This document shows, in pieces, positions 1 through 64,000 of a stretch of 64,000 nucleotides of DNA (the stretch's first letter is position 1; the number at the start of each line of letters is the position of its first letter). The stretch covers positions 162,216 through 226,215 of the forward strand of contig JAFTXN010000006.1 in assembly GCA_017461605.1 (NCBI GenBank), written 5' to 3'. Position numbers and translations under genes: made by a program. Under the pieces are notes generated by a model. The model was not told the DNA's origin. It saw only the letters and a list, made by a program, of their open reading frames with translations, and searched no databases. This stretch comes from Bacteroidaceae bacterium. GTDB lineage: Bacteria; Bacteroidota; Bacteroidia; Bacteroidales; Bacteroidaceae.

Positions 1-597
1 ATAGAGCAAAATTTTCTCACGAATAATTTCGGTAACAAAGAAACGGGCCGGTTTATCCGTCCACTGATCCTTGTCAAAATAAGGAGGACTTTCCGGCAAT
101 AGGCTCTTAATGCGCGACAACACATTGTCCACGTTGAAGCGCGCCTTGGCTGAAATAGGATATATCTCTGCTTCGGGCAAGATTTCCTTCCAAGTGGCCA
201 CAAGTGCTTCCAGTTCTTTCTGATTCGAAAGATCAATCTTATTAATTAGCAGAAGCACCGGCACATTCATCTTAACCACTTTGGCCAGAAATTCACTATT
301 CTTATCGGGCTTTTCAATCACATCGGTAACATAGAGAAGCACATCAGCATCTTTTAATGCCGATTCGGAGAAAGCGAGCATGGATTCTTGCAACTTGTAA
401 TTAGGCTTCAGAACGCCCGGAGTGTCTGAAAATACAATCTGGGCGTCTTCGGAGTTGATGATACCCATGATGCGATGGCGTGTGGTTTGCGCCTTGAATG
501 TTGCAATCGAGATGCGCTCTCCCACAAGGAGATTCATCAAGGTCGACTTTCCCACATTAGGATTTCCTACAATGTTTACAAAACCCGCTTTGTGCAT
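1..597 (-). CDS. era: GTPase Era (3' end outside window)
   Basis: Era binds the 3' end of 16S rRNA and assists 30S subunit maturation at the membrane-cytosol interface. Reading leftward from the ATG at 595-597, 199 codons remain open to the window edge, so the C-terminal KH RNA-binding domain is missing from view. The G domain is clear: P-loop GNPNVGKST at residues 11-19, DTPG (G3) in SDTPGVLKP, and NKID (G4) in LLLINKIDLS. It lies downstream of fabH on the same strand with a weak terminator-like hairpin between them. The usual family length is about 290-300 residues, so about a third is cut off. Identification is firm. Confidence 0.95.
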   Translation of the reverse strand, partial: MHKAGFVNIVGNPNVGKSTLMNLLVGERISIATFKAQTTRHRIMGIINSEDAQIVFSDTPGVLKPNYKLQESMLAFSESALKDADVLLYVTDVIEKPDKNSEFLAKVVKMNVPVLLLINKIDLSNQKELEALVATWKEILPEAEIYPISAKARFNVDNVLSRIKSLLPESPPYFDKDQWTDKPARFFVTEIIREKILLY

Positions 598-620
598 ACC
601 CTGTGTTACTATTGTGTTAG

Positions 621-660
621 AATAAAAGACACGGATGCACGCTGACGCGCCGTCCGTGCC
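621..660 (-). terminator. Hairpin with T-rich tail between fabH and era
   Basis: On the minus strand GCACGGA pairs with TCCGTGT around a CGC/GCG inner stem, and TTTTATT follows. It could end or attenuate fabH transcription before era. The T tract is short, so termination is probably partial. Confidence 0.4.
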
Positions 661-723
661 TTGTTATTATTCGCAGTCTGATGTTTCAGTTTTAATGAAA
701 GCTAAAGAACAATGCAGTTTGCT

Positions 724-1722
724 TTATTGAGCATTGTAGCCCCATTTCAGATATGCAGCCCCCCAAGTAAATCCGGCACCAAATGCCGTCAGCACAAGGT
801 TGTCACCCTTCTTGAGTTGCTTCTCATAATCCCACAAAGCCAAGGGAAGCGTACCGGCCGAGGTGTTACCGTAACGCTGTATATTCAGCATCACTTTTTC
901 CATCGGCAACTCCAGTCTATTAGCCACAGCCTCGATGATACGTACATTGGCCTGGTGAGGAATCACCCATGCGATGTTATCCTTATTAAGCCCGTTGCGC
1001 TCAGCAATCAACGCACTGGCATCGCTCATGTTTGTAACCGCAAACTTGAACACTGTACGACCTTCTTGGTGCAAATAGTGCATACGATGATCGATAGTGA
1101 AATAGCTGGGCGAGCAAACTGAACCACCGGCCTTCATGCAGAGGAACGGAAGTCCCTTACCATCGGTGCGGAGATAAGAATCCTTCCAGCCGAGATCTTC
1201 TGTGGTAGGTTCTACCAGAACCGCAGCAGCCCCATCACCAAAGATGGGACACGTTGCACGATCTGTGTAATCCACGATGCTTGACATCTTGTCGGCACCG
1301 CAAACCACAATTTTCTTGTATCTGCCACTCTGTATCATGCCGGCCGCCACATCCATGGCAAACAAGAAGCCACAGCATGCAGCCTGCATATCAATGGTAA
1401 ATGCGTTTTTCATTCCCAAGCGCCCTACCACGATACTGGAAGTGGTAGGAAAATGATAGTCCGGGGTTGTTGTGGCCACCAACAAGCAGTCCACTTCTTG
1501 AGGATCGGTTCCAGTCTTCTCAAGCAACTGCTTCACCGCTTTACGCGCCATATAGCTGGTCCCCAATCCTTCTTCATTAAGAATTCGACGTTCCTTAACA
1601 CCGATTCGAGTCATGATCCATTCATCATTGGTATCGACCATACGTGCCAATTCGTCGTTGTTAAGAATATACTCGGGCACATAACCACCCACACCGGTAA
1701 TTACTGCATTTATCTTTTCCAT
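724..1722 (-). CDS. fabH: 3-oxoacyl-[acyl-carrier-protein] synthase III
   Basis: FabH starts fatty acid synthesis by condensing an acyl-CoA primer with malonyl-ACP in the cytosol. The 332-residue length is normal. The thiolase-fold catalytic triad is complete: Cys116 in QAACCGF (a second Cys follows at 117), His256 in WVIPHQAN and Asn286 in RYGNTSAG. The C-terminal [10 protein letters not shown] motif is typical. The start [16 protein letters not shown] fits the family N-terminus. It follows rpmF and precedes era, the conserved Bacteroidales order that couples lipid and ribosome genes. The primer cannot be deduced from sequence; branched-chain primers are common in this order. Confidence 0.96.
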
Positions 1723-1819
1723 TTCTTCTGTCTTTTTGTCGGGCAGCGTTTATCACCATTTCAAGCGAGGCTTTCTCACCTCAGCATGAAGCCGACCGAC
1801 GATTGAGAATAATTAAATG

Positions 1820-1867
1820 AAAAAAACGAGTAGACGAGCACCATCCTGATGGGTTCGTTCACTCGTT
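1820..1867 (-). terminator. Terminator downstream of rpmF
   Basis: On the minus strand AACGAGT pairs with ACTCGTT around an inner ACGA...TCGT/CCAT-ATGG stem, and a run of T follows. It sits between rpmF and fabH, so it may limit read-through into fabH. Confidence 0.6.
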
Positions 1868-1893
1868 AATTTCAATGCTTGCTTGCAGCCGTT

Positions 1894-2076
1894 TTATGCT
1901 TCTTCCTTCTCGATGGCCAACTTGCCACGATAGTATCCGCAAGTGGGACATACTGTGTGGTAGATGTGCCATGCACCGCAGTTGGCGCAGAGTGCCAATG
2001 TAGGAGCTACTGCCTTATCGTGAGTTCTGCGCTTCAAGGTACGAGTCTTCGACTGTCTTCTTTTAGGATGTGCCAT
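1894..2076 (-). CDS. rpmF: 50S ribosomal protein L32, zinc-binding type
   Basis: A 60-residue large-subunit ribosomal protein starting MAHPKRRQSKTR, the universal L32 N-terminus. Four cysteines form the zinc ribbon (Cys30, Cys33, Cys43, Cys46), so this is the zinc-containing version. It lies 34 bp downstream of yceD on the same strand, the usual partner order, and before fabH. The strong hairpin after it suggests it is often the 3' end of a yceD-rpmF transcript. Confidence 0.98.
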   Translation of the reverse strand: MAHPKRRQSKTRTLKRRTHDKAVAPTLALCANCGAWHIYHTVCPTCGYYRGKLAIEKEEA

Positions 2077-2110
2077 TGTCTTTTATTCTTTATATTATTA
2101 GTAATTCTTT

Positions 2111-2605
2111 TTAGTATTCTTCGCTTTCTGTATCTTCGTCTTCCACTTCTTCCATCTTGATCTGCTCAAGCATTTCGCTGTTGCAGTCTTCGGGACGATG
2201 CACGCGCTGCATAGGTAGTGCCAATGCTATCATTTCGTAGAGTTCCCAAGCGTAGTTGTATTCTGTCGCTCTCGGAGAAATCATCACCACATCGCTATCC
2301 GCCACTTCTGCAGCGAGCTCGTTATCCTCATAACATAAGCGGAGACTATCCTCACCCTCTACCTTCGTTTCCATTTCCTCCAAACAGCGATCGCATAGCA
2401 CTCGCACAGCACCACTGAAACTGAAGTTCAAACGAAAGATCTCGCCGGCTACTTCACGGACAACCATATTCACCTTTACTTCACCGCCCAAGATTTCATC
2501 CTGATCCAATTCCGAGAAGAATGCATCTCCCACGCTGAATTCCAGCGAGCAGGCGGTACGACTAATGTCCTTAAGGCTTATTTTCAGCTTGTCCACTCCA
2601 TGCAT
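2111..2605 (-). CDS. yceD: YceD family (DUF177) protein
   Basis: A 164-residue DUF177/YceD protein, a family almost always encoded just upstream of rpmF and linked to 23S rRNA or large-subunit accumulation. A CxxC pair is visible (Cys71 and Cys74 in LCDRCLEEM) and the C-terminus is very acidic. A near-perfect promoter places the -7 box only 8 bases before the ATG, so the mRNA is probably leaderless or nearly so. No in-frame ATG lies close downstream, which supports the start given. The family is firm; the molecular role is known only by association. Confidence 0.88.
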   Translation of the reverse strand: MHGVDKLKISLKDISRTACSLEFSVGDAFFSELDQDEILGGEVKVNMVVREVAGEIFRLNFSFSGAVRVLCDRCLEEMETKVEGEDSLRLCYEDNELAAEVADSDVVMISPRATEYNYAWELYEMIALALPMQRVHRPEDCNSEMLEQIKMEEVEDEDTESEEY

Positions 2606-2613
2606 AGCGGCTG

Positions 2614-2644
2614 CAAAGTTAGAATTTTCTCATAAGTTAGCAAA
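2614..2644 (-). promoter_or_regulatory. Promoter of yceD-rpmF-fabH-era
   Basis: On the minus strand TTTG at 2641-2644 is followed after exactly 19 bases by TAACTTTG at 2614-2621, a full match to the Bacteroidetes -33/-7 consensus. The start codon comes 8 bases after the -7 box. Confidence 0.75.
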
Positions 2645-2795
2645 GTCATACAAGCATATTTTTTTACTATCGTCAACACTTAGGCAAAAACTTTGTCAGA
2701 AAACACGCTCAACTGCATAGAACCGGCGTAACCGCTACAACCATCAACCAATCCTCGCAAAGCATACCTATCGCGAAAGAAAGCTTTCTTATTTT

Positions 2796-2826
2796 TTTGA
2801 AAAAGGCAAAAAAGCCTGTATCTTGC
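2796..2826 (+). promoter_or_regulatory. Promoter of tnaA
   Basis: TTTG at 2796-2799, 19 bases, then TATCTTGC at 2819-2826 (one mismatch to TAnnTTTG). This would give a leader of about 90 bases. With the divergent yceD promoter it fills the 320-bp gap 2606-2925. I see no TnaC-like leader peptide there. Confidence 0.5.
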
Positions 2827-2925
2827 GAGCCAAAAGGAGAGCGATAAGCTTTGACTTGCTGCAACTGCATCGCCACATCGCCACCCATGGTCTGCACATT
2901 TTTAACCTTATAATACCTAATTACT

Positions 2926-4305
2926 ATGGAAATACCCTTTGCCGAATCTTGGAAAATCAAGATGGTGGAACCCATCCGAAAGAGCACCCGCGAGGAGCGT
3001 GAGCGCTGGATGAAGGAGGCCGATTACAATCTGTTCCAACTGAAATCCGATCAAGTGTATATCGACTGCCTAACCGACTCCGGCACCGGTGCCATGAGCG
3101 ATCGCCAATGGGCTGCAATGATGATGGGCGACGAGAGTTACGCAGGCTCATCTTCGTTCTTCCAGCTGAAAGACACTATCGAGCGTCTGACAGGCTTCAA
3201 CTACGTCATCCCGACCCACCAGGGCCGCGCAGCGGAGAACGTTCTATTCAGTCATTTGGTCACCGCCGGCGCCGTCATTCCCGGAAACTCCCACTTCGAC
3301 ACCACTAAGGGGCACATCGAAAGCCGCAAAGCCGTGGCGCTGGACTGCACCATCGACGAAGCCAAAAACACACAACTAGAAATCCCGTTCAAGGGCAATG
3401 TAGATCCGAAAAAGTTGGAAGAAGCCTTGCAACAATATGGCGACAAAATTCCGTTCATCATCATCACCATCACCAACAATACCGCCGGAGGACAACCGGT
3501 TTCGATGCAAAATCTTCGCGAAGTGCGTGCCTTGGCCGACAAATACGGGAAGCGTGTCATCTACGACTCAGCTCGTTTTGTGGAAAATGCTTATTTCATC
3601 AAGACACGCGAAGTGGGCTATGCCGACAAGAGCATCAAGGAGATTGTGAAGGAGACCTTTGCGCTGGCCGACGGCATGACGATGTCTTCCAAAAAGGACG
3701 GTCTTGTGAACATGGGCGGTTTCATAGCCACACGTCACGAGGACTGGTACGAAGGAGCCAAGAAGTATTGCATCCCCTTTGAGGGCTATCTCACCTATGG
3801 CGGAATGAACGGACGCGACATGGCAGCACTGGCTGTCGGATTGGAGGAAAACACCGAACTCGACAATATCGAGACACGCATCCGGCAGGTGCAATATCTC
3901 GCAGCGCGTCTTGACGAGTACGGCATACCTTACCAACGTCCCGTGGGCGGCCACGCCCTATTCATCGATGCCGACCGCGTGCTGTCGAATGTTCCGAAAG
4001 AGGAATTTCCGGCACAGACTTTGGCCATCGAACTCTATCTGGAAGCCGGCATCCGCGGTTGCGAAATCGGTTATATCCTGGCCGACCGCGACCCCGTAAC
4101 ACGCGAAAACCGCTTCGGCGGACTCGACCTGTTGCGCCTCTGCATTGCACGTCGCGTCTACACTAACAATCACATGGACGTGATTGCGGCTGCACTGAAG
4201 AATGTGTACGATCGTCGCGACAGCATTAAGCACGGTGTGAAAATTGTTTGGGAAACCGAGCTGATGCGCCACTTCACTGTTAAACTGGCACGCATCGAAG
4301 AGTAA
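2926..4305 (+). CDS. tnaA: Tryptophanase (tryptophan indole-lyase)
   Basis: A PLP enzyme that splits L-tryptophan into indole, pyruvate and ammonia. The 459-residue length fits the tryptophanase/tyrosine phenol-lyase family. The PLP lysine is Lys257 in SSKKDG, and LTDSGTGAMSD and IPTHQGRAAEN are conserved. Residues that separate the two enzymes point to tryptophanase: Asp125 in FDTTKGH (Thr in tyrosine phenol-lyase) and Ile381 in CEIG (Arg in tyrosine phenol-lyase). An in-frame Met at residue 13 is an alternative start. The gene has its own promoter and is followed by bcp after 72 bp. Indole production is inferred, not shown. Confidence 0.9.
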   Translation: MEIPFAESWKIKMVEPIRKSTREERERWMKEADYNLFQLKSDQVYIDCLTDSGTGAMSDRQWAAMMMGDESYAGSSSFFQLKDTIERLTGFNYVIPTHQGRAAENVLFSHLVTAGAVIPGNSHFDTTKGHIESRKAVALDCTIDEAKNTQLEIPFKGNVDPKKLEEALQQYGDKIPFIIITITNNTAGGQPVSMQNLREVRALADKYGKRVIYDSARFVENAYFIKTREVGYADKSIKEIVKETFALADGMTMSSKKDGLVNMGGFIATRHEDWYEGAKKYCIPFEGYLTYGGMNGRDMAALAVGLEENTELDNIETRIRQVQYLAARLDEYGIPYQRPVGGHALFIDADRVLSNVPKEEFPAQTLAIELYLEAGIRGCEIGYILADRDPVTRENRFGGLDLLRLCIARRVYTNNHMDVIAAALKNVYDRRDSIKHGVKIVWETELMRHFTVKLARIEE

Positions 4306-4377
4306 GCAAAGCCTTTATTCATAAGGAAAGCCTCAACACATGAGCGCATTCCCTCCCTTATAAATATATAATATTGT

Positions 4378-4848
4378 ATGAACATCGGAGACCGCATTCC
4401 CGACATACTTGGCATCGACCAAGACGGAAAAGAGATCAAGAGTAGCGATTACCGCGGCCGCAAGCTCATTTTATATAGTTACCCCAAGGCTAATACGCCC
4501 GGGTGCACCGCAGAAGCATGCTCATTGCAGAGCCATAGGGCCGAACTCGAAGCGGCCGGCTACGCCATTCTCGGAGTAAGCAAGGACAAATCGGCACTTC
4601 AGAAGAAGTTTGCCGAAACTCACGGACTGACTTTTCCACTCATCGCTGACACCGAGACCACCTTGCTACAGCAGTTGGGCTGCTGGGGCGAGAAGGTGGC
4701 TTGCGGACGGCGCACCATCGGGACGCTACGCACTACTTATCTTGTGAACGAAGAGGGCTTGGTCGAAAAAATATTCACACCCAAGGAAATCAAAACCAAG
4801 ATTCACGCTGAACAAATCCTGAAGTACATTCATTCCGATAAAGAATAA
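4378..4848 (+). CDS. bcp: Bcp/PrxQ-type thiol peroxidase
   Basis: A cytosolic peroxiredoxin that reduces hydroperoxides using thioredoxin. It is 156 residues long, the usual size. The peroxidatic Cys43 lies in NTPGCTAEAC and the resolving Cys48 five residues later, the typical atypical-2-Cys PrxQ arrangement. N-terminal IGDRIPDILGIDQDG is characteristic. It follows tnaA on the same strand and is closed by a strong terminator. The trxB gene 3.7 kb downstream could supply its reducing system. Confidence 0.93.
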   Translation: MNIGDRIPDILGIDQDGKEIKSSDYRGRKLILYSYPKANTPGCTAEACSLQSHRAELEAAGYAILGVSKDKSALQKKFAETHGLTFPLIADTETTLLQQLGCWGEKVACGRRTIGTLRTTYLVNEEGLVEKIFTPKEIKTKIHAEQILKYIHSDKE

Positions 4849-4965
4849 CCATCGTCGGCCATATTACCGAAACAGAGACAAGCACTTGCAGGCTGTACAG
4901 AATTGATAGCATGCTCTATACGGTCATCCTTATAAATTCCATAGCAGTACCCGACAACACTATCA

Positions 4966-5004
4966 AGAGCTGCCGAATGCCCCGTCTTCGGCAGCTCTTT
5001 TTTT
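4966..5004 (+). terminator. Terminator after bcp
   Basis: A perfect 12-bp stem, AGAGCTGCCGAA with TTCGGCAGCTCT, 9-base loop, followed directly by six T. A strong intrinsic terminator. Confidence 0.9.
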
Positions 5005-5014
5005 CGTCCGCATG

Positions 5015-5100
5015 GTGTAAAATCCTGCAAGGCGTTCTGAAAATTCTGCAGTGCTTGCAGAAAATCGAGAACGCCTTGCAGAAAGTTGCGCTTCCGCAAT
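5015..5100 (+). repeat. 22-bp-period palindromic array A
   Basis: Units begin at 5015, 5037, 5059 and 5080 (22, 22, 21 bases and a partial). They carry AT-rich palindromic cores such as GAAAATTC joined by linkers like TGCAAGGCGTT and TGCAGTGCTT. The first unit closely matches the first unit of array B at 26368. It lies in the 526-bp gap 4849-5374 between the bcp terminator and the ftsK promoter; I see no gene in that gap. Confidence 0.65.
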
Positions 5101-5232
5101 AAAAGGAGCAGCCCCCACGAAGCGCATCACAAGCGACGACCCAAGAGTTCATCTCCCCTCACGAGGAGAACACATTTCCCGGCAAAAGATGTTTCGCTCC
5201 GTTTTTTTTCGCACACAAACCCATTGTAGCAC

Positions 5233-5263
5233 TTTGCCAATCGCACCGCTTAATGTATCTTTG
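5233..5263 (+). promoter_or_regulatory. Promoter of ftsK
   Basis: TTTG at 5233-5236, 19 bases, TATCTTTG at 5256-5263: a full consensus match. The leader to ftsK is about 105 bases and probably drives ftsK-lolA-trxB. Confidence 0.75.
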
Positions 5264-5374
5264 CCAAGCAAAAAAACAAACGAACCCACTCAGGCCGGAG
5301 TCATCCGGCCTTGTGCCTTTTGTCTATAATGACGGTTCGTCTACTACCTATACACATCAAGACGTTATCACTCA

Positions 5375-7858
5375 ATGGCCAAGAAAACCACGACCACACA
5401 TAAACCACAAAAAGCTGCCACGAAGAAAGGCGGCCCATCGAAAATAGGAAAACTGATGTCCAATTTCGGCAGTTGGAAGGAGTTGCTACAAGGCGACACC
5501 TTGCGCTTTGTCTTCGGGCTTCTGTTGCTCATCACTGCCCTGTTCATGCTGTTGGCATTTACTTCCAACTTCTTCACCGGTCACATGGACCAAGCCGGCT
5601 GCGAGGCCGGTTCACTGGAGAACGCGGCAAACTATGGTGGCAACCTCGGAGCACGTGTAGCCTATTACTTCATGCACGACTGCTTCGGAGCATGCGCTTT
5701 CTTCATCCCAATCTTCATGATTTTCACCAGTATGAAGCTGATGCGTGCATACAAGGTGCGCTTATGGAAATGGTTTCTCAACTGTAGCATCTTGATGGTG
5801 TGGGGATCGATCACCCTGAGTCTGATCCAGAACACCCTGCTCAGCAATGCTGTCGACCTGCCTTTCCCTCTGGGTGGCGGACACGGCGACTACATTTATG
5901 CCGAGCTGAAGAAAGCCATCGGCACACCCATGACTTACATCCTCATGATAGCCTCAGCCATTTGCTATCTCATTTATATCAGCCGCGAGACCATCAACGT
6001 GGTACGTAAGTTGCTCAATCCGCAAGATCTCATCAAGAAACACCTTCCGCACAAAGACAAATCCACAAACGGGGAAGAAGAAAACACGGACAACGATCAC
6101 GTTGTAAATGAGGAGGAAGAAGAAAGCGAACACACTCCCAACGATGACGTGCCCGTAACCGTGGAACTCAGTACCGAGACCGGCAACGAGAGAGACACTG
6201 CTTTGGTGCTCGAAACACCCGAAGTTGAAGCAGCAACACCGACCGATAAAACCGAAGCCCCCACTCCGCAACCCGACTTCAACATTGAAGCCGTAAACAA
6301 AGAGGAGGAAGCTGGTGGTAAAACCGTAGAAGATGTAAGCAAGCTTGAGCCATATGATCCGCGAAAGGACTTGGAATTCTACAAATTCCCCCATCTCGAC
6401 CTGCTGAAGAAATACGGCGAAGATGCTCCAACTGTCGACATGGCCGAACAGAATGCCAACCGCGACCGTATCATCTCCATTCTGCGCAGTTTCGGCGTGG
6501 AGATAGCCAGCATCCGCGCCACCCTCGGCCCCACCATCACCCTTTACGAAATAACCCCGGCCAGCGGTGTGCGTATCAGTAAGATCCGAAATCTTGAGGA
6601 CGATATCGCCTTGAGCCTCTCAGCCCTGGGCATCCGCATCATTGCCCCCATTCCGGGCAAGGGAACCATCGGTATTGAGGTCCCCAACAAGAATCCGCGC
6701 ATCGTGTCGATGGAGAGCATCCTCAATTCCAAGAAATTCCAGGAGACAACCTTCGATCTCCCCATTGCTCTCGGAAAGACCATCACCAACGAGGTATTTA
6801 TGGTCGATCTGGCCAAGATGCCCCACTTGCTCGTGGCAGGTGCTACCGGACAAGGTAAATCTGTCGGCCTCAACGCTATCATCTCCTCCCTGCTCTACAA
6901 GAAGCATCCTGCCGAACTCAAATTTGTCATGGTCGACCCCAAGAAAGTGGAATTCAGCATGTACTCTCCCCTGCTCCACCACTTCTTGGCCAAGATACCG
7001 GGCGATGACGACGCTATCATCACCGACGTAACCAAAGTGGTGCAGACACTCAAGAGCCTCTGCCAGGTAATGGACAGCCGTTACGACCTGCTCAAAGCCG
7101 CTCGCGCCAAGAACATCAAGGAATACAATGCCAAGTTCAAGGCTCGCCAGCTCAATCCGGAGAAAGGCCATGAGTTCATGCCCTACATCGTTGTGATTAT
7201 CGACGAGTTTGGTGACCTTATCATGACCGCCGGCAAGGAGATCGAGCTCCCCATTGCCCGTATCGCCCAATTGGCTCGCGCCGTCGGCATACACATGGTG
7301 ATAGCCACACAGCGCCCCACCACCAACATCATCACCGGTACCATCAAAGCAAACTTCCCGGCACGCATGGCATTCCGTGTCAGCGCATCCGTCGACAGTA
7401 AGACCATTCTGGACCGACCGGGTGCTCACCAGCTCATCGGCCGAGGCGATATGCTCTTCTTGGCCGGTAGCGATCCGGTGCGTGTGCAGTGCGCATTTGT
7501 CGATACACCGGAAATTGAAGACATCAATGCCTTCATCGGCACACAACAAGGCTACCTCACTCCCTACGAACTGCCGGAAGTAATGGCTGAGGGCGACAAT
7601 GAGGGCGGCAGCAAGGACATCGACATGAACAACCTCGACCCGATGTTTGCTGAAGCTGCACGCCTCATTGTGGTGCACCAACAAGGCAGCACCTCTCTCA
7701 TACAGCGAAAGTTCGCCATCGGATACAACCGCGCCGGCCGCTTGATGGATCAGCTCGAGAGAGCCGGAGTGGTGGGTCCGGCACAAGGCAGCAAGCCCCG
7801 CGAAGTGCTCTGCGCAGACGAGTTGGCACTCGAGAATCTGCTCAGCGGTTTGATGTAA
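5375..7858 (+). CDS. ftsK: DNA translocase FtsK/SpoIIIE
   Basis: A membrane-anchored motor that pumps chromosome ends through the division septum. The 827-residue protein has about four transmembrane helices in residues 45-205, an acidic Glu/Pro/Thr-rich linker at about 220-310, the RecA-like motor with Walker A GATGQGKS at 489-496 and Walker B VVIIDEFGDL, and a C-terminal winged-helix gamma domain (about 755-815) that in other FtsKs reads orienting DNA sequences. The start is preceded by a good promoter. It heads the ftsK-lolA-trxB gene run. A long reading frame opposite it is only a codon-usage shadow. Confidence 0.96.
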   Translation: MAKKTTTTHKPQKAATKKGGPSKIGKLMSNFGSWKELLQGDTLRFVFGLLLLITALFMLLAFTSNFFTGHMDQAGCEAGSLENAANYGGNLGARVAYYFMHDCFGACAFFIPIFMIFTSMKLMRAYKVRLWKWFLNCSILMVWGSITLSLIQNTLLSNAVDLPFPLGGGHGDYIYAELKKAIGTPMTYILMIASAICYLIYISRETINVVRKLLNPQDLIKKHLPHKDKSTNGEEENTDNDHVVNEEEEESEHTPNDDVPVTVELSTETGNERDTALVLETPEVEAATPTDKTEAPTPQPDFNIEAVNKEEEAGGKTVEDVSKLEPYDPRKDLEFYKFPHLDLLKKYGEDAPTVDMAEQNANRDRIISILRSFGVEIASIRATLGPTITLYEITPASGVRISKIRNLEDDIALSLSALGIRIIAPIPGKGTIGIEVPNKNPRIVSMESILNSKKFQETTFDLPIALGKTITNEVFMVDLAKMPHLLVAGATGQGKSVGLNAIISSLLYKKHPAELKFVMVDPKKVEFSMYSPLLHHFLAKIPGDDDAIITDVTKVVQTLKSLCQVMDSRYDLLKAARAKNIKEYNAKFKARQLNPEKGHEFMPYIVVIIDEFGDLIMTAGKEIELPIARIAQLARAVGIHMVIATQRPTTNIITGTIKANFPARMAFRVSASVDSKTILDRPGAHQLIGRGDMLFLAGSDPVRVQCAFVDTPEIEDINAFIGTQQGYLTPYELPEVMAEGDNEGGSKDIDMNNLDPMFAEAARLIVVHQQGSTSLIQRKFAIGYNRAGRLMDQLERAGVVGPAQGSKPREVLCADELALENLLSGLM

Positions 7859-7892
7859 TTTCATCCTAAAAGAACAACAAAACATACATCTT

Positions 7893-8528
7893 ATGAAAAC
7901 AAAAGTATTTCTCATAGTCCTCCTCGCCATGGGTTTGTATGCAGGAAACGCCTCCGCACAAACAGCTCGCAACATCCTCGACAAGACATCGGCCAAGCTC
8001 AACAAAGGAGGCATACAAGCCGATTTCGAACTCACCACTTTCAAGGGAACAAGCCAACAAGGCGGAACAAGCGGAAGCATCAACGTGCAAGGAAACAAAC
8101 TCCGCATCGAAGCTCAGGAAATGACATTGTGGTACGATGGCAAAACACAATGGACACTCATGAAAGGCACCAACGAAGTGAACATCAGTACGCCCGAAGA
8201 GGAAGAATCGCAGCCCATGAACCCGTACGTCTTTGTCAATCTCTACAAGAAGGGCTACCACCTCTCAATGAAAGACGCTACCTACCAAGGAACCGTTTGT
8301 CACGAAGTGCGCATGCTCGCACAAAATGCCCAAGCCCCCATACAGGAAATGCTCATTACCATCAGCAAGACCACCCTGCTGCCACAGAGCATCCGTATCC
8401 GCCAGGGCAAAAACGGATGGACACGCATTCGCGTCAGCCGCCTCAGCACCGGTAAACACTGGAAGGAGGGACACTTCCGCTTTAACGAGCAAGAGCATCC
8501 CGACATCGAAGTTATCGATCTGCGATAA
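7893..8528 (+). CDS. LolA-like outer-membrane lipoprotein carrier
   Basis: A 211-residue exported protein with a signal peptide ending near NASA-QTA (about residue 23). The rest resembles the LolA/LolB beta-sandwich family, which ferries lipoproteins across the periplasm: 'ARNILDKTSAKL' then alternating strands including LRIEAQEMTLWYDGKTQW. It starts 34 bp after ftsK and precedes trxB, an arrangement common in Bacteroidales. Substrate lipoproteins cannot be told. It is more divergent from enteric LolA than a simple orthologue, so I give no symbol. Confidence 0.82.
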   Translation: MKTKVFLIVLLAMGLYAGNASAQTARNILDKTSAKLNKGGIQADFELTTFKGTSQQGGTSGSINVQGNKLRIEAQEMTLWYDGKTQWTLMKGTNEVNISTPEEEESQPMNPYVFVNLYKKGYHLSMKDATYQGTVCHEVRMLAQNAQAPIQEMLITISKTTLLPQSIRIRQGKNGWTRIRVSRLSTGKHWKEGHFRFNEQEHPDIEVIDLR

Positions 8529-8587
8529 CGCGGCACCAACTCTCACCACAGACATCGAGAACACATATAATAATTATATATAGCATT

Positions 8588-9526
8588 ATGGAAACAATCA
8601 GATGCCTCATCCTTGGCTCCGGCCCTGCCGGTTACACTGCCGGAATATATGCCGGCCGCGCCGGACTCTCACCCGTGATATACGAAGGTCTGCAACCCGG
8701 TGGCCAACTCACCACAACCACCGAAATCGAGAACTTCCCCGGCTATCCCGAAGGTATCGATGGCAATCAGATGATGGACGACCTGTGCCAACAAGCCAAA
8801 CGCTTTGGTGCAGAAATCCGCTCTGCCATCGCTGTGAAAGCCGATTTGGAAACAGCTCCTTACACACTCACCTTCGATGATGGATCCGTCGTAAAATGCC
8901 ACACGCTCATCATTGCCACCGGAGCCACAGCCAAATACTTGGGTTTGGGAGACGAGGAAAAATATAAGGGTCAAGGTGTCAGTGCCTGCGCCACTTGCGA
9001 TGGTTTCTTCTATCGTAAGAAGAATGTAGCCGTGGTCGGCGGTGGTGACACAGCCTGCGAAGAAGCCACCTATCTGGCCGGCCTTGCAGCAAAGGTATAT
9101 CTCATTGTTCGCAAGAACTACCTGCGTGCCTCACAAGCCATGCAGGACCGCGTGTTCGAAAATCCCAAGATCGAAGTGCTCTTCGAGACCAACACCGTAG
9201 GTCTGTTTGGCGAGGACGGTGTGGAAGGAGCCCATCTCGTTCGCAAAAAAGGCACACCCGAAGAGGAAAACTTCGACATCGCCATCGATGGATTCTTCCT
9301 TGCCATTGGTCACAAGCCCAATAGCGACTTGTTCCGCCCATGGGTCAAAACCGATGAAACAGGGTACATCATCACCGAAGGCATGACGCCACGCACCGGT
9401 GTGCCTGGCGTATTTGCAGCAGGCGACGTAGCCGATCCACTCTATCGTCAGGCTATTACAGCTGCAGCCAGCGGATGCAAAGCAGCCATCGAAGCCGAAC
9501 GCTATCTCTCTGAGAAAGGACTTTAA
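8588..9526 (+). CDS. trxB: Thioredoxin-disulfide reductase
   Basis: An FAD/NADPH enzyme that keeps thioredoxin reduced. The 312 residues include the FAD-binding GSGPAG (10-15), the redox pair Cys134/Cys137 in SACATCDG, the NADPH-binding GGGDTACEEA (151-160) and the C-terminal FAD motif GVFAAGDVAD. Length and order match low-molecular-weight TrxB. It follows the LolA-like gene by 59 bp and a hairpin terminator lies after it. It is the likely electron source for Bcp (4378) and the thioredoxin-fold protein at 57621, though the latter is probably periplasmic. Confidence 0.96.
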   Translation: METIRCLILGSGPAGYTAGIYAGRAGLSPVIYEGLQPGGQLTTTTEIENFPGYPEGIDGNQMMDDLCQQAKRFGAEIRSAIAVKADLETAPYTLTFDDGSVVKCHTLIIATGATAKYLGLGDEEKYKGQGVSACATCDGFFYRKKNVAVVGGGDTACEEATYLAGLAAKVYLIVRKNYLRASQAMQDRVFENPKIEVLFETNTVGLFGEDGVEGAHLVRKKGTPEEENFDIAIDGFFLAIGHKPNSDLFRPWVKTDETGYIITEGMTPRTGVPGVFAAGDVADPLYRQAITAAASGCKAAIEAERYLSEKGL

Positions 9527-9571
9527 CCCCTTTCTCTCGAAAAACCATTCGAAAATACAATTCAAACCATC

Positions 9572-9636
9572 AGAGTTGGCAATCACCTCCCAGCGGCAAG
9601 AAACTTCTTGAACGGGAATTGCCAACTCTTTCTTTT
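9572..9636 (+). terminator. Terminator after trxB
   Basis: AGAGTTGGCAAT pairs perfectly with ATTGCCAACTCT across a loop of about 34 bases that can fold further, followed by TTCTTTTCC. Confidence 0.7.
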
Positions 9637-9683
9637 CCTCTCAACAATCCTCTTTGCCTCCCCCATCCCTCCACACTTCAATC

Positions 9684-10208
9684 ATGAAGCATCGCACACT
9701 CCTCCATACATTCATCCTGCTCATCACAATCATTGCAACAAGTTCCTGCCGCACACAGCAATCGGCTTCGCACATCGACTACCGCGCCTTGGTGCGTGCT
9801 GCCGACAAGTTAGGTTTCGACATTGAGGAACACGATGATCATGCCCTGATGCTTGAATCTGCTTCGTGGATAGGCACACCTTATCAATACGGTGGAAACA
9901 CTCGTCATGGTGTCGACTGCTCAGGACTTACCTGCGCCATCTATCAGAACGTCTACCGCCTTCGGCTTCCACGCCGCAGCGTTGATCAGCACAACCACTC
10001 GTTGTGTACCCCCGTGTCGGGCCATCTCAAGCAAGGCGACCTCCTCTTCTTCTCTTCCCAAAATAGTAATGGGCGTTGTGCGCATGTCGGCATCTACCTA
10101 AAGAACAATAGCTTCATTCACGCCAGCAGCACACGCGGAGTTGTTGTTGACAATCTAACAGGGCGTTATTGGCAAAAACACCTCATCGGTGCCAAGCGCA
10201 GACCCTAA
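9684..10208 (+). CDS. NlpC/P60 family lipoprotein, peptidoglycan hydrolase
   Basis: A 174-residue lipoprotein with an NlpC/P60 cysteine peptidase domain, a family that cuts peptidoglycan stem peptides. The signal peptide MKHRTLLHTFILLITI ends at a lipobox with Cys22. The catalytic set is present: Cys79 in HGVDCSGL, His134 in CAHVGIY and His146 in FIHASS. An upstream in-frame Met at 9654 would put ten residues before the signal peptide, so the ATG at 9684 is preferred. It stands alone between the trxB terminator and the tRNA genes. Anchoring in the outer membrane is likely but inferred. Confidence 0.9.
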   Translation: MKHRTLLHTFILLITIIATSSCRTQQSASHIDYRALVRAADKLGFDIEEHDDHALMLESASWIGTPYQYGGNTRHGVDCSGLTCAIYQNVYRLRLPRRSVDQHNHSLCTPVSGHLKQGDLLFFSSQNSNGRCAHVGIYLKNNSFIHASSTRGVVVDNLTGRYWQKHLIGAKRRP

Positions 10209-10293
10209 GAGGCTTTTCCTCGTTGCATTAGCCTGTGATTTTCACCAAAAGGCAGTTTCCACGCAACAAAACCGCGTTTTTTTACGCCAAACC

Positions 10294-10324
10294 TTTGGAG
10301 CGTAAAAAAATATTACTACTTTTG
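10294..10324 (+). promoter_or_regulatory. Promoter of tRNA-Ser/tRNA-Glu
   Basis: TTTG at 10294-10297, 19 bases, TACTTTTG at 10317-10324. The -33 box lies in the loop of a perfect 11-bp inverted repeat (TTTTTTTACGC at 10277-10287 with GCGTAAAAAAA at 10300-10310). Confidence 0.75.
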
Positions 10325-10353
10325 CACCGCATTCAAGAGAGATTGCAAGGATT

Positions 10354-10440
10354 GGAAGTGTGGGTGAGTGGCTGAAACCACCAGTTTGCTAAACTGACGT
10401 ACGGGTTACCGTACCGGGGGTTCGAATCCCCCCGCTTCCG
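10354..10440 (+). tRNA. tRNA-Ser (anticodon GCU)
   Basis: 87 bases fold as a long-variable-arm tRNA. GGAAGTG pairs with CGCTTCC in the acceptor; the anticodon loop TTTGCTAAA carries GCT; the variable arm is GTACGGGTTACCGTAC; the T arm is GGGGG-TTCGAAT-CCCCC. No CCA end is encoded, so Cca must add it. It is cotranscribed with tRNA-Glu 13 bp later. Confidence 0.95.
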
Positions 10441-10453
10441 CTAAGCCAATGGA

Positions 10454-10525
10454 GGCGCTTTCGTCTATCGGCTAGGACACATGCCTCTCACGCATGGAAG
10501 ACGGGTTCGATTCCCGTAGGCGCTA
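10454..10525 (+). tRNA. tRNA-Glu (anticodon CUC)
   Basis: 72 bases. Acceptor GGCGCTT pairs with AGGCGCT (with wobble at 1-72 and 6-67); the D arm region is GTCTATCGGCTAGGAC; anticodon stem CATGC/GCATG encloses CTCTCAC, anticodon CTC; T arm ACGGG-TTCGATT-CCCGT. No encoded CCA. CUC would be a second Glu isoacceptor beside an expected UUC one elsewhere. Confidence 0.9.
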
Positions 10526-10528
10526 CAA

Positions 10529-10576
10529 ACAAGAACGAGCAACCAACATAAGTCGGTTGCTCGTTCTTGTTGTTTC
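10529..10576 (+). terminator. Terminator after tRNA-Glu
   Basis: ACAAGAACGAGCAACC pairs perfectly over 16 bp with GGTTGCTCGTTCTTGT (10555-10570), loop of 10, followed by TGTTTC. It ends the two-tRNA transcript. Confidence 0.85.
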
Positions 10577-10585
10577 TTCAAGTAA

Positions 10586-10676
10586 GCATCTGTCACTTTC
10601 TCATCGAACGCACTGTAATTCAATGGGCTTCTCGGTGACAGATGCGGTGACAGATGAGATGTTATCTGTCACTCTC
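10586..10676 (+). repeat. ATCTGTCAC / GTGACAGAT repeat cluster
   Basis: In the 360-bp gap 10526-10885 the 9-mer ATCTGTCAC and its complement GTGACAGAT occur four times (about 10588, 10634, 10646 and 10664), two of them 12 bases apart in direct orientation. The same 9-mer clusters at 31238-31298. No gene is seen here. Confidence 0.55.
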
Positions 10677-10822
10677 CGCTTTGCCAAAAATCATAACACC
10701 TTGGTTTAGAATAGTTACTGGAGGTACAGACTTTGTCGTTATCTTTCACCATATCTATCACTATATCTAAACAACATTGGAGGGGGATTGGAAATGACTA
10801 TCAAAAATTCCGTGATTTTTCA

Positions 10823-10853
10823 TTGATACTTCACTTGTCTTTTCATATATTTG
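10823..10853 (+). promoter_or_regulatory. Promoter of the WG-repeat protein gene
   Basis: TTGA at 10823-10826, 19 bases, TATATTTG at 10846-10853. The leader would be about 25 bases. Confidence 0.6.
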
Positions 10854-10885
10854 CAAAATAAGGTTATTTTTTACACTAATTAATT

Positions 10886-13456
10886 ATGGCTATGAAAACG
10901 ACACGTATTTTTTTCGCACTGCCGTTCTGCCTTTGTATGTTACTCTTTGCCGTACCATCGAGTAGCGATGCACAAATTCTGAAGAGGCTCAGTAAGGGAT
11001 TGGAAAAGGTAAACAAGGGGCTGGAGAGAGTCAACAGGGGTTTGGGTGAGCTGACCAACCCTAATGCTTCGAGAAGTGAGAAGCCGGGAGCTGCAGGAAG
11101 TAATGCAGCGAATGCCTCGGCTACACCATCTACACCCGACACCCGCAATTGGAAGAAGGTGGAACCAACGTACAAAACACCTTTCATTTCGGGAAACACA
11201 AAATTCCTGCAAGTGCCCAACCTCTATGACTATACAGTGGGCGATGTGCACGAAGGGGTCTTTTCCGTGAAAAAGAATTATAAGTATGAGTTCTGGCGTG
11301 TGACGGGCAAGCGACTTTATGCCGACGAGTGGGAGCACCCAGAGTCGTCGTATGACTTTTTCCCCTATTTCAATAGCGGCGTGTGTCCGATGGTGAGCAG
11401 CAAACCTGCGGCTGATGGTAAAAAGCGCTGGCACTTGCTCTATCTGGACGGCAGTGTGAAGGAACTGGATCCGACGTACAAGGAAATTACACACTTCAGC
11501 GACGGTCTGGCTATCGTGAAGCAAACGGTGAACTACAAGGACCAATATTTTTATATTAACGTGCGAGGCGAGAAGACCTTTCCCAACATCCGCTTGAATG
11601 GCGATGCTGATGATGCTATGCGTCCGATGCGCAATGGTCTGCGCGCCTTTCGTGAATACAAGGAATGGAGCCAGGAGTTTCGCACACTGTATGCCTGGGG
11701 CTATATGGACGCCAACGGCAAAGTGGTGATTCCGGCAACATATATGAAGGCGACAGACTTCAGTGAAGGTTATGCTTGGGTGGAAAAGACATTGGGCGAA
11801 CCACAACTGATTGATAAGACGGGTAAAGTAGTGTTTGCACCAGGAAAGTACAACTATTATTCAGACGTAGTGAATGGGAAATTCTATATCCAACGCTCCA
11901 ACAGTGACAATCTGGAATACTACGATATCACAGGCAAGAAATTGGCAGTATTCAACAACGGTATGCCTTTTTACGATGGCTATGCTTTTGTTGAAGTCGA
12001 TGTGGATGGCGGCAACGATGGTGTGAAACTCATCAACAACAATTGCGAAATCGTTCGTCATTTCTCCTTTGAAGATTTCGTTGCCTACAATCTCGACAGA
12101 ATGACTTTCTCTCCCCTTGGCACAGTGGTGTATAGCGATATGAACGACGCCTCAATACGCAACAACAAGGGCGATGTGCTTATCTCTGCTTGGGATGGTG
12201 AATGGACTGACCGTATTTCAGGTTTCAGAAACTTTACGGCTGATGGCTATGCTATAATGAAAAACATTTCGATGAACGATAAAAAATATCATGGCATCAT
12301 CAACACCACAGCAGAGTTGGAATGGCTCTTCTCGACCGAAGAGTATACAAAGGATTGGGGTGATTGGCCCATTGAACCAGAACCTGAGCCAGATGATTCA
12401 GTGGGGTTTGATGATCCGATCCCCGAACCTGTTCCACCAACTGACGGACCAATCGGCCCAAAGAACCGCGAGAAGCAACAATACAAAATCACTGTGAAAT
12501 GCGAACCGGCCATGGGTGGAACGGCAAGCATCACACCTGCTAAAGTATTTCAGTATGGTGATATGACCACACTCACGGCAAAGGCTAACAAGGACTGGGG
12601 TATTACTCATGTGACCAGCGATGCAGAAGGCTATGCTGTGCCAAAATTAGGTGAACCATTTGCCGTAACGACTGATATGACGTTGACTGTTCATTTCTTG
12701 GAAAAGGATACCACCGAAGCACCGCAACACACCACTGCGCTGCAAGGTACGCGACATAAGTTCCTCGAAAACAAAGAATGGTCGATGGACACAGAAATCT
12801 ATGCCGAAATCAGTGCTGAGCCTAACATATCTTCTCCCTATGGCGAAAACACTTATGGTTTCATCACAGCTATGGTCGATCCCAACAAGCAGTTAGTAAT
12901 GCCTGAGTTCACCGCTTACATCTTCACAGCCCCGCTCAAAGTTTGCGGTTATCAGTTCGACCGGCAGACCAACCGTCGCTGGATGGTTCTTGAGGGTGGT
13001 GCCTATGCTGTGGGCAACTTGCTGGTACACCCTGAGGGTGCCGGAATGATGGGCTTATACTTCACTGCCATCCTGGCACTCAACAATCACAGCGATTTCC
13101 AATTGTCGCCACGCCGCTACCGCCTGGAAATGCTCGACTACAATGCTGAAACAGGCGAGTTCACCTGTGGCGCAATGCAAACCTTCGCGGCGAATTATGG
13201 TTGGTTGAATTCTGACGACAAACGTTTGGATAAGAAGACAAATGGGTTCTTTATGACAGCAACCGACTCAGGATTGCCGGGCGACCTCTTCCAAGGTGCC
13301 AAGCTCAAGGTGGCGCCCAAACGCAACGACGTGCATTGGTATCCCTCCATCAAGTGGTACAAGGAAGACGAAGGTGCTATGCAACAAGGCATCGAAAACC
13401 TCGGCAAGGCATACCGCACAATTCAGACAGACTATGATAAAGTCTTTGGCGAATAA
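10886..13456 (+). CDS. Secreted WG-repeat protein with InlB B-like module
   Basis: An 856-residue exported protein of unknown function. After a signal peptide (about residues 1-30) comes a short amphipathic stretch, LSKGLEKVNKGLERVNRGL, then WG/KWG-type repeats at about 100-480 (for example YMDANGKVVIPATYM and LIDKTGKVVF). A Pro/Glu-rich linker at about 490-520 leads to a module at about 530-600 resembling the divergent InlB B-repeat (ITVKCEPAMGGTASITPAKV). The last 250 residues I do not recognise. An alternative start is the Met at residue 3. It lies alone between the tRNA genes and a decayed tRNA-Glu fragment and has its own promoter and terminator. Surface exposure is inferred. Confidence 0.8.
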   Translation: MAMKTTRIFFALPFCLCMLLFAVPSSSDAQILKRLSKGLEKVNKGLERVNRGLGELTNPNASRSEKPGAAGSNAANASATPSTPDTRNWKKVEPTYKTPFISGNTKFLQVPNLYDYTVGDVHEGVFSVKKNYKYEFWRVTGKRLYADEWEHPESSYDFFPYFNSGVCPMVSSKPAADGKKRWHLLYLDGSVKELDPTYKEITHFSDGLAIVKQTVNYKDQYFYINVRGEKTFPNIRLNGDADDAMRPMRNGLRAFREYKEWSQEFRTLYAWGYMDANGKVVIPATYMKATDFSEGYAWVEKTLGEPQLIDKTGKVVFAPGKYNYYSDVVNGKFYIQRSNSDNLEYYDITGKKLAVFNNGMPFYDGYAFVEVDVDGGNDGVKLINNNCEIVRHFSFEDFVAYNLDRMTFSPLGTVVYSDMNDASIRNNKGDVLISAWDGEWTDRISGFRNFTADGYAIMKNISMNDKKYHGIINTTAELEWLFSTEEYTKDWGDWPIEPEPEPDDSVGFDDPIPEPVPPTDGPIGPKNREKQQYKITVKCEPAMGGTASITPAKVFQYGDMTTLTAKANKDWGITHVTSDAEGYAVPKLGEPFAVTTDMTLTVHFLEKDTTEAPQHTTALQGTRHKFLENKEWSMDTEIYAEISAEPNISSPYGENTYGFITAMVDPNKQLVMPEFTAYIFTAPLKVCGYQFDRQTNRRWMVLEGGAYAVGNLLVHPEGAGMMGLYFTAILALNNHSDFQLSPRRYRLEMLDYNAETGEFTCGAMQTFAANYGWLNSDDKRLDKKTNGFFMTATDSGLPGDLFQGAKLKVAPKRNDVHWYPSIKWYKEDEGAMQQGIENLGKAYRTIQTDYDKVFGE

Positions 13457-13503
13457 ACCGATACGAGGCGGTACGAAATAACCATTACCTCAGTTACCCA
13501 CAT

Positions 13504-13541
13504 ATCCCATGTTTGTGCTTGAAACAAACATGGGATTTTTA
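13504..13541 (+). terminator. Terminator after the WG-repeat gene
   Basis: ATCCCATGTTTGT pairs perfectly over 13 bp with ACAAACATGGGAT, 7-base loop, then a T run. Confidence 0.88.
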
Positions 13542-13597
13542 TTTATCGGTGTCCGACAAAAGACATCTGCCAATGGTCTGAGCCAAGGGGGGGGACA

Positions 13598-13640
13598 CTT
13601 TCGTCTATCGGCTATGACACATGCCTCACACGCTTGGAAG
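13598..13640 (+). pseudogene. Degenerate tRNA-Glu fragment
   Basis: 43 bases match the D-arm to anticodon-arm part of the tRNA-Glu gene (10458-10500) with only three differences (40 of 43 identical). Acceptor pairing, variable region and T arm are absent, and one change breaks the anticodon stem, so it cannot be a working tRNA. It lies 3.1 kb downstream of its parent, on the far side of the WG-repeat gene. Confidence 0.8.
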
Positions 13641-13797
13641 AAAAGGTTTCTAATCAGAATTCTGCGCAAATACGGGCCTTTCGACAAGAATCACCAAGCG
13701 TTCGGCACACCGTAAAGCGGATTTCGGAAGAAACAACAAGCACCGGGTCATGCCACGAAAGGCACTGCAAGGGGCAGCGAAACGCCTTCCGGATTTA

Positions 13798-13884
13798 TTA
13801 TCATTAGGGTGATACGTTCTTATCACCATAATGATACGTTCTTATCACTATAATGATAATTTCTTATCACCCTAATGATAATTC
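13798..13884 (+). repeat. 22-bp-period palindromic array E
   Basis: Four tandem units start at 13798, 13820, 13842 and 13864 (22, 22, 22, 21 bases). Each has the form TTATCAnnnTAATGATAA-type palindrome plus a linker ending CGTTC, ATTTC or ATTC. It sits in the 812-bp gap 13457-14268. The gap also holds the terminator, the tRNA fragment, a GC-rich hairpin (GCTCCCC with GGGGAGC at about 13980-14003) and the promoter cassettes; I find no gene in it. Confidence 0.8.
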
Positions 13885-14045
13885 AACGAGAATGCTCGTC
13901 GGAAGTGGTTTTGGTGCTTGCAAAAAGGGGCGTAAAGGGGTGTAGAGGATTAAAGACTCATACCCCTCACCGCTTCGCGGAGCTCCCCGGCCTCAGGGGA
14001 GCAGCACCGTCCGGACTGTCCGCGGGCTGAAATGTTGGATTTTTA

Positions 14046-14237
14046 CTCGCCTTGCACCCTTTTGCTTACGCCAAAGTAGGCGGCGGCTCGGCAAGAAAAA
14101 CAAAAAACTCTGCATTTTGTTTTGTACTGCGCTCGCCTTGCACCCTTTTGCTTACGCCAAAGTAGGCGGCGGCTCGGCAAGAAAAACAAAAAACTCTGCA
14201 TTTTGTTTTGTCCTGCGCTCGCCTTGCACTACTTTTG
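14046..14237 (+). repeat. Tandem 86-bp promoter cassettes upstream of the ThiE-like gene
   Basis: The segment beginning CTCGCCTTGCAC recurs at 14046, 14132 and 14218, an exact 86-bp period; two full copies and the start of a third. Copies differ by one or two bases. In the first two the position of the -7 box reads CCTTTTG; the third continues into a perfect TACTTTTG. A related 85-bp cassette lies at 36682-36874. Confidence 0.85.
14207..14237 (+). promoter_or_regulatory. Promoter of the ThiE-like gene and prs
   Basis: TTTG at 14207-14210, 19 bases, TACTTTTG at 14230-14237: full consensus. The -33 box and spacer are supplied by the end of the second cassette and the start of the third. Confidence 0.75.
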
Positions 14238-14268
14238 CAAAGAAATCTTAACATAGCAGTTTAGACGC

Positions 14269-14877
14269 ATGAAACTCATCCTAATGACCACTCCCTATTT
14301 CTTTGTTGAGGAGCACCAAATACTGACGGCGCTTTTTGACGAAGGATTGGAGCTCCTGCATCTGCGTAAGCCGAACACCGAACCCGTGTATTCGGAACGC
14401 CTGCTCTCTCTGATTCCGGAAACGTATCGTCGACGCATCGTGGTGCACGACCATTTCTATCTGAAGAACGAATACAAGCTGAAAGGCATACACCTGAACA
14501 GTCGCAATTCCGAACTGCCCAACAACTACAAGGGACACATCTCATGCAGTTGTCACACGCCCGAAGAAGTGGTGGCACGCAAGAAGATGTGCGATTACGT
14601 CATACTCTCACCCATCTACAACAGTATCTCCAAGAGTGGCTACACCACCCCCTTCACCCCCGCATTGCTCAAGGAACTGGCCGGCAACAAAGTCATCGAC
14701 CGCAAAGTAATGGCCTTGGGCGGTGTCGACCTTGACAACATCCGTGCCATCGAAGAGGCCGGTTTCGGAGGTGCCATCCTGCTGGGAGCTATTTGGAATC
14801 GATTCGACATCCATACCACACAGGATTTTAAGGATCTCATCAATCACTTCCGGAAAATCAAGAAAGCCATCGGATAA
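14269..14877 (+). CDS. Thiamine phosphate synthase/TenI-like protein
   Basis: A 202-residue TIM-barrel protein of the ThiE/TenI family. ThiE joins the pyrimidine and thiazole halves of thiamine; TenI-type members have other roles in thiazole handling. Family landmarks: LLHLRKPN near residue 30, the IVVHDHFYLKNEYKLKGIHL segment, SCSCHTPEEV, DYVILSPIYNSISKSGY (phosphate loop) and ALGGVDLDNI near the C-terminus. It has a cassette-borne promoter and is followed by prs after 35 bp. No other thi gene and no visible TPP riboswitch lie nearby, so the exact activity is open. Confidence 0.75.
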   Translation: MKLILMTTPYFFVEEHQILTALFDEGLELLHLRKPNTEPVYSERLLSLIPETYRRRIVVHDHFYLKNEYKLKGIHLNSRNSELPNNYKGHISCSCHTPEEVVARKKMCDYVILSPIYNSISKSGYTTPFTPALLKELAGNKVIDRKVMALGGVDLDNIRAIEEAGFGGAILLGAIWNRFDIHTTQDFKDLINHFRKIKKAIG

Positions 14878-14912
14878 GTAAATTCAAAAACCATTATAAA
14901 GCTTTTCAAGAA

Positions 14913-15848
14913 ATGAGCAACAATTCTTTCATGGTGTTCTCCGGCACTAACAGCCGTTATCTTGCAGAGAAAATCTGCGCCGAGTTAAACTGCCCGCTGG
15001 GTAACCTCGTCGTTACGAAATTTGCCGATGGCGAATTCGAAGTAAGCTACGAAGAGAGCATTCGCGGTCGCGATGTATTCCTCGTACAAAGCACTTTCCC
15101 CAACTCCGACAATCTGATGGAGCTTCTCCTGATGATCGATGCCGCCAAGCGTGCTTCAGCCAATAGTATCTGCGCAGTGGTTCCCTATTTCGGATGGGCT
15201 CGCCAGGACCGCAAGAGCAAGCCTCGTGTATCAATCGGTGCCAAGCTCGTAGCCGATCTGCTGAGTGTGGCCGGCATCGACCGCCTCATCACGATGGACC
15301 TCCACGCAGACCAGGAGCAAGGTTTCTTTGATGTACCGGTTGACCACCTGTATGCCTCAACCATCATGTTGCCCTACATCAAGAGCCTGGGCCTCGACAA
15401 CCTTTGCATCGCCACCCCCGACGTTGGTGGTTCGAAGCGTGCATCTTCGTATGCCAAGTATCTGGACTGCCCCATGGTGCTCTGCAACAAGACACGTAAG
15501 AAGGCCAACGAAGTGGACAGCATGCAGATCATCGGTGATGTGAAGGGCATGGATGTAATCCTCGTCGATGACATCGTCGACACCGCCGGCACCATCTGCA
15601 AGGCTGCCGACATCATCATGGAGAATGGTGCCAACAGCGTACGAGCCATTGCCAGCCACTGCATCATGTCCGGTCCTGCCAACGAGCGCGTTGAAGCATC
15701 TTCGCTCAAGGAAATGCTCTTCACCGACAGCATCCCCTACAAGGGCAATTGCGACAAAGTGAAACAAATCTCCGTGGCCGGTCTCTTGGCAGAAACCATC
15801 CGCCGCGTGATGGACAACGAGAGCATCAGTTCACAATATCTCATCTAA
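14913..15848 (+). CDS. prs: Ribose-phosphate pyrophosphokinase
   Basis: Makes PRPP from ribose 5-phosphate and ATP, for nucleotide, His and Trp synthesis. It is 311 residues, the usual length. The PRPP-binding loop VDDIVDTAGT lies at about 218-227, and DLHADQEQGFFD and WARQDRKSKPR (ATP and catalytic regions) are conserved. N-terminal MVFSGTNSRYLAEKI is typical of the class I enzyme. It probably shares a transcript with the ThiE-like gene upstream and ends at a strong terminator. Confidence 0.97.
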   Translation: MSNNSFMVFSGTNSRYLAEKICAELNCPLGNLVVTKFADGEFEVSYEESIRGRDVFLVQSTFPNSDNLMELLLMIDAAKRASANSICAVVPYFGWARQDRKSKPRVSIGAKLVADLLSVAGIDRLITMDLHADQEQGFFDVPVDHLYASTIMLPYIKSLGLDNLCIATPDVGGSKRASSYAKYLDCPMVLCNKTRKKANEVDSMQIIGDVKGMDVILVDDIVDTAGTICKAADIIMENGANSVRAIASHCIMSGPANERVEASSLKEMLFTDSIPYKGNCDKVKQISVAGLLAETIRRVMDNESISSQYLI

Positions 15849-15872
15849 TCTCTGCATCTCGCAGAAGAAATA

Positions 15873-15919
15873 AAAAGCCTAAGATACACCTTTTCACAAG
15901 GTATATCTTGGGCTTTTTT
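15873..15919 (+). terminator. Terminator after prs
   Basis: AAAGCCTAAGATACACCTT pairs with AAGGTATATCTTGGGCTTT (few mismatches), short loop, followed by a T run. Confidence 0.85.
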
Positions 15920-15988
15920 CTCCTGCGAAAAGAGAAGAATCATCAATTCAGCTACTCAACTTAACCAATCTCACTAACACATCTCGCA

Positions 15989-17806
15989 ATGAAAAAATCA
16001 GTCCTCATGCTCCTGTTGGCATTTTCCTTGATGCTCTACGCTGAAAATCCGCCCCTGATGGGATGGAGCTCGTGGAACACTTACGGCTTCCAAATCAACG
16101 ACTCCGTCATCAAGGTGCAAGCCGATGCCATGGTCAATTTAGGATTCAAGGAGAAAGGCTACAATCACATCAATATCGATGACGGCTTTTTTGGAGGGCG
16201 TGACAAGGAAGGCAATCTGCTTATCCACCCCACCCGTTTCCCCAATGGCCTGCGTCCCTTGGTCGACTACATCCACTCCCTTGGACTGAAAGCCGGTATC
16301 TACTCTGATGCCGGAGCCAACACCTGTGCTTCCTATTGGGGACAGCCGCGCGACACCATCGGAATCGGTGTTGGACTTTATCAACACGATGCCGAAGACA
16401 TGAACTTATACTTTAACGAACTCGATTTCGACTTCATCAAGGTCGACTATTGTGGTGCCGATGCCAACAACAACGCCGACGGTCTCGATCTCAATGTTGA
16501 GCAACGCTACAAGGAGATTAGCGAAGCCATCCGTGCCACCGGAGCTGAGGGCGTCACCTGGAACATCTGCCGCTGGGCTTTCCCCGGCACATGGGTGTGC
16601 GACATCGCAGACTCTTGGCGCACCACCGAAGATATCTATCTGGGCTGGAATTCGGTGAAAAGCATCATCAATCAGAGCCTTTACCTCTCCGCTTACACTC
16701 GTTATGGCCACTACAATGACATGGATATGCTCGAAGTGGGACGCGGACTGACGGAGGAGGAAGATAAGACCCACTTCGGTATGTGGTGCATCATGAGTTC
16801 TCCACTGCTCATTGGCTGCGACCTCAACGATATCAAGGGCAATGCCCTCAGCCTCATGCAAAACGAAGAACTCATTGCTCTCAATCAGAACAAATTGGGC
16901 TTGCAAGCTTACGTAGTGAAGAAGGAGAACGGATGCTACTTCTTGGTTAAGGACATTGAGGAACTGCACGGCAAGAAGCGCGCCGTAGCCATCTACAACC
17001 CCGGCGAGAGCCAAGCCAGTGTCACACTCAAATTCGATCAACTCGATTTGGCCGGCAACGTCAATGTGCGCGACCTCTTCGAGCGGAGCGATCTCGGCAC
17101 CAAGAGTGGCTACATGCGCGTAACTGTCCCGAAGCACGGCACACGCATCTACAACCTTGAAGCTGAAGAACGTCTCGAGCGTACCGTTTACGAAGCCGAG
17201 ACCGGATGGCTCTCAGCCTATCAAGAACTGACCAATAACGAAGCGGATGGCACTGCCACCTATACTGAATCCGCCTCTTGCTCAGGTGGAGCCATGGTAA
17301 CTTGGTTGGGCAACAAAGCCGACAACGACCTGCAATGGCGCAACGTCTACAGTTTCGAAGGTGGCAACTACACCATGAACCTCCAATTCATCTGCAACGA
17401 GAACCGCACAGTGAAAATCAGCATCAACGGAGGAGAGCCGATTACTGCCACCCTCAATTCTGGCAGTTGGACAACTTCCAAATCTAAGAACTTCAACATT
17501 AGTCTCAACAAGGGCAATAACATCGTCCGCATCTACTCTGACCAAGGATGGATGCCCGACATCGACTGTATGAAGTTGACCCGCGTAATTCCCGATGCTA
17601 CCACACTTCCTACCGCTGAAGTCAGCGACATCCAGGTAAAGGCCATGCAGAGCGGCATCATCATCAGCACAACAGTCCCCACTTGGGTGCAAGTAGCCGA
17701 CATGGGCGGCCGTGTGCTCCACCGCAGTGAGGTGAATGGTAATCTCACGCTGAACCTCCCGCAAGGCGAATATATTGTCAACGAAAAGAAGGTGAGTGTG
17801 AGATAA
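15989..17806 (+). CDS. Secreted GH27 alpha-galactosidase with CBM and sorting tail
   Basis: A 605-residue exported glycoside hydrolase expected to release terminal alpha-galactose (or alpha-N-acetylgalactosamine). The signal peptide ends at about residue 18, followed at once by the GH27 start NPPLMGWSSWNTYG. The nucleophile is Asp153 in IKVDYCG and the likely acid/base Asp215 in SWRTTEDIY. The catalytic domain runs to about 400; residues about 405-540 look like a CBM35/CBM6-type beta-sandwich (YEAETGWLSAYQEL...). The last 60 residues form a short sorting-type tail (ADMGGRVL...GEYIVNEKKVSVR). It is flanked by terminators, so it is a single-gene unit. Confidence 0.92.
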   Translation: MKKSVLMLLLAFSLMLYAENPPLMGWSSWNTYGFQINDSVIKVQADAMVNLGFKEKGYNHINIDDGFFGGRDKEGNLLIHPTRFPNGLRPLVDYIHSLGLKAGIYSDAGANTCASYWGQPRDTIGIGVGLYQHDAEDMNLYFNELDFDFIKVDYCGADANNNADGLDLNVEQRYKEISEAIRATGAEGVTWNICRWAFPGTWVCDIADSWRTTEDIYLGWNSVKSIINQSLYLSAYTRYGHYNDMDMLEVGRGLTEEEDKTHFGMWCIMSSPLLIGCDLNDIKGNALSLMQNEELIALNQNKLGLQAYVVKKENGCYFLVKDIEELHGKKRAVAIYNPGESQASVTLKFDQLDLAGNVNVRDLFERSDLGTKSGYMRVTVPKHGTRIYNLEAEERLERTVYEAETGWLSAYQELTNNEADGTATYTESASCSGGAMVTWLGNKADNDLQWRNVYSFEGGNYTMNLQFICNENRTVKISINGGEPITATLNSGSWTTSKSKNFNISLNKGNNIVRIYSDQGWMPDIDCMKLTRVIPDATTLPTAEVSDIQVKAMQSGIIISTTVPTWVQVADMGGRVLHRSEVNGNLTLNLPQGEYIVNEKKVSVR

Positions 17807-17842
17807 GCCTCAACAGCAAAGCAATCCATATCCGACTATGTC

Positions 17843-17897
17843 AAAAACAACCTACGGGGGAAGTCAAGACTAATTGATACCCCCGTAGGTTGTTTTT
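17843..17897. terminator. Bidirectional terminator between GH27 and uvrD
   Basis: ACAACCTACGGGGG and CCCCCGTAGGTTGT form a perfect 14-bp stem with A and T tracts on both sides, serving the two convergent genes. Confidence 0.88.
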
Positions 17898-17952
17898 GTC
17901 TGTGGTAATAAGCCCCATCAGCTGTCGCGCATCTCGACTCTTGCTCTTTCGA

Positions 17953-20346
17953 TTACAACACGCGGAAGCGAGCAAACTTCAGCAGCAGGGTTTTGGTGCC
18001 GACATTTTCAAACTCTACACAGGCCTTGGCACTTTCGCCCGAGCCTTCCAGACTCAGCACGCGACCTCTGCCAAAGCGTTCGTGTGCGATGCAACTTCCC
18101 ACTTTGAGCGTTCCGCCACCCACCGAGAGCGATTGGGGCGCAGAGGTAGCAGAAGCCGAAGGTGTCACTTTGCGCCAAGTTCCTGCAGGTCGGGTGTTTG
18201 CACCTGCCGATGGTGAAGGTGCTGACACATTCGTGCGCGACGGCACACGGCTTACCGATGGGCGCGGAGTGGCCGGAGACATCGATGACGAGGTGTTGTA
18301 ACTCTTACGATCGTCTCTGCGCATGAAGAAGTCGTCGTCCGACGAGCGACGCGCAGTTCCTCCCCATTGCCGGTATGGATTGGCATCGCGTTGCAAATAT
18401 CGGTCATCTATCTCCCGAATAAAGCAACTCTCATTGGCAAACTCCAGCTTGCCATACCGAAAACGGCTCTTCGCAAAACTGAGATAACAACGATGCTCGG
18501 CTCGGGTTACCGCTACATAGAAGAGTCGGCGCTCTTCCTCCATCTCACGCGGAAAGACGCGTGCCTGTTCGTTGGGAAAGAGGTCTTCCTCCAGTCCGGT
18601 AACAAACACGGTGTCGAACTCCAAGCCCTTGGCGGCATGCACCGTCATCAGCGTCACCTTGGGAGTACCATCATCACGTTCGTCGGCATCGGTAAGCAGG
18701 GCCACTTGTGACAGAAATTCCGTTAAGGGAACGAGCTTACGTCCCTCGGTTTCGAGCACATCTTCCTCATAACTCTTGATGGAGTTGAGTAATTCCTCCA
18801 CATTCTCCCTCCGAGATAAGTTTTCCGGACTGTTGTCCACACTGATGTCTGCCCATATACCACTTGCCTTAACCATGTGGCGAGCCACCTCATAGGCACT
18901 CTCCGTTGCAGCCATCTCCATCCCGGAAACAATCAAATACTGAAACCCGTCCAGACGAGTCTGGGCCGACTTTCCAAGCGAAAGGCCATACGTCTCGGTA
19001 CTGCAGAGCACTTCCCACGGACTGACGCCATGTTCGGCTGCTGCCATCATGATTTTCGAGAGTGTGGTGTTGCCGATACCACGGGCCGGCGTATTGATGA
19101 TACGCTTGAAGGCCTCTTCGTCGTGTGGGTTGGCGAGCATTCGCAGGTAGGCTATCACGTCCTTGATTTCCTTGCGCTGATAGAACGACAGGCCTCCCCA
19201 AATGCGGTAAGGAATGGCATGATGGCGAAAGGTCTCTTCGAACACACGGCTCTGCGCATTGGTACGATAGAGCAGCGCGATATCCTCATAGTCAGTACCC
19301 TCGCGGCGCACCAGCCGGCGTATTTCGCCGGCCACCTTCTCGGCCTCGTCCTTGTCGCTCTGTGTCTCAAAGACGCGAAGCTTCTCCCCCACTTCGTTTT
19401 CAGAGTAGATGGTTTTCTCTATCTGATGCACGTTTCCACGGATGATGCAGTTGGCAGCATTCACGATGGTCTGCGTAGAGCGATAATTGCGCTCCAGTTT
19501 GATGACCTTCGCGGTGGGATACTGCGTAGTGAATTTCAGGATGTTGTCAATGTTGGCTCCTCGGAAGCCATAGATGCTCTGCGCATCGTCGCCCACCACG
19601 CAGATGCACGACTGCGGATGCGTGAGTTGCCGAATGATGGCATGCTGTGCCGAGTTGGTGTCTTGGTATTCGTCCACCATGATGTGCACGAAGCGGTTGC
19701 GATAGTGCTCACAGACCTCGGGATGCCGGCGAAACAACAGATAGGTGTTAAGCAACAGGTCGTCGAAGTCCATGGCATTGGCCTTGCGACAACGCTCCTG
19801 ATAAGCCGCATAGATATCGCGCACCTTGGGCATATTGTTGATGCTGTCGCGCTTATAGAGCGAGTCATCGGCAGCATACTGCTCGGGCAGCATGAGCAGA
19901 TTCTTGGCTTCGGATATACGGTTCTGCACCACCGAAGCCTTATATACCTTGTCGTCAAGTTGCATCTCCTTCACCAAGGTCTTGATGAGCGATCGGCTGT
20001 CGGAGGTATCATAGATGGTGAAGTCGGGACTATACCCCATGTATTGACTTTCGCGTCGCAGAATGCGAGCAAAGATAGAGTGAAATGTTCCCGACCACAG
20101 GTTGCGTGTGGCTTCTGTCCCCACGATGTCGGCAATGCGGTTGTTCATCTCGCGTGCTGCCTTGTTGGTGAAAGTCAGTGCCAAAATGTTCCAGGGCATC
20201 ACACCTTGCTGCAGGAGATAAGCTATCTTATAAGTGAGCACACGAGTCTTGCCCGAGCCTGCGCCGGCAATGACCAGCGAAGGCCCATCCATGTGCTGCA
20301 CCGCCTCAAGTTGGGACGGATTGAGTTGGGAAGAAAAGTCAAACAT
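17953..20346 (-). CDS. uvrD: UvrD/PcrA-type ATP-dependent DNA helicase
   Basis: A 797-residue superfamily 1A 3'-5' helicase for repair and clearing of DNA-bound obstacles. Motif I AGAGSGKT with Lys33, motif II DEYQDTN near residue 223, motif III VVGDDAQSIYGFRGA, motif IV LERNYRST and motif VI VAVTRAEHRCYL are all visible. The C-terminal 130 residues are low-complexity Ser/Arg/Pro-rich and end in a beta domain (VGSCIAHERFGRGRVLSLEG) like the PcrA tail that contacts RNA polymerase. It lies 44 bp downstream of cca and is probably cotranscribed. PcrA and UvrD cannot be told apart by name alone. Confidence 0.94.
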   Translation of the reverse strand: MFDFSSQLNPSQLEAVQHMDGPSLVIAGAGSGKTRVLTYKIAYLLQQGVMPWNILALTFTNKAAREMNNRIADIVGTEATRNLWSGTFHSIFARILRRESQYMGYSPDFTIYDTSDSRSLIKTLVKEMQLDDKVYKASVVQNRISEAKNLLMLPEQYAADDSLYKRDSINNMPKVRDIYAAYQERCRKANAMDFDDLLLNTYLLFRRHPEVCEHYRNRFVHIMVDEYQDTNSAQHAIIRQLTHPQSCICVVGDDAQSIYGFRGANIDNILKFTTQYPTAKVIKLERNYRSTQTIVNAANCIIRGNVHQIEKTIYSENEVGEKLRVFETQSDKDEAEKVAGEIRRLVRREGTDYEDIALLYRTNAQSRVFEETFRHHAIPYRIWGGLSFYQRKEIKDVIAYLRMLANPHDEEAFKRIINTPARGIGNTTLSKIMMAAAEHGVSPWEVLCSTETYGLSLGKSAQTRLDGFQYLIVSGMEMAATESAYEVARHMVKASGIWADISVDNSPENLSRRENVEELLNSIKSYEEDVLETEGRKLVPLTEFLSQVALLTDADERDDGTPKVTLMTVHAAKGLEFDTVFVTGLEEDLFPNEQARVFPREMEEERRLFYVAVTRAEHRCYLSFAKSRFRYGKLEFANESCFIREIDDRYLQRDANPYRQWGGTARRSSDDDFFMRRDDRKSYNTSSSMSPATPRPSVSRVPSRTNVSAPSPSAGANTRPAGTWRKVTPSASATSAPQSLSVGGGTLKVGSCIAHERFGRGRVLSLEGSGESAKACVEFENVGTKTLLLKFARFRVL

Positions 20347-20390
20347 AGGATAATAAGCCTATACAATAATTATATATAGAGGCAATGAAG

Positions 20391-21833
20391 CTATGCCTCG
20401 GCCACGGGTTTCAGACCGATACTTTCGGCCTTTTTCAATATGAATGCCAAGGCAGCTTCGCGCTCGTTGGGAATGTCGCCATTGAGCACTGCATCTTTGA
20501 GCGACGACTTGAGTTGCCCCACCACAGGCGAAGGCGAAAGCCCGAACATCTGCATGATTTCCAGTCCGTCAACAGGAGGCTGAAAATTGCGGATGTGGTC
20601 CTTCTCCTCAATGTCGTGCAACTTGGTGCGCACCAGCTTGAAGTTCTGCAGGAAATTACGTTTGCGCACTTCGTTTTTGCTCGTTATGTCAGCCTCACAC
20701 AACAACATCAGATCCTCAATGTCATCACCGGCCTCGAAGAGCAAGCGTCGCACAGCACTGTCTGTTACAATCTCGTCGGCTATCACAATAGGCCGCATGT
20801 GCAGCCCCACCAGTTTTTTTACATATTTCATTCGCTCGTCAAGCGGCAACTTCAACCGGCGAAAGAGTGAGGGAATCATCTTTTCACCCAAGAAGTTGTG
20901 GTTGTGGAAGGTCCATCCCACCGCCGGTTCCCAGCGCTTGCTACGGGGCTTTCCTATGTCGTGCAACAGGGCGGCCCAACGCAGATAGAGGTTGTCGCTT
21001 TGCCGGGCTACATTGTCGAGCACCTCAAGCGTATGGTAAAAATTATTCTTGTGTGCACGCCCGTTGCGGGTCTCCACACAGTCGAGTGCAGAGAGTTCCG
21101 GCAGAATCAGTTCCAGCAATCCGCAACGGTGCAAATGGTCGAAACCGATAGAGGGAACGGGCGAAGCCATGATCTTGTTGAGTTCGTCGATCACGCGCTC
21201 GGCACTGATAATCTTGATGCGCTCCTTGTTGCGACAAAGCGCTTCAAAGGTTTCGTCGGCAATGTAAAAGCGCAATTGCGTGGCAAAACGCACACATCGC
21301 ATCATGCGCAGCGGATCATCGCTGAACGTGATATCGGGATCGAGCGGTGTACGGATATATCCTTCCTCCAAATCCAGCAGACCATCAAAGGGATCTACCA
21401 GTTCGCCAAAACGCTCCCCGTTCAGACAGACGGCCATGGCATTGATGGTGAAGTCGCGCCGGTTCTGATCATCTTCCAGCGTACCATCCTCCACAATGGG
21501 TTTGCGCGAATTGCGCTGATAGCTCTCACGACGTGCTCCCACAAATTCCACCTCGGTGTCGCGCCATTTCACTTGCGCTGTGCCGAAGTTGCGAAACACC
21601 GACAGATGACAGCGCTTGCGCCCTATGCTGTCAGCAAAAGCCTCAGCCATGGCCACCCCACTACCCACAACGACCACATCGATATCGCTCGTGGGGCGTT
21701 GCAGAAACAGGTCGCGCACGAAACCGCCTACCACGTAGCATTCCATGCCCACGGCATCGGCTGTTTCGCTCAACTTTCGGAACACCGGTTTGTCCAATGC
21801 AGCCACTATCTCCTCTTGCGTCAATTTTATCAT
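20391..21833 (-). CDS. cca: CCA tRNA nucleotidyltransferase with HD domain
   Basis: Adds or repairs the 3' CCA of tRNAs, needed here because none of the tRNA genes in this window encodes CCA. 480 residues. The class II nucleotidyltransferase head has GGFVRD at 36-41 and metal ligands Asp50/Asp52 in TSDIDVV; the ERVIDELNKI head/neck region follows; an HD phosphohydrolase domain has LLHDIGKPRSKRW. The ATG at 21831-21833 is chosen over an upstream in-frame TTG at 21854, because the -7 box TAACTTTG covers that TTG. Could alternatively be called a polyA polymerase family member. Confidence 0.9.
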   Translation of the reverse strand: MIKLTQEEIVAALDKPVFRKLSETADAVGMECYVVGGFVRDLFLQRPTSDIDVVVVGSGVAMAEAFADSIGRKRCHLSVFRNFGTAQVKWRDTEVEFVGARRESYQRNSRKPIVEDGTLEDDQNRRDFTINAMAVCLNGERFGELVDPFDGLLDLEEGYIRTPLDPDITFSDDPLRMMRCVRFATQLRFYIADETFEALCRNKERIKIISAERVIDELNKIMASPVPSIGFDHLHRCGLLELILPELSALDCVETRNGRAHKNNFYHTLEVLDNVARQSDNLYLRWAALLHDIGKPRSKRWEPAVGWTFHNHNFLGEKMIPSLFRRLKLPLDERMKYVKKLVGLHMRPIVIADEIVTDSAVRRLLFEAGDDIEDLMLLCEADITSKNEVRKRNFLQNFKLVRTKLHDIEEKDHIRNFQPPVDGLEIMQMFGLSPSPVVGQLKSSLKDAVLNGDIPNEREAALAFILKKAESIGLKPVAEA

Positions 21834-21851
21834 AATAAGTCTTTGAAGAGG

Positions 21852-21880
21852 CAAAGTTACGCAATAAATTCGTATTTTTG
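21852..21880. promoter_or_regulatory. Overlapping divergent promoters of cca and a lipoprotein gene
   Basis: Minus-strand -7 box TAACTTTG at 21852-21859 and plus-strand TATTTTTG at 21873-21880 are only 13 bp apart, and each ends 18 bases from its start codon. Each -33 region falls on the other's -7 box, and neither has a good TTTG. Confidence 0.5.
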
Positions 21881-21898
21881 ACGCGAAAACTTACAACG

Positions 21899-22327
21899 AT
21901 GAAGACAAAATATCTACTTCTGTTCCTGCTGCTTGCACTCACAGCCTGCAAAAAGCAAGACGACAAAACAGCGCACTACTCCGAAGTTCGCGCAGAGATG
22001 GAAGTGCTGGGCGCTGAGAGTATCAGCAAAGCACGCTCCTTGTTGGCACAGGGAAACTATACCGCTGCCCGCGACACCATCCTACAGATGAGAGTGAGCT
22101 ATCCCATGGCACTGAGTGCACGCGAAGAGGGCATTCTGCTCATGGATTCCATCGACTTGGGCGAAGCACAGACACTATTGGCAAACATCGATGCCCAACT
22201 GCACGCTGTCGAGGCTGCCGGCGCACTGCGCGACAGTCTGCAACAGGAATATGACGAACTTCATCAGAAAGTGAAATTTTTCCAACGCAAATTGCGCTAC
22301 GACAAGGAGAAAGCCCGCAAGCGCTGA
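21899..22327 (+). CDS. Small lipoprotein, hypothetical
   Basis: A 142-residue lipoprotein I do not recognise. The signal peptide MKTKYLLLFLLLALTAC has a classical lipobox with Cys17. The mature part is helical, with an Ala/Leu-rich middle resembling a tetratricopeptide-like stretch (KARSLLAQGNYTAARDTILQM) and a basic coiled coil at the C-terminus (YDELHQKVKFFQRKLRYDKEKARKR region). The ATG at 21899 is preferred to the upstream TTG at 21878, which lies inside the -7 box. Divergent from cca and ended by a strong terminator. Confidence 0.75.
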   Translation: MKTKYLLLFLLLALTACKKQDDKTAHYSEVRAEMEVLGAESISKARSLLAQGNYTAARDTILQMRVSYPMALSAREEGILLMDSIDLGEAQTLLANIDAQLHAVEAAGALRDSLQQEYDELHQKVKFFQRKLRYDKEKARKR

Positions 22328-22357
22328 GACACCCCGTTCGCGATGTCATAAGAATAC

Positions 22358-22403
22358 AAGAAGCCGCAAACACTCATCAACGTGCTTGCGGCTTCTTCTT
22401 TTT
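22358..22403 (+). terminator. Terminator after the small lipoprotein gene
   Basis: AAGAAGCCGCAA pairs perfectly over 12 bp with TTGCGGCTTCTT, loop of 16, then CTTTTTT. Confidence 0.85.
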
Positions 22404-22454
22404 TCCTCTCTCACACAAGGCGGACCGCCATCGGCATGAGCATCACGCGCAGGG

Positions 22455-23207
22455 CTACACCTTCAGCCAATGGTCGATGAGTCTTCGGGCCAGGCTCACT
22501 TTTCCGGGAATGGGGGGCAAATTGTCGGCCGTAAACCAACCGCCTTTCCTCAACTCTGAGCGTTGCAGCGCAAGCACTCCGCCATCGTATTCGGCCGTAA
22601 ATCCGACCATCAATCCGCTGGGATAGGGCCACGGCTGCGAGTCGAAATAACGGATGTTGCGCACCGCAATGCCCGTTTCCTCCATCACCTCGCGCTGCAC
22701 GCACTCTTCCAACGTCTCTCCCGTCTCCACAAACCCTGCCACCAGACCATAATAGTCGCCCTTGAAGTTGCGACTCTGCACCATCAGCAGTTCGCGGCCC
22801 TCATTGCGCGTTACGGCCACGATGATGGCAATGGCCAATTGCGGCCACACCTCTTTGCCACAGTTGGTGCAGCGCTTGGAGATGTCGGTGTGCAACTTCA
22901 TCGGTGCTCCACACACACCGCAAAATCGGGTATTGGCATCCCAGTAAAGTATCTCGGCAGCCTTGCCGGCCATATTGTAGACGGCTTCGGGCAGAAGGCT
23001 GAACGTTTCGCGTAGCCCCACCATGCAAAATCCCGGTTGCACCACGGGGGCATCCAGGCGCACGGCCCTGCACTCGCGTCCGTTGAGTGAGGGCAGCCGG
23101 TGCTGCTTGTGCCAAGCTTCGAGCCGGATGGGAGGCTGCTCTCCCATGGGCACTTCGTGAGCCTCGGTCAGCAACAGGTCGCCGTGGCAGAACATAAACC
23201 AATACAT
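22455..23207 (-). CDS. nudC: NADH pyrophosphatase NudC
   Basis: A Nudix hydrolase that splits NAD(H) and, in other bacteria, removes NAD caps from RNA. 250 residues. A zinc ribbon (Cys96, Cys99, Cys113, Cys116) precedes the Nudix box at 158-180 (GFVETGETLEE...REVMEETGI), followed by the NudC hallmark SQPWPYPSGLM at 190-200. The ATG at 23207 is chosen because the longer frame begins at a TTG (23222) without support; the Met at 23195 is another option. It lies downstream of the phosphohexomutase terminator. Confidence 0.92.
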   Translation of the reverse strand: MYWFMFCHGDLLLTEAHEVPMGEQPPIRLEAWHKQHRLPSLNGRECRAVRLDAPVVQPGFCMVGLRETFSLLPEAVYNMAGKAAEILYWDANTRFCGVCGAPMKLHTDISKRCTNCGKEVWPQLAIAIIVAVTRNEGRELLMVQSRNFKGDYYGLVAGFVETGETLEECVQREVMEETGIAVRNIRYFDSQPWPYPSGLMVGFTAEYDGGVLALQRSELRKGGWFTADNLPPIPGKVSLARRLIDHWLKV

Positions 23208-23223
23208 AGGTCGTAGTATCAAG

Positions 23224-23279
23224 AAAAAGCGAGATACAGGCAGAGGCCTCGCAGTGCCATCGTTCCGCCCGTATCTCGC
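23224..23279 (-). terminator. Terminator after the phosphohexomutase gene
   Basis: On the minus strand GCGAGATAC pairs with GTATCTCGC over 9 bp around a GC-rich interior, followed by TTTTT. Confidence 0.7.
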
Positions 23280-23303
23280 CGATGTAAACTTAGTATCTGT
23301 TGA

Positions 23304-25049
23304 TTAGATGCCGAGGCTCTTCATCACCTCGTCCACCTTCTTCATGGCTTCTTCGCGAGCGCCGGCGTAACACTTGGCACATCCCATTTCGCCCTTCACC
23401 TCGACATAGAACTTGATCTTGGGTTCGGTACCTGAGGGACGCACGCTCACCTTTGTGCCATCAGCGGTGTACCACTGAAGCACATTGCTCGTTTCGGGCA
23501 TCGGCAGTTCGGAGGCATTGCCCTCGGCGTCATACTGCTTGAGCACAGCGTAGTCCTTGGTGCAAACCACCTGTGAGCCGGCCAGTTCCTTAGGACGATT
23601 GGCACGGAAGCCTTCCATCATGGCCTTGATCTCATCGGCACCGCTCTTTCCGGGCTTCACCACATTGATGGTCTTGTTGAGCGAAAGTCCATATTCCACA
23701 TAGATTTCCATCAACACATCGTAGAGGGTTTTGCCTTGGTCCTTGGCCCACGCACAGATTTCGGCCAACAACGTACATGCCGATACAGCATCTTTGTCGC
23801 GCACGAAGTCTTCGGCCATGAAGCCGTAGCTCTCTTCGCCACCACCAATGTACTGCTCCTTGCCCTCGGCGAGGCGCACTTCGCGTGCAATCCACTTGAA
23901 ACCGGTATACACGTCGAGCATCTTGATGTTGTTCTTGGCTGCAATCTCCTTGATGAGTTCGGTGGTCACGATGGTCTTCACAACAAACTCGTTGCCCTGC
24001 ATCTTACCCTGGGCCTTACGGTTCATGATGATGTAGTAGAGGAAAATCATGCAAGTCTGGTTGCCATCGATGAGCACCCATTCGCCCTTGTCGTCCTTGC
24101 AGGCCATACCCACGCGGTCGGCATCGGGGTCGCTGGCCATCACGATGTCGGCATCGAGCTGCTTGGCCAGGTTGAGCGCCATGGTGAGTGCTTCACCATT
24201 CTCGGGGTTCGGGCTTTGCACGGTGGGGAAGTCACCGCTCTTCACCATCTGTTCGGGAACGGTGTGAACGTTTTCGAAGCCCCACATCTTCAGTGCTTGC
24301 GGAATGAGCATCATGCCCGTGCCGTGCAACGGAGTATAGACAATCTTCAGATCCTTTTGACGAGCGATGCAAGCCGGGTCGATGGAGAGTTCCTTCACCT
24401 TGGCGAGGTAGATATCATCGATTTCCTTACCGATAACCTCGATGAGTGCAGGGTTGCCCTCAAACTTGATATCGGCCACACTGACCTTGTTGACTTCGTC
24501 GATGATTCCCTTGTCGTGCGGGGCCAGCACCTGTGCACCATCATCCCAATAAGCCTTGTAACCATTGTATTCCTTCGGGTTGTGACTGGCGGTCAAAATG
24601 ATGCCGCTCTGACAACCGAGATGGCGAATGGCAAACGACATTTCGGGCGTGGGGCGCATATCTTCGAACAAGTACACCTTGATGCCGTTGGCCGAGAAGA
24701 TGTTGGCCGAAGTCTCGGCAAAGAGGCGGCTGTTGTTGCGACAGTCGTGTCCCACAACAACGGCGATTTGCTCCAAGTCCTTGAAGTTTTTGTTGAGATA
24801 GTTGGAGAGTCCTTGCGTAGCAGCTCCCACGGTGTAGATGTTCATGCGGTTGGTGCCGGCGCCCATGATGCCACGCAGACCTCCCGTACCAAATTCGAGG
24901 GTACGGTAGAAAGAATCGATGAGAGGCGTTTTGTCCTCAGCCTCGATCATGGCCTTCACTTCGGCCTGTGTCTCTTTGTCATACAGGGGAGAGTCCACCC
25001 ACTGCTGTGCCACTTCGGTGCACTTCTTGATCAATTCTTGATTTTCCAT
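23304..25049 (-). CDS. Phosphoglucomutase/phosphomannomutase
   Basis: An alpha-D-phosphohexomutase of 581 residues interconverting hexose 1- and 6-phosphates. The phosphoserine is Ser155 in TASHNPKEYNGYKAYW; the metal loop DPDADRVG and sugar-specificity loop GGEESYGF are present; the C-terminal phosphate-binding RPSGTEPKIKFY is intact. The ATG at 25049 (MENQELIKKC) is preferred; the 19 codons upstream in frame have no homology-like content. It follows gloA by 53 bp on the same strand. Substrate (glucose, mannose or deoxyribose phosphate) cannot be settled from sequence. Confidence 0.92.
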   Translation of the reverse strand: MENQELIKKCTEVAQQWVDSPLYDKETQAEVKAMIEAEDKTPLIDSFYRTLEFGTGGLRGIMGAGTNRMNIYTVGAATQGLSNYLNKNFKDLEQIAVVVGHDCRNNSRLFAETSANIFSANGIKVYLFEDMRPTPEMSFAIRHLGCQSGIILTASHNPKEYNGYKAYWDDGAQVLAPHDKGIIDEVNKVSVADIKFEGNPALIEVIGKEIDDIYLAKVKELSIDPACIARQKDLKIVYTPLHGTGMMLIPQALKMWGFENVHTVPEQMVKSGDFPTVQSPNPENGEALTMALNLAKQLDADIVMASDPDADRVGMACKDDKGEWVLIDGNQTCMIFLYYIIMNRKAQGKMQGNEFVVKTIVTTELIKEIAAKNNIKMLDVYTGFKWIAREVRLAEGKEQYIGGGEESYGFMAEDFVRDKDAVSACTLLAEICAWAKDQGKTLYDVLMEIYVEYGLSLNKTINVVKPGKSGADEIKAMMEGFRANRPKELAGSQVVCTKDYAVLKQYDAEGNASELPMPETSNVLQWYTADGTKVSVRPSGTEPKIKFYVEVKGEMGCAKCYAGAREEAMKKVDEVMKSLGI

Positions 25050-25102
25050 AAGGGTATTTTGTATTAAAGTTAATTCTTCGGTCGTTCTCCGGCCACGGAT
25101 TG

Positions 25103-25480
25103 TCACTCTTTGGGGAGCACCTCAATCCAATAGCCGTCTGGGTCATTGATGAAATAAAGCCCCATGTCATGATTTTCGTAGCACACACAGCCCATCTCCT
25201 TGTGATAGGCACGTGTGGTGTCGTAATCACCGGGGACGCGCACGCAGAGATGGAACTCGCATTCGCCCAAGTTGTAAGGCTGAGGGTGGTCGCGCAACCA
25301 GGTAAGTTCCAAGCGGAAACCCGTTTCGGCATCGGCGAGATACACAATTGTGAAGGCACCTTCAGGTCCTTCGATCTTTCCACACGGCCGAAGCCCCAGT
25401 GCTTTGTCGTAGAAGTCGATGCTGCGTTGCAGATCGGTTACGTTGATGTTGAAATGGTCAAAACAGGCTTTTACTTCCAT
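25103..25480 (-). CDS. gloA: Lactoylglutathione lyase-like VOC protein (glyoxalase I type)
   Basis: A 125-residue vicinal-oxygen-chelate protein. All four glyoxalase I metal ligands can be placed: His9, Glu58, His77 and Glu120, in HFNINVTD, RLELTW, EFHLCV and YWIEVL. The length matches compact bacterial GloA, which detoxifies methylglyoxal. The ATG at 25480 is used; the longer frame upstream reads through the promoter region. Since many Bacteroidales lack glutathione, the thiol partner may differ. First gene of a probable gloA-phosphohexomutase operon. Confidence 0.83.
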   Translation of the reverse strand: MEVKACFDHFNINVTDLQRSIDFYDKALGLRPCGKIEGPEGAFTIVYLADAETGFRLELTWLRDHPQPYNLGECEFHLCVRVPGDYDTTRAYHKEMGCVCYENHDMGLYFINDPDGYWIEVLPKE

Positions 25481-25580
25481 ACCATATATAATAAATAATG
25501 CATACTCAAAAACACGCCTTTTGCCCCCATCGCTCCTTAGAGCCACCGGACAAACGCGCATTCGTGATGTTTAACATTCG

Positions 25581-25631
25581 CAAATGTAGAGATTTTTTTG
25601 CACGCACCAACAAATAAAAGTGGTATTTTTG
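25581..25631. promoter_or_regulatory. Divergent promoters of gloA and gph
   Basis: Minus strand: TACATTTG at 25581-25588 with TTTG at 25611-25614 (spacing 22, long). Plus strand: TATTTTTG at 25624-25631 with TTTG at 25597-25600 (spacing 23, long). Both -7 boxes are perfect, both spacings are poor. Confidence 0.45.
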
Positions 25632-25692
25632 CCGCAAATGTACGAGCCGAAACAGTTCTCGCACTCGGCTTTGCCATCATTCGACACCCCAC

Positions 25693-26337
25693 ATGAAATA
25701 CCGAGCCTTCATTTTCGACCTCGACGGAACCCTGCTCGACAGTCTGTCCGACCTGGCTGCATCCGTCAACTACGCGCTGCAAGCCTATGGCATGCCCTCT
25801 CGCACCATCGACGAGGTGCGCACCTTCGTAGGCAATGGAGTACGCCATCTGATGTCGGAAGCCGTAGCGAACGACACCGATCCTGCCACTTTCGAAGAGG
25901 TATTCGCCACCTTCCGCCGACACTATGCCGACCACTGCATGGACGCCACCGCCCCCTACCCCGGCATTGATGAGATGCTCATCACCCTGCGACAACTCGG
26001 CATCCGCACCGCCATTGTCAGCAACAAGATACAGACTGCGGTGGACACCTTGCACCAACACTTCTTTGCCGCCACCATCGACACCGCCATCGGCGAGAGC
26101 GACCGCATCCGCCGCAAGCCACACCCCGACGGGTTGCAGGAAGCCATGCGACGCTTAGGCAGCACTCCCGACACCACGCTCTATGTCGGCGATTCGGAGG
26201 TAGACATCCTTACGGCACAGCGTTGCGGCATCAGGTGCATCACGGCCTTGTGGGGCTTTCGTGACGAAAGTTTCCTGCGCCAACAGGGGGCCGAGACCTG
26301 CATCCGACACCCGCGCGAACTCCTATCGCAGCTCTGA
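25693..26337 (+). CDS. HAD-family phosphatase, phosphoglycolate phosphatase-like
   Basis: A 214-residue haloacid dehalogenase hydrolase. The nucleophile Asp9 and acid/base Asp11 lie in FDLDGTLLDS; motif II Ser/Thr is in TAIVSNK; motif III Lys is in RRKPHPDG; motif IV is VGDSEVDI. A helical cap domain (about 15-85) places it among subclass I Gph-like enzymes that remove 2-phosphoglycolate or similar small phosphates. It stands alone between the gloA promoter region and the carAB leader. The natural substrate is uncertain. Confidence 0.85.
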   Translation: MKYRAFIFDLDGTLLDSLSDLAASVNYALQAYGMPSRTIDEVRTFVGNGVRHLMSEAVANDTDPATFEEVFATFRRHYADHCMDATAPYPGIDEMLITLRQLGIRTAIVSNKIQTAVDTLHQHFFAATIDTAIGESDRIRRKPHPDGLQEAMRRLGSTPDTTLYVGDSEVDILTAQRCGIRCITALWGFRDESFLRQQGAETCIRHPRELLSQL

Positions 26338-26367
26338 TGGCAGTGCTCCCGATAACGGCATGCGCAT

Positions 26368-26433
26368 GCAGAAAAATCTGCAAGGCGTTCTGAAATTTCT
26401 ACAAGGCGTTTAGAAAATTCTGCAGTGCTTCCG
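26368..26433 (+). repeat. 22-bp-period palindromic array B
   Basis: Three exact 22-base units start at 26368, 26390 and 26412. Each has an AT-rich palindromic core (AGAAAAATCT, GAAATTTC, AGAAAATTCT) and a linker (GCAAGGCGTT, ACAAGGCGTTT, GCAGTGCTTCCG). It shares units with array A at 5015 and the end of array D at 57056. It sits in the 482-bp gap 26338-26819, the rest of which is the carAB leader. Confidence 0.75.
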
Positions 26434-26529
26434 GATTTTTGGTACATGCCGACAGCGATTTGCTTCGACAGCGAAAAAAAAGGAAAAAACTTTTTTTGAC
26501 ACACTCCGTTCATTATCTAAAAAAATCTA

Positions 26530-26537
26530 TACCTTTG
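26530..26537 (+). promoter_or_regulatory. -7 box of the carAB leader promoter
   Basis: TACCTTTG matches TAnnTTTG exactly; the -33 region is not a clear TTTG. Transcription would start about 15 bases before the leader ORF at 26560. Confidence 0.45.
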
Positions 26538-26559
26538 CACGAAATACAGAAAAGCCGTT

Positions 26560-26748
26560 ATGAAACCTCAGCCTCAAGCACATCGTTTTGAGAAATCGCT
26601 GTTGGAACCCCGATACGTTCCGCAGCAGTATGCGATTTGCTCTCATCACAAGTGCTTCGGCTTCCCCCACCAGGTTGACGACTTCTCACATTTTCCTTTT
26701 TCGCTATTATCCCACAATGACCACTCTCGGCATCAACGGCCGCAGTAG
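26560..26748 (+). CDS. Candidate carAB leader peptide
   Basis: A 62-codon ORF (MKPQPQAHRFEKSLLEPRYV...) beginning about 15-20 bases after the predicted transcription start. It is His-rich (8 His) but resembles no family I know. What supports it is position: its last codons and TAG stop lie inside the 3' half of a terminator hairpin, and a U-rich stretch (about 26690-26710) precedes that hairpin, the same order as the enterobacterial pyrBI leader. If translated it would act in cis by blocking the hairpin rather than as a working protein. No direct proof of translation is visible. Confidence 0.4.
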   Translation: MKPQPQAHRFEKSLLEPRYVPQQYAICSHHKCFGFPHQVDDFSHFPFSLLSHNDHSRHQRPQ

Positions 26749-26758
26749 TGGTTTTTTT
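26719..26758 (+). terminator. Terminator/attenuator in the carAB leader
   Basis: CCACT (26721-26725) pairs with AGTGG (26747-26751), extended inside by CGGC with GCCG, followed by seven T. It lies 60 bp before carA and downstream of the putative promoter, so it would cut carAB transcription unless bypassed. Confidence 0.65.
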
Positions 26759-26819
26759 GTGTCTACGCGAAAGGAAATTCCACAACGGAAAACATAACAA
26801 AAAAACCCATTCATAAGAC

Positions 26820-27899
26820 ATGCGAAACGTAACATTGGTTCTTGAAGACGGCTCTAAATTCCACGGAAAGTCGTTTGGTTATGAGAAGCCCGTACAGGGC
26901 GAAGTGGTGTTCAACTCGGCCATGACAGGATATCCCGAAGCATTGACCGACCCTGCATTTGCCGGACAGATCATGGTGATGACCTATCCACAAGTGGGCA
27001 ACTATGGTGTGCCGCCCCTTGACGAAAAAACCGACGGCCTGGCCAACTTCACCGAGAGCGACCACATACAGCCCGCATGCCTCATTGTGAGCGACTACAG
27101 CGAAGCCTACTGCCACTGGAATGCGAAAGAGAGTTTGGGCGAATGGCTGGTGCGCGAACAGGTGCCGGCCATCACCGGCATCGACACACGCGAAATCACC
27201 AAGACGCTGCGCGAACATGGTGTGATGAGCGGCCGCATCGTCTTCGAAGGCATGGAGGAAGAGACAACTCCCGCTCCGGCTTACGACGAAGTGAACTATG
27301 CTGCTCAGGTGTCGTGCAAAGAAGTGATACGCTACAATCCGGGCGCTGCCAAAAAGGTGGTGGCTGTGGACTGCGGCATCAAGAACAACACACTGCGCAG
27401 TCTCATCCGCAGAGGTGTCGAGGTAATTCGCGTACCTTGGGACTACGATTTCAATACACTGGAATTCGACGGATTGCTGCTCGGTAGCGGCCCCGGCAAT
27501 CCCGACACCTGCGAAGCCACAGTGAAACACATCGTTCGCTTCCTGCAGAGCGACAAGATGCGTCCCTGCTTGGGCATCGGCATGGGCAACCTGCTCCTGG
27601 CCAAAGCCGTAGGCGCAAGAACCTACAAGCTGAAATACGGACACCGCACCCACAACCAACCCGTGCGCAAGGTGGATACCAACACCTGCTTCATCACCAC
27701 ACAAACCCACGGATACGCGGTGGACACAGCCACACTGCCCGAGGACTGGACCGCCTCATACGTCAACATGAACGACGGCACCAACGAAGGCATCCGTCAC
27801 ATCCACAAGCCTTGGTCGGCCGTACAGTTCCAACCCGAATCGTGCAACAACCCCGTGGCCACCGACCCTATCTTCGACGAATTCGTAACGCTTTTATAA
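26820..27899 (+). CDS. carA: Carbamoyl-phosphate synthase small subunit, glutaminase site degenerate
   Basis: 359 residues, full length and collinear with CarA: N-terminal domain (VFNSAMTGYPEALTDP, ITGIDTRE) and a class I amidotransferase domain from about 180 (VDCGIKNN, GSGPGNPD). The glutaminase site is broken. The GICLGHQ motif reads GIGMGNL: Gly254 replaces the catalytic Cys, and the His-Gln pair after it is Asn-Leu. The catalytic His position in FQGHPE reads VQFQPE, Gln338. The Glu is kept (Glu340). The fold and the contacts to CarB appear preserved, as in ammonia-dependent synthetases. It precedes carB by 18 bp under a probable attenuator. Confidence 0.9.
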   Translation: MRNVTLVLEDGSKFHGKSFGYEKPVQGEVVFNSAMTGYPEALTDPAFAGQIMVMTYPQVGNYGVPPLDEKTDGLANFTESDHIQPACLIVSDYSEAYCHWNAKESLGEWLVREQVPAITGIDTREITKTLREHGVMSGRIVFEGMEEETTPAPAYDEVNYAAQVSCKEVIRYNPGAAKKVVAVDCGIKNNTLRSLIRRGVEVIRVPWDYDFNTLEFDGLLLGSGPGNPDTCEATVKHIVRFLQSDKMRPCLGIGMGNLLLAKAVGARTYKLKYGHRTHNQPVRKVDTNTCFITTQTHGYAVDTATLPEDWTASYVNMNDGTNEGIRHIHKPWSAVQFQPESCNNPVATDPIFDEFVTLL

Positions 27900-27917
27900 T
27901 CCCCAAAGACCATCATC

Positions 27918-30900
27918 ATGAAAGAAATAAAAAAAGTCCTGCTGTTGGGTTCCGGTGCCCTTAAGATCGGAGAAGCCGGCGAATTTGACTATTCCGGTTC
28001 GCAAGCCCTCAAGGCGTTGAAAGAAGAGAACATCGAGACCATTCTCATCAACCCCAACATTGCCACCGTGCAAACCAGTGAGGGAGTGGCCGACCGCACC
28101 TACTTCCTGCCCGTTACACCTTTCTTCGTTGAAAAGGTAATTCAGAAGGAACGCCCTCAAGGCATCATGTTGGCCTTCGGCGGACAGACCGCGCTGAACT
28201 GCGGCGTGGAACTCTACAAGAGCGGTATTCTTGACAAATACGACTTGCAAGTGCTTGGCACTCCCGTGCAAGCCATCATGGATACGGAAGACAGAGACCT
28301 GTTCGTGCAGAAACTGAACGAAATCAACATCAAAACAATCAAGAGCGAAGCTTGTGAGAACATCGAAAGCGCACGCCGTGCCGCCAAAGAACTGGGCTAC
28401 CCCGTCATCCTGCGTGCAGCCTACGCACTCGGCGGACTCGGTTCCGGATTCTGCGACAACGAAGAAGAGCTCAACAAGTTGGCAGAAAAGGCATTCTCGT
28501 TCTCGCCGCAGGTGCTGGTAGAGAAGAGCCTGAAAGGTTGGAAGGAAATCGAGTTCGAAGTGGTGCGCGACCGTTTCGACAACTGCATCACCGTATGTAA
28601 CATGGAGAACTTCGACCCGCTCGGCATCCACACCGGCGAGAGTATCGTTATCGCTCCCTGTCAGACACTCAACAACAACGAAGTGCAGAAGTTGCGCGAA
28701 CTGGCCATCCGCATCGTTCGCCACGTAGGCATCGTGGGTGAATGTAACGTGCAATATGCTTTCGACCCCTTCTCTGAAGACTATCGCGTCATTGAGGTGA
28801 ATGCACGTCTGAGCCGTTCTTCGGCTTTGGCCTCCAAAGCCACAGGCTATCCCCTCGCCTTCATTGCAGCCAAATTGGGTCTCGGTTACGGCCTCTTCGA
28901 CCTCAAAAACACAGTAACGAAAACCACAACAGCCTACTTCGAACCTACCCTCGACTACATCGTAGGTAAGTTCCCGCGCTGGGACCTCGGAAAGTTCCGT
29001 GGCGTGGACCGCGAAATCGGTTCGTCCATGAAGTCGGTGGGCGAAGTGATGTCCATCGGTCGCACCTTCGAAGAGGTAATTCAGAAAGGTCTGCGCATGA
29101 TCGGACAAGGCATGCACGGATTTGTGGACAACAAGGAACTGAAAATTGACGACGTGGATGCAGCCCTGCGCGAGCCGACCGACAAGCGTATCTTTGTCAT
29201 CGAAAAAGCATTCGACCAGGGTTACACCGTTGAACAGATTTACCAACTCACCAAAATCGACAAGTGGTTCCTGCAAAAGCTCAAAGGCATTCACGACACC
29301 GATCAGGAACTGCATGCCGTGGGCAACATCAACCTGCTTGACAACGAACTGCTGAAGAAAGCCAAGGTGCAAGGATTCACCGACTTCCAGATTGCTCGTG
29401 CATTGGGACTGGAAAAAGAAATGGAGCCCGAAAAGGCTGCACTCATTGTGCGCCAGCGCCGTAAGCAAGCCGGCATCATCCCCTACGTCAAGCAAATCGA
29501 CACCTTGGCCGCGGAATATCCGGCACAGGCCAACTACCTGTATCTCACCTACCTGGGACAGGCACACGACATCGCTTTCGAAAACGACAAGCGAAGCGTG
29601 GTGGTACTTGGTTCGGGCGCATACCGCATTGGTTCGTCCGTAGAGTTCGACTGGTGTGGTGTGCAGGCTCTCAACACTATCCGCAAAGAGGGTTACCGCT
29701 CCATCATGATCAACTACAACCCCGAAACGGTGTCGACCGACTACGACATGTGCGATCGTCTCTACTTTGACGAACTCACCTTTGAGCGTGTGATGGACGT
29801 GCTTGACCTCGAATGCCCTTACGGCGTGGTGGTATCGACCGGCGGACAGATTCCCAACAACTTGGCCATCCGTTTGGACGAACAGCACATTCCTCTGCTT
29901 GGTACACAGGCAAAATACATCGACAACGCCGAAGACCGCGACAAATTCTCCGCACTGCTCGACAGCATCGGTGTGGACCAACCCGAATGGAGCGCCCTCA
30001 CCTCGATGGCAGACATCAACACATTCATCGAGAAGGTGGGCTTCCCCGTATTGGTGCGTCCCAGCTACGTGCTCTCGGGTGCTGCCATGAATGTTTGCTC
30101 CAACCAGGATGAACTCGAACGCTTCCTGAAACTTGCCGCCAATGTGAGCAAGAAACACCCCGTGGTAGTAAGCCGATTCCTGCAACACGCCAAGGAGGTG
30201 GAAATGGATGCCGTGGCACGCGATGGCGAAATCATTGCCTACGCCATCAGTGAGCATGTGGAATATGCCGGTGTGCACTCCGGTGACGCTACCATTCAGT
30301 TCCCGCCTCAGAAACTCTATGTGGAAACAGCCCGTCGCATCAAGAAAATCTCCAAGCAGATTGCCAAAGAATTGCACATCAGCGGACCGTTCAACATCCA
30401 GTTCCTAGCCAAAGAAAACGACATCAAGGTTATCGAATGTAACCTCCGCGCCAGCCGCTCCTTCCCCTTCGTGAGCAAGGTGCTCAAGATCAACCTTATC
30501 GAACTGGCCACCCGCATCATGCTCGGCCTGCCCGTCGAAAAGCCCTCCAGCAATCTGTTTGACTTGGACTACGTGGGTGTGAAAGCCTCTATGTTCTCCT
30601 TCAACCGCCTGCAGAAGGCCGACCCCGTGCTCGGCGTCGACATGGCTTCGACCGGTGAAGTGGGATGCTTGGGCGAGGATTCACGCGCTGCCCTGCTGAA
30701 GAGTATGCTCTCAGTGGGCCACCGCATTCCCGAAAAGAACATTCTCCTCTCAACCGGAGACGGAAAGCAAAAAGCCGAAATGCTGGAAGCCGCTCAGATG
30801 CTGAAGGAACATGGTTACAACCTCTACGCCACCGGCGGAACAAGCCGCTACCTCACAGAAAACGGCGTTGAGAACACTCTTGTTTACTGGCCCAGCGAGA

Positions 30901-31133
30901 GCGGACAGCCTCAGGCACTCGACTTGCTGCACAACAAGCAAATCGACATGGTGGTGAATATCCCGAAGAACCTCTCAACGGGTGAACTGACCAATGGTTA
31001 CAAGATTCGTCGTGCTGCCATCGACCTCAACATTCCACTCATCACAAATGCCCGATTGGCATCGGCATTCATCGGTGCATTCTGCACAATGTCGATGGAC
31101 GACCTCGAAATCAAGAGTTGGCAGGAATACTAA
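27918..31133 (+). CDS. carB: Carbamoyl-phosphate synthase large subunit
   Basis: 1071 residues, the full length of CarB, which makes carbamoyl phosphate from ammonia, bicarbonate and two ATP for pyrimidines and arginine. Two homologous ATP-grasp halves (about 1-400 and 550-935) start LLLGSGALKIGEAGEFDYSG and VVLGSGAYRIGSSVEFDWCG. The final 135 residues are the MGS-like regulatory domain (YATGGTSRYL). The catalytic subunit looks intact, so the complex should work with free ammonia even if CarA cannot hydrolyse glutamine. It forms an operon with carA and ends at a good terminator. Confidence 0.97.
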   Translation: MKEIKKVLLLGSGALKIGEAGEFDYSGSQALKALKEENIETILINPNIATVQTSEGVADRTYFLPVTPFFVEKVIQKERPQGIMLAFGGQTALNCGVELYKSGILDKYDLQVLGTPVQAIMDTEDRDLFVQKLNEINIKTIKSEACENIESARRAAKELGYPVILRAAYALGGLGSGFCDNEEELNKLAEKAFSFSPQVLVEKSLKGWKEIEFEVVRDRFDNCITVCNMENFDPLGIHTGESIVIAPCQTLNNNEVQKLRELAIRIVRHVGIVGECNVQYAFDPFSEDYRVIEVNARLSRSSALASKATGYPLAFIAAKLGLGYGLFDLKNTVTKTTTAYFEPTLDYIVGKFPRWDLGKFRGVDREIGSSMKSVGEVMSIGRTFEEVIQKGLRMIGQGMHGFVDNKELKIDDVDAALREPTDKRIFVIEKAFDQGYTVEQIYQLTKIDKWFLQKLKGIHDTDQELHAVGNINLLDNELLKKAKVQGFTDFQIARALGLEKEMEPEKAALIVRQRRKQAGIIPYVKQIDTLAAEYPAQANYLYLTYLGQAHDIAFENDKRSVVVLGSGAYRIGSSVEFDWCGVQALNTIRKEGYRSIMINYNPETVSTDYDMCDRLYFDELTFERVMDVLDLECPYGVVVSTGGQIPNNLAIRLDEQHIPLLGTQAKYIDNAEDRDKFSALLDSIGVDQPEWSALTSMADINTFIEKVGFPVLVRPSYVLSGAAMNVCSNQDELERFLKLAANVSKKHPVVVSRFLQHAKEVEMDAVARDGEIIAYAISEHVEYAGVHSGDATIQFPPQKLYVETARRIKKISKQIAKELHISGPFNIQFLAKENDIKVIECNLRASRSFPFVSKVLKINLIELATRIMLGLPVEKPSSNLFDLDYVGVKASMFSFNRLQKADPVLGVDMASTGEVGCLGEDSRAALLKSMLSVGHRIPEKNILLSTGDGKQKAEMLEAAQMLKEHGYNLYATGGTSRYLTENGVENTLVYWPSESGQPQALDLLHNKQIDMVVNIPKNLSTGELTNGYKIRRAAIDLNIPLITNARLASAFIGAFCTMSMDDLEIKSWQEY

Positions 31134-31163
31134 ACCGAGCACTACTGACTAACTCCCATATCC

Positions 31164-31206
31164 ACCGCAGCGAAACAGGAAGACCTGCTTCGCTGCGGTA
31201 TTTTTT
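31164..31206 (+). terminator. Terminator after carB
   Basis: ACCGCAGCGAA pairs perfectly with TTCGCTGCGGT, loop of 14, then ATTTTTTG. Confidence 0.88.
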
Positions 31207-31237
31207 GTACGACAGTTCGAATAAGCCTGATGTGCAT

Positions 31238-31298
31238 CCGGAGAGTGACAGAAGAGTGCATCTGTCACTCATCTGTCACCCTATCTGTCACAGGTTTA
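31238..31298 (+). repeat. CATCTGTCAC repeat cluster
   Basis: CATCTGTCACT, CATCTGTCACC and CTATCTGTCACA follow at 11-base spacing, preceded by an inverted GTGACAG. The same motif clusters at 10586-10676. It occupies part of the 509-bp gap 31134-31642, which also holds the carB terminator and an alternating purine-pyrimidine tract but no gene I can support. Confidence 0.55.
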
Positions 31299-31366
31299 CG
31301 CACTGACTCCCAACACTTTCAGAAGAAAATTGACAGTATGACAACAGAAAAGGCAAAATCGCTGGA

Positions 31367-31390
31367 TGCGCGTGCGCGCGTACACGCGCG
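31367..31390 (+). other. 24-bp strictly alternating pyrimidine-purine tract
   Basis: TGCGCGTGCG CGCGTACACG CGCG-type sequence alternates without a break for 24 bases and is followed by an AT-rich ATATTATATTTATAT stretch. A similar 22-base tract (GTACGCGCACGCG) lies at 56814-56835 in the ABC-F gene leader. Such sequence can adopt Z-form DNA. Confidence 0.5.
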
Positions 31391-31642
31391 AGCACATATT
31401 ATATTTATATGTATGCAGTGTGCATCTTTGTCACTTCCGCTTTTTGCTTTTATCACAACAGAGAAAAACTTTTTACATTTATATCTTTCATCGACAGGCT
31501 CATTTGGTTAAAATCCAAAGAAGACTTTGAGGAGTTCTGCCATTGTTGTAAATTAGCCACGTTTATAGTGCAATCTCTATATACACAAAGGAAAAAAAAA
31601 CGAACATCTTATACAAATCATTAAATCAATAAATCTTTCGCT

Positions 31643-34600
31643 ATGAAACATTTATCAAAATTGTTGTTGGTAGCCGGACTTGCTTTGCCGACCCTGCTAC
31701 CGGCGCAACAGAGGGTGACGGACGTCGACCGGACGAAATATCCCGACTATTCCACCACATTTAATCCTGATGAATCGCTAAAAGCCAAACCAATCCGCGC
31801 CACCAAGGGTAAAACAAAGGCTGTTGATGCACTTCCTGACCATGTGAACAATGCCGAGAACATGTATTTCCCTCCGGTGTTCAATCAGGATGGCGGATCG
31901 TGCGGTTCGGCATCGCGTATCTCCTATATGTTCAGCTACGAACTGGCAGCCTACCGCGATCTTGATGCTTCGAAGCCCGAAAACTACTACCCCTCACACT
32001 TCGTGTGGCTTCACACGTACGCCCCCAACGGACAGGGTAAAGACGAGTTTGTGCAGTTTGTCGGTGTCCCCTCGGCTGCCACGTATGGCGGACAGACCTA
32101 CTCTTCCTTATTTGGCAATCAGGACACACAGCAGAACGATTTCGGTTGGATGCAAGGTTATGATAAGTGGTTTGAAGCCATGCACAACCGCATGCTTAAG
32201 CCTCAACATTTTCCACAAAGCATTGCTACCGAAGAAGGCCGCAATGCCGTGAAGCGTTGGCTCTACAACCATAATGGCGACAACGACTTCCATGCCGGTG
32301 GTATCTGCGGTATAGGTGTTGCCTCGGGTGGCTTGTGGAAAAATATCCCTAAGACTGCTACGAACGATGCCATTGGCGTAACAGGTAAGTACTATGTGAA
32401 AGAATGGGGTACGCAAGTGGACCATGCTCTGACCATTGTGGGATATGACGACCGCATTGAGTTTGATCTCGATGGTGATGGCGTATATGGCGAAGCTGCT
32501 GCCGATGAACGCGGAGCATGGATTATTGTCAACTCATGGGGCAACACCTGGTGTAACAAAGGCTTCATCTATTGTCCTTACGCCTTTGCAGGAAGTGCTT
32601 TCAAGAACGACGGAGATCCCGGAAACCGCACCTTCAACGGAGACTTCTGGTGGCCGGAAATCTATCACGTACGCAAAGACTACCGCCCCCTGCGCACAAT
32701 CAAACTCGAGATGGAGTATTCTCGCCGAAGCGAAATCGCTCTGAGCGCCGGTGTATCAAGCGACTTGTCTGCCGAAAAGCCTGAAAAGTCCGTTCCGTTC
32801 ATCCACTTCATCTACTCGGGCGATGGAAACTATGGTAACACCAATCCGGCACCCGAAATTCCAATGTTGGGACGCTGGGCAGACGGAAAATTGCACACAG
32901 AGCCGATGGAATTTGGCTATGACCTTACCGACCTTTCTGCCACTTTCGACAAGAATATGCCACTCAAGTATTTCTTCATTGTCGATACCAAAACATGGGC
33001 ACAAGGCAATGGTAAAATTCACAAGGCCTCTATCATCGACTACGAACACGACCCTGCCGGTATAGAAACACCGTTCGACCTCAGTGGCGATGGCGTAGAA
33101 ATCAAGAACGCCGGTGAGCAAACCATCATCTCTGTAGTGGTATATGGACAAAACTATTTTGCTCCTCAGAATCCCTCGTTCGATGGAACCATACTCACCT
33201 GGCAAGCTCCTATGCGCTCCGGCCACGTTATCGAGTCGTATAACATTTATGCAGACAACGTGCTATTGACCAACGTTGGAAAAGACGTATTGACGTATCA
33301 GCCGACCAACGCAACTGCCGGAAGCTATAGCATCACAACCGTATACGAAGATGGCACTGAGTCGTCCAAGGCTACAGTGAATGCACCGGTGGCCAATGCC
33401 AGCATAAACACTGCCATCAACCTGAAGCAGTCCGGCTTCACCATTCCCAACGTCTTCAGCACTAAGTTTGAGCAAGCTACCATCGAGTTCTATATCAATC
33501 CGAACTCTCTGATAGACTGGAACCAAAGTGGTGGTCCCGGTTGGGGTACCTTCATGTTCCACGCCAACGCTGATGGACGCTACACTGTGGGATGGAACAC
33601 CGGTAACCACCGTGTCAACTCAAGCACAACGCTCAGCACCAGCACATGGAAGCACGTAGCCATGGTGATCGACGGAAACACCATCACGCTTTACATCAAT
33701 GGAAAGAAGAGTGGTTCGGTTACATCCTCTACCTATAGCGGTGTGGGAGGCTTTGGCGACCTCACATTCTCTGCCAACGGAACTCAAAATGCACAAAATG
33801 CCAAGTACGACGAAATTCGTATCTGGAACTATGCCCGTTCGGCTACCGAAGTACTGAAGAGCTACAATGTGGAATACACCGGAAGCATTCTCCCCCAAGG
33901 TCTGATTGCCTACTATAAGGGAGACACCCTGCACACAGCTGACGGAACTGTGAAACTGCGCGACTGCGTAGGTGGCAACCATGCTACTATTCTCAATAGC
34001 AACTTCCAGATGCTCAGTCTCGCAAAGAACAATCCTCCTCGCCTTGTTTCTCCGACAGACGAACTCACAGTAAGCATCAACGAACCCAAAGAACCCGTTT
34101 ATGCAGGTATTCCTGCCACCTTCACCGCCACACACAGCAACTCTGCCAACATCCTGAAGTGGACTGCCGCAGATGCAGGCGTAGAGAATTTGGCCGTAGC
34201 AAGACCCACCCTCACCTTCAGCAAGGCCGGCCAATACACTATCACGGTGGAAGCCGCAAATGCCAAGGGAGAAACAGCAACCGCTACTCGTGAAATCACT
34301 GTCAGCGAAGCTCCTGCCATTGACGCCGGATTTAAGGCTACAAATACCAATGTTCCGGCAGGTGAACGCGTCACCTTCTTGGTAAACAAGCCTGTGCTCG
34401 GCTACCTCTACGAATGGTCAATGCCCGGTGCCGATGTAGAAAAGGTTACTACGATGAACGCTGCAGCTTCTTACCAAGCTAAGGGCGATTACACCGTAAC
34501 ACTCAAGGTTACAGCCCCCGACGGACAAAGCAAGTCGTCAAGCGTTAACATCTCGGTGGTCGAAGTAGCTCCTGTAGCCAACTTCACCGTTGCGCCCGGT

Positions 34601-36610
34601 GTTATCCTGAAAGGCGAAAACACATTCCTCCGTGACCAGTCTAAGTTTGCACCCAACAAGTGGCTGTGGCACATCAGCGGTCCTTCAGGCGACTATATCA
34701 TCAATGGACAGAACTCTTCGTTCTCACCTGACAAGTCGGGCATCTACGATGTTGCACTCATGGTATCGAACAACACCGGCAGCCATCAGGCAACGCGTGA
34801 GCGTGGACTCATCGTTTGTAACGCCGATAGTAAGAATGGGTTGAACTTCGGAACCGGTGGAGCAAAACTCACCGCAACAACAGTACCTTTCACCGAAAAT
34901 CAAAACACTTTCACCATCGAATGGTGGATGAACTCAGGACGCCTCGCCACCTATTGCAACGGCATTGGCGACAGCGAATCAACCTTCATGCTGAAGACAA
35001 ATGCCACCGGTGCGATGGAACTTCACATCAACAACAGATTCATCTCATCGGGCGACGATTTCATTATCCCCGGCGAATGGCACCACTATGCTGTCACCTT
35101 CAACAACCGTTCTACCATCTTCTATCGCGATGGTGTTCAGTTCATAAAGAAATCGATAGGACTAGCCAAGTTGCCCGCACTCGCAGCCTTCAACATCGGT
35201 ACTGAAACAGCACCGCAGGCCGGACAGATTGATGAATTCCGCGTTTGGAACAAGACCCTCAGCCTGGCACAGCTCAAGGAAGTAGCCAATGCACCGATTG
35301 CCGATGTAGCAGCCGCCGAAGCCGAAGGTTTGGTGATTTATTACTCATTCAATCAGAGTGGTGGTAACGTACAAGACGCCACCACCAACGGTAACCATGG
35401 TATTCGTAGCGGCTTCGGACCTGACGGCGACGCATGGGGACTTTCGAAAGGTGTGTTCTGCCTCAACTTCGACGCAAGCGGCACGAAAGACGACGTTTCA
35501 GCAGACTATCTGAAGAACTACAAGAAAGCCTTCAGCAGCGATTCGAAAACCTGCGTAAACCCTCAACTGAGCAGCCGTACCTTCGCTATCAAGGATTGGA
35601 CACTCGAGAACACTATCGTCAATGGTAACATCACTACCGGTGCTCACGTGGACAAGGGTAAAGACAACTGTTTCACCGTTACCACAGGCTGGGACAACTT
35701 TGTCACCACTCTTACTGACCACAAGGCGTACCAGACCATCACATTGCCGGAAGGTTCTTACACATTCACAGCCACATACGACGGCACTTATGAAGGACAG
35801 TGTGGCAATAGCTACATCGTTGCAGCTATCGGCAAGGGATTGCCCAACACTGCCGACCTCGACAATGAAAGCCTTGCACGCCAACTGATGCTTCCGAAGA
35901 GTGGTTCATGCACAAGCAACAGCATCACATTTGTGCTGACAGAAGAAACCGAAGTGAGCGTCGGACTTGTGGTAAACATGAATGGCCAATTGTGTATGAC
36001 TATACAGAGTTTCTCACTGACCCGTAGCGACGTAACTTCGCTCGAGGCAGACGGAGCCAATGGCTATGATCTGGAAGTCGATGCTACCGGTTACAATTCG
36101 CTCTATCTGCCCTACCCCGTTGAAATACCGGAAGGCGTAGTGGCCTATTGCGTGAAGAAAGTAGACGAAGCCACAGCATCTGTTACACTCGAAGCCATCG
36201 GCGACGGTGTTATCCCGGCCCGTACCGGTGTTATCATCGAAGCGAATGCCGGCACGCACCACTTCAATCCGGCTTCACAAAGCGGAACGGCCACCAGCCT
36301 CATGGTGGGTTACACCGAAGATACCAACGCTGCGGCTGACAAGAGCTACTATGCATTTACTGCCAAGAATGGTGAAAAGCAATTCGCTCTCTACTCCGGC
36401 TCTCTCCTGCCCGCCAACCGTGCATTCCTGGAAGTAATGAGCGGCAGTCTCCCCGAAGTGCTCAACATCAACATCGTGGAAACCGGCATTGGTCAGCTCA
36501 CCACCTCGGGACTGGGTCAAACTAAGATGTATGACCTCAGCGGTCGTCGTGTGAACCAAGCCGCCGGTGGAATCTATATCATCAACGGACAAAAGGTGGT
36601 GGTAGAATAA
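31643..36610 (+). CDS. Giant secreted C1A-like peptidase with LamG and PKD domains
   Basis: 1655 residues. A signal peptide (about 1-21) precedes a papain-like domain: Cys87 in NQDGGSCGSAS, His261 in VDHALTIVGYDD and Asn297 in IIVNSWGNTW, with a DLDGDG calcium-like loop between the last two. Then a LamG/concanavalin fold (about 587-746), three PKD-like beta-sandwiches (about 806-888, 892-972, 975-1057), a second LamG (about 1066-1252), a beta-rich region, and a sorting-type tail (MYDLSGRRVNQ...GIYIINGQKVVVE). The active-site Cys context CGSAS differs from the usual CGSCW, so activity is likely but not certain. Single-gene unit with its own terminator; substrate unknown. Confidence 0.85.
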   Translation: MKHLSKLLLVAGLALPTLLPAQQRVTDVDRTKYPDYSTTFNPDESLKAKPIRATKGKTKAVDALPDHVNNAENMYFPPVFNQDGGSCGSASRISYMFSYELAAYRDLDASKPENYYPSHFVWLHTYAPNGQGKDEFVQFVGVPSAATYGGQTYSSLFGNQDTQQNDFGWMQGYDKWFEAMHNRMLKPQHFPQSIATEEGRNAVKRWLYNHNGDNDFHAGGICGIGVASGGLWKNIPKTATNDAIGVTGKYYVKEWGTQVDHALTIVGYDDRIEFDLDGDGVYGEAAADERGAWIIVNSWGNTWCNKGFIYCPYAFAGSAFKNDGDPGNRTFNGDFWWPEIYHVRKDYRPLRTIKLEMEYSRRSEIALSAGVSSDLSAEKPEKSVPFIHFIYSGDGNYGNTNPAPEIPMLGRWADGKLHTEPMEFGYDLTDLSATFDKNMPLKYFFIVDTKTWAQGNGKIHKASIIDYEHDPAGIETPFDLSGDGVEIKNAGEQTIISVVVYGQNYFAPQNPSFDGTILTWQAPMRSGHVIESYNIYADNVLLTNVGKDVLTYQPTNATAGSYSITTVYEDGTESSKATVNAPVANASINTAINLKQSGFTIPNVFSTKFEQATIEFYINPNSLIDWNQSGGPGWGTFMFHANADGRYTVGWNTGNHRVNSSTTLSTSTWKHVAMVIDGNTITLYINGKKSGSVTSSTYSGVGGFGDLTFSANGTQNAQNAKYDEIRIWNYARSATEVLKSYNVEYTGSILPQGLIAYYKGDTLHTADGTVKLRDCVGGNHATILNSNFQMLSLAKNNPPRLVSPTDELTVSINEPKEPVYAGIPATFTATHSNSANILKWTAADAGVENLAVARPTLTFSKAGQYTITVEAANAKGETATATREITVSEAPAIDAGFKATNTNVPAGERVTFLVNKPVLGYLYEWSMPGADVEKVTTMNAAASYQAKGDYTVTLKVTAPDGQSKSSSVNISVVEVAPVANFTVAPGVILKGENTFLRDQSKFAPNKWLWHISGPSGDYIINGQNSSFSPDKSGIYDVALMVSNNTGSHQATRERGLIVCNADSKNGLNFGTGGAKLTATTVPFTENQNTFTIEWWMNSGRLATYCNGIGDSESTFMLKTNATGAMELHINNRFISSGDDFIIPGEWHHYAVTFNNRSTIFYRDGVQFIKKSIGLAKLPALAAFNIGTETAPQAGQIDEFRVWNKTLSLAQLKEVANAPIADVAAAEAEGLVIYYSFNQSGGNVQDATTNGNHGIRSGFGPDGDAWGLSKGVFCLNFDASGTKDDVSADYLKNYKKAFSSDSKTCVNPQLSSRTFAIKDWTLENTIVNGNITTGAHVDKGKDNCFTVTTGWDNFVTTLTDHKAYQTITLPEGSYTFTATYDGTYEGQCGNSYIVAAIGKGLPNTADLDNESLARQLMLPKSGSCTSNSITFVLTEETEVSVGLVVNMNGQLCMTIQSFSLTRSDVTSLEADGANGYDLEVDATGYNSLYLPYPVEIPEGVVAYCVKKVDEATASVTLEAIGDGVIPARTGVIIEANAGTHHFNPASQSGTATSLMVGYTEDTNAAADKSYYAFTAKNGEKQFALYSGSLLPANRAFLEVMSGSLPEVLNINIVETGIGQLTTSGLGQTKMYDLSGRRVNQAAGGIYIINGQKVVVE

Positions 36611-36644
36611 ATCTTCACCTAAGCGCACAATTATAAATATGTAC

Positions 36645-36678
36645 ATGGAGAGGCTTCACTTGGGCCTCTCCATTTTTG
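36645..36678 (+). terminator. Terminator after the C1A-like peptidase gene
   Basis: ATGGAGAGGC pairs perfectly with GCCTCTCCAT, 9-base loop, followed by TTTTTG. Confidence 0.85.
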
Positions 36679-36681
36679 TTT

Positions 36682-36874
36682 CCACTCGTCTTGCACACTT
36701 TCGCTGACGCGCAAGATAGGCGGCGGCTCGGAAATAAAAGAAAAAACTGCGGGCTTTCTTTGTATTCCACTCGCCTTGCACACTTTCGCTGACGCGCAAG
36801 ATAGGCTGCGGCTCGGAAATAAAAGAAAAAACTGCGGGCTTTCTTTGTATTCCACTCGCCTTGCACTATCTTTG
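36682..36874 (+). repeat. Tandem 85-bp promoter cassettes upstream of glnA
   Basis: The segment starting CCACTCG(C/T)CTTGCAC recurs at 36682, 36767 and 36852, an exact 85-bp period; two full copies differ by only a couple of bases and the third begins. It shares the CTCGCCTTGCAC start, an ACGC...AAG...TAGGCGGCGGCTCGG core and an AAAAAACT tail with the 86-bp cassette at 14046. With the terminator it fills the 306-bp gap 36611-36916. Confidence 0.85.
36844..36874 (+). promoter_or_regulatory. Promoter of glnA
   Basis: TTTG at 36844-36847, 19 bases, TATCTTTG at 36867-36874: full consensus, formed by the end of cassette 2 and start of cassette 3. In the earlier copies the -7 position reads ACTTTCGC. 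Confidence 0.78.
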
Positions 36875-36916
36875 TCGAGAGAGAGCATGTAATTCTAAAC
36901 CCTATAAAACCATATC

Positions 36917-38419
36917 ATGAACAAAGAACTGTCCTTGAGTCCCAACAAGGTGATGGCCTATCTTGGCAAATCAAATAAAGAGTTTACGAAAACTGATATC
37001 ATTCGCTACATCAAAGAAAATGATATCCGCATGGTCAACTTCATGTATCCTGCCGGCGATGGCCGACTGAAGACACTCAACTTTGTCATCAACAATGAAG
37101 AGTACCTGGAAACCATTCTGACTTGTGGCGAACGCGTGGACGGAAGCAGCCTGTTCCCTTTTATCGAAGCCGGAAGCAGCGACCTCTACGTGGTACCCCG
37201 TTTTTGCACGGCATTCCACGATCCATTTGCCGAAATCCCCACGTTGTCAATGCTCTGTTCCTATTTCAATAAGGACGGCGAGCCTCTCGAAAGTTCACCG
37301 GAGCACACACTACACAAGGCATGCCGTGCTTTTCAGCAAGCCACGGGCATGGAGTTTCAAGCCATGGGTGAACTCGAATACTACGTCATGGCCCCCGACA
37401 GTGGAATGTTTGCTGCCACCGATCAAAAGGGATATCATGAATCAGCCCCCTATGCCAAGTTCAACGATTTCCGCACCCAATGCATGGCATATATCGCACA
37501 GGCCGGCGGACAGATTAAATATGGACACTCAGAGGTGGGAAACTTCGCACTCGACGGACTGGTGTACGAACAGAACGAAATAGAGTTCCTTCCAGTCAAT
37601 GCTGAAGATGCAGCCGACCAACTGATGATTGCCAAATGGATTATCCGCAACCTGGCCTACCAGATGGGGTACGAAGTTACATTTGCACCGAAAATCACCA
37701 CAGGCAAAGCCGGCTCGGGTCTGCACATCCACATGCGTATCTTGAAAGATGGTGTCAACCAAATGCTGACCAACGGTGTTCTCTCCGAAACTGCTCGCAA
37801 GGCCATCGCCGGTATGATGCAACTGGCACCTTCTATCACGGCTTTCGGCAACACTAACCCCACCTCCTATTTCCGTTTAGTGCCCCACCAGGAAGCTCCG
37901 ACCAATATCTGCTGGGGCGACCGCAATCGCTCCGTGTTGGTGCGCGTACCTTTGGGATGGTCTGCCAAAACAGACATGAGTCAATGGGCCAATCCTCTGG
38001 AAACGCCTTGTCACTATGACACCACACAGAAGCAAACGGTGGAGATGCGTTCGCCGGATGGCTCTGCCGACCTCTACCAACTCCTTGCCGGACTGGCAGT
38101 GGCCTGCAGACACGGCTTCGAGATGGAGAATGCGCTCGAAGTGGCTGAACGCACCTACGTCAATGTGAATATCCATCAGAAAGAGCACGCTGACAAGCTG
38201 AACAGCCTGGAACAACTGCCCGATAGCTGCGATGCCTCAGCCGATTGCCTGCAACGCCAACGTGCCATTTTCGAGAAGCACAATGTGTTCAGCCCGGCCA
38301 TGATCGACGGCATCATCAAGCAACTGCGTTCGCACAACGACCGAGATCTGCGTAGTGAAATCGAGCAAGATCCCGAGAAGATGCTCAAGATGGTGCAACG
38401 CTTCTTCCACTGCGGATAA
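36917..38419 (+). CDS. glnA: Glutamine synthetase (GSI-like)
   Basis: 500 residues of the glutamine synthetase family, joining glutamate and ammonia with ATP. Landmarks: ERVDGSSLFPF (latch/ATP region), GELEYYVMA (metal-binding Glu, divergent from GxEPEFFLF), GSGLHIHMRI (metal-binding His and Glu region), NPTSYFRLVPHQEAPTNICWGDRNRS and VEMRSPDGSADLYQLLAGL near the end. It is not the long GSIII type. The divergent catalytic strings leave open a gamma-glutamyl ligase role, but length and order fit GSI. It has a cassette promoter and a lipoprotein gene follows after 57 bp. Confidence 0.85.
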   Translation: MNKELSLSPNKVMAYLGKSNKEFTKTDIIRYIKENDIRMVNFMYPAGDGRLKTLNFVINNEEYLETILTCGERVDGSSLFPFIEAGSSDLYVVPRFCTAFHDPFAEIPTLSMLCSYFNKDGEPLESSPEHTLHKACRAFQQATGMEFQAMGELEYYVMAPDSGMFAATDQKGYHESAPYAKFNDFRTQCMAYIAQAGGQIKYGHSEVGNFALDGLVYEQNEIEFLPVNAEDAADQLMIAKWIIRNLAYQMGYEVTFAPKITTGKAGSGLHIHMRILKDGVNQMLTNGVLSETARKAIAGMMQLAPSITAFGNTNPTSYFRLVPHQEAPTNICWGDRNRSVLVRVPLGWSAKTDMSQWANPLETPCHYDTTQKQTVEMRSPDGSADLYQLLAGLAVACRHGFEMENALEVAERTYVNVNIHQKEHADKLNSLEQLPDSCDASADCLQRQRAIFEKHNVFSPAMIDGIIKQLRSHNDRDLRSEIEQDPEKMLKMVQRFFHCG

Positions 38420-38476
38420 GCCCAAACCAAAATTCCAGTTCAAAGCAATACTTACAAAACAAATATCACCAACCTT

Positions 38477-39088
38477 ATGAAAGCAATCACAACATCCATC
38501 TTTACTTTCTTGACAGTTTGTACCCTCTCCACGGCTTGCAACAACGGCAATCCTCCGACCTCGACGGAGAAAGCAAATGATACCGTAGCCACCACCGATA
38601 CCATAGTAACACCCATCGAAGAGCCGGAAGCCGAAAAGCCGGCCTACACTTCTGACGACAGAAAGGCGTTCGGACTCAAGGGCAACGTAAAAGACGTTAC
38701 GCCCTACGCATCAGCGGAGTGGAACATACTTGAGAAACTCAAATTTGACGAACAAGGCAATTGGAAGAAGCCGGGCGGCACAACAAAAGTTCTCAACACT
38801 GATGGTTTCCTCAAGACATTATCAACATCCGGTGGCGACCAATCGATCAAGGTCACTTATACCGACTACGACGAAAACGGCAACCCCACAAAGCTGACCG
38901 TGAAAGCCGAAGATTCTTTTGGAGAAACCACCTACAAAGAGACATACACTTACACCGAGTTTGACGCTGAGGGCAACTGGACGAAGTGCACCGTCAAGTT
39001 CAGCAGAACGTTCCTCAATTGGGACACAGATGCCGAAGAAAAGACCCAAGGCAAAGCAACGCTGAAGCGCACCATTCACTATTACTAA
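38477..39088 (+). CDS. Lipoprotein, hypothetical
   Basis: A 203-residue lipoprotein. Signal peptide with lipobox STAC and acylated Cys21, then a Thr/Glu/Pro-rich spacer (about 22-58). The mature domain has repeated DxxGN units (FDEQGNW, YDENGNPTKL, FDAEGNWTKCT) reminiscent of YD/RHS-like or DUF-type beta strands found in other Bacteroidales lipoproteins. Function unknown. It lies 57 bp after glnA and may be cotranscribed, ending near a strong hairpin at 39138. Confidence 0.75.
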   Translation: MKAITTSIFTFLTVCTLSTACNNGNPPTSTEKANDTVATTDTIVTPIEEPEAEKPAYTSDDRKAFGLKGNVKDVTPYASAEWNILEKLKFDEQGNWKKPGGTTKVLNTDGFLKTLSTSGGDQSIKVTYTDYDENGNPTKLTVKAEDSFGETTYKETYTYTEFDAEGNWTKCTVKFSRTFLNWDTDAEEKTQGKATLKRTIHYY

Positions 39089-39137
39089 TCAACAGAGACT
39101 TACTCCGCAATTCGGAATAAGCGTACAGACAACTAAA

Positions 39138-39177
39138 CATGTAAGCAAATGGCAGCTGAATGCCGTTTGCTTGCATG
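39138..39177 (+). other. Strong hairpin without T tract
   Basis: CATGTAAGCAAATGGCA pairs with TGCCGTTTGCTTGCATG with about two mismatched or wobble positions, 6-base loop. No T run follows, so it is a processing or stability hairpin rather than a classical terminator. The remainder of the 342-bp gap 39089-39430 shows only a weak -7 box (TACTTTCG near 39390) before aspS. Confidence 0.5.
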
Positions 39178-39430
39178 GTATATGACTCCCCGAAAAATCC
39201 ACGGGCTGCAGTCCTGCACAAAAGGCTGCATTGCTATCTTTTCCGATGTGAAAGCCCGAGCAAGAAGGCTTGTTTCTCAGCCAAGAAAATGACCTACCAA
39301 CATCCGTTCTGCCAACCGCACTATCCCTTAATTAGCACCAACAGAGCGAATATCACACGCCGACGCTTCACGTTGTCAAAGATAAATTGTACTTTCGCAA
39401 CCGAAAACAAGATACAATATAATATATACT

Positions 39431-41200
39431 ATGTACAGAAGCAAAAACTGCGGCGAACTCCGCATTGCCAACGTAGGCGAAACCGTAACGCTGGCCGGAT
39501 GGGTACAGCGCAGTCGCAAGATGGGCGGCATGACATTTGTCGACCTGCGCGACCGCTATGGTATCACGCAATTGGTGTTCAACGAAGAAACAGATGCCGA
39601 ACTATGTGCGCAAGCCAACAAGTTGGGACGCGAATATGTGATTCAAGTTGTGGGAAGCGTGAACGAACGCTATGCCAAGAACGACAAGATGCCCACCGGC
39701 GACATCGAAATCATAGTGAACGAACTGCGCGTGCTCAATGCCAGCGAGGTGCCTCCTTTCACCATCGAAGAGAACACCGATGGCGGTGACGACCTTCGCA
39801 TGAAGTATCGTTACCTCGACTTGCGCCGCTCCAATGTTCGCGCCAACCTGGAACTGCGTCACAAGTTCTGCTTGGCCGTGCGCCATTTCCTCGACAGCAA
39901 AGGCTTTATCGAAGTGGAAACTCCCGTATTGGTAGGCAGCACTCCCGAAGGAGCACGCGACTTCATCGTGCCCTCACGCATGAATCCCGGACAGTTCTAC
40001 GCCCTGCCCCAAAGTCCGCAAACGCTGAAACAATTGCTCATGGTGGCCGGCATGGACCGCTACTTCCAGATTGTGAAATGCTTCCGCGATGAAGACCTTC
40101 GTGCCGACCGTCAGCCCGAATTCACACAGATCGACTGCGAGATGAGTTTCGTCAACCAAGACGACATCATCAGCGTCTTCGAAGAAATGACCAAGCACCT
40201 CTTCAAGGAGGTGCGCGGTGTGGACCTCGGCGAAGCCCCCTTCCTCCGTTTGCCCTGGAGCGAAGCCATGCGCCGCTTCGGTTCCGACAAACCCGATATG
40301 CGCTTCGGCATGGAGTTTGTCGAACTGATGGACGTGCTCAAAGGCACCGGCGAATTCGGAGTGTTCAACGATGCAGCCTACATCGGTGGTATCTGCGCCG
40401 AAGGTTGTGCCGTCTACACCCGTAAGCAACTCGACGAACTTACCAACTTCGTGAAGAGCCAGCAGATTGGTGCCAAAGGCATGGTATATGCCCGTGTGCA
40501 AGAAGACGGCAGCGTGAAGAGCAGCGTAGATAAGTTCTACAGCCCCGAAGTGCTCAGCCGCTTGGGCGAAGCCATGAACGCCAAGCCCGGTGATCTCATC
40601 CTCATCCTCAGTGGCGACGATGCCATGAAGACACGCCGTCAGCTCTGCGAGCTGCGCCTCGAGATGGGCAACCGCCTCGGTCTGCGCGACAAGAACAAGT
40701 TTGCCCTGCTTTGGGTGGTCGACTTCCCCATGTTCGAATGGAGCGAAGAAGACGGACGCTTCATGGCCATGCACCACCCCTTCACCTCTCCCAAGCCCTC
40801 TGACGTCGCCAAGCTCGACACCGATCCCGGCAGCGTATTGGCCGATGCCTACGACATGGTTTGCAACGGAGTGGAAGTGGGCGGAGGCAGCATCCGCATA
40901 CATGATGCAGAACTCCAAGCAAAGATATTTAAGGCACTGGGATTCACGCCCGAAAAGGCGCAAGAACAATTCGGCTTCCTCATGAATGCCTTCAAATATG
41001 GCGCGCCCCCTCACGGCGGTTTGGCCTATGGTCTCGACCGCTGGGTAAGCCTCTTTGCCGGTCTCGACAGCATCCGCGACTGCATCGCCTTCCCCAAGAA
41101 CAACTCCGGACGCGATGTGATGCTTGATGCCCCCTCGTTTGTGGACCAGGCACAACTTGACGAACTACAGTTGGCGCTCAACCCCGCAGAAAAGCAATAA
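39431..41200 (+). CDS. aspS: Aspartate--tRNA ligase
   Basis: 589 residues, the bacterial-type AspRS that charges tRNA-Asp. An N-terminal OB fold ([21 protein letters not shown]), class II motif 2 [18 protein letters not shown], the GAD insertion typical of bacterial enzymes, and motif 3 [13 protein letters not shown] near the C-terminus are all present, as is [13 protein letters not shown]. The start [11 protein letters not shown] fits the family. A terminator follows. Whether it discriminates tRNA-Asn cannot be read from sequence here. Confidence 0.97.
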
Positions 41201-41227
41201 GCCAAACACACATACCTATTTCTTCAT

Positions 41228-41258
41228 CCCAAGAGCAACCCCGGCTCTTGGGATTTTT
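41228..41258 (+). terminator. Terminator after aspS
   Basis: CCCAAGAGC pairs with GCTCTTGGG, 7-base loop, followed by ATTTTTG. Confidence 0.85.
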
Positions 41259-41296
41259 GTATTCCACAAACACCACCCCTAATCCCAAAAGACAAG

Positions 41297-41417
41297 TATC
41301 AAAAATTTTCTCACGCCTTGACACTGCAGTATCATGTGCTTGATACTGCAGTGTCAAGCGCATGAGACAAAAATATCAAGCGCTTGAGACACAAAAGTCA
41401 TGCGCTTGAAACAATTC
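41297..41417 (+). repeat. 22-bp-period palindromic array C
   Basis: Four exact 22-base units start at 41319, 41341, 41363 and 41385, each beginning TGA and ending GCGCT, GCGCA or GTGCT, with a weaker unit before and a partial one after. Units one and two form a perfect 18-bp inverted repeat (41317-41334 with 41341-41358, core CACTGCAGTATC). It sits in the 499-bp gap 41201-41699, whose remaining parts are the aspS terminator and the GH89 promoter. Confidence 0.8.
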
Positions 41418-41594
41418 TTAGATCAATGTAAACAGAAGCAAGCCCTCGGCTCAGGCCGAAAGAACCTATAGGCATTCGCCCCATGCACTCACACAAATGC
41501 TCAAAAAGCCGCCCAAAATAGAAAAACACGTACTACTCCCCTACATTTACACCATTTATTCGCATAAAACTCACGCATTTACCATTTGTTTACA

Positions 41595-41602
41595 TATCTT
41601 TG
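41595..41602 (+). promoter_or_regulatory. -7 box of the GH89 gene promoter
   Basis: TATCTTTG matches the consensus; no clear TTTG lies 19 bases upstream. The leader would be about 90 bases. Its position rules out the in-frame ATG at 41586 as the start. Confidence 0.45.
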
Positions 41603-41699
41603 CGCCATGTATGGGATGATGTGTGCAAAGTCGACATCTACACGACCCACATTCCCTCATTGGTTTTGCAAAATATTTATCAACAAAATCCATAACACT

Positions 41700-44600
41700 A
41701 TGAGAAAAAAATTAGCAATGCTAATGGTATCGTTCCTTGCATGTATTGGGACGATGATGGCTACTGCTACTGATTTGCCTGTGGTATCAACTGAAGGCAA
41801 TATCACTTGGTACACCATCAAGAATGTGCGTGGTAATGTGTACGCCGCATTCACCGGTAGTGGTGCGCAGATGAAGCTCAACTCAACCATTGAGGATGAG
41901 TCCTATCTGTTCTATTTTACCGCAGGTGAAAATGGTGGATACAAAATCCACAATGCAGCAACAAGCAACTTGTGCGCAGGTCACAGTTCTTGGACTGCTG
42001 CTGGAACAGAATGGTACTTGAGAGCGAACTCAAATGCCAATTATCCTGGAATATCCATTTCCAACACATCAACCTACGAAGGAAATTCTTGTTGGAATGA
42101 TGCTGGTAATAGTCACACATTGGTGGCCTATTGGACTGCAAATGATGATGGTTCTGCATGGGTTATCGAAAATTATACAGGAGATGTAGCTGCACTGAAG
42201 GCATCTAAGCTACAGATGTCAACTAACGAAGATAAGCACTTCTACTACATCAAAAATCGTCGCAGGAATGGTAAGTTTGCGAACTTTGTTGGTCAAGGCA
42301 CACGCTTTACTCAGATTTCAGAAGCCACAGCCGGCTCATACTGGTATTTCGTAGATGCTACGAATGAGCTTCCTGCCGGCACTCAAATCCCCGAAGGATG
42401 TGCTGTTTGCCGTATCTACAATGCGGGAAGCGCTCTGGGTGTGGAGAACACTAACGGTAACATGGTTGCTGCAAACGCCGGGGCCAAGATTTATTTCATC
42501 AGAAAGCACGATAGCACGTATTGGGGAGATGTCATCTATCCGTACAATGAAGCAGGTGCCGGGTGGAATGATTTAGATGGTACCGAGGTTACTAACTACA
42601 ATTATAATGACGCAGGTTCTATTTGGTCGATTGTAGCTGCAGGTAAGACTGAGGATGACTTGAAGAATGAAGCTGCCGCAGCAAAGACGAGTGCAATGAC
42701 ACTTATCACAACTGCTGAAGGTGCTGCAGAGGCCAGCTATTATAATTTCCCCGATGATGCTATTGCTACAGCCAAGGCTGCAGTTAAGGATTTGGACGTA
42801 ACGACAGATTTGGTTTCTGCTGTGTCAAGTCATATCGCTATCAATGCAGCTGTGAGCACTTTGAAAGCGACTAAGACCGCGGGACCTGCTGTTGGCGACT
42901 ATATCCGCTTCAAGAACAGAGCGAAGGGGGTATATATGGCTGCAACCGTTGATGATAATGACATGATTCGTAAGTCTAATGATAAAACAGACTTGAACAC
43001 GCTTTGGTTGGTTGAAGCTGGCGACAACGGTAGTGTAAAACTAAAGAATGTGGCAACTCAGAAGTACATTGGTGCGATCTCCGAAAGTGCTGATGTAAAA
43101 CAAAAGGAAAGTGCAGAAGCATCACAATTCACTTTTGTCAATGTTGCTGACGTTTATGGCACATTCCAGACTACAGGTGGTGGCGATTATGCTTATGCCA
43201 ACTTGAACGAATGGGGTGGTGTATATAAAGTTGTTGGTTGGGAAAAGAATGACCAAGCGTCTCAATGGTTAATATGTGAAGCATATCCCCTTACCATAAT
43301 ATATCAATTCGAAGATGCAGAAGTTGAAGAACTTAGAATTGAGACTTATGTAGATGCGGGGGCTGTTTATACCATACAAAACAGAGCGGAACATGATGGT
43401 AAATTCATCGTTTCATGTAAGATAGGAGAAAATTCTGTAGAGAAAGTTGATGGCACTTGGCCTGTATCTGTGAATGCAGCAACTACGGTAACTGTTACAC
43501 TTAAAGACCCAACACTCACAGGTAATGGTTCTATGGGAGTAGTTGACGTGGCTAATTACCACCAAGAGGGATTGGCTGAGATTCCCGCAGGAACCGGTTG
43601 GACCATTTCTCTGGATGTGGAGAATCCCAACGGGGCATCTTTTAACCAATATGGAACAAGCATCTTCGCTATCGGAACAGATGCTTTCCCTGAAAAGAAT
43701 GGTTACAAAGGATTGCAATTTTATTTGCAGAGTGCTGCCAATGGTGGCAAACTGGATGCCGTGTTTGACGGAGGAGACCACTTGATTAATAACGTTACTT
43801 ATACCGGCAACTTCAGCGCATCCATTTCATATAATGGTGGCAAGCAGTTGCAGATTAAGACAACCAATGCCTCGGGCACCGTTGCTGTCAACGATTACAC
43901 GCTCAACAATGCCCTTGGAGCGTTCTCGCAGATGGCATATGGTTTGCCCACGGGTATCAACGTGAAGAATTTGCAGATTGCACCACTTAGTAATACTGTT
44001 GATTATCCTACGGCAGGAACAGTAACTAACAGCAAGTACACCTTTACTTCTAACAACATTCTGTATGCAGGTACTTGCAACAAAATTCGCTTCACCTTAA
44101 CAGAATCTGGAGCATTCTACAAAGATGGTGCAAAGCGCCTGAGTTTTGATTCATTCACGCTGTATGATGCGAATGGCAATGAAGTGGAGCTTAAGGAAAG
44201 CTATTTCAGCGGTAACAACAATAAGTCTTATGCTGGTCTGCTTGATGGTATTAATGCTGGAACTGATGGAGCAGGTTGTTGCTGTGGCACATGGGCTTCC
44301 GGTACCGAAGACGACTATTTTGAAATACTTTTACCCGCCAGCATAGACCTTGGCGGTGCATTCTCGTTCTCATTCGTTACTGAAAACACCACGATGAATG
44401 CAAAAGCGTTCAGAATTGAAACTTCATACGAAAAAGCAGCTGACTACACATTCAGCATCACCGGTAATGGAGAGAACGAAGTAACCGTAACTCACAAAGG
44501 AGAGGCACTTACCGATGGTTCGACCATTGCTGTTGCAGAGTTTGATGCCGACCTTGTTTCAGCCACAGAAATTCCCGGCTACACTTGGAGTATCGTAGTC

Positions 44601-47600
44601 AACGACGAAGATGCTACAATTACCCTTGTGTACACTGAAGCCCCCATCACAGAAGAGCCGGCTTCAGTTGTGGCACTCGTAAATCGTATTGGTGGTGCAG
44701 GAACAGATGCGAAGTTTAAGTTCGTTCTCGATCCATCAATCAACTCTAAGCAAGAAGTGTTCGTCATTGGTAGTGAGGACAACAAGATTTTGATTAAGGG
44801 TACTACCATCAGTGCTATTACTACTGGTCTTGGCTGGTACTTGAACCACATTGCAAAGATTAACATCGCTTGGAACTCTTTGAACGAAAAGACAGTGAGT
44901 GGGGCTGCTTACGCTGACCTTTCTAACATTCCCGTTCCCACAGCAGAAGAAACACACACCAGCGATGCCAAGTATCGTTACTATCTGAACACTTGTACAT
45001 TCGGTTACTCTATGACTTCATGGACATGGAAGCGCTGGCAACAGGAAATCGACTGGATGGCACTCCATGGTGTAAACATGCCGCTCCAACTCGTAGGTCT
45101 TGAAGAAGTATGGCGCTCGTTCCTTATTAAGTGTGGTTATACAGAAACTGATGCTAAGGCATTTGTTGCAGGTCCTGCCTTCATTCCTTGGTGGGCCATG
45201 AACAACCTCGAAGGTTGGGGTGGTACAGCTGAAGGCACGAAGAGCGGTGGCACTTGGGCTGGTGCCGGCGGTGTGCAAGACGATGCTTGGTATGCACGTC
45301 AAAAGAATCTCGCTAATCAGATTGTTACTCGTCAACGCGAACTCGGTATGCAACCCGTATTGCCCGGCTGGAGCGGTATGGTGCCCACAAACTTCAATGC
45401 TAAGACTGGATATGTTACACGCGGTAATGGTGGCAACTGGGCAGGCGACTTCGTGCGTCCTCTCCTACTCAGCATTAGCAATGCCAACTATGCCGAAATT
45501 GCAGCCGACTACTACGCTTGCTTGAAGGAAGTGATGGGCGAAAGCCAATACTACTCCATGGACCCCTTCCACGAAGGTGGTGGTACTGCTTATGACGGCG
45601 ATTACACTGCTCTCTATAATGCAATGGAAACAGCCAATCCCGGTTCACAATGGGTAATTCAGCAATGGCAATGGAATGGAGGTGCACAAACGAAATCTCT
45701 TACAGAAGTTCCTGAAGGTAAACTTATTGTTCTTGACCTTTTCTCAGACGGTTTACCAGAATTCGACAGTTGGGGATATAATGGCTATGCTCCTCATGAT
45801 GCCGTATTCTGCGCTATCCCCAACTTCGGCGGTCGCTCTGGTTTGATGGGTCGTCTGAACAATCTTACAGACAACTACTTCAAGTTTAAGGGTAAGTATG
45901 CTAGCATCAAGGGTATCGGTGCTGCTCCTGAAGCTATCGAACAAACGCCCGTTACTTACGACCTTATTTTCCAACTTCCCTGGATGAATGGTGAAAAACC
46001 AGATGTTGCAGAGTGGGTGAAAAACTATGCTACAGCTCGCTATGGTGTTAACAATGCTGTAACACAAGAAGCCTGGGATTTGCTCCGCCAAGGTCCGTTG
46101 AACTATGGTGCTGACAACATCCAGGGTCCTGTGGAAGACGTTTGGGCAGCTCGTCCCAACCTCGAAGCATACAAGGTAAGTGCCTGGGGTAAGACTTTGA
46201 ACGATGCTATAGGAACATACACCAAGGCTCGCCAACAAATGTTGATTGATGCGGTGTACAAATTGCTCAGCCAAGAGGACGCAATTGGCGCAAGCGACAT
46301 ATTCCAAAGCAACTACAACTATGACCTCGTAGAATTCGGTGGCGGTGTGATGGCAGACTATGCATACTATCTCTTGAAGGGAATTAAGTCTGCGAAGACA
46401 GCTGCTGGTACAAACTTTGCAACAGATGCTACATACATTGCTCGCCGTGATGCCTTCCTCGCTTTGATTGCTGATGTGGATGCCTTCAAGGGCACGAACC
46501 TCAACTTCCGTCTTGGTAAATGGACCCAGGAAGCACGCGATGCTGCGAGTGAAGTTGTAAACCCAACAAGTGCCACTGCAGATTGGTACGAATACAACAA
46601 TGCGCGTACCATCATCTCTACATGGTCACATCCTAGTACAAACCTCACCGACTACTCTTATCGCTCATGGCAAGGTTTGATGAAAGACCTATACTTGCCT
46701 CGTTGGGAGTATTTCTTTAAAAATAAGTGTACTCCAGAACGTGATCCAGCACAATTCCCTAATACCCCATACGGTTACTTCGAATGGAACTGGGCACATG
46801 GCAAGGAACATTATGTAGGTCAAACAGCTGTAAGTAATGTTGCGCTTTCCGAAGGTCAAGCAGGACATACCTCGTCATACACTCGTGAACCCGAAGGTAA
46901 CACCGTAGAGTCTGCAACTGCATTGCTCAGCAAGTACATCATTCCCGTAACAGTGAATAGCAGCACATACTATGCTTATCGTTACCTCGACAACGACGTC
47001 TCAAGCATGGCTACCATTCCTGCTAGTGCAGGTGCAATCATAGATTTGACGCCTTACTTCGGCAAACTGACTGATATCAGCAGCTTCACTTCCGACGCAG
47101 TCAGTGGTACTGTTACAGACCTCAGCGAGGTTACAATCAAAGCTGGTGCAACAGATGGAGCACACAGTGCTACAATTACGTTGAATGATGGTACTACTCT
47201 TACGTTCTACTTCTCAATTAATCCGAAATATAATGGAGTGTATCAATTAAAGTATAACGACACCCCCACATACATTCAATACCATGAAGGAGGAGACAAT
47301 CATACTAGTAAAGGTTACAAATGGCTTGGTTCAGGCGGAACAGGTACCGTAGGAGGGGCTGATACGTATTTCACAATCACTCCCTCTGGAGCAGGTTATG
47401 CTTTGTCAGCGCAAGGAAAATATTTGAAGCCTATCCATACAACAAACTGGCAACACCTTATGTTTTCTGACAACAAAGCTGATGCAGGAGCATACCTCAT
47501 CAACGATGTTAACACTGAAAATGCTACAGTTAAATTCCAAAGTACGTTAAGTCATAGTCAAAGTTGTAATTATATTGGTAATTATAATTCGGAGAAGAAT

Positions 47601-48269
47601 GGCACAGTGTTTGCGAATGAATCTCAAGCCAATGCCAATACATTTACGATAGTTTCTGCCACCTCCTACCCTTTTAACGTTAGTGCAGCTGAGATGGCTA
47701 CTCTCTGTTTGCCTTTCAACGTTGTAATGGCTGAAAACATGTATGCCTACGACTTTACGGTATCAAACATTAAGGACGGGGACGAAGCCGGCGAATATGT
47801 CTGCACGATGAAAGTCATTGCCAATCCCGGTGAAACGCTGAAAGCCGGAACCCCGGTCATCATCTCGGCTCCACAAGGCAACTACGATCTTGCCATCAAC
47901 TTTGGAGCACAAGATGTCAAGACTTCACTCAATGGCAGCGTACTCAGAGGAAACTTCGTGAAGCAAACACTCGTACAAGAAGACGATGCTGCGAAATTCA
48001 TCTTTGCCAAAGGCCTCTCCGGAGTAGGTTTTTATCGCATGCAAGAAGAAGGTGGTAGCATCAATGCTAACAAATGCTGGATGGAATGGAATGTTACAAA
48101 CATGCCGAGCGATGCCCAGGCTCTGACCATCAGATTCGAAAATCCTACGGCTGTCACAACCATCATTGAGACACAGAAGCCCGAAAGCATCTACGATATC
48201 ACCGGCCGAAAGCTCAGCAAGCCTCAGCATGGCATAAACATCATAAATGGTAAGAAGGTCATCCTCTAA
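41700..48269 (+). CDS. Giant secreted GH89 alpha-N-acetylglucosaminidase
   Basis: 2189 residues. The start is the ATG at 41700 (MRKKLAMLMVSFLACIG signal peptide), since the longer frame begins upstream of the -7 box. The first 400 residues look like ricin-type lectin repeats (NITWYTIKNVRGNVYAAF, FYYIKNRRRNGKF); a helical FIVAR-like stretch follows, then beta-sandwich modules to about 950. GH89 starts near 990; the catalytic barrel begins HTSDAKYRYYLNTCTFGYSMTSWTW region (about 1084) and Glu1292 in DPFHEGG is a likely catalytic residue. A helical NAGLU C-domain runs to about 1700, further beta modules follow, then a sorting-type tail (YDITGRKLSKP...INIINGKKVIL). Expected to release terminal alpha-GlcNAc from mucin or heparan-type glycans. 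Confidence 0.88.
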   Translation: MRKKLAMLMVSFLACIGTMMATATDLPVVSTEGNITWYTIKNVRGNVYAAFTGSGAQMKLNSTIEDESYLFYFTAGENGGYKIHNAATSNLCAGHSSWTAAGTEWYLRANSNANYPGISISNTSTYEGNSCWNDAGNSHTLVAYWTANDDGSAWVIENYTGDVAALKASKLQMSTNEDKHFYYIKNRRRNGKFANFVGQGTRFTQISEATAGSYWYFVDATNELPAGTQIPEGCAVCRIYNAGSALGVENTNGNMVAANAGAKIYFIRKHDSTYWGDVIYPYNEAGAGWNDLDGTEVTNYNYNDAGSIWSIVAAGKTEDDLKNEAAAAKTSAMTLITTAEGAAEASYYNFPDDAIATAKAAVKDLDVTTDLVSAVSSHIAINAAVSTLKATKTAGPAVGDYIRFKNRAKGVYMAATVDDNDMIRKSNDKTDLNTLWLVEAGDNGSVKLKNVATQKYIGAISESADVKQKESAEASQFTFVNVADVYGTFQTTGGGDYAYANLNEWGGVYKVVGWEKNDQASQWLICEAYPLTIIYQFEDAEVEELRIETYVDAGAVYTIQNRAEHDGKFIVSCKIGENSVEKVDGTWPVSVNAATTVTVTLKDPTLTGNGSMGVVDVANYHQEGLAEIPAGTGWTISLDVENPNGASFNQYGTSIFAIGTDAFPEKNGYKGLQFYLQSAANGGKLDAVFDGGDHLINNVTYTGNFSASISYNGGKQLQIKTTNASGTVAVNDYTLNNALGAFSQMAYGLPTGINVKNLQIAPLSNTVDYPTAGTVTNSKYTFTSNNILYAGTCNKIRFTLTESGAFYKDGAKRLSFDSFTLYDANGNEVELKESYFSGNNNKSYAGLLDGINAGTDGAGCCCGTWASGTEDDYFEILLPASIDLGGAFSFSFVTENTTMNAKAFRIETSYEKAADYTFSITGNGENEVTVTHKGEALTDGSTIAVAEFDADLVSATEIPGYTWSIVVNDEDATITLVYTEAPITEEPASVVALVNRIGGAGTDAKFKFVLDPSINSKQEVFVIGSEDNKILIKGTTISAITTGLGWYLNHIAKINIAWNSLNEKTVSGAAYADLSNIPVPTAEETHTSDAKYRYYLNTCTFGYSMTSWTWKRWQQEIDWMALHGVNMPLQLVGLEEVWRSFLIKCGYTETDAKAFVAGPAFIPWWAMNNLEGWGGTAEGTKSGGTWAGAGGVQDDAWYARQKNLANQIVTRQRELGMQPVLPGWSGMVPTNFNAKTGYVTRGNGGNWAGDFVRPLLLSISNANYAEIAADYYACLKEVMGESQYYSMDPFHEGGGTAYDGDYTALYNAMETANPGSQWVIQQWQWNGGAQTKSLTEVPEGKLIVLDLFSDGLPEFDSWGYNGYAPHDAVFCAIPNFGGRSGLMGRLNNLTDNYFKFKGKYASIKGIGAAPEAIEQTPVTYDLIFQLPWMNGEKPDVAEWVKNYATARYGVNNAVTQEAWDLLRQGPLNYGADNIQGPVEDVWAARPNLEAYKVSAWGKTLNDAIGTYTKARQQMLIDAVYKLLSQEDAIGASDIFQSNYNYDLVEFGGGVMADYAYYLLKGIKSAKTAAGTNFATDATYIARRDAFLALIADVDAFKGTNLNFRLGKWTQEARDAASEVVNPTSATADWYEYNNARTIISTWSHPSTNLTDYSYRSWQGLMKDLYLPRWEYFFKNKCTPERDPAQFPNTPYGYFEWNWAHGKEHYVGQTAVSNVALSEGQAGHTSSYTREPEGNTVESATALLSKYIIPVTVNSSTYYAYRYLDNDVSSMATIPASAGAIIDLTPYFGKLTDISSFTSDAVSGTVTDLSEVTIKAGATDGAHSATITLNDGTTLTFYFSINPKYNGVYQLKYNDTPTYIQYHEGGDNHTSKGYKWLGSGGTGTVGGADTYFTITPSGAGYALSAQGKYLKPIHTTNWQHLMFSDNKADAGAYLINDVNTENATVKFQSTLSHSQSCNYIGNYNSEKNGTVFANESQANANTFTIVSATSYPFNVSAAEMATLCLPFNVVMAENMYAYDFTVSNIKDGDEAGEYVCTMKVIANPGETLKAGTPVIISAPQGNYDLAINFGAQDVKTSLNGSVLRGNFVKQTLVQEDDAAKFIFAKGLSGVGFYRMQEEGGSINANKCWMEWNVTNMPSDAQALTIRFENPTAVTTIIETQKPESIYDITGRKLSKPQHGINIINGKKVIL

Positions 48270-48318
48270 ACTGAGACTCTGAGCAAACAATGTTTCACCT
48301 TTCATTAAGCAATACATT

Positions 48319-48474
48319 ATGAAAAGAAAATATCTTGCACCCCGTTCCGAGCGTTTTGAGATGCAGACAGAAAGTCATATTCTCAGTGCATCAGGAAAAG
48401 AGACAAACATTCACAACAACCAAACCATAAATCCTGAAGAATCACTCTCCAAGAAACGGTCTTTGTGGGAATAA
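48319..48474 (+). CDS. Small protein (51 residues), hypothetical
   Basis: MKRKYLAPRSERFEMQTESH... ending KKRSLWE. No signal peptide or known domain. Short proteins starting 'M(K)KKYLxPRxE' and carrying an 'ILSASG' turn recur in Prevotella-like genomes next to secreted hydrolases, from memory; their role is unknown. It starts 49 bp after the GH89 gene and ends before a terminator, so the two probably share a transcript. The context and the conserved-looking start are the reasons to call it real. Confidence 0.6.
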   Translation: MKRKYLAPRSERFEMQTESHILSASGKETNIHNNQTINPEESLSKKRSLWE

Positions 48475-48515
48475 GCACTTAGAAACTATGGTTATATAGT
48501 TCCATAAAACTTAAT

Positions 48516-48569
48516 AAAGAAATGGGCTCCGTTGCTATTTTTGCGAATTCGGTGTCCATTTCTTTTTTT
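48516..48569 (+). terminator. Terminator after the GH89 transcription unit
   Basis: AAAGAAATGG pairs with CCATTTCTTT across a loop of about 30 bases, followed by TTTTG. The rest of the 288-bp gap 48475-48762 holds only the next promoter. Confidence 0.7.
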
Positions 48570-48697
48570 GAATTATTGTCCTTACGCGGATAGACAGGAA
48601 GATAAAGAAACCGGTATCTTCGGAAAACACACTCCTCCTCAGACTTGCATATTCGGATAAACTATCAAAGTTTAAGTTCATAAATACAAACATTTGC

Positions 48698-48728
48698 TTT
48701 GCACATCGGCGCTTTTGGTGTACTTTTG
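48698..48728 (+). promoter_or_regulatory. Promoter of the aminotransferase-LolE-like operon
   Basis: TTTG at 48698-48701, 19 bases, TACTTTTG at 48721-48728: full consensus; leader of about 28 bases. Confidence 0.75.
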
Positions 48729-48762
48729 TCAATCCAAAACAACATAACATTTACGACTGAAG

Positions 48763-49962
48763 ATGCCTAAAATTTCTGAACGCGCCATCGAGATGCCCGC
48801 ATCGCCCATTCGCAAGTTGGCACCATTGGCTACAGCGGCCAAGCAACGCGGCACGCACGTTTATCATCTCAACATAGGACAACCTGACCTCCCTACTCCC
48901 AAGTCGGGACTTGATGTGTTGCGACATATCGACCGCAAGGTGTTGGAATACAGCCCCAGTCAAGGTTTTAGCAGCTATCGGGAGAAATTGGTAGGCTATT
49001 ATGAAACCTACAACATCCATCTGCAACCTGATGACATCATCATCACCTCGGGAGGGTCGGAGGCTGTGCTCTTTGCATTCCTCTCTTGCCTCAATCCCGG
49101 TGACGAAATCATTGTGCCCGAACCGGCCTATGCCAACTATATGGCTTTTGCCATCTCTGCCGGAGCAAAGATACGCACCATCTCCACCACCATTGAAGAA
49201 GGCTTTGCACTGCCAAAAGTTGAAAAGTTTGAGGAACTGATCAACGAGCGCACCCGAGCCATTCTGATTTGCAACCCCAATAACCCGACCGGCTATCTGT
49301 ATACACGCCGCGAGATGAACCAAATCCGCGACTTGGTAAAGAAGTATGACCTTTACCTTTTCTCCGACGAAGTGTACCGTGAATTCATCTATACCGGTTC
49401 TCCTTATATCTCTGCCTGCCACCTCGAAGGCATCGAACAAAACGTGGTGCTCATCGACTCCGTATCAAAGCGATACAGCGAGTGCGGCATACGCATCGGT
49501 GCCCTTATCACCAAAAATGAGGAAGTGCGCCAGGCTGTGATGAAATTCTGTCAGGCCCGTCTCAGTCCTCCGCTCATCGGTCAACTTGTGGCAGAAGCTT
49601 CTCTCGACGAAACTGAAGAATATGCCCGTGAGGTGTATGACGAGTATGTAGAGCGACGCAAATGTCTCATCGACGGTTTGAACCGTATTCCGGGTGTCTA
49701 CTCCCCCATCCCCATGGGTGCCTTCTACACTGTGGCCAAGTTGCCCGTTGACGATGCCGAACAGTTCTGCGCCTGGTGTCTCACTGACTTTGAGTACGAA
49801 GGTCAGACCGTCATGATGGCTCCCGCTGCAGGTTTCTACACCACTCCCGGTGCCGGCAAGAACCAGGTGCGTATTGCCTACGTACTCAACAAAGACGACC
49901 TCACCCGAGCACTCGAGGTGCTTCGCCATGCCCTTGAGGCCTATCCCGGTCGAACGAAATGA
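48763..49962 (+). CDS. PLP-dependent class I/II aminotransferase
   Basis: 399 residues, fold type I aminotransferase. The PLP lysine is Lys236 in DSVSKRYSECGIRIG; NPNNPTG (171-177) and SDEVYREF (201-208) bind the cofactor; the substrate-carboxylate Arg lies near the end in NQVRIAYV. It resembles aspartate/aromatic aminotransferases of Bacteroidales. The amino acid specificity is not clear. Its stop overlaps the next start by four bases (ATGA), indicating translational coupling with the permease gene. Confidence 0.88.
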   Translation: MPKISERAIEMPASPIRKLAPLATAAKQRGTHVYHLNIGQPDLPTPKSGLDVLRHIDRKVLEYSPSQGFSSYREKLVGYYETYNIHLQPDDIIITSGGSEAVLFAFLSCLNPGDEIIVPEPAYANYMAFAISAGAKIRTISTTIEEGFALPKVEKFEELINERTRAILICNPNNPTGYLYTRREMNQIRDLVKKYDLYLFSDEVYREFIYTGSPYISACHLEGIEQNVVLIDSVSKRYSECGIRIGALITKNEEVRQAVMKFCQARLSPPLIGQLVAEASLDETEEYAREVYDEYVERRKCLIDGLNRIPGVYSPIPMGAFYTVAKLPVDDAEQFCAWCLTDFEYEGQTVMMAPAAGFYTTPGAGKNQVRIAYVLNKDDLTRALEVLRHALEAYPGRTK

Positions 49963-51209
49963 ACCTACCCTATTTCATAGCCCGTCGCCTTTATCGCGGC
50001 GATGGCACGCAGCAAAGCAAGCGGCGTGCCTCTACACCGGCCATCCACATTGCCACCGCAGGCGTGGCATTGGGGTTGGCCGTGATGATTATCTCCGTCT
50101 GCGTCGTACAAGGCTTTAAGGATGAAATCAGTCGGAAGGTAGTAGGCTTTGGTTCACACATCGAGGTGATGGATGTCGGCACATTCGGCGCCCCCGAACA
50201 CTACCCCATCAACACATCCGAAGCCTTTTTGCAATCGTTGCAAGCCACACCGGGCATCACACACGCCCAACGCTTCTCGCAGAAGCTTGGTATTCTGAAA
50301 ACCGTGAACGATTTTCTGGGAATTACCCTCAAAGGTGTAGGTGAAGACTATGACTTGTCGTTCATCCGTGAGAACATGCAGGAAGGTGAATTGCCAACTT
50401 TTCGCTCAGACACAGCCTCCAATCAGATTGTCATATCACGCACACAGGCTGATGCGCTCCATCTGAAAGTAGGAGATAAGGTCTATGCTTATTTCTTTGA
50501 GCAAACGGTAAAGACAAGACGCTTCACCATTGCCGGTATCTACCAAAGCAACCTGGCACAATTTGACAAGATTATTGCCATCACAGACAAGCGTACTGTG
50601 AACCGGCTGAACAATTGGGAAGACTCTCTCAGCACCGGTGTCGAACTCCTGGTCGCCGATTTTGATAACCTTTCGACAACATCCGCGACGCTTACCAACA
50701 CCATTCGCCGGCACTATCATGGCCTCAACTCGCCGGTGCCCATCACCATCAAAGAGCATTACCCACAAATCTTCTCATGGCTCGGTTTGCTCGATCTCAA
50801 TGTGTGGGTTATCCTTGCGCTGATGGTTTGCGTTGCCGGTTTCACCATGGTGAGCGGACTCTTCATCCTAATTCTCGAACGTACTAACACCATCGGTTTG
50901 CTCAAGGCCCTGGGTGCCTCCAATCGAAGTGTACGCCACGTCTTCCTTCACTTTTCCGTCTTCATCATAGGCAAAGGCCTGCTCATCGGTAACATCCTGG
51001 GACTCGGATTAGTGGTGGCACAACACATTTGGGGATTTGTCAAGCTCGACCCCGCTACCTATTACGTGGAGAGCGTCCCGGTCAACATCAACCCGCTTGT
51101 TATCTTTCTGCTGAACATTGCCACGCTGGTACTTACCACACTGGCGCTTGTCGGTCCAAGCTTCATGATCAGTCGCATACAGCCGGCCAAAGCCATCCGT
51201 TTCGAATAA
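49959..51209 (+). CDS. LolE/LolC-like ABC transporter permease
   Basis: 416 residues, FtsX/MacB-type permease of the lipoprotein-release family. One transmembrane helix at about 25-50 (IATAGVALGLAVMIISVCVVQGF region), a large periplasmic domain at about 50-270, then three helices near 275-300, 320-350 and 375-400, ending RIQPAKAIRFE as is typical. In the Lol system this permease lifts lipoproteins from the inner membrane for LolA. The ATPase LolD is not next to it. Coupled to the aminotransferase gene by a 4-base overlap. Confidence 0.85.
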   Translation: MNLPYFIARRLYRGDGTQQSKRRASTPAIHIATAGVALGLAVMIISVCVVQGFKDEISRKVVGFGSHIEVMDVGTFGAPEHYPINTSEAFLQSLQATPGITHAQRFSQKLGILKTVNDFLGITLKGVGEDYDLSFIRENMQEGELPTFRSDTASNQIVISRTQADALHLKVGDKVYAYFFEQTVKTRRFTIAGIYQSNLAQFDKIIAITDKRTVNRLNNWEDSLSTGVELLVADFDNLSTTSATLTNTIRRHYHGLNSPVPITIKEHYPQIFSWLGLLDLNVWVILALMVCVAGFTMVSGLFILILERTNTIGLLKALGASNRSVRHVFLHFSVFIIGKGLLIGNILGLGLVVAQHIWGFVKLDPATYYVESVPVNINPLVIFLLNIATLVLTTLALVGPSFMISRIQPAKAIRFE

Positions 51210-51224
51210 AAGCCTAGTAGAGAC

Positions 51225-51255
51225 TTGGATACTCCGAAAAAATGATTTATTTTTG
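51225..51255 (+). promoter_or_regulatory. Promoter of tRNA-Pro
   Basis: TTGG at 51225-51228, 19 bases, TATTTTTG at 51248-51255. Confidence 0.65.
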
Positions 51256-51280
51256 CACTCGCATTCTTGAGATATGCACA

Positions 51281-51355
51281 CGGGGTGTAGCGCAGTCCGG
51301 TTAGCGCACCTGCTTTGGGAGCAGGGGGTCGAAGGTTCGAATCCTTTCACCCCGA
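51281..51355 (+). tRNA. tRNA-Pro (anticodon UGG)
   Basis: 75 bases. Acceptor CGGGGTG pairs with CACCCCG; D arm region GCGCAGTCCGGTTAGCGC; anticodon stem CCTGC/GCAGG encloses TTTGGGA, anticodon TGG; T arm AAGG-TTCGAAT-CCTT type. CCA is not encoded. Confidence 0.95.
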
Positions 51356-51382
51356 CATCACATACAAATCAAGAAAATAAAG

Positions 51383-51424
51383 AAAAAGCTTGCCTCGGCA
51401 CATGGACCGAAGCAAGCTTTTTTT
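51383..51424 (+). terminator. Terminator after tRNA-Pro
   Basis: AAAGCTTGC pairs with GCAAGCTTT, with partial inner pairing CGG/CCG, followed by TTTT. The A-rich 5' side allows function on the minus strand too. Confidence 0.8.
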
Positions 51425-51508
51425 CGTTACTAATGGGAACTTGTTAAGTTCTATTGGTGTGCACTGCGCATAAACCCTACAACTTAAGCATGCCCATTGT
51501 TTTCACCC

Positions 51509-52228
51509 TTAACGCACTACACGTTTTTTTCCATCGATGATATAGATGCCGGGGGCTGTAATCTTCTCGATGCGCACACCGTTGATGGTGTAAATTCCTT
51601 GGCGAGAGGGACGCTCTGCCATAATGCCGCAGATTGAGGTGGGAAGACTGTGAAGCTCGAAAAACACGCGTGACCCCTCATCCTTGCTTCCGTTGGCATT
51701 GTAGAGCCCCATCTGCGGTCCTGCCGATGACCAATTTCCGTTATGGCTGAGAAAAGTCTTGCCGTCCGAGGTCTTAAAAGCATAGGCACCATTGGTCTTA
51801 TCGAGAGTCCAAGTGTAGAAATCGTTAGTACGATCGGCCTCTGTTTGCATGAAGACTTTCTTAGCACCATCTTTGGTATCGGCTACGGTGATCATGCGTC
51901 CGTCAGCGGCGGAGATGATTTTGATTTTACCATCCTCGGCTTCCATGAAATACCATAGTTGCGAAGGCTCTGCCTGATTGGGGTTCTTGTACATCAGCTG
52001 AAGCTTGTGTACAGTTTCGCCAAAAGGTATTTCGTTGGTAAACACGCAACCGCCGGCTGCACCCTGTCCATCACGACCTGTGTAGATGTAATAGAGCGCC
52101 GGATCTTCGGCATTGGTAGTTATCACGAAGGGATAGTCCTCCGCCGGTACTGCGGACATCAAATTCTGCGCCGTTGCCGCAGTGAACGAGAGGAGGAAGA
52201 GAGAACAGATGAGTGTAAAGTGTTTCAT
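51509..52228 (-). CDS. Secreted lectin-like protein with sorting tail
   Basis: 239 residues. The ATG at 52228 gives a clean signal peptide, MKHFTLICSLFLLSFTAATA; the ten codons upstream in frame are discarded. The mature part has lectin-like repeats (LYYIYTGRDGQG, SQLWYFMEAEDGKIKIISAADGRMI, FYTWTLDKTNGAYAFKTSDGKTFLSHNG) of the same style as the N-terminal modules of the GH89 protein. It ends in a sorting-type tail (IYTINGVRIEK...GIYIIDGKKRVVR). It looks like a stand-alone binding module without a catalytic domain. It has its own promoter; function unknown. Confidence 0.75.
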   Translation of the reverse strand: MKHFTLICSLFLLSFTAATAQNLMSAVPAEDYPFVITTNAEDPALYYIYTGRDGQGAAGGCVFTNEIPFGETVHKLQLMYKNPNQAEPSQLWYFMEAEDGKIKIISAADGRMITVADTKDGAKKVFMQTEADRTNDFYTWTLDKTNGAYAFKTSDGKTFLSHNGNWSSAGPQMGLYNANGSKDEGSRVFFELHSLPTSICGIMAERPSRQGIYTINGVRIEKITAPGIYIIDGKKRVVR

Positions 52229-52255
52229 TGGCTTTATATACATAAATTGTGCAGG

Positions 52256-52286
52256 CAAATATACGCGTTATTTGTCACTTACCCAA
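52256..52286 (-). promoter_or_regulatory. Promoter of the lectin-like protein gene
   Basis: On the minus strand TTGG at 52283-52286, 19 bases, TATATTTG at 52256-52263. Confidence 0.65.
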
Positions 52287-52435
52287 ACGAAGATATTTCC
52301 TATGCCTTCTCTTGTAAAAGCGCACCTGAATTGTAGGCCTTTTGATAACGTAAGCACAAAGTTTACAAAGGAGTAGCGGATATTGAGGCTGCTACTTTCC
52401 GGCTGTTTAGCGCACTGTCAGGACCTATTTTGCAC

Positions 52436-53071
52436 CTATTGTCCTGCCATCTGTCTACCGGCCTCGAACGCTTTCTGCAAATCCTCTTCCCAATGGGCAT
52501 CACGCCAAGCACGTTTGGCCTCTTCCGAGAACCCACCCAACTCGTAGCTGTCGTAGTGCGCAACCTGGCAAGTGTTGTAGGCAACGATGCGCTGCGGCTC
52601 TCCAAGTGCCGATGTGAGGCAGTAGTCCATCGAACCAAAGCCGTTGCTGTTGTTGCGCTCGGGGGTACCATTCATGGTCTCGACAAGCACAACGGGCATA
52701 CGCTTTGGTGCTGTCAGGCTGTAATCGTTGTACGAGAGCCAAGGGAACACCAGACGCTCCAAGAAGGCCCGCATCTGACCTGTCACCTCACCGAAATAAA
52801 TGGGCGAGCCGAGCACAAGGCCATCAGCCCGGGCTATCTCCTCCAGAATGGGAGTTAGCGAATCATTGAAACGGCAGATGTTTGATGCCTTACCCTTGAG
52901 TTTGCAAGCCATACACGACATGCAACCTCTGTATTCGAGGTCGTAGAGTCGGAAGGTCTTCACCTCAACATCTGCACTTGCTGACTTTGCTCCCTCAGCA
53001 AGCCGTTGCAACAGCTGCGCGGTATTCTGATTCTTGCGCGGGCCGCCATCGATGATTATAATCTTTTTCAT
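52436..53071 (-). CDS. Flavodoxin-fold NAD(P)H oxidoreductase
   Basis: 211 residues, WrbA/iron-sulfur-flavoprotein-like family. The FMN phosphate loop is at the start (IIIIDGGPRKNQNTAQLLQ). A four-Cys cluster (Cys50, Cys53, Cys56, Cys66 in the GCMSCMACK...NIC segment) could hold an iron-sulfur centre or be redox-active. ADGLVLGSPIYFGEVTGQM is the isoalloxazine-side loop. The ATG at 53071 is used; the longer frame is in the upstream gene's coding region. It lies 20 bp after the RibD-like reductase gene, so the two redox proteins are probably cotranscribed. Confidence 0.85.
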   Translation of the reverse strand: MKKIIIIDGGPRKNQNTAQLLQRLAEGAKSASADVEVKTFRLYDLEYRGCMSCMACKLKGKASNICRFNDSLTPILEEIARADGLVLGSPIYFGEVTGQMRAFLERLVFPWLSYNDYSLTAPKRMPVVLVETMNGTPERNNSNGFGSMDYCLTSALGEPQRIVAYNTCQVAHYDSYELGGFSEEAKRAWRDAHWEEDLQKAFEAGRQMAGQ

Positions 53072-53091
53072 TGTTTTCTGTCTGCACTCCT

Positions 53092-53760
53092 TTATAACAT
53101 ATACTTTGCCCAGATGGTTTCGCCCATCTTCTCCACGCTTGTCAACTTGAGTTTGGTGGGAGGCAGGTCGGCATCCAAGCCATCGAACACCGCTGCCATG
53201 CCCTTGCGTCCATCGATACCGGGACACCACATCATGCTTACTTCATCGAGCAGGCCGGCTTTCAGAAATGCACCGTTGATGTTTCCACCACCGGTAACGC
53301 TCAACCTTTCGACATTGAACGCTTCGTAGAGTATCTCCATGGCTCTCGACAAATTTATCACATCCTTCCCCGTGGCTATCCAAGAGATGTGTTGCTTGGT
53401 GAGGGCATCAAGGTATTCCTTCGGACAATCTTCCGAAGTGATTACCAGCAAGGGCATTCCGTCGAAGCTGTTCTGAGGCCAACGAAGTTTGCCCATGGTA
53501 TCGGTGGCAACGATATATCCTTTGGCACTCTCGGCTACATGAAATTGCTCATCCCCAATGGGAGACGTATCCTCAGCAATGAAAGGTTCTGGGAGTGCAT
53601 AGTGCATCTGCATCGTCACTCTGCCCATCAAAGTCGAGGGACAATCAAGTTGGTTGAGAGCTTCATAGTATTCATCAACGCTCTCTATTTGCTCTGTAAC
53701 ATCACAGTCGATGCGTCCGTCAAGGAGCGACATCATGTGGCATATAATGTATGGTCTCAT
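53092..53760 (-). CDS. RibD C-terminal-domain reductase-like protein
   Basis: 222 residues of the dihydrofolate reductase-like RibD_C family, NAD(P)H-dependent reductases related to the riboflavin-pathway RibD. Visible: CHMMSLLDGRI at the N-terminus, STLMGRVTMQ, and the nucleotide-binding LSVTGGGNINGAFLKAGLLDEV. The deaminase half of RibD is absent. The ATG at 53760 is preferred to 53796. First gene of a two-gene unit with the flavoprotein. Its natural substrate is unknown. Confidence 0.82.
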   Translation of the reverse strand: MRPYIICHMMSLLDGRIDCDVTEQIESVDEYYEALNQLDCPSTLMGRVTMQMHYALPEPFIAEDTSPIGDEQFHVAESAKGYIVATDTMGKLRWPQNSFDGMPLLVITSEDCPKEYLDALTKQHISWIATGKDVINLSRAMEILYEAFNVERLSVTGGGNINGAFLKAGLLDEVSMMWCPGIDGRKGMAAVFDGLDADLPPTKLKLTSVEKMGETIWAKYML

Positions 53761-53922
53761 CGGTTTGATTTGTAAAGTTGCTCTATGATATATCAATTTT
53801 TCTGCAGCACTTCAGAGGTATCATTGGTGGCTGACAACACCTCGTATGAAGGGAAGCATATCTTTGGGCAGGCACTTAAGAGATCTGATCAAAAGTCTCC
53901 ACCCACCCCTAAGGCTCTCGGT

Positions 53923-54843
53923 TCACTCACACAACTGTAACCAATTGCGATAGAACGCTACGGCTGCTTCCTTCCAACTGAAACAGATGCCGGCGGTGGG
54001 ATCATCGTGGTGGTAATAGTGCTCCGGAAGGTGGATGGGCAGACTCTTTGCCACGTCGCGCCGATATTCGTTTTCGAGCGTGTGGGGTTCGTACTCCAGG
54101 TGGCCGGTAATATAGACCTCGCGCCCATCTTCGGTAGCAGCCAAGCCCACTCCGCTTTCTTCGCTCTCGGCCAGGATGTGCAGGGAGTGGTGGGGAAAGT
54201 CGGCGGCTCGCACCTCTGTGTGTCGGCTGTGCGGCATGGGGAATGCAAGCGTCAGTTCCCTCAGCAGGCAGACCAACGAAGGAGCCGTAAGTTCGGTCGG
54301 AACGCGGTGTGTGAAGATGCCGAAGCGCTTGGCGGGCAATGGGTATTTGGGTATACCATAATTATAATATAGCCCGGCCTGTGCGCCCCAACAGATGTAG
54401 AGGGTGGAACGCACGCCACCGGCTTTGGCCCAATCGATGATGTGGCAGAGCTGCGGCCAATAGCGCACCTGCTCGAAGGGCAAGTGCTCGACGGGAGCAC
54501 CGGTGATGATGAGTCCGTCGAAGGTCTGACTCTCCAGTTCCTCAAAGTCGAGGTAGAACCGTTCCATATGCTCCATGGGGGTTGTCTTGTAGGTCTGACC
54601 GGCTATTTTGATGGGGATAAGCACCACGTCTTGGCCCGAAGCTGCCATCATGCGGGCGATGTCGAGTTCGGTAACCGCCTTTTGCGGCATGATGTTGAGG
54701 AAAAGGATTTTCTTTGCTCCATTCGGGAAGGCGGCACAAGCATCGGCTGCATTCAGCAAGCATTGCTTATCATATTCGCTGACGGTTGCACCCTCGGCGT
54801 GCAGGATGCTGGCACAGGGTATGTCTTGGGGTAAATATAGCAT
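53923..54843 (-). CDS. metA: Homoserine O-acetyltransferase (MetA family)
   Basis: 306 residues; activates homoserine for methionine synthesis. Catalytic Cys151 in YICWGAQAGLYY, and His246 and Glu248 in TGHLEYE, are present. The residue known to set acyl-donor choice in this family is Glu119 in TGAPVEHLPFEQV, where succinyl-CoA enzymes have Gly, so acetyl-CoA is the predicted donor. The ATG at 54843 gives MLYLPQDIPCASIL, which aligns with the family start; 14 upstream codons are dropped. It starts 5 bp after the ABC-F stop and is probably cotranscribed with it. Confidence 0.9.
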   Translation of the reverse strand: MLYLPQDIPCASILHAEGATVSEYDKQCLLNAADACAAFPNGAKKILFLNIMPQKAVTELDIARMMAASGQDVVLIPIKIAGQTYKTTPMEHMERFYLDFEELESQTFDGLIITGAPVEHLPFEQVRYWPQLCHIIDWAKAGGVRSTLYICWGAQAGLYYNYGIPKYPLPAKRFGIFTHRVPTELTAPSLVCLLRELTLAFPMPHSRHTEVRAADFPHHSLHILAESEESGVGLAATEDGREVYITGHLEYEPHTLENEYRRDVAKSLPIHLPEHYYHHDDPTAGICFSWKEAAVAFYRNWLQLCE

Positions 54844-54848
54844 CGCGG

Positions 54849-56786
54849 TTATTGGTTTTCGAGGTTCTCCATGGCACTCTCCCACTCTGCTTCGGCGGCA
54901 GCGAGCTGTGCTTTGAGTTCGGCATGACGTGTGAAGAGAGAGGTGTCCGAAGCTCCTTCGGGGGTGGAGAGCGCGGCCTCCACTTCACCGATGGCGTTCT
55001 CGATGCGCATCACTTCGGCCTCAGCCTGCGCCACACGCTGTTCGGCCTTACGCCGCTGCTTGGCCTGCTCCTTCTGCTGCTCGTAGGACATCCGCCCCTC
55101 CGAGGCCGCGGCCGGTGCTGATGTCGAGGTGTTTGCCGATGGGCTGCCGGCAGCCGAGAGGGCCGTTTGTTGGGCTGCTGCGGCTTCGCTCTTGGCCAGG
55201 AAGTCGTAGATGCCACCGATGTGTTCGCGCACCCGTCCTCCGCCGAACTCATAGACTTTGGTCACAAGTCCGTCCAGAAATTCGCGGTCGTGACTCACAA
55301 CGACCACTGTGCCGTCGAAGGCTTGTATGGCTTCCTTGAGCACATCCTTGGTGCGCATGTCGAGGTGGTTGGTGGGTTCGTCGAGGATGAGGAAGTTGAC
55401 GGGTTCGAGCAAGAGCTTGATCATGGCCAATCGGCTGCGCTCGCCGCCACTCAGCACCTTGACCTTCTTGTCGGAGGCCTCGCCGCCAAACATAAAGGCT
55501 CCCAGGATGTCGCGGATGCGAAGGCGCACATCGCCGGTGGCCACGCGGTCGATGGTATCGAAAACGGTCTGTTCGTCGTCGAGCAGTTGTGCTTGGTTTT
55601 GCGCATAATAGCCTATCTCCACATTGTGCCCGATGCGCAGGCTTCCACCGTGCGTTATCTCGCCCATGATGCACTTCACCAAGGTCGACTTTCCCTCGCC
55701 GTTGCGTCCCACAAAGGCTATCTTCTCTCCCCGTTCGATGGTGAGATTGACGCCACTGAACACATTGTGCCCGCCATAGTCCTTGCACACATCTTCGCAG
55801 ATGACGGGATAGTCACCGGAGCGTGTGCAGGGTGGGAACTTCAGGTGTAGCGATGCCGTCTCCACCTCGTCCACTTCGATGGGCACCATCTTTTCGAGTT
55901 GCTTGATGCGGCTCTGCACTTGGGCCGCCTTAGTGGGTTTGTAGCGAAAGCGTTCGATAAAATCGCGCAGGTCGGCCATTTCCTTCTGCTGATTTTCGTA
56001 TGCTCGCAACTGCTGTTCCCGGCGTTCGGCACGCAGCTTCACAAACTCATCATAACGCACCCGATAATCGATGATTTGTCCGCAGGATATTTCGAGGGTG
56101 CGATTGGTAACATTGTTAATAAAAGCACGGTCGTGCGACACCAGCACCACAGCTCCGGCCGAACGCGCCAGAAATGTTTCGAGCCAACGTATGCTCTCGA
56201 TATCGAGGTGGTTGGTAGGCTCGTCGAGCAAGAGCACGTCCGGACGGCTCAGCAGAAGTTTGGCCAGCTCGATGCGCATACGCCAACCGCCACTGAACTC
56301 GCTCGTGGCGCGTCCGAAGTCGTTGCGGCTGAAACCCAACCCCTGCAGCGTGCGCTCCATCTCGGCGCGATAGCCCTCACCGCCCATCATCTGCAGACGT
56401 TCGGTTTCGTAGGTGAAACGCTCCACCAGCTGCATATAGTCCGCGCTATCATAGTCGGTGCGTTCGGCCAGCTCGTCATTGAGTCGCTGCACATGCTCCT
56501 GCATCTCGCCGATGTGAGCAAAGGCTTTCTCCGTCTCCTCGAGCACGGTGCAATCGTCGCTGAGCACCATCACCTGCGGCAGATAGGCCACGCTGATGCC
56601 GCGTTCCACGGCCACGGTTCCGTGTGTGGGCACTTGCTGTCCGGCCAAGATTTTGAGCAAGGTGCTCTTGCCTGCACCGTTCTTTCCCACCAGGGCTATG
56701 CGGTCCTTGCGGTTGATCACGAAAGCGGCATCGCTGAAGAGCGGACGCACGCCGAATTCCACACCCAAAGCTTCTGCTGAAATCAA
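54849..56786 (-). CDS. ABC-F family ATPase
   Basis: 645 residues with two ABC ATPase domains and no membrane segment, the ribosome-associated ABC-F type (translation rescue or assembly). Walker A GKNGAGKST at 34-42 and GRNGEGKST near 360; signatures SGGWRMRIEL and SGGERSRLAM; Walker B LLLDEPTNHLD and LILDEPTNHLD; the linker after the first domain is long and basic. A Pro/Ala/Ser-rich stretch and a charged coiled coil end the protein. The start is the TTG at 56784-56786 (ISAEALGVEFGVRP...), because an AAGGAGGA ribosome site lies 7 bases before it and the ORF upstream reads through the promoter. Followed by metA. Confidence 0.92.
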   Translation of the reverse strand: MISAEALGVEFGVRPLFSDAAFVINRKDRIALVGKNGAGKSTLLKILAGQQVPTHGTVAVERGISVAYLPQVMVLSDDCTVLEETEKAFAHIGEMQEHVQRLNDELAERTDYDSADYMQLVERFTYETERLQMMGGEGYRAEMERTLQGLGFSRNDFGRATSEFSGGWRMRIELAKLLLSRPDVLLLDEPTNHLDIESIRWLETFLARSAGAVVLVSHDRAFINNVTNRTLEISCGQIIDYRVRYDEFVKLRAERREQQLRAYENQQKEMADLRDFIERFRYKPTKAAQVQSRIKQLEKMVPIEVDEVETASLHLKFPPCTRSGDYPVICEDVCKDYGGHNVFSGVNLTIERGEKIAFVGRNGEGKSTLVKCIMGEITHGGSLRIGHNVEIGYYAQNQAQLLDDEQTVFDTIDRVATGDVRLRIRDILGAFMFGGEASDKKVKVLSGGERSRLAMIKLLLEPVNFLILDEPTNHLDMRTKDVLKEAIQAFDGTVVVVSHDREFLDGLVTKVYEFGGGRVREHIGGIYDFLAKSEAAAAQQTALSAAGSPSANTSTSAPAAASEGRMSYEQQKEQAKQRRKAEQRVAQAEAEVMRIENAIGEVEAALSTPEGASDTSLFTRHAELKAQLAAAEAEWESAMENLENQ

Positions 56787-56792
56787 AATAGG

Positions 56793-56800
56793 TCCTCCTT
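56793..56800 (-). promoter_or_regulatory. Strong Shine-Dalgarno site setting a TTG start
   Basis: AAGGAGGA on the minus strand ends 6-7 bases before the TTG of the ABC-F gene. Such a strong site is unusual in Bacteroidetes and decides the start. Confidence 0.75.
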
Positions 56801-56813
56801 GTCTGTTTATATC

Positions 56814-56835
56814 TACATATATGTACGCGCACGCG
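56814..56835 (-). other. 22-bp alternating pyrimidine-purine tract in the ABC-F leader
   Basis: TACATATATGTACGCGCACGCG alternates strictly for 22 bases. It lies in the 5' leader of the ABC-F mRNA and resembles the tract at 31367-31390. Confidence 0.45.
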
Positions 56836-56850
56836 GAGCGTATCAAGGAG

Positions 56851-56881
56851 CAAAAGTAGTGCACGGGCGGATTACTACCAA
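56851..56881 (-). promoter_or_regulatory. Promoter of the ABC-F-metA operon
   Basis: On the minus strand TTGG at 56878-56881, 19 bases, TACTTTTG at 56851-56858. Leader of about 60 bases. Confidence 0.7.
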
Positions 56882-56945
56882 GCCCGCAACCGCTTTTTCT
56901 TGCGTTGCCGGCATAACAAGAGGCTCTTCCATGCCCCACGCAGTG

Positions 56946-57080
56946 CTTACGACAGCATCGAGAATGCTTCTCGCTGCAGTATCACGGCTTGACACTGCAG
57001 TATCTTCGGCATGACACTGCAGTATCTCCGGCATGACACTGCAGTATCATCGGCTTGACACAAATCTGCAGTGCTTCCGG
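56946..57080 (+). repeat. 22-bp-period palindromic array D
   Basis: Units of 22 bases start at 56968, 56990, 57012 and 57034; three read TGACACTGCAGTATC followed by TTCGGCA, TCCGGCA or ATCGGCT. The next unit (57056) changes to the ATCTGCAGTGCTTCCGG sequence found in array B. The core CACTGCAGTATC is that of array C. It occupies most of the 484-bp gap 56787-57270 between two divergent promoters. Confidence 0.8.
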
Positions 57081-57155
57081 CCACTTTGCCCCCCATTCGC
57101 TGTCCTTCTGCATGACTCTCGTTGTACGCCATCCGGCAAGTTTCAAGTCGCAGAC

Positions 57156-57186
57156 TTGTCCGAGCAACTTATTCTTCTTACTTTTG
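57156..57186 (+). promoter_or_regulatory. Promoter of the small protein-TlpA-YgiQ genes
   Basis: TTGT at 57156-57159, 19 bases, TACTTTTG at 57179-57186. Leader of about 78 bases. Confidence 0.65.
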
Positions 57187-57270
57187 CCATGACGCGCCCC
57201 GAGGCATCACATGCGGAAGCGGCGTCACCCGACAAACTACACTTCAACCGAAACCCAAAATACCCTCAAC

Positions 57271-57591
57271 ATGAAAAACATACAGCTCAACGAAAGCGGC
57301 ACACGCCACCTCGACATCACAGAAGAGAACCTGCTGACCATCCGCAAGTACAACCTCTTTGCCGGACTGGTAGGCTCCACCGGCTACATCACAGAGGAGG
57401 TGCTCGAGAAGCTGCGCCACACCATCCGATCGCTCATCGCATCGTCGGCCGAAGACACCAAGGACCTGCTCGACCTGTGCATCGACGTGATATACCACGA
57501 CAAGATGAAAGCCTACGGACTGCGCAACCTGATCGCCGCCTACAACGAATGGGAGAAAAGCGATGCCGAGACATCTGCACCGCAAGAATAA
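57271..57591 (+). CDS. Small helical protein, hypothetical
   Basis: 106 residues, not recognised. No signal peptide or membrane segment. The sequence is mainly predicted helix (EENLLTIRKYNLFAGLVGSTGYITEEVLEKLRHTI region), with an acidic C-terminus. The ATG at 57271 is chosen because the 20 codons upstream in frame overlap the -7 box region. The gene is followed by the TlpA-like gene after 29 bp, suggesting one transcript. Its role may relate to that protein but nothing shows it. Confidence 0.65.
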   Translation: MKNIQLNESGTRHLDITEENLLTIRKYNLFAGLVGSTGYITEEVLEKLRHTIRSLIASSAEDTKDLLDLCIDVIYHDKMKAYGLRNLIAAYNEWEKSDAETSAPQE

Positions 57592-57620
57592 TCATCCGAG
57601 AAACACATAAACATTTCACC

Positions 57621-58697
57621 ATGAACAAGAAACTCATCACCGCCCTGCTCATCGCAACGGCCGGTGCGTCAGCCACTTTTGCCCAAGAATATACCCTCAC
57701 CGGAACAGCCCCCGAAGGCATCACAGAAGTGGTGCTGCACCACTACAGCGCACCGCGCCAACAGCCCGACACCGTGGCCGTCAACGCCGGAACTTTTGTC
57801 ATCAGCGGCAAGGCAGACGGCAACATCTTCGGAGAGTTGGAGGTCAACAAGAAGTTCTATCCCGTTATACTCGAAGGCACGCTCACCTTTGATGTCGACA
57901 ACAAAATCACCGGCACCCGTGAGCAGCAATGCCTGCATCAATGGCTCACACGCATCAAGCCCACAGCCGAAAAGGCTGCAAGCATCATGAACGAATATAA
58001 CGAGCTGCGCCAAAGCGGAAAGCCCATAAGCGACAGTCTGCACACGCACTATTCGGAAAGATATATGGCCTGCGTGAACGAGGTACTCGGCATTCTCAAG
58101 CCTTGTTTCCCGGAGTACACCGACATGAAGTTTCCCGCCTATTTCCTCTATCAGTTTTCTGCCTATATGGACCGCGAAGAACTGCTCGCACTGGCCGATG
58201 AGAAACCCGTATACCTCGAACAGCCCCTCATGGCAGCACTCAATCAGCGCATCGACGGATGGCGCAAACAGGCAGTGGGCACCCCCTTCACAGATATGTC
58301 GATGGCCGACACCACCGGCACCATGCGCCGGCTCTCCGAGTTCGTGGGCAAAGGCAACTACGTGCTAATCGACTTCTGGGCATCGTGGTGCGGACCATGC
58401 CGTCGCGACATGCCACACGTCAAAGCACTCTACGAAAAGTATCATCCCAAAGGATTTGACATCGTAGGCATCTCCTTCGATAACAACCACAAGGCATGGG
58501 TATCCGCCATCCGTAAGATGCAGCTCCCCTGGCACCACATCAGCGACCTGAAAGGATGGGAAAGCCTCGGAGCCTCCACTTACGGCATCTACTCGATACC
58601 AGCCACACTGCTCATAGCACCCGACGGAAAGATAGCAGCCTCCGGACTGCGCGGTGAAGCGCTCGACAAAAAGCTGTCCGAAATCTACGGCGAATAA
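57621..58697 (+). CDS. TlpA-like thioredoxin-fold protein, exported
   Basis: 358 residues. Signal peptide about 1-21 (MNKKLITALLIATAGASATFA). Residues about 25-100 match the DUF4369-type beta domain common in Bacteroidetes (FVISGKADGNIFGEL). The C-terminal domain is TlpA/ResA-like with WCGPC at 256-260 (Cys257, Cys260) and a cis-Pro in YSIPATLLI. Probably periplasmic, keeping other proteins' thiols reduced. A longer frame from 57033 has no supported start. YgiQ follows after 48 bp. Confidence 0.88.
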   Translation: MNKKLITALLIATAGASATFAQEYTLTGTAPEGITEVVLHHYSAPRQQPDTVAVNAGTFVISGKADGNIFGELEVNKKFYPVILEGTLTFDVDNKITGTREQQCLHQWLTRIKPTAEKAASIMNEYNELRQSGKPISDSLHTHYSERYMACVNEVLGILKPCFPEYTDMKFPAYFLYQFSAYMDREELLALADEKPVYLEQPLMAALNQRIDGWRKQAVGTPFTDMSMADTTGTMRRLSEFVGKGNYVLIDFWASWCGPCRRDMPHVKALYEKYHPKGFDIVGISFDNNHKAWVSAIRKMQLPWHHISDLKGWESLGASTYGIYSIPATLLIAPDGKIAASGLRGEALDKKLSEIYGE

Positions 58698-58745
58698 GTG
58701 CGCTATCTTTTTGCGCAAAAGCCCCACACAAATCCTCCAAGCACC

Positions 58746-60710
58746 ATGCAAACAACAGTCAAAGCCTCTGCCTTTCTCCCCACCACACGCAAGGAGATGG
58801 AAGCGCGCGGCTGGGAGCAAGCCGACATCATCCTGTTTTCGGCCGATGCCTATGTGGACCATCCCTCATTCGGAGCCGCCGTCATCGGCAGACTGCTCGA
58901 AGCCGAAGGATGGCGCGTCTGCATCGTTCCGCAACCCGACTGGCATGGCGACTTCCGCGATTTCAAGAAACTGGGTCGCCCACGCCTCTTCTTCGCCGTG
59001 GCACCGGGATGCATGGACTCGATGGTCAACAAGTACACAGCCAATCGACGCCTGCGCTCCGAAGATGCCTACAGTCCGGACGGGCGACACGACATGCGCC
59101 CCGAATACCCCACCATCGTCTACACCGACATACTGAAGCGTCTCTTCCCCGACGTACCGGTGGTGTTGGGAGGCATTGAGGCTTCACTGCGAAGGGTAAG
59201 CCACTACGACTACTGGAAAAACTGCTTGCGCCCCTCCATACTTTGCGACAGCCATGCCGACCTCATCATCTATGGCATGGGCGAGCTGCCCATTACCGAC
59301 CTCTGCCGTCTGCTGGATGACAAACTACTGCACGGCATCGAGAAGCGAAAGGTGGAGACCCGCGACTTCCATCAGTTGCTGCAACGCTATCCCATTCGAC
59401 AGACCGTGATGCTTTGCGCCGAAGCCGACATTCCCGGCGGCATCACCACAGACGACATCCGCCTGCACAGCTACGAGGAGTGCCAACGCCACCCTGAGCA
59501 TCAGGCTGAGAACTTCAGACACGTCGAAGAAGAGAGCAACCGACTGACACCGCAGCGCATAGTGCAAGCCACCGGCCGGCAGTTCGTCGTTGTCAACCCA
59601 CCCTATCCACCCCTCACGACTGAACAGATAGACCGCTCGTTCGATCTCCCTTATACCCGTTTGCCCCACCCCAAATACAAAGGAAAGCGCATTCCGGCCT
59701 ACGAGATGATCAAGCACTCGGTCAACATACATCGTGGCTGCTTCGGTGGTTGCGCCTTCTGCACCATCTCGGCGCACCAGGGCAAGTTCATCATGAGCCG
59801 ATCGAAAGAGAGCATTCTGCGCGAAGTGGAACAAGTAACCCGAATGCCCGATTTCAAAGGCTACCTCAGCGACCTCGGCGGTCCTTCTGCCAATATGTAT
59901 CGCATGGAAGGGCGCGACAAGAAGCTATGCCAACGATGCAAACGCCCCTCATGCATCCACCCCGGGGTATGCCCCAACCTCAACACCGACCATCGGCCGC
60001 TCATAGACATCTACCGAGCTGTCGATGCCCTGCCCGGCATCAAGAAGAGCTTCATCGGCAGCGGTGTGCGCTATGACCTGCTCCTACATCGTTCGAAAGA
60101 CGACAGCATCAATCAAGCAGCCGACAACTACACCCGCGAACTCATCACCCGCCACGTTTCGGGCCGCTTGAAAGTAGCACCCGAGCATACAGCCAACCGA
60201 GTGCTGCAACTCATGCGCAAGCCATCGTTCAGCCAATTCCACACATTCAAGCAAATCTTCGAACGCATCAATCGCGAAGCCGGGCTGAACCAACAAATTA
60301 TTCCTTACTTCATCTCCTCACACCCCGGCTGCACCGCCGAGGACATGGCAGAATTGGCAGCCGAAACCAAGAGCCTGAACTTCCAATTGGAACAAGTACA
60401 GGACTTCACCCCCACCCCCATGACCGTTTCCACCGAGGCATGGCACACCGGTCTGCATCCATACACCTTGCAACCCGTATTCTCCGCAAAAACACCCGAA
60501 GAGAAGCTCCGCCAACGCATGTTCTTCTTTTGGTACAAGCCCGAAGAACGTGCAAAAATCTGCACCGAGCTCCGACGCATGAAGCGTGAAGACCTCATTC
60601 GGAAACTCTATCCCCAACAAGCACGAACACACAAGGAGAAAGCACAACAGCCAAACAAAAAATCCCCCCGTGCTTCCCAACAAAGAAAAACAAAACCGAA
60701 GCGATTTTAA
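58746..60710 (+). CDS. YgiQ family radical SAM protein
   Basis: 654 residues. The 4Fe-4S cluster ligands are Cys332, Cys336 and Cys339 in GCFGGCAFCT. An N-terminal cobalamin-like domain region (DIILFSADAYVDHPSFGAAV) and the UPF0313 motif block (PEYPTIVYTD, VVLGGIEASLRR) identify the YgiQ family, whose reaction is not established. The Lys/Gln-rich tail (last 40 residues) is disordered. The ATG at 58746 is preferred; the frame opens at a GTG right after the TlpA stop. It is the last gene of the unit. Confidence 0.9.
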   Translation: MQTTVKASAFLPTTRKEMEARGWEQADIILFSADAYVDHPSFGAAVIGRLLEAEGWRVCIVPQPDWHGDFRDFKKLGRPRLFFAVAPGCMDSMVNKYTANRRLRSEDAYSPDGRHDMRPEYPTIVYTDILKRLFPDVPVVLGGIEASLRRVSHYDYWKNCLRPSILCDSHADLIIYGMGELPITDLCRLLDDKLLHGIEKRKVETRDFHQLLQRYPIRQTVMLCAEADIPGGITTDDIRLHSYEECQRHPEHQAENFRHVEEESNRLTPQRIVQATGRQFVVVNPPYPPLTTEQIDRSFDLPYTRLPHPKYKGKRIPAYEMIKHSVNIHRGCFGGCAFCTISAHQGKFIMSRSKESILREVEQVTRMPDFKGYLSDLGGPSANMYRMEGRDKKLCQRCKRPSCIHPGVCPNLNTDHRPLIDIYRAVDALPGIKKSFIGSGVRYDLLLHRSKDDSINQAADNYTRELITRHVSGRLKVAPEHTANRVLQLMRKPSFSQFHTFKQIFERINREAGLNQQIIPYFISSHPGCTAEDMAELAAETKSLNFQLEQVQDFTPTPMTVSTEAWHTGLHPYTLQPVFSAKTPEEKLRQRMFFFWYKPEERAKICTELRRMKREDLIRKLYPQQARTHKEKAQQPNKKSPRASQQRKTKPKRF

Positions 60711-60856
60711 GTTTACCCCATACGCTTATCGGTCGGATGCTGAGCCTTTATTCTAAGGGCTCTTTTCGTTCAAACCAAACATTATTTTACAAATCACCCG
60801 CTTTTTCTGATTTACTTTTACCTCGGTTTTACGTCCTCATAGTAGAAGCAACAATT

Positions 60857-61351
60857 ATGACGAAGGACAGATTTGACATATTGTCGAAGAGAATCAGAGG
60901 TAAGCTGCTCGCGTTGGCGAAGAGCTTTGCGCTACCTTCGGGTGTGGAGCCTGATGACGTAGTGCAGGAGGCTTTGATTGCACTTTGGGAACTGACGGAG
61001 CAAGGTTACCCGATGAAGGATGCCGAGGCGATGGCCGTAAGACTGACGAAGAATATCTGCGTGAATCACTATCGAGAGGCACGTCTGAAGGAGCAGGCGC
61101 TAACACACGACAACTACCTTGGCGGAACCGAAGCTACCATACTGACCGACAGCGAAGACCTGAAGCGTATACAGAAGAGCGTCTACAGCTCGCTCACCAC
61201 TACTCAGCGGGAGTATCTGTACCTGAGGAACGATGAGGGACTATCGCTTGACGAGATAGCCGCACGCACAGGCAAGCCCAAAACAAGCATCAAGTCTACC
61301 CTGTCGAAAGCACGAAAACAGATGTTGGAACTAATAAAAGGTCAATTATAA
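60857..61351 (+). CDS. ECF-type RNA polymerase sigma factor
   Basis: 164 residues. Region 2 has DDVVQEALIALWE (about 34-46) and region 4 has LTTTQREYLYLRNDEGLSLDEIAARTGKPKTSIKSTLSKARKQM-type helix-turn-helix (from about residue 112). The ATG at 60857 is preferred; the 40 codons upstream in frame are poorly supported. The stop overlaps the start of the next gene by one base (TAATG). Such sigma/membrane-protein pairs usually act as surface-signal switches. Confidence 0.88.
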   Translation: MTKDRFDILSKRIRGKLLALAKSFALPSGVEPDDVVQEALIALWELTEQGYPMKDAEAMAVRLTKNICVNHYREARLKEQALTHDNYLGGTEATILTDSEDLKRIQKSVYSSLTTTQREYLYLRNDEGLSLDEIAARTGKPKTSIKSTLSKARKQMLELIKGQL

Positions 61352-61884
61352 TGGATATAAAGGATAAATATACACGTATGGCGCTTGTTGCCAAGTACCT
61401 CGAAGCAGAAACGACGCTGACCGAGGAAACTTTGCTCGCCGACTATTATGCTGCGAATGAACCAGAGGAAGAAGAACGGAACATCGCCCTAATGATACGA
61501 GCGGAGCACGCCAACGAGACGCTGCTCTCCAAGGAAAGAGCCGAGGAGTTTGACCGTATCGTGGACCAGACAAAGCCCAAGCAGCTCAAACCTTACCTTC
61601 GGCGTATGGCCTATGCTATCGGCACAGCAGCTGCCATCGCTCTGTTGCTTGTGTTCAACGTAGCCCTACCGCACGAGGCAGAGCCAAGCAACTCCATCAC
61701 GACTGTAGAAATTGCCGGATACGTGCAACAACTGATGAACATGGAGGATGTAGAAACAATATCGGCATCACCCGTTAAAGACTGCGTGCTTGTGACAGCC
61801 ACGCTTACAGATGGCACTACAAAGATGTTCATTATGAACAAAGACACGGAGAAAGGAAGTACTTCAATGCTAGCAATAAACTAA
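61351..61884 (+). CDS. Putative membrane anti-sigma factor
   Basis: 177 residues. An acidic cytosolic-looking N-terminal part (1-80) rich in Glu, one transmembrane helix at about 87-105 (AYAIGTAAAIALLLVFNVAL), and a small C-terminal domain (GYVQQLMNMEDVETI...TDGTTKMFIM) outside. No zinc-binding anti-sigma motif is seen. The one-base overlap with the sigma gene and topology suggest it holds that sigma factor. The identification rests on context. Confidence 0.65.
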   Translation: MDIKDKYTRMALVAKYLEAETTLTEETLLADYYAANEPEEEERNIALMIRAEHANETLLSKERAEEFDRIVDQTKPKQLKPYLRRMAYAIGTAAAIALLLVFNVALPHEAEPSNSITTVEIAGYVQQLMNMEDVETISASPVKDCVLVTATLTDGTTKMFIMNKDTEKGSTSMLAIN

Positions 61885-61904
61885 AACAACTAAAAAACAA
61901 AATC

Positions 61905-62555
61905 ATGAGAACAATCCTACTGACGGCACTCTGTGCTGTAGTCATTAGCTCCCAAGCCAAGGTGGCCAACGACACGATAGACAAGTACATCATCGACAAA
62001 CAACCGATCGCGCACTTTAATGGTTCGCAACTTGTAGGCAAATACATATCGAAGTATAAGATTACCTACAAGAAAGGCAGAGGTGTGGTGGAGAGACGCC
62101 ACGTAATATCTACGGACGATGTGGTAGAGAAAGCTGTAAGGGAAATAGGAAACGGAAATGTTTCTATAGCATCTATGACTAAAAAACCGCTTATCCTGGT
62201 AGACGGTGTAGAAACCTCCCCCGCAAAATTTGCAAAGATAAAGCCCGAAGAAATCGCGCACATCGAAGTAATCAAAGACACCGATTTAGCAACCAAGCAA
62301 TGGGGCAGCAAGGGACTCAATGGAGTAATCATTGTGACTACTAAAGCATCATTGGGGAGCCAAGATACGGGAGATGTGCTCATCATCGTGGATGGCAAAG
62401 AAATCACTCCTACCCAATTTGCCAAGATGAAATACGAATACATAGAGAATGTAACTGTGCTCAAATCCGGTTCAACAGTTGCTCGGTCATATGGCAATAA
62501 AGGTCGCAATGGAGTGATTATAGTAACCACAAAAGCCGGGAAAAAGAACAAATAG
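61905..62555 (+). CDS. Exported protein with two TonB-plug-like repeats
   Basis: 216 residues, signal peptide about 1-18. Two tandem modules (about 95-147 and 158-210) each read 'LIxVDGxE...IExIKD/VLKS...YGxKGxNGVIIVTTK', the pattern of the SusC-type TonB-receptor plug, but there is no beta-barrel. The first 75 residues are unrecognised (KYKITYKKGRGVVERRHVIS). It lies 20 bp after the putative anti-sigma gene and ends at a terminator, so it closes a three-gene signalling unit. It may mimic a receptor plug to signal to the anti-sigma protein; that is inference. Confidence 0.75.
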   Translation: MRTILLTALCAVVISSQAKVANDTIDKYIIDKQPIAHFNGSQLVGKYISKYKITYKKGRGVVERRHVISTDDVVEKAVREIGNGNVSIASMTKKPLILVDGVETSPAKFAKIKPEEIAHIEVIKDTDLATKQWGSKGLNGVIIVTTKASLGSQDTGDVLIIVDGKEITPTQFAKMKYEYIENVTVLKSGSTVARSYGNKGRNGVIIVTTKAGKKNK

Positions 62556-62596
62556 GCCGGAGAACATTATATAAATCTACATAAGCCGGCATTCCC

Positions 62597-62632
62597 TACC
62601 GACATTCCATACCGGGGTGTCGGTATTTATTT
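62597..62632 (+). terminator. Terminator after the plug-repeat gene
   Basis: TACCGACA pairs perfectly with TGTCGGTA, 13-base loop, followed by TTTATTTAT. The rest of the 275-bp gap to 62831 is AT-rich with nothing I can name. Confidence 0.7.
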
Positions 62633-62830
62633 ATCGTATATCGGTTATTGAAACGCAGAAAGGAACTTAAAAAGATATTATATACATACTGCCAGAATCC
62701 CAATATCTACTTATTGGAGTTGGGACTTGTAGTTGCACCAAAAGAAATCTCAATCGCAGAAATACTACGATTGAGATCTAGTTATATAACTTTTGCAGTC
62801 GTTATCAGACACCTATAATATCATAACGGG

Positions 62831-63244
62831 TTATTGGAATATATCATCTTTGGCATATCCCTTTATTGTCTTCCCCTGCTCTATAAGGTAAAAGACAAAA
62901 TGAATTGCAAGACCAACACCCCAAGAGATAGTCGTGATAGCCAATGCACGGAGGTTCTCTGTATTCCAACCTAAGTAATACGCTGCGTATCCAATGCATA
63001 TACATATCAGATATGTTACTAAATGGAATCTGAAGCCGATGTCATGAATATCATTTTCCACCGCATCTTTTCTTCCGTAGTGCCAACCAATAAGAAACAT
63101 TAGACAAGCATATACAACAGAACATAAAGTTGTTCCTATTACACTCTGCACTCCGATATACAAATTTAGAACATATCGGAATAAGATAGTTAAAAATAAT
63201 GCGCTAATGGCAAACTGCCCCAATCTGATTGTCAAAGATTTCAT
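62831..63244 (-). CDS. Small integral membrane protein
   Basis: 137 residues with four predicted transmembrane helices (about 8-27, 34-53, 73-90 and 99-119). Similar small 2TM/4TM proteins often follow PadR-like regulators. The start lies three bases after the stop of the upstream gene, so the two are coupled. Function unknown. Confidence 0.75.
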   Translation of the reverse strand: MKSLTIRLGQFAISALFLTILFRYVLNLYIGVQSVIGTTLCSVVYACLMFLIGWHYGRKDAVENDIHDIGFRFHLVTYLICICIGYAAYYLGWNTENLRALAITTISWGVGLAIHFVFYLIEQGKTIKGYAKDDIFQ

Positions 63245-63247
63245 AGC

Positions 63248-63598
63248 TTACTTTATTAAAAGGTTAATAATACTTTCCTTGGTAAATATCAAAATATTAC
63301 GCTCAACAAAATGTTGAAATAATTGCAGACCAATATCAGTTAGATAGTAATACTTCCTATCAGGTCCTTTGCTCACTCGCTTACTATCATAAGCTACAAT
63401 TCCTAAGTGCTGGAATTTGCGTAGATTCCTATATAGACTTTGCTCTTCACAAGACATTGAGCCTTCCGACATCTTCTCAACAAATCCTTTTATATCTTCT
63501 ACACACTTACTACTTTCTTTTAGTGAAAGAAACACCCAGAAGGTAAGTTGCCCCTTTTTATAGGTTTCTTCCCAAGCATTAAGCAGTTCATTTATCAT
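63248..63598 (-). CDS. PadR-like winged-helix transcriptional regulator
   Basis: 116 residues. Starts MINELLNAWEETYKKGQLTFWVFLSLKE, the usual PadR opening helix, and has the wing RKFQHLGIVAYDSKRVSKGPDRKYYYLTDIG. The ATG at 63598 is used because the longer frame begins at a TTG inside the -7 box. PadR proteins commonly repress their own operon with a neighbouring membrane protein or efflux gene, which fits the gene just downstream. The effector is unknown. Confidence 0.82.
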   Translation of the reverse strand: MINELLNAWEETYKKGQLTFWVFLSLKESSKCVEDIKGFVEKMSEGSMSCEEQSLYRNLRKFQHLGIVAYDSKRVSKGPDRKYYYLTDIGLQLFQHFVERNILIFTKESIINLLIK

Positions 63599-63652
63599 TA
63601 AATCATTATTCACCCTTGATATATGTTTTTGTATTAAACATCTTGTATAATG

Positions 63653-63684
63653 CAAATGTACTACTACTTCTTAAATCTGCCAAA
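63653..63684 (-). promoter_or_regulatory. Promoter of the PadR-like/membrane protein operon
   Basis: On the minus strand TTTG at 63681-63684, 20 bases, TACATTTG at 63653-63660. The stretch 63685-63861 up to the rRNA terminator shows no supported gene. Confidence 0.7.
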
Positions 63685-63861
63685 TAAATTACTATTTTTT
63701 ATGTTACTATCCGATAAAACGAAATATAATCTCCCAAAAGCCACCTGAATCATCAACTGAAGTCGGACTTCTCGGAGGGTTATCTTAATAGCACACGTGC
63801 CCCTCGGTTCATTGCACCAAGCATCACAAACCAGCCGGATGACCGCCACTGAAAAGACACA

Positions 63862-63901
63862 CAAAAAAGTCCCTCATCAGCGTTGTGCTGATGAGGGACT
63901 T
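63862..63901 (-). terminator. rRNA operon terminator
   Basis: On the minus strand AAGTCCCTCATCAGC pairs perfectly over 15 bp with GCTGATGAGGGACTT, 5-base loop, followed by TTTTTGTG. It lies 10 bases after the 5S gene. Confidence 0.9.
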
Positions 63902-63911
63902 CTCAAAAAAA

Positions 63912-64000
63912 TGGCGGCGACCTACTCTCCCGCGGGTGTGCAGTACCATCGGCGCGGCCGGGCTTAACTTCTCTGTTCGGGATGGGAAGAGGTGGAACCC
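63912..64000 (-). rRNA. rrf: 5S ribosomal RNA, 5' end outside window
   Basis: The complement carries 5S landmarks: the 3' strand ending GGTCGCCGCCA, CCGCGGGAGAGTAGG loop region, and CCGAACAGAGAAGTTAAG. About 89 of roughly 110-115 bases are present; the 5' part runs off the right edge, so 23S and 16S should lie beyond it. Confidence 0.95.

What the first reader, a model, noticed from the sequence alone, without database searches (positions are those of the whole stretch)
41297..41417. Array C: 22-bp units with perfect 18-bp inverted repeat; part of a wider family
Four consecutive units are exactly 22 bases, each 'TGA + core + linker GCGC(T/A)'. The cores differ (CACTGCAGTATC, TACTGCAGTGTC, GACAAAAATATC, GACACAAAAGTC) yet the period and linker hold. 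The same 22-bp spacing appears in four other gaps (5015, 13798, 26368, 56968). Two helical turns put every palindrome on one DNA face, which suggests a protein-binding ladder or a structured RNA/DNA element with exchangeable cores.
Basis: seen in the sequence. Interest (0 to 1): 0.75.

Follow-up and report, generated by a model that had tools for sequence, protein, structure and literature searches.

The report
Two-turn DNA ladder between genes
This gut bacterium and some of its relatives carry many short ladders of mirror-like DNA words, spaced two turns of the double helix apart, in the stretches between genes; the spacing recurs while the words differ between species, which suggests a scaffold for a DNA-binding protein that remains to be found.

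Summary
Array C (41297-41417) is real. It is one of an estimated 200 "ladders" in this 2-Mb draft Bacteroidaceae genome: intergenic arrays of alternating imperfect palindromes repeating every 21 or 22 bp. In 834 kb, lag 21 gives 42 arrays and lag 22 gives 7; other lags from 10 to 60 give at most 3, apart from the multiples 42 and 44. Several word families share one genome, and other words with the same pitch occur in relatives. The main family is a 67-bp element of three 13-bp modules joined by 8-bp A/T tracts. Of 31 mapped copies, 30 lie at the same place in the sister species, but 13 of 43 mapped copies of the sister are missing here. Shared copies diverge less than flanks or fourfold sites. 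G·T and A·C mismatches are equally frequent, against an RNA role. Copies sit upstream of promoters. No target duplication, RAYT tie or Rfam match was found. Best reading: helically phased double-stranded binding platforms for an unidentified protein; a domesticated or selfish inverted repeat is a close rival. Nearest published relative: the P. gingivalis BrickBuilt 23-nt minisatellite. Protein and function are not shown.

The parts
41297..41417 (.). Array C (the finding): family-1 ladder; cores TGACACTGCAGTATCA 41319-41334, TGATACTGCAGTGTCA 41341-41356, TGAGACAAAAATATCA 41363-41378, TGAGACACAAAAGTCA 41385-41400; 22-bp pitch; left end ATTTTCTCACGCC
41317..41358 (.). perfect 18-bp inverted repeat made by units 1 and 2, 6 nt between the arms
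41226..41254 (+). terminator-like hairpin after aspS and before array C
   Evidence: aspS by Pfam
41595..41602 (+). TATCTTTG, a Bacteroidetes -7-like promoter motif (consensus TAnnTTTG recalled) downstream of array C and upstream of the next gene
   Evidence: read; family-2-wide test
39431..41200 (+). aspartyl-tRNA synthetase gene upstream of array C
5019..5084 (.). Array A: family-2-like words (CTGCAAGGCGTT..GAAAATT..), pitch 21, upstream of the ftsK-like gene
13788..13893 (.). Array B: family-5 words TGATACGTTCTTATCACCATAA, pitch 22
26360..26437 (.). Array D: family-2 element, pitch 21, upstream of carA; a family-2 array with other modules lies at the orthologous place in G019
56974..57073 (.). 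Array E: family-1 ladder, pitch 22, ending in a family-2 word; present at the orthologous place in G019 with one more unit

Best explanation
The ladders are double-stranded DNA binding platforms. Each unit is a dyad (a palindromic word of 13-14 bp plus an 8-bp spacer). The 21/22-bp pitch places successive dyads on one face of the helix, so that a dimeric DNA-binding or nucleoid-architectural protein could assemble cooperatively along them. They sit after the upstream gene and upstream of promoters, at about one per 7-10 kb, as boundary-like sites rather than operators of particular genes. Shared copies are kept close to the family lexicon, while the words at one locus change or turn round between species; each lineage has its own words (presumably with its own protein specificity), but the pitch recurs. 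Shown here: pitch, module grammar, position, above-neutral identity of shared copies, absence of an RNA signature. Inferred: the protein, cooperative binding, the boundary role, selection on each copy, and how words change (inversion by template switching is possible but was not above chance).
For: Pitch: lag 21/22 excess in G000, G019 and G012 at 21, 22 and their multiples; TRF periods 20-23 in 62 of 78, 74 of 82 and 24 of 39 arrays. Same pitch with unrelated words in other congeners (G047, G052, G008, G039 at 22; G057, G010 at 21) and in other Bacteroidales. DNA not RNA: G·T 40 against A·C 41 and 51 against 58; on the gene strand 20 against 22 and 23 against 27. Dyads: compensating changes in unit arms, with 91.6% and 100% paired cells against 82.3% and 81.1% shuffled. 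Conservation: 30 of 31 mapped family-2 copies of G000 have a family-2 array at the orthologous place; identity of these shared elements 80% against 55% for flanks (42% shuffled baseline) and 65.6% at fourfold sites; word types agree at 17 of 23 loci against 7.9 expected; 9 of 23 pairs differ at no more than 4 of 39 module bases against 2.5 in shuffled pairs, reached in 0 of 2000 shuffles. Position: promoter motif between element and start codon in 51 of 64 and 57 of 74, against 2 and 5 in reversed sequence, 7 and 10 for the reverse-complement motif, and 2 and 1 on the far side; gene-orientation context like the background. Spacing somewhat more even than random gaps (p 0.06 and 0.002).
Against: No protein was found and no binding was tested. 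HU-HIG proteins occur in all 58 congeners searched, so they do not track the ladders. In the reverse direction 13 of 43 mapped family-2 copies of G019 (12 intervals) have no such array in G000, and only 2 of these intervals hold leftover words, so copies are gained or cleanly lost; identity measured on shared, recognisable copies is therefore biased upward. Array C itself is absent from the orthologous gap in G019. Module inversion is not above chance (3 of 23 clear cases against 1.75 shuffled, p 0.26). Some congener arrays with the same pitch are direct repeats without an obvious dyad (G008, G039). In the 20-genome survey lag 18 also rises (8 clusters against 11 at lag 22 and 4 at lag 21, two artefacts included in each). 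G004, G015 and G018 gave no 21/22 cluster in their first stretches. The genomes are drafts and the gene calls are my own.
Confidence: 0.43

Rival explanations
1. Selfish or domesticated miniature inverted repeats (MITE- or REPIN-like): the elements spread in the ancestor of the G000/G019 pair with the help of a transposase, landed where insertion does no harm, and some still come and go. (Raised from 0.30 to 0.37 after the reverse mapping.)
For: Family-2 words are found at 187 places in G000 and 227 in G019, against 1 in the other 56 congeners, which looks like a burst. 13 of 43 mapped G019 copies are missing in G000, mostly without leftover words. The outer modules are inverted. Location between transcription units fits safe havens.
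Against: No clear target-site duplication in 100 elements. 4 of 8 ladder-bearing genomes searched have no Y1/RAYT transposase; in G000 and G019 the single Y1 gene is kilobases from the nearest ladder seen, and the one Y1 gene near a ladder (G153) has its own hairpins. GTAG/CGTC tags are not enriched at the ends. Shared copies are less diverged than neutral sites and keep locus-specific word types. The shared pitch of unrelated families is unexplained.
Confidence: 0.37
2. Mutational by-product: replication slippage and quasi-palindrome correction make tandem palindromes with a preferred unit length, with no function.
For: At single loci modules differ by exact reversal (for example L139:4155 against L189, L234:15947 against L230), and homogenised arms fit template switching at short inverted repeats; overall, inversions are not above chance.
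Against: Does not explain dispersal of one lexicon over many loci, a fixed three-module architecture (44 and 57 elements with three, the other 18 and 12 with two, none longer), identity above neutral or positioning relative to promoters.
Confidence: 0.1
3. Operators of ordinary transcription factors controlling the adjacent genes.
For: Core TGAYAC-N4-GTRTCA looks like a repressor operator; four viral contigs carry a twin palindrome of the same form.
Against: About one ladder per 7-10 kb, in all gene orientations including convergent gaps, at widely varying distance from the promoter motif (43 to 578 bp), beside unrelated genes (aspS, ftsK-like, carA, thiE-like).
Confidence: 0.06
4. RNA structure: bidirectional terminators or processed hairpin RNAs.
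For: Family-2 elements are long inverted repeats flanked by A and T runs.
Against: No G·U preference and no gene-strand bias. Elements occur in divergent gaps (17 of 58 and 18 of 68) upstream of promoters. Array C follows a separate terminator-like hairpin. No Rfam match at the window's ladders at gathering threshold.
Confidence: 0.04

Closest known systems
BrickBuilt minisatellite/MITE of Porphyromonas gingivalis (PMC4596501; abstract and sections 5, 7 part 1, 8 and 9 read)
   Same: Same order (Bacteroidales); intergenic; about two-turn tandem unit (23 nt; the paper also cites 22-, 23- and 41-nt repeats in strain W83); predicted stem-loops; Rho-independent terminators near 10 of 19; unit number varies between strains.
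   Different: 19 copies against an estimated 200; up to 22.8 direct copies with leader and tail segments; IS5-like 12-bp terminal repeats and target duplications at some copies. The ladders here show no such ends or duplications, have alternating dyads, a fixed three-module form in the main family, and several word families per genome.
REP/BIME and REPINs with RAYT transposases (PMC3116915 abstract and section 12 read; PMC3733652 passages read)
   Same: High-copy extragenic palindromes; inverted doublets around a spacer.
   Different: No GTAG/CGTC tag enrichment, no RAYT tie found, fixed 21/22-bp pitch, position upstream of promoters.
Small hairpin-associated inversions (recalled, from chloroplast intergenic DNA)
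   Same: Sequence between short inverted arms is seen in opposite orientation between relatives at some loci here.
   Different: Here inversions are not above chance over all loci, and the sequence is part of a genome-wide element.

Membership tests
REP/REPIN (RAYT-mobilised) | Inverted pair of palindromes around a spacer | tested here: met
   Modules 1 and 3 are reverse complements more often than shuffled (11 of 44 against 3.8; 22 of 57 against 4.6)
REP/REPIN (RAYT-mobilised) | A RAYT (Y1_Tnp) gene in the genome, usually next to a copy | tested here: not met
   No Y1_Tnp in 4 of 8 ladder genomes; in G000/G019 the gene is kilobases from a ladder; the one neighbour (G153) has its own hairpins. 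Drafts are incomplete.
REP/REPIN (RAYT-mobilised) | GTAG or CGTC tag at one end (PMC3733652) | tested here: not met
   264 family-2 ends: GTAG 7 and CGTC 1 outward, against 27 and 11 for the opposite orientation. GTAG does occur at the ends of several G012 ladders, not followed up.
BrickBuilt / IS5-type MITE | Terminal repeat like GAGACCTTTGCA | tested here: not met
   5 matches with up to 2 mismatches in the window against 6.1 by chance, none inside the five arrays A-E
BrickBuilt / IS5-type MITE | Target-site duplication | tested here: not met
   No clear excess in 100 family-2 elements over offsets 0-13 and lengths 2-9; the best are dinucleotides, 16 against 7.4
BrickBuilt / IS5-type MITE | Tandem unit of about two helical turns in intergenic DNA | tested here: met
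   Pitch 21/22 here against 23 there
Tyrosine-recombinase core sites (13-8-13 geometry, as in loxP; recalled) | Inverted arms on either side of the 8-bp spacer | tested here: not met
   Adjacent modules 1-2 and 2-3 show no inverted relation above shuffles
Intrinsic terminators / structured RNA | Pairing on the transcribed strand, G·U tolerated over A·C | tested here: not met
Nucleoid-protein binding array | A bound protein | not testable with these tools
   No occupancy data; HU-HIG distribution uninformative
CRISPR array | Identical repeats of 24-48 bp with unique spacers (length from PMC3733652 passage) | tested here: not met
   Unit is 21/22 bp, and words and linkers both come from small shared lexicons; cas genes were not searched

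The most novel reading that the evidence does not exclude
The pitch itself is the inherited trait: in many Bacteroidales an unknown, fast-diverging architectural protein reads 21/22-bp ladders and divides the chromosome into domains of about 7-10 kb bounded by untranscribed gaps. Each lineage rewrites the words while the two-turn ruler stays.
Probability: 0.18. Interest if true: 0.87.

Novelty: new variant of a known kind. Interest (0 to 1): 0.68.

Why it matters
Short interspersed palindromes are usually treated as transposase remnants or RNA hairpins. Here spacing recurs across species while sequence does not, most copies of one species are found at the same places in its sister, and they lie upstream of promoters. 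If the protein-ladder reading is right, bacterial chromosome boundaries would have a readable DNA code, with test organisms at hand: Bacteroides sp. 519 and Prevotella veroralis DSM 19559, by their record titles not metagenome bins, carry such ladders.

Tried and rejected
RAYT/REPIN: searched Y1_Tnp in 61 genomes (own included; 38 have it, with and without ladders) and in 8 ladder genomes, and read three gene neighbourhoods; no tie. A Y1 gene 0.5 kb from a ladder in G153 looked promising, but it is bounded by its own GGGGACAGG hairpin. MITE: target-duplication scan negative; gaps lacking a ladder in one of the two sister species are too diverged to give clean empty sites. RNA: G·U test negative, Rfam negative. 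Tyrosine-recombinase geometry: adjacent modules not inverted. HU-HIG as the binding protein: present in 58 of 58 congeners, and counts (4, 7 and 9 in G000, G019 and G012; up to 30 elsewhere) do not follow ladders. Viral spread: 5 viral contigs match the two-unit pattern; 4 of them share one twin palindrome, so no evidence for phage carriage. Fixed-distance activator: distance to the promoter motif is broad. Frequent module inversion, my first reading of the ortholog pairs: withdrawn as a general claim, since shuffled partners gain as much from one inversion (3.2 against 3.6 bases). Tandem-repeat period as a general bacterial bias: 200 kb of E. coli K-12 has two arrays, periods 19 and 20. Literature: nine searches listed no paper on such ladders besides BrickBuilt; passages of PMC4060949 and PMC5771137 added nothing; most subscription journals are not held. 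Weak points: home-made gene calls; family-2 detection by strict pattern; 31 of the 62 family-2 arrays of G000 and 43 of the 70 of G019 could be placed on sampled sequence of the other genome; 7 of the 30 ortholog pairs lacked three clean modules on both sides and were left out of the module counts.

Full report
What was checked. The window is G000:C3:162216-226215 of a 2.06-Mb draft genome in 10 contigs, 81% complete. Array C lies between the end of aspS (39431-41200; Pfam tRNA-synt_2, tRNA_anti-codon and GAD) and a large reading frame starting near 41700. The repeat finder gives four copies spaced 22, 22, 22 and a perfect 18-bp inverted repeat.

Genome-wide signal. In 400 kb of G000 chosen without regard to arrays, lag 21 gave 22 clusters with at least 31 of 44 matches, lag 22 gave 1, lag 42 gave 5 and each other lag from 10 to 60 gave 0 or 1. 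Over 834 kb: 42 at lag 21, 7 at lag 22, 9 at 42, 6 at 44, at most 3 elsewhere; the sister species G019 (802 kb, some stretches chosen because they hold an array or are syntenic): 42, 14, 6, 9, at most 2 elsewhere; G012 (232 kb): 10, 13, 12, 12, at most 2 elsewhere. Some lag-21 hits in G012 are probably coding repeats, since 21 is a multiple of three. TRF periods 20-23: 62 of 78, 74 of 82 and 24 of 39 arrays; in 577 kb from 27 other congeners 23 of 76. E. coli K-12, 200 kb: two arrays, periods 19 and 20. On 350 kb of G000 contig 9 there are 34 ladders, one per 10.3 kb; on 257 kb of G019 contig 9 there are 36, one per 7.1 kb. Extrapolated, that is about 200 per G000 genome.

Grammar. Family 1 (arrays C and E) has cores GAYAC-N4-GTRTC with 7- or 8-bp hearts between them; successive cores lie 21 or 22 bp apart in 13 of 14 cases in G000 (the window's own arrays not counted) and 14 of 22 in G019, the rest being 44, 23 (1) or 43-66 (7). 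Family 2 has 13-bp modules (TACAAGCACTGCA, TGCAAGCACTGCA, TGCAAGGCGTTTA and others, in either orientation) joined by 8-bp G(A/T)6C tracts; the lexicon is shared between the two species. After trimming, 44 of 62 elements in G000 and 57 of 69 in G019 have three modules, the others two. Modules 1 and 3 are exact reverse complements in 11 of 44 (3.8 shuffled) and 22 of 57 (4.6 shuffled); modules 1-2 and 2-3 show no such relation. Families 3 to 5 were read; hearts of family 3 overlap with those of family 2.

DNA or RNA. If one strand worked as RNA, mismatches in the arms should be G·T rather than A·C. They are equal: 40 and 41 in G000, 51 and 58 in G019. In tandem gaps on the gene strand they are 20 and 22, and 23 and 27. 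Mismatches within one element are not concentrated on one strand (45 of 65, expected 47.2; 58 of 89, expected 63.9). Family 1 is less clear: the two kinds of mismatch occur together in 3 of 8 arrays of G000 and 6 of 9 of G019, and in G000 one kind dominates (18 against 4), which tandem copying of one unit would also give. Rfam at gathering threshold finds only tRNA and 5S rRNA in the window.

Position. Of 62 family-2 arrays in G000, 1 lies inside a predicted gene; of 70 in G019, none does. Context (tandem, divergent, convergent) is 34, 17, 7 and 40, 18, 10, with 3 and 2 at stretch ends, against a background of gaps of at least 120 bp of 162, 63, 54 and 178, 54, 49. Between the element and the start codon of a downstream gene (flanks up to 700 bp) the motif TAnnTTTG (promoter consensus recalled) is found in 51 of 64 and 57 of 74 cases, against 2 and 5 in reversed sequence, 7 and 10 for the reverse-complement motif, and 2 and 1 in the 150 bp on the far side; distance from element to motif has medians of 141 and 160 bp and minima of 56 and 43. 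On the 3' side a terminator-like hairpin lay between stop codon and element in 23 of 104 cases by a home-made test without a control. Array C follows such a hairpin. Ladders are spaced somewhat more evenly than random gaps: CV 0.68 against 0.87 (p 0.06) and 0.54 against 0.82 (p 0.002). That null does not weight gaps by length, although gaps with ladders are longer, so this is only suggestive.

Evolution. G019 is the closest congener at aspS (91%; the next are 82-83%). Of the family-2 arrays of G000, 31 could be placed on sampled G019 sequence, and 30 of these have a family-2 array there. The reverse count is less even: of 43 placed G019 arrays, 30 have one in G000 and 13 (12 intervals) do not; 2 of these intervals hold leftover words. 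So roughly 30 of 43 places are shared, and copies appear to be either present or gone. In 23 pairs with three modules on both sides, 40 of 69 modules are the same, 11 inverted and 18 other; shuffled partners give 28.9, 11.0 and 29.1. Word types agree at 17 of 23 loci against 7.9 expected, and 9 of 23 pairs differ at no more than 4 of 39 bases against 2.5 shuffled. Exact reversals are seen at single loci, for example modules 2 and 3 of L139:4155, but clear inversion cases number 3 against 1.75 shuffled (p 0.26), so inversion as a general process is not shown. Identity of shared elements is 80% (n = 30), of non-coding flanks 55% (n = 49; 42% for shuffled flanks) and of fourfold sites 65.6% (n = 38,723). 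Because only copies recognisable in both genomes enter, 80% is an upper estimate. Orthologous elements resemble each other more than random pairs do (8.3 against 11.2 differences of 39), so homogenisation between loci alone does not explain the conservation. Family 1 is labile: array C is absent in G019, E is present with one more unit, and other cases go both ways.

Distribution. Family-2 words (up to 2 mismatches): 187 places in G000, 227 in G019, 1 in the other 56 congeners. The family-1 type pattern: G000, G019 and G012 have many matches and three other genomes of 150 have one each. A two-unit scan of 84,980 species genomes gave 50 loci, 46 of them Bacteroidales by record title and 4 not; my estimate of chance matches for random sequence is about 4. 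Eight carriers searched whole had 3 to 42 matches of a shorter pattern, control 0. The units of one Bacteroidales genome and of congener G047 show compensating changes in their arms. In 20 further congeners (337 kb in all) arrays of unrelated sequence with period 22 occur in four (G039, G047, G008, G052) and with period 21 in two (G057, G010); one has lag 20 (G013); a poly-G end and a masked run are artefacts; lag 18 gave 8 clusters, lag 22 gave 11 and lag 21 gave 4, artefacts included. Of six congeners sampled earlier, G004, G015 and G018 gave none at lags 21 and 22; G014, G016 and G040 gave 1, 2 and 1 at lag 21, of which that of G040 looks coding. Some arrays are direct repeats without a clear dyad.

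Mechanism. The best-supported reading is a two-turn binding platform in double-stranded DNA. The binding protein, cooperative assembly, selection on each copy and a boundary role are inferred. The main rival, a domesticated or selfish miniature inverted repeat, explains the burst, the safe location and the copies found in one sister only, but not the common pitch of unrelated families, the missing target duplication, the missing RAYT or the locus-specific likeness of shared copies.

Known kinds. The nearest published thing is BrickBuilt in P. gingivalis (PMC4596501: abstract and sections 5, 7 part 1, 8 and 9 read), an intergenic element with 23-nt repeats in the same order, but with IS5-like ends and target duplications that are not met here. 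REPINs (PMC3116915: abstract and section 12 read; PMC3733652: passages read) share the inverted doublet but go with a RAYT. Nine literature searches listed no description of ladders like these.

Noticed in passing
window 14046-14238 and 36675-36889: Tandem copies of an 85/86-bp unit (CTCGCCTTGCAC...GGCGGCGGCTCGG...) in two gaps; similar stretches appear in other fetched parts of this genome.
   Followed up: no
L260, L266, L110, L121 and other G012 loci: Sequence like GGGTTGTTCTAAAAATTAGG, resembling an insertion-sequence end, lies near several G012 ladders.
   Followed up: no
L085-L122 (G012 ladders of the GATAC type): Several of these ladders begin with GTAG and end with CTAC inside longer imperfect inverted flanks, reminiscent of tagged REPs, although no Y1 transposase was found in that draft.
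   Followed up: partly
L283 (G052), several arrays within 20 kb: Dense 22-bp arrays of different sequences, some with only a weak dyad; the pitch seems to be kept even without palindromes.
   Followed up: no
L180, L181, L183, L184: Viral contigs share a twin palindrome of the form TGAYACTATAGTRTCA with 22-bp spacing, probably an operator.
   Followed up: no
L299:787-1653: A 288-aa Y1-type transposase gene next to its own GGGGACAGG hairpin, about 0.5 kb from a ladder in the genome of Prevotella sp. RGIG8885.
   Followed up: yes
L123:4300-4600: TTGAAG repeats about 22 bp apart flank a GATAC ladder, inverted on the two sides.
   Followed up: no
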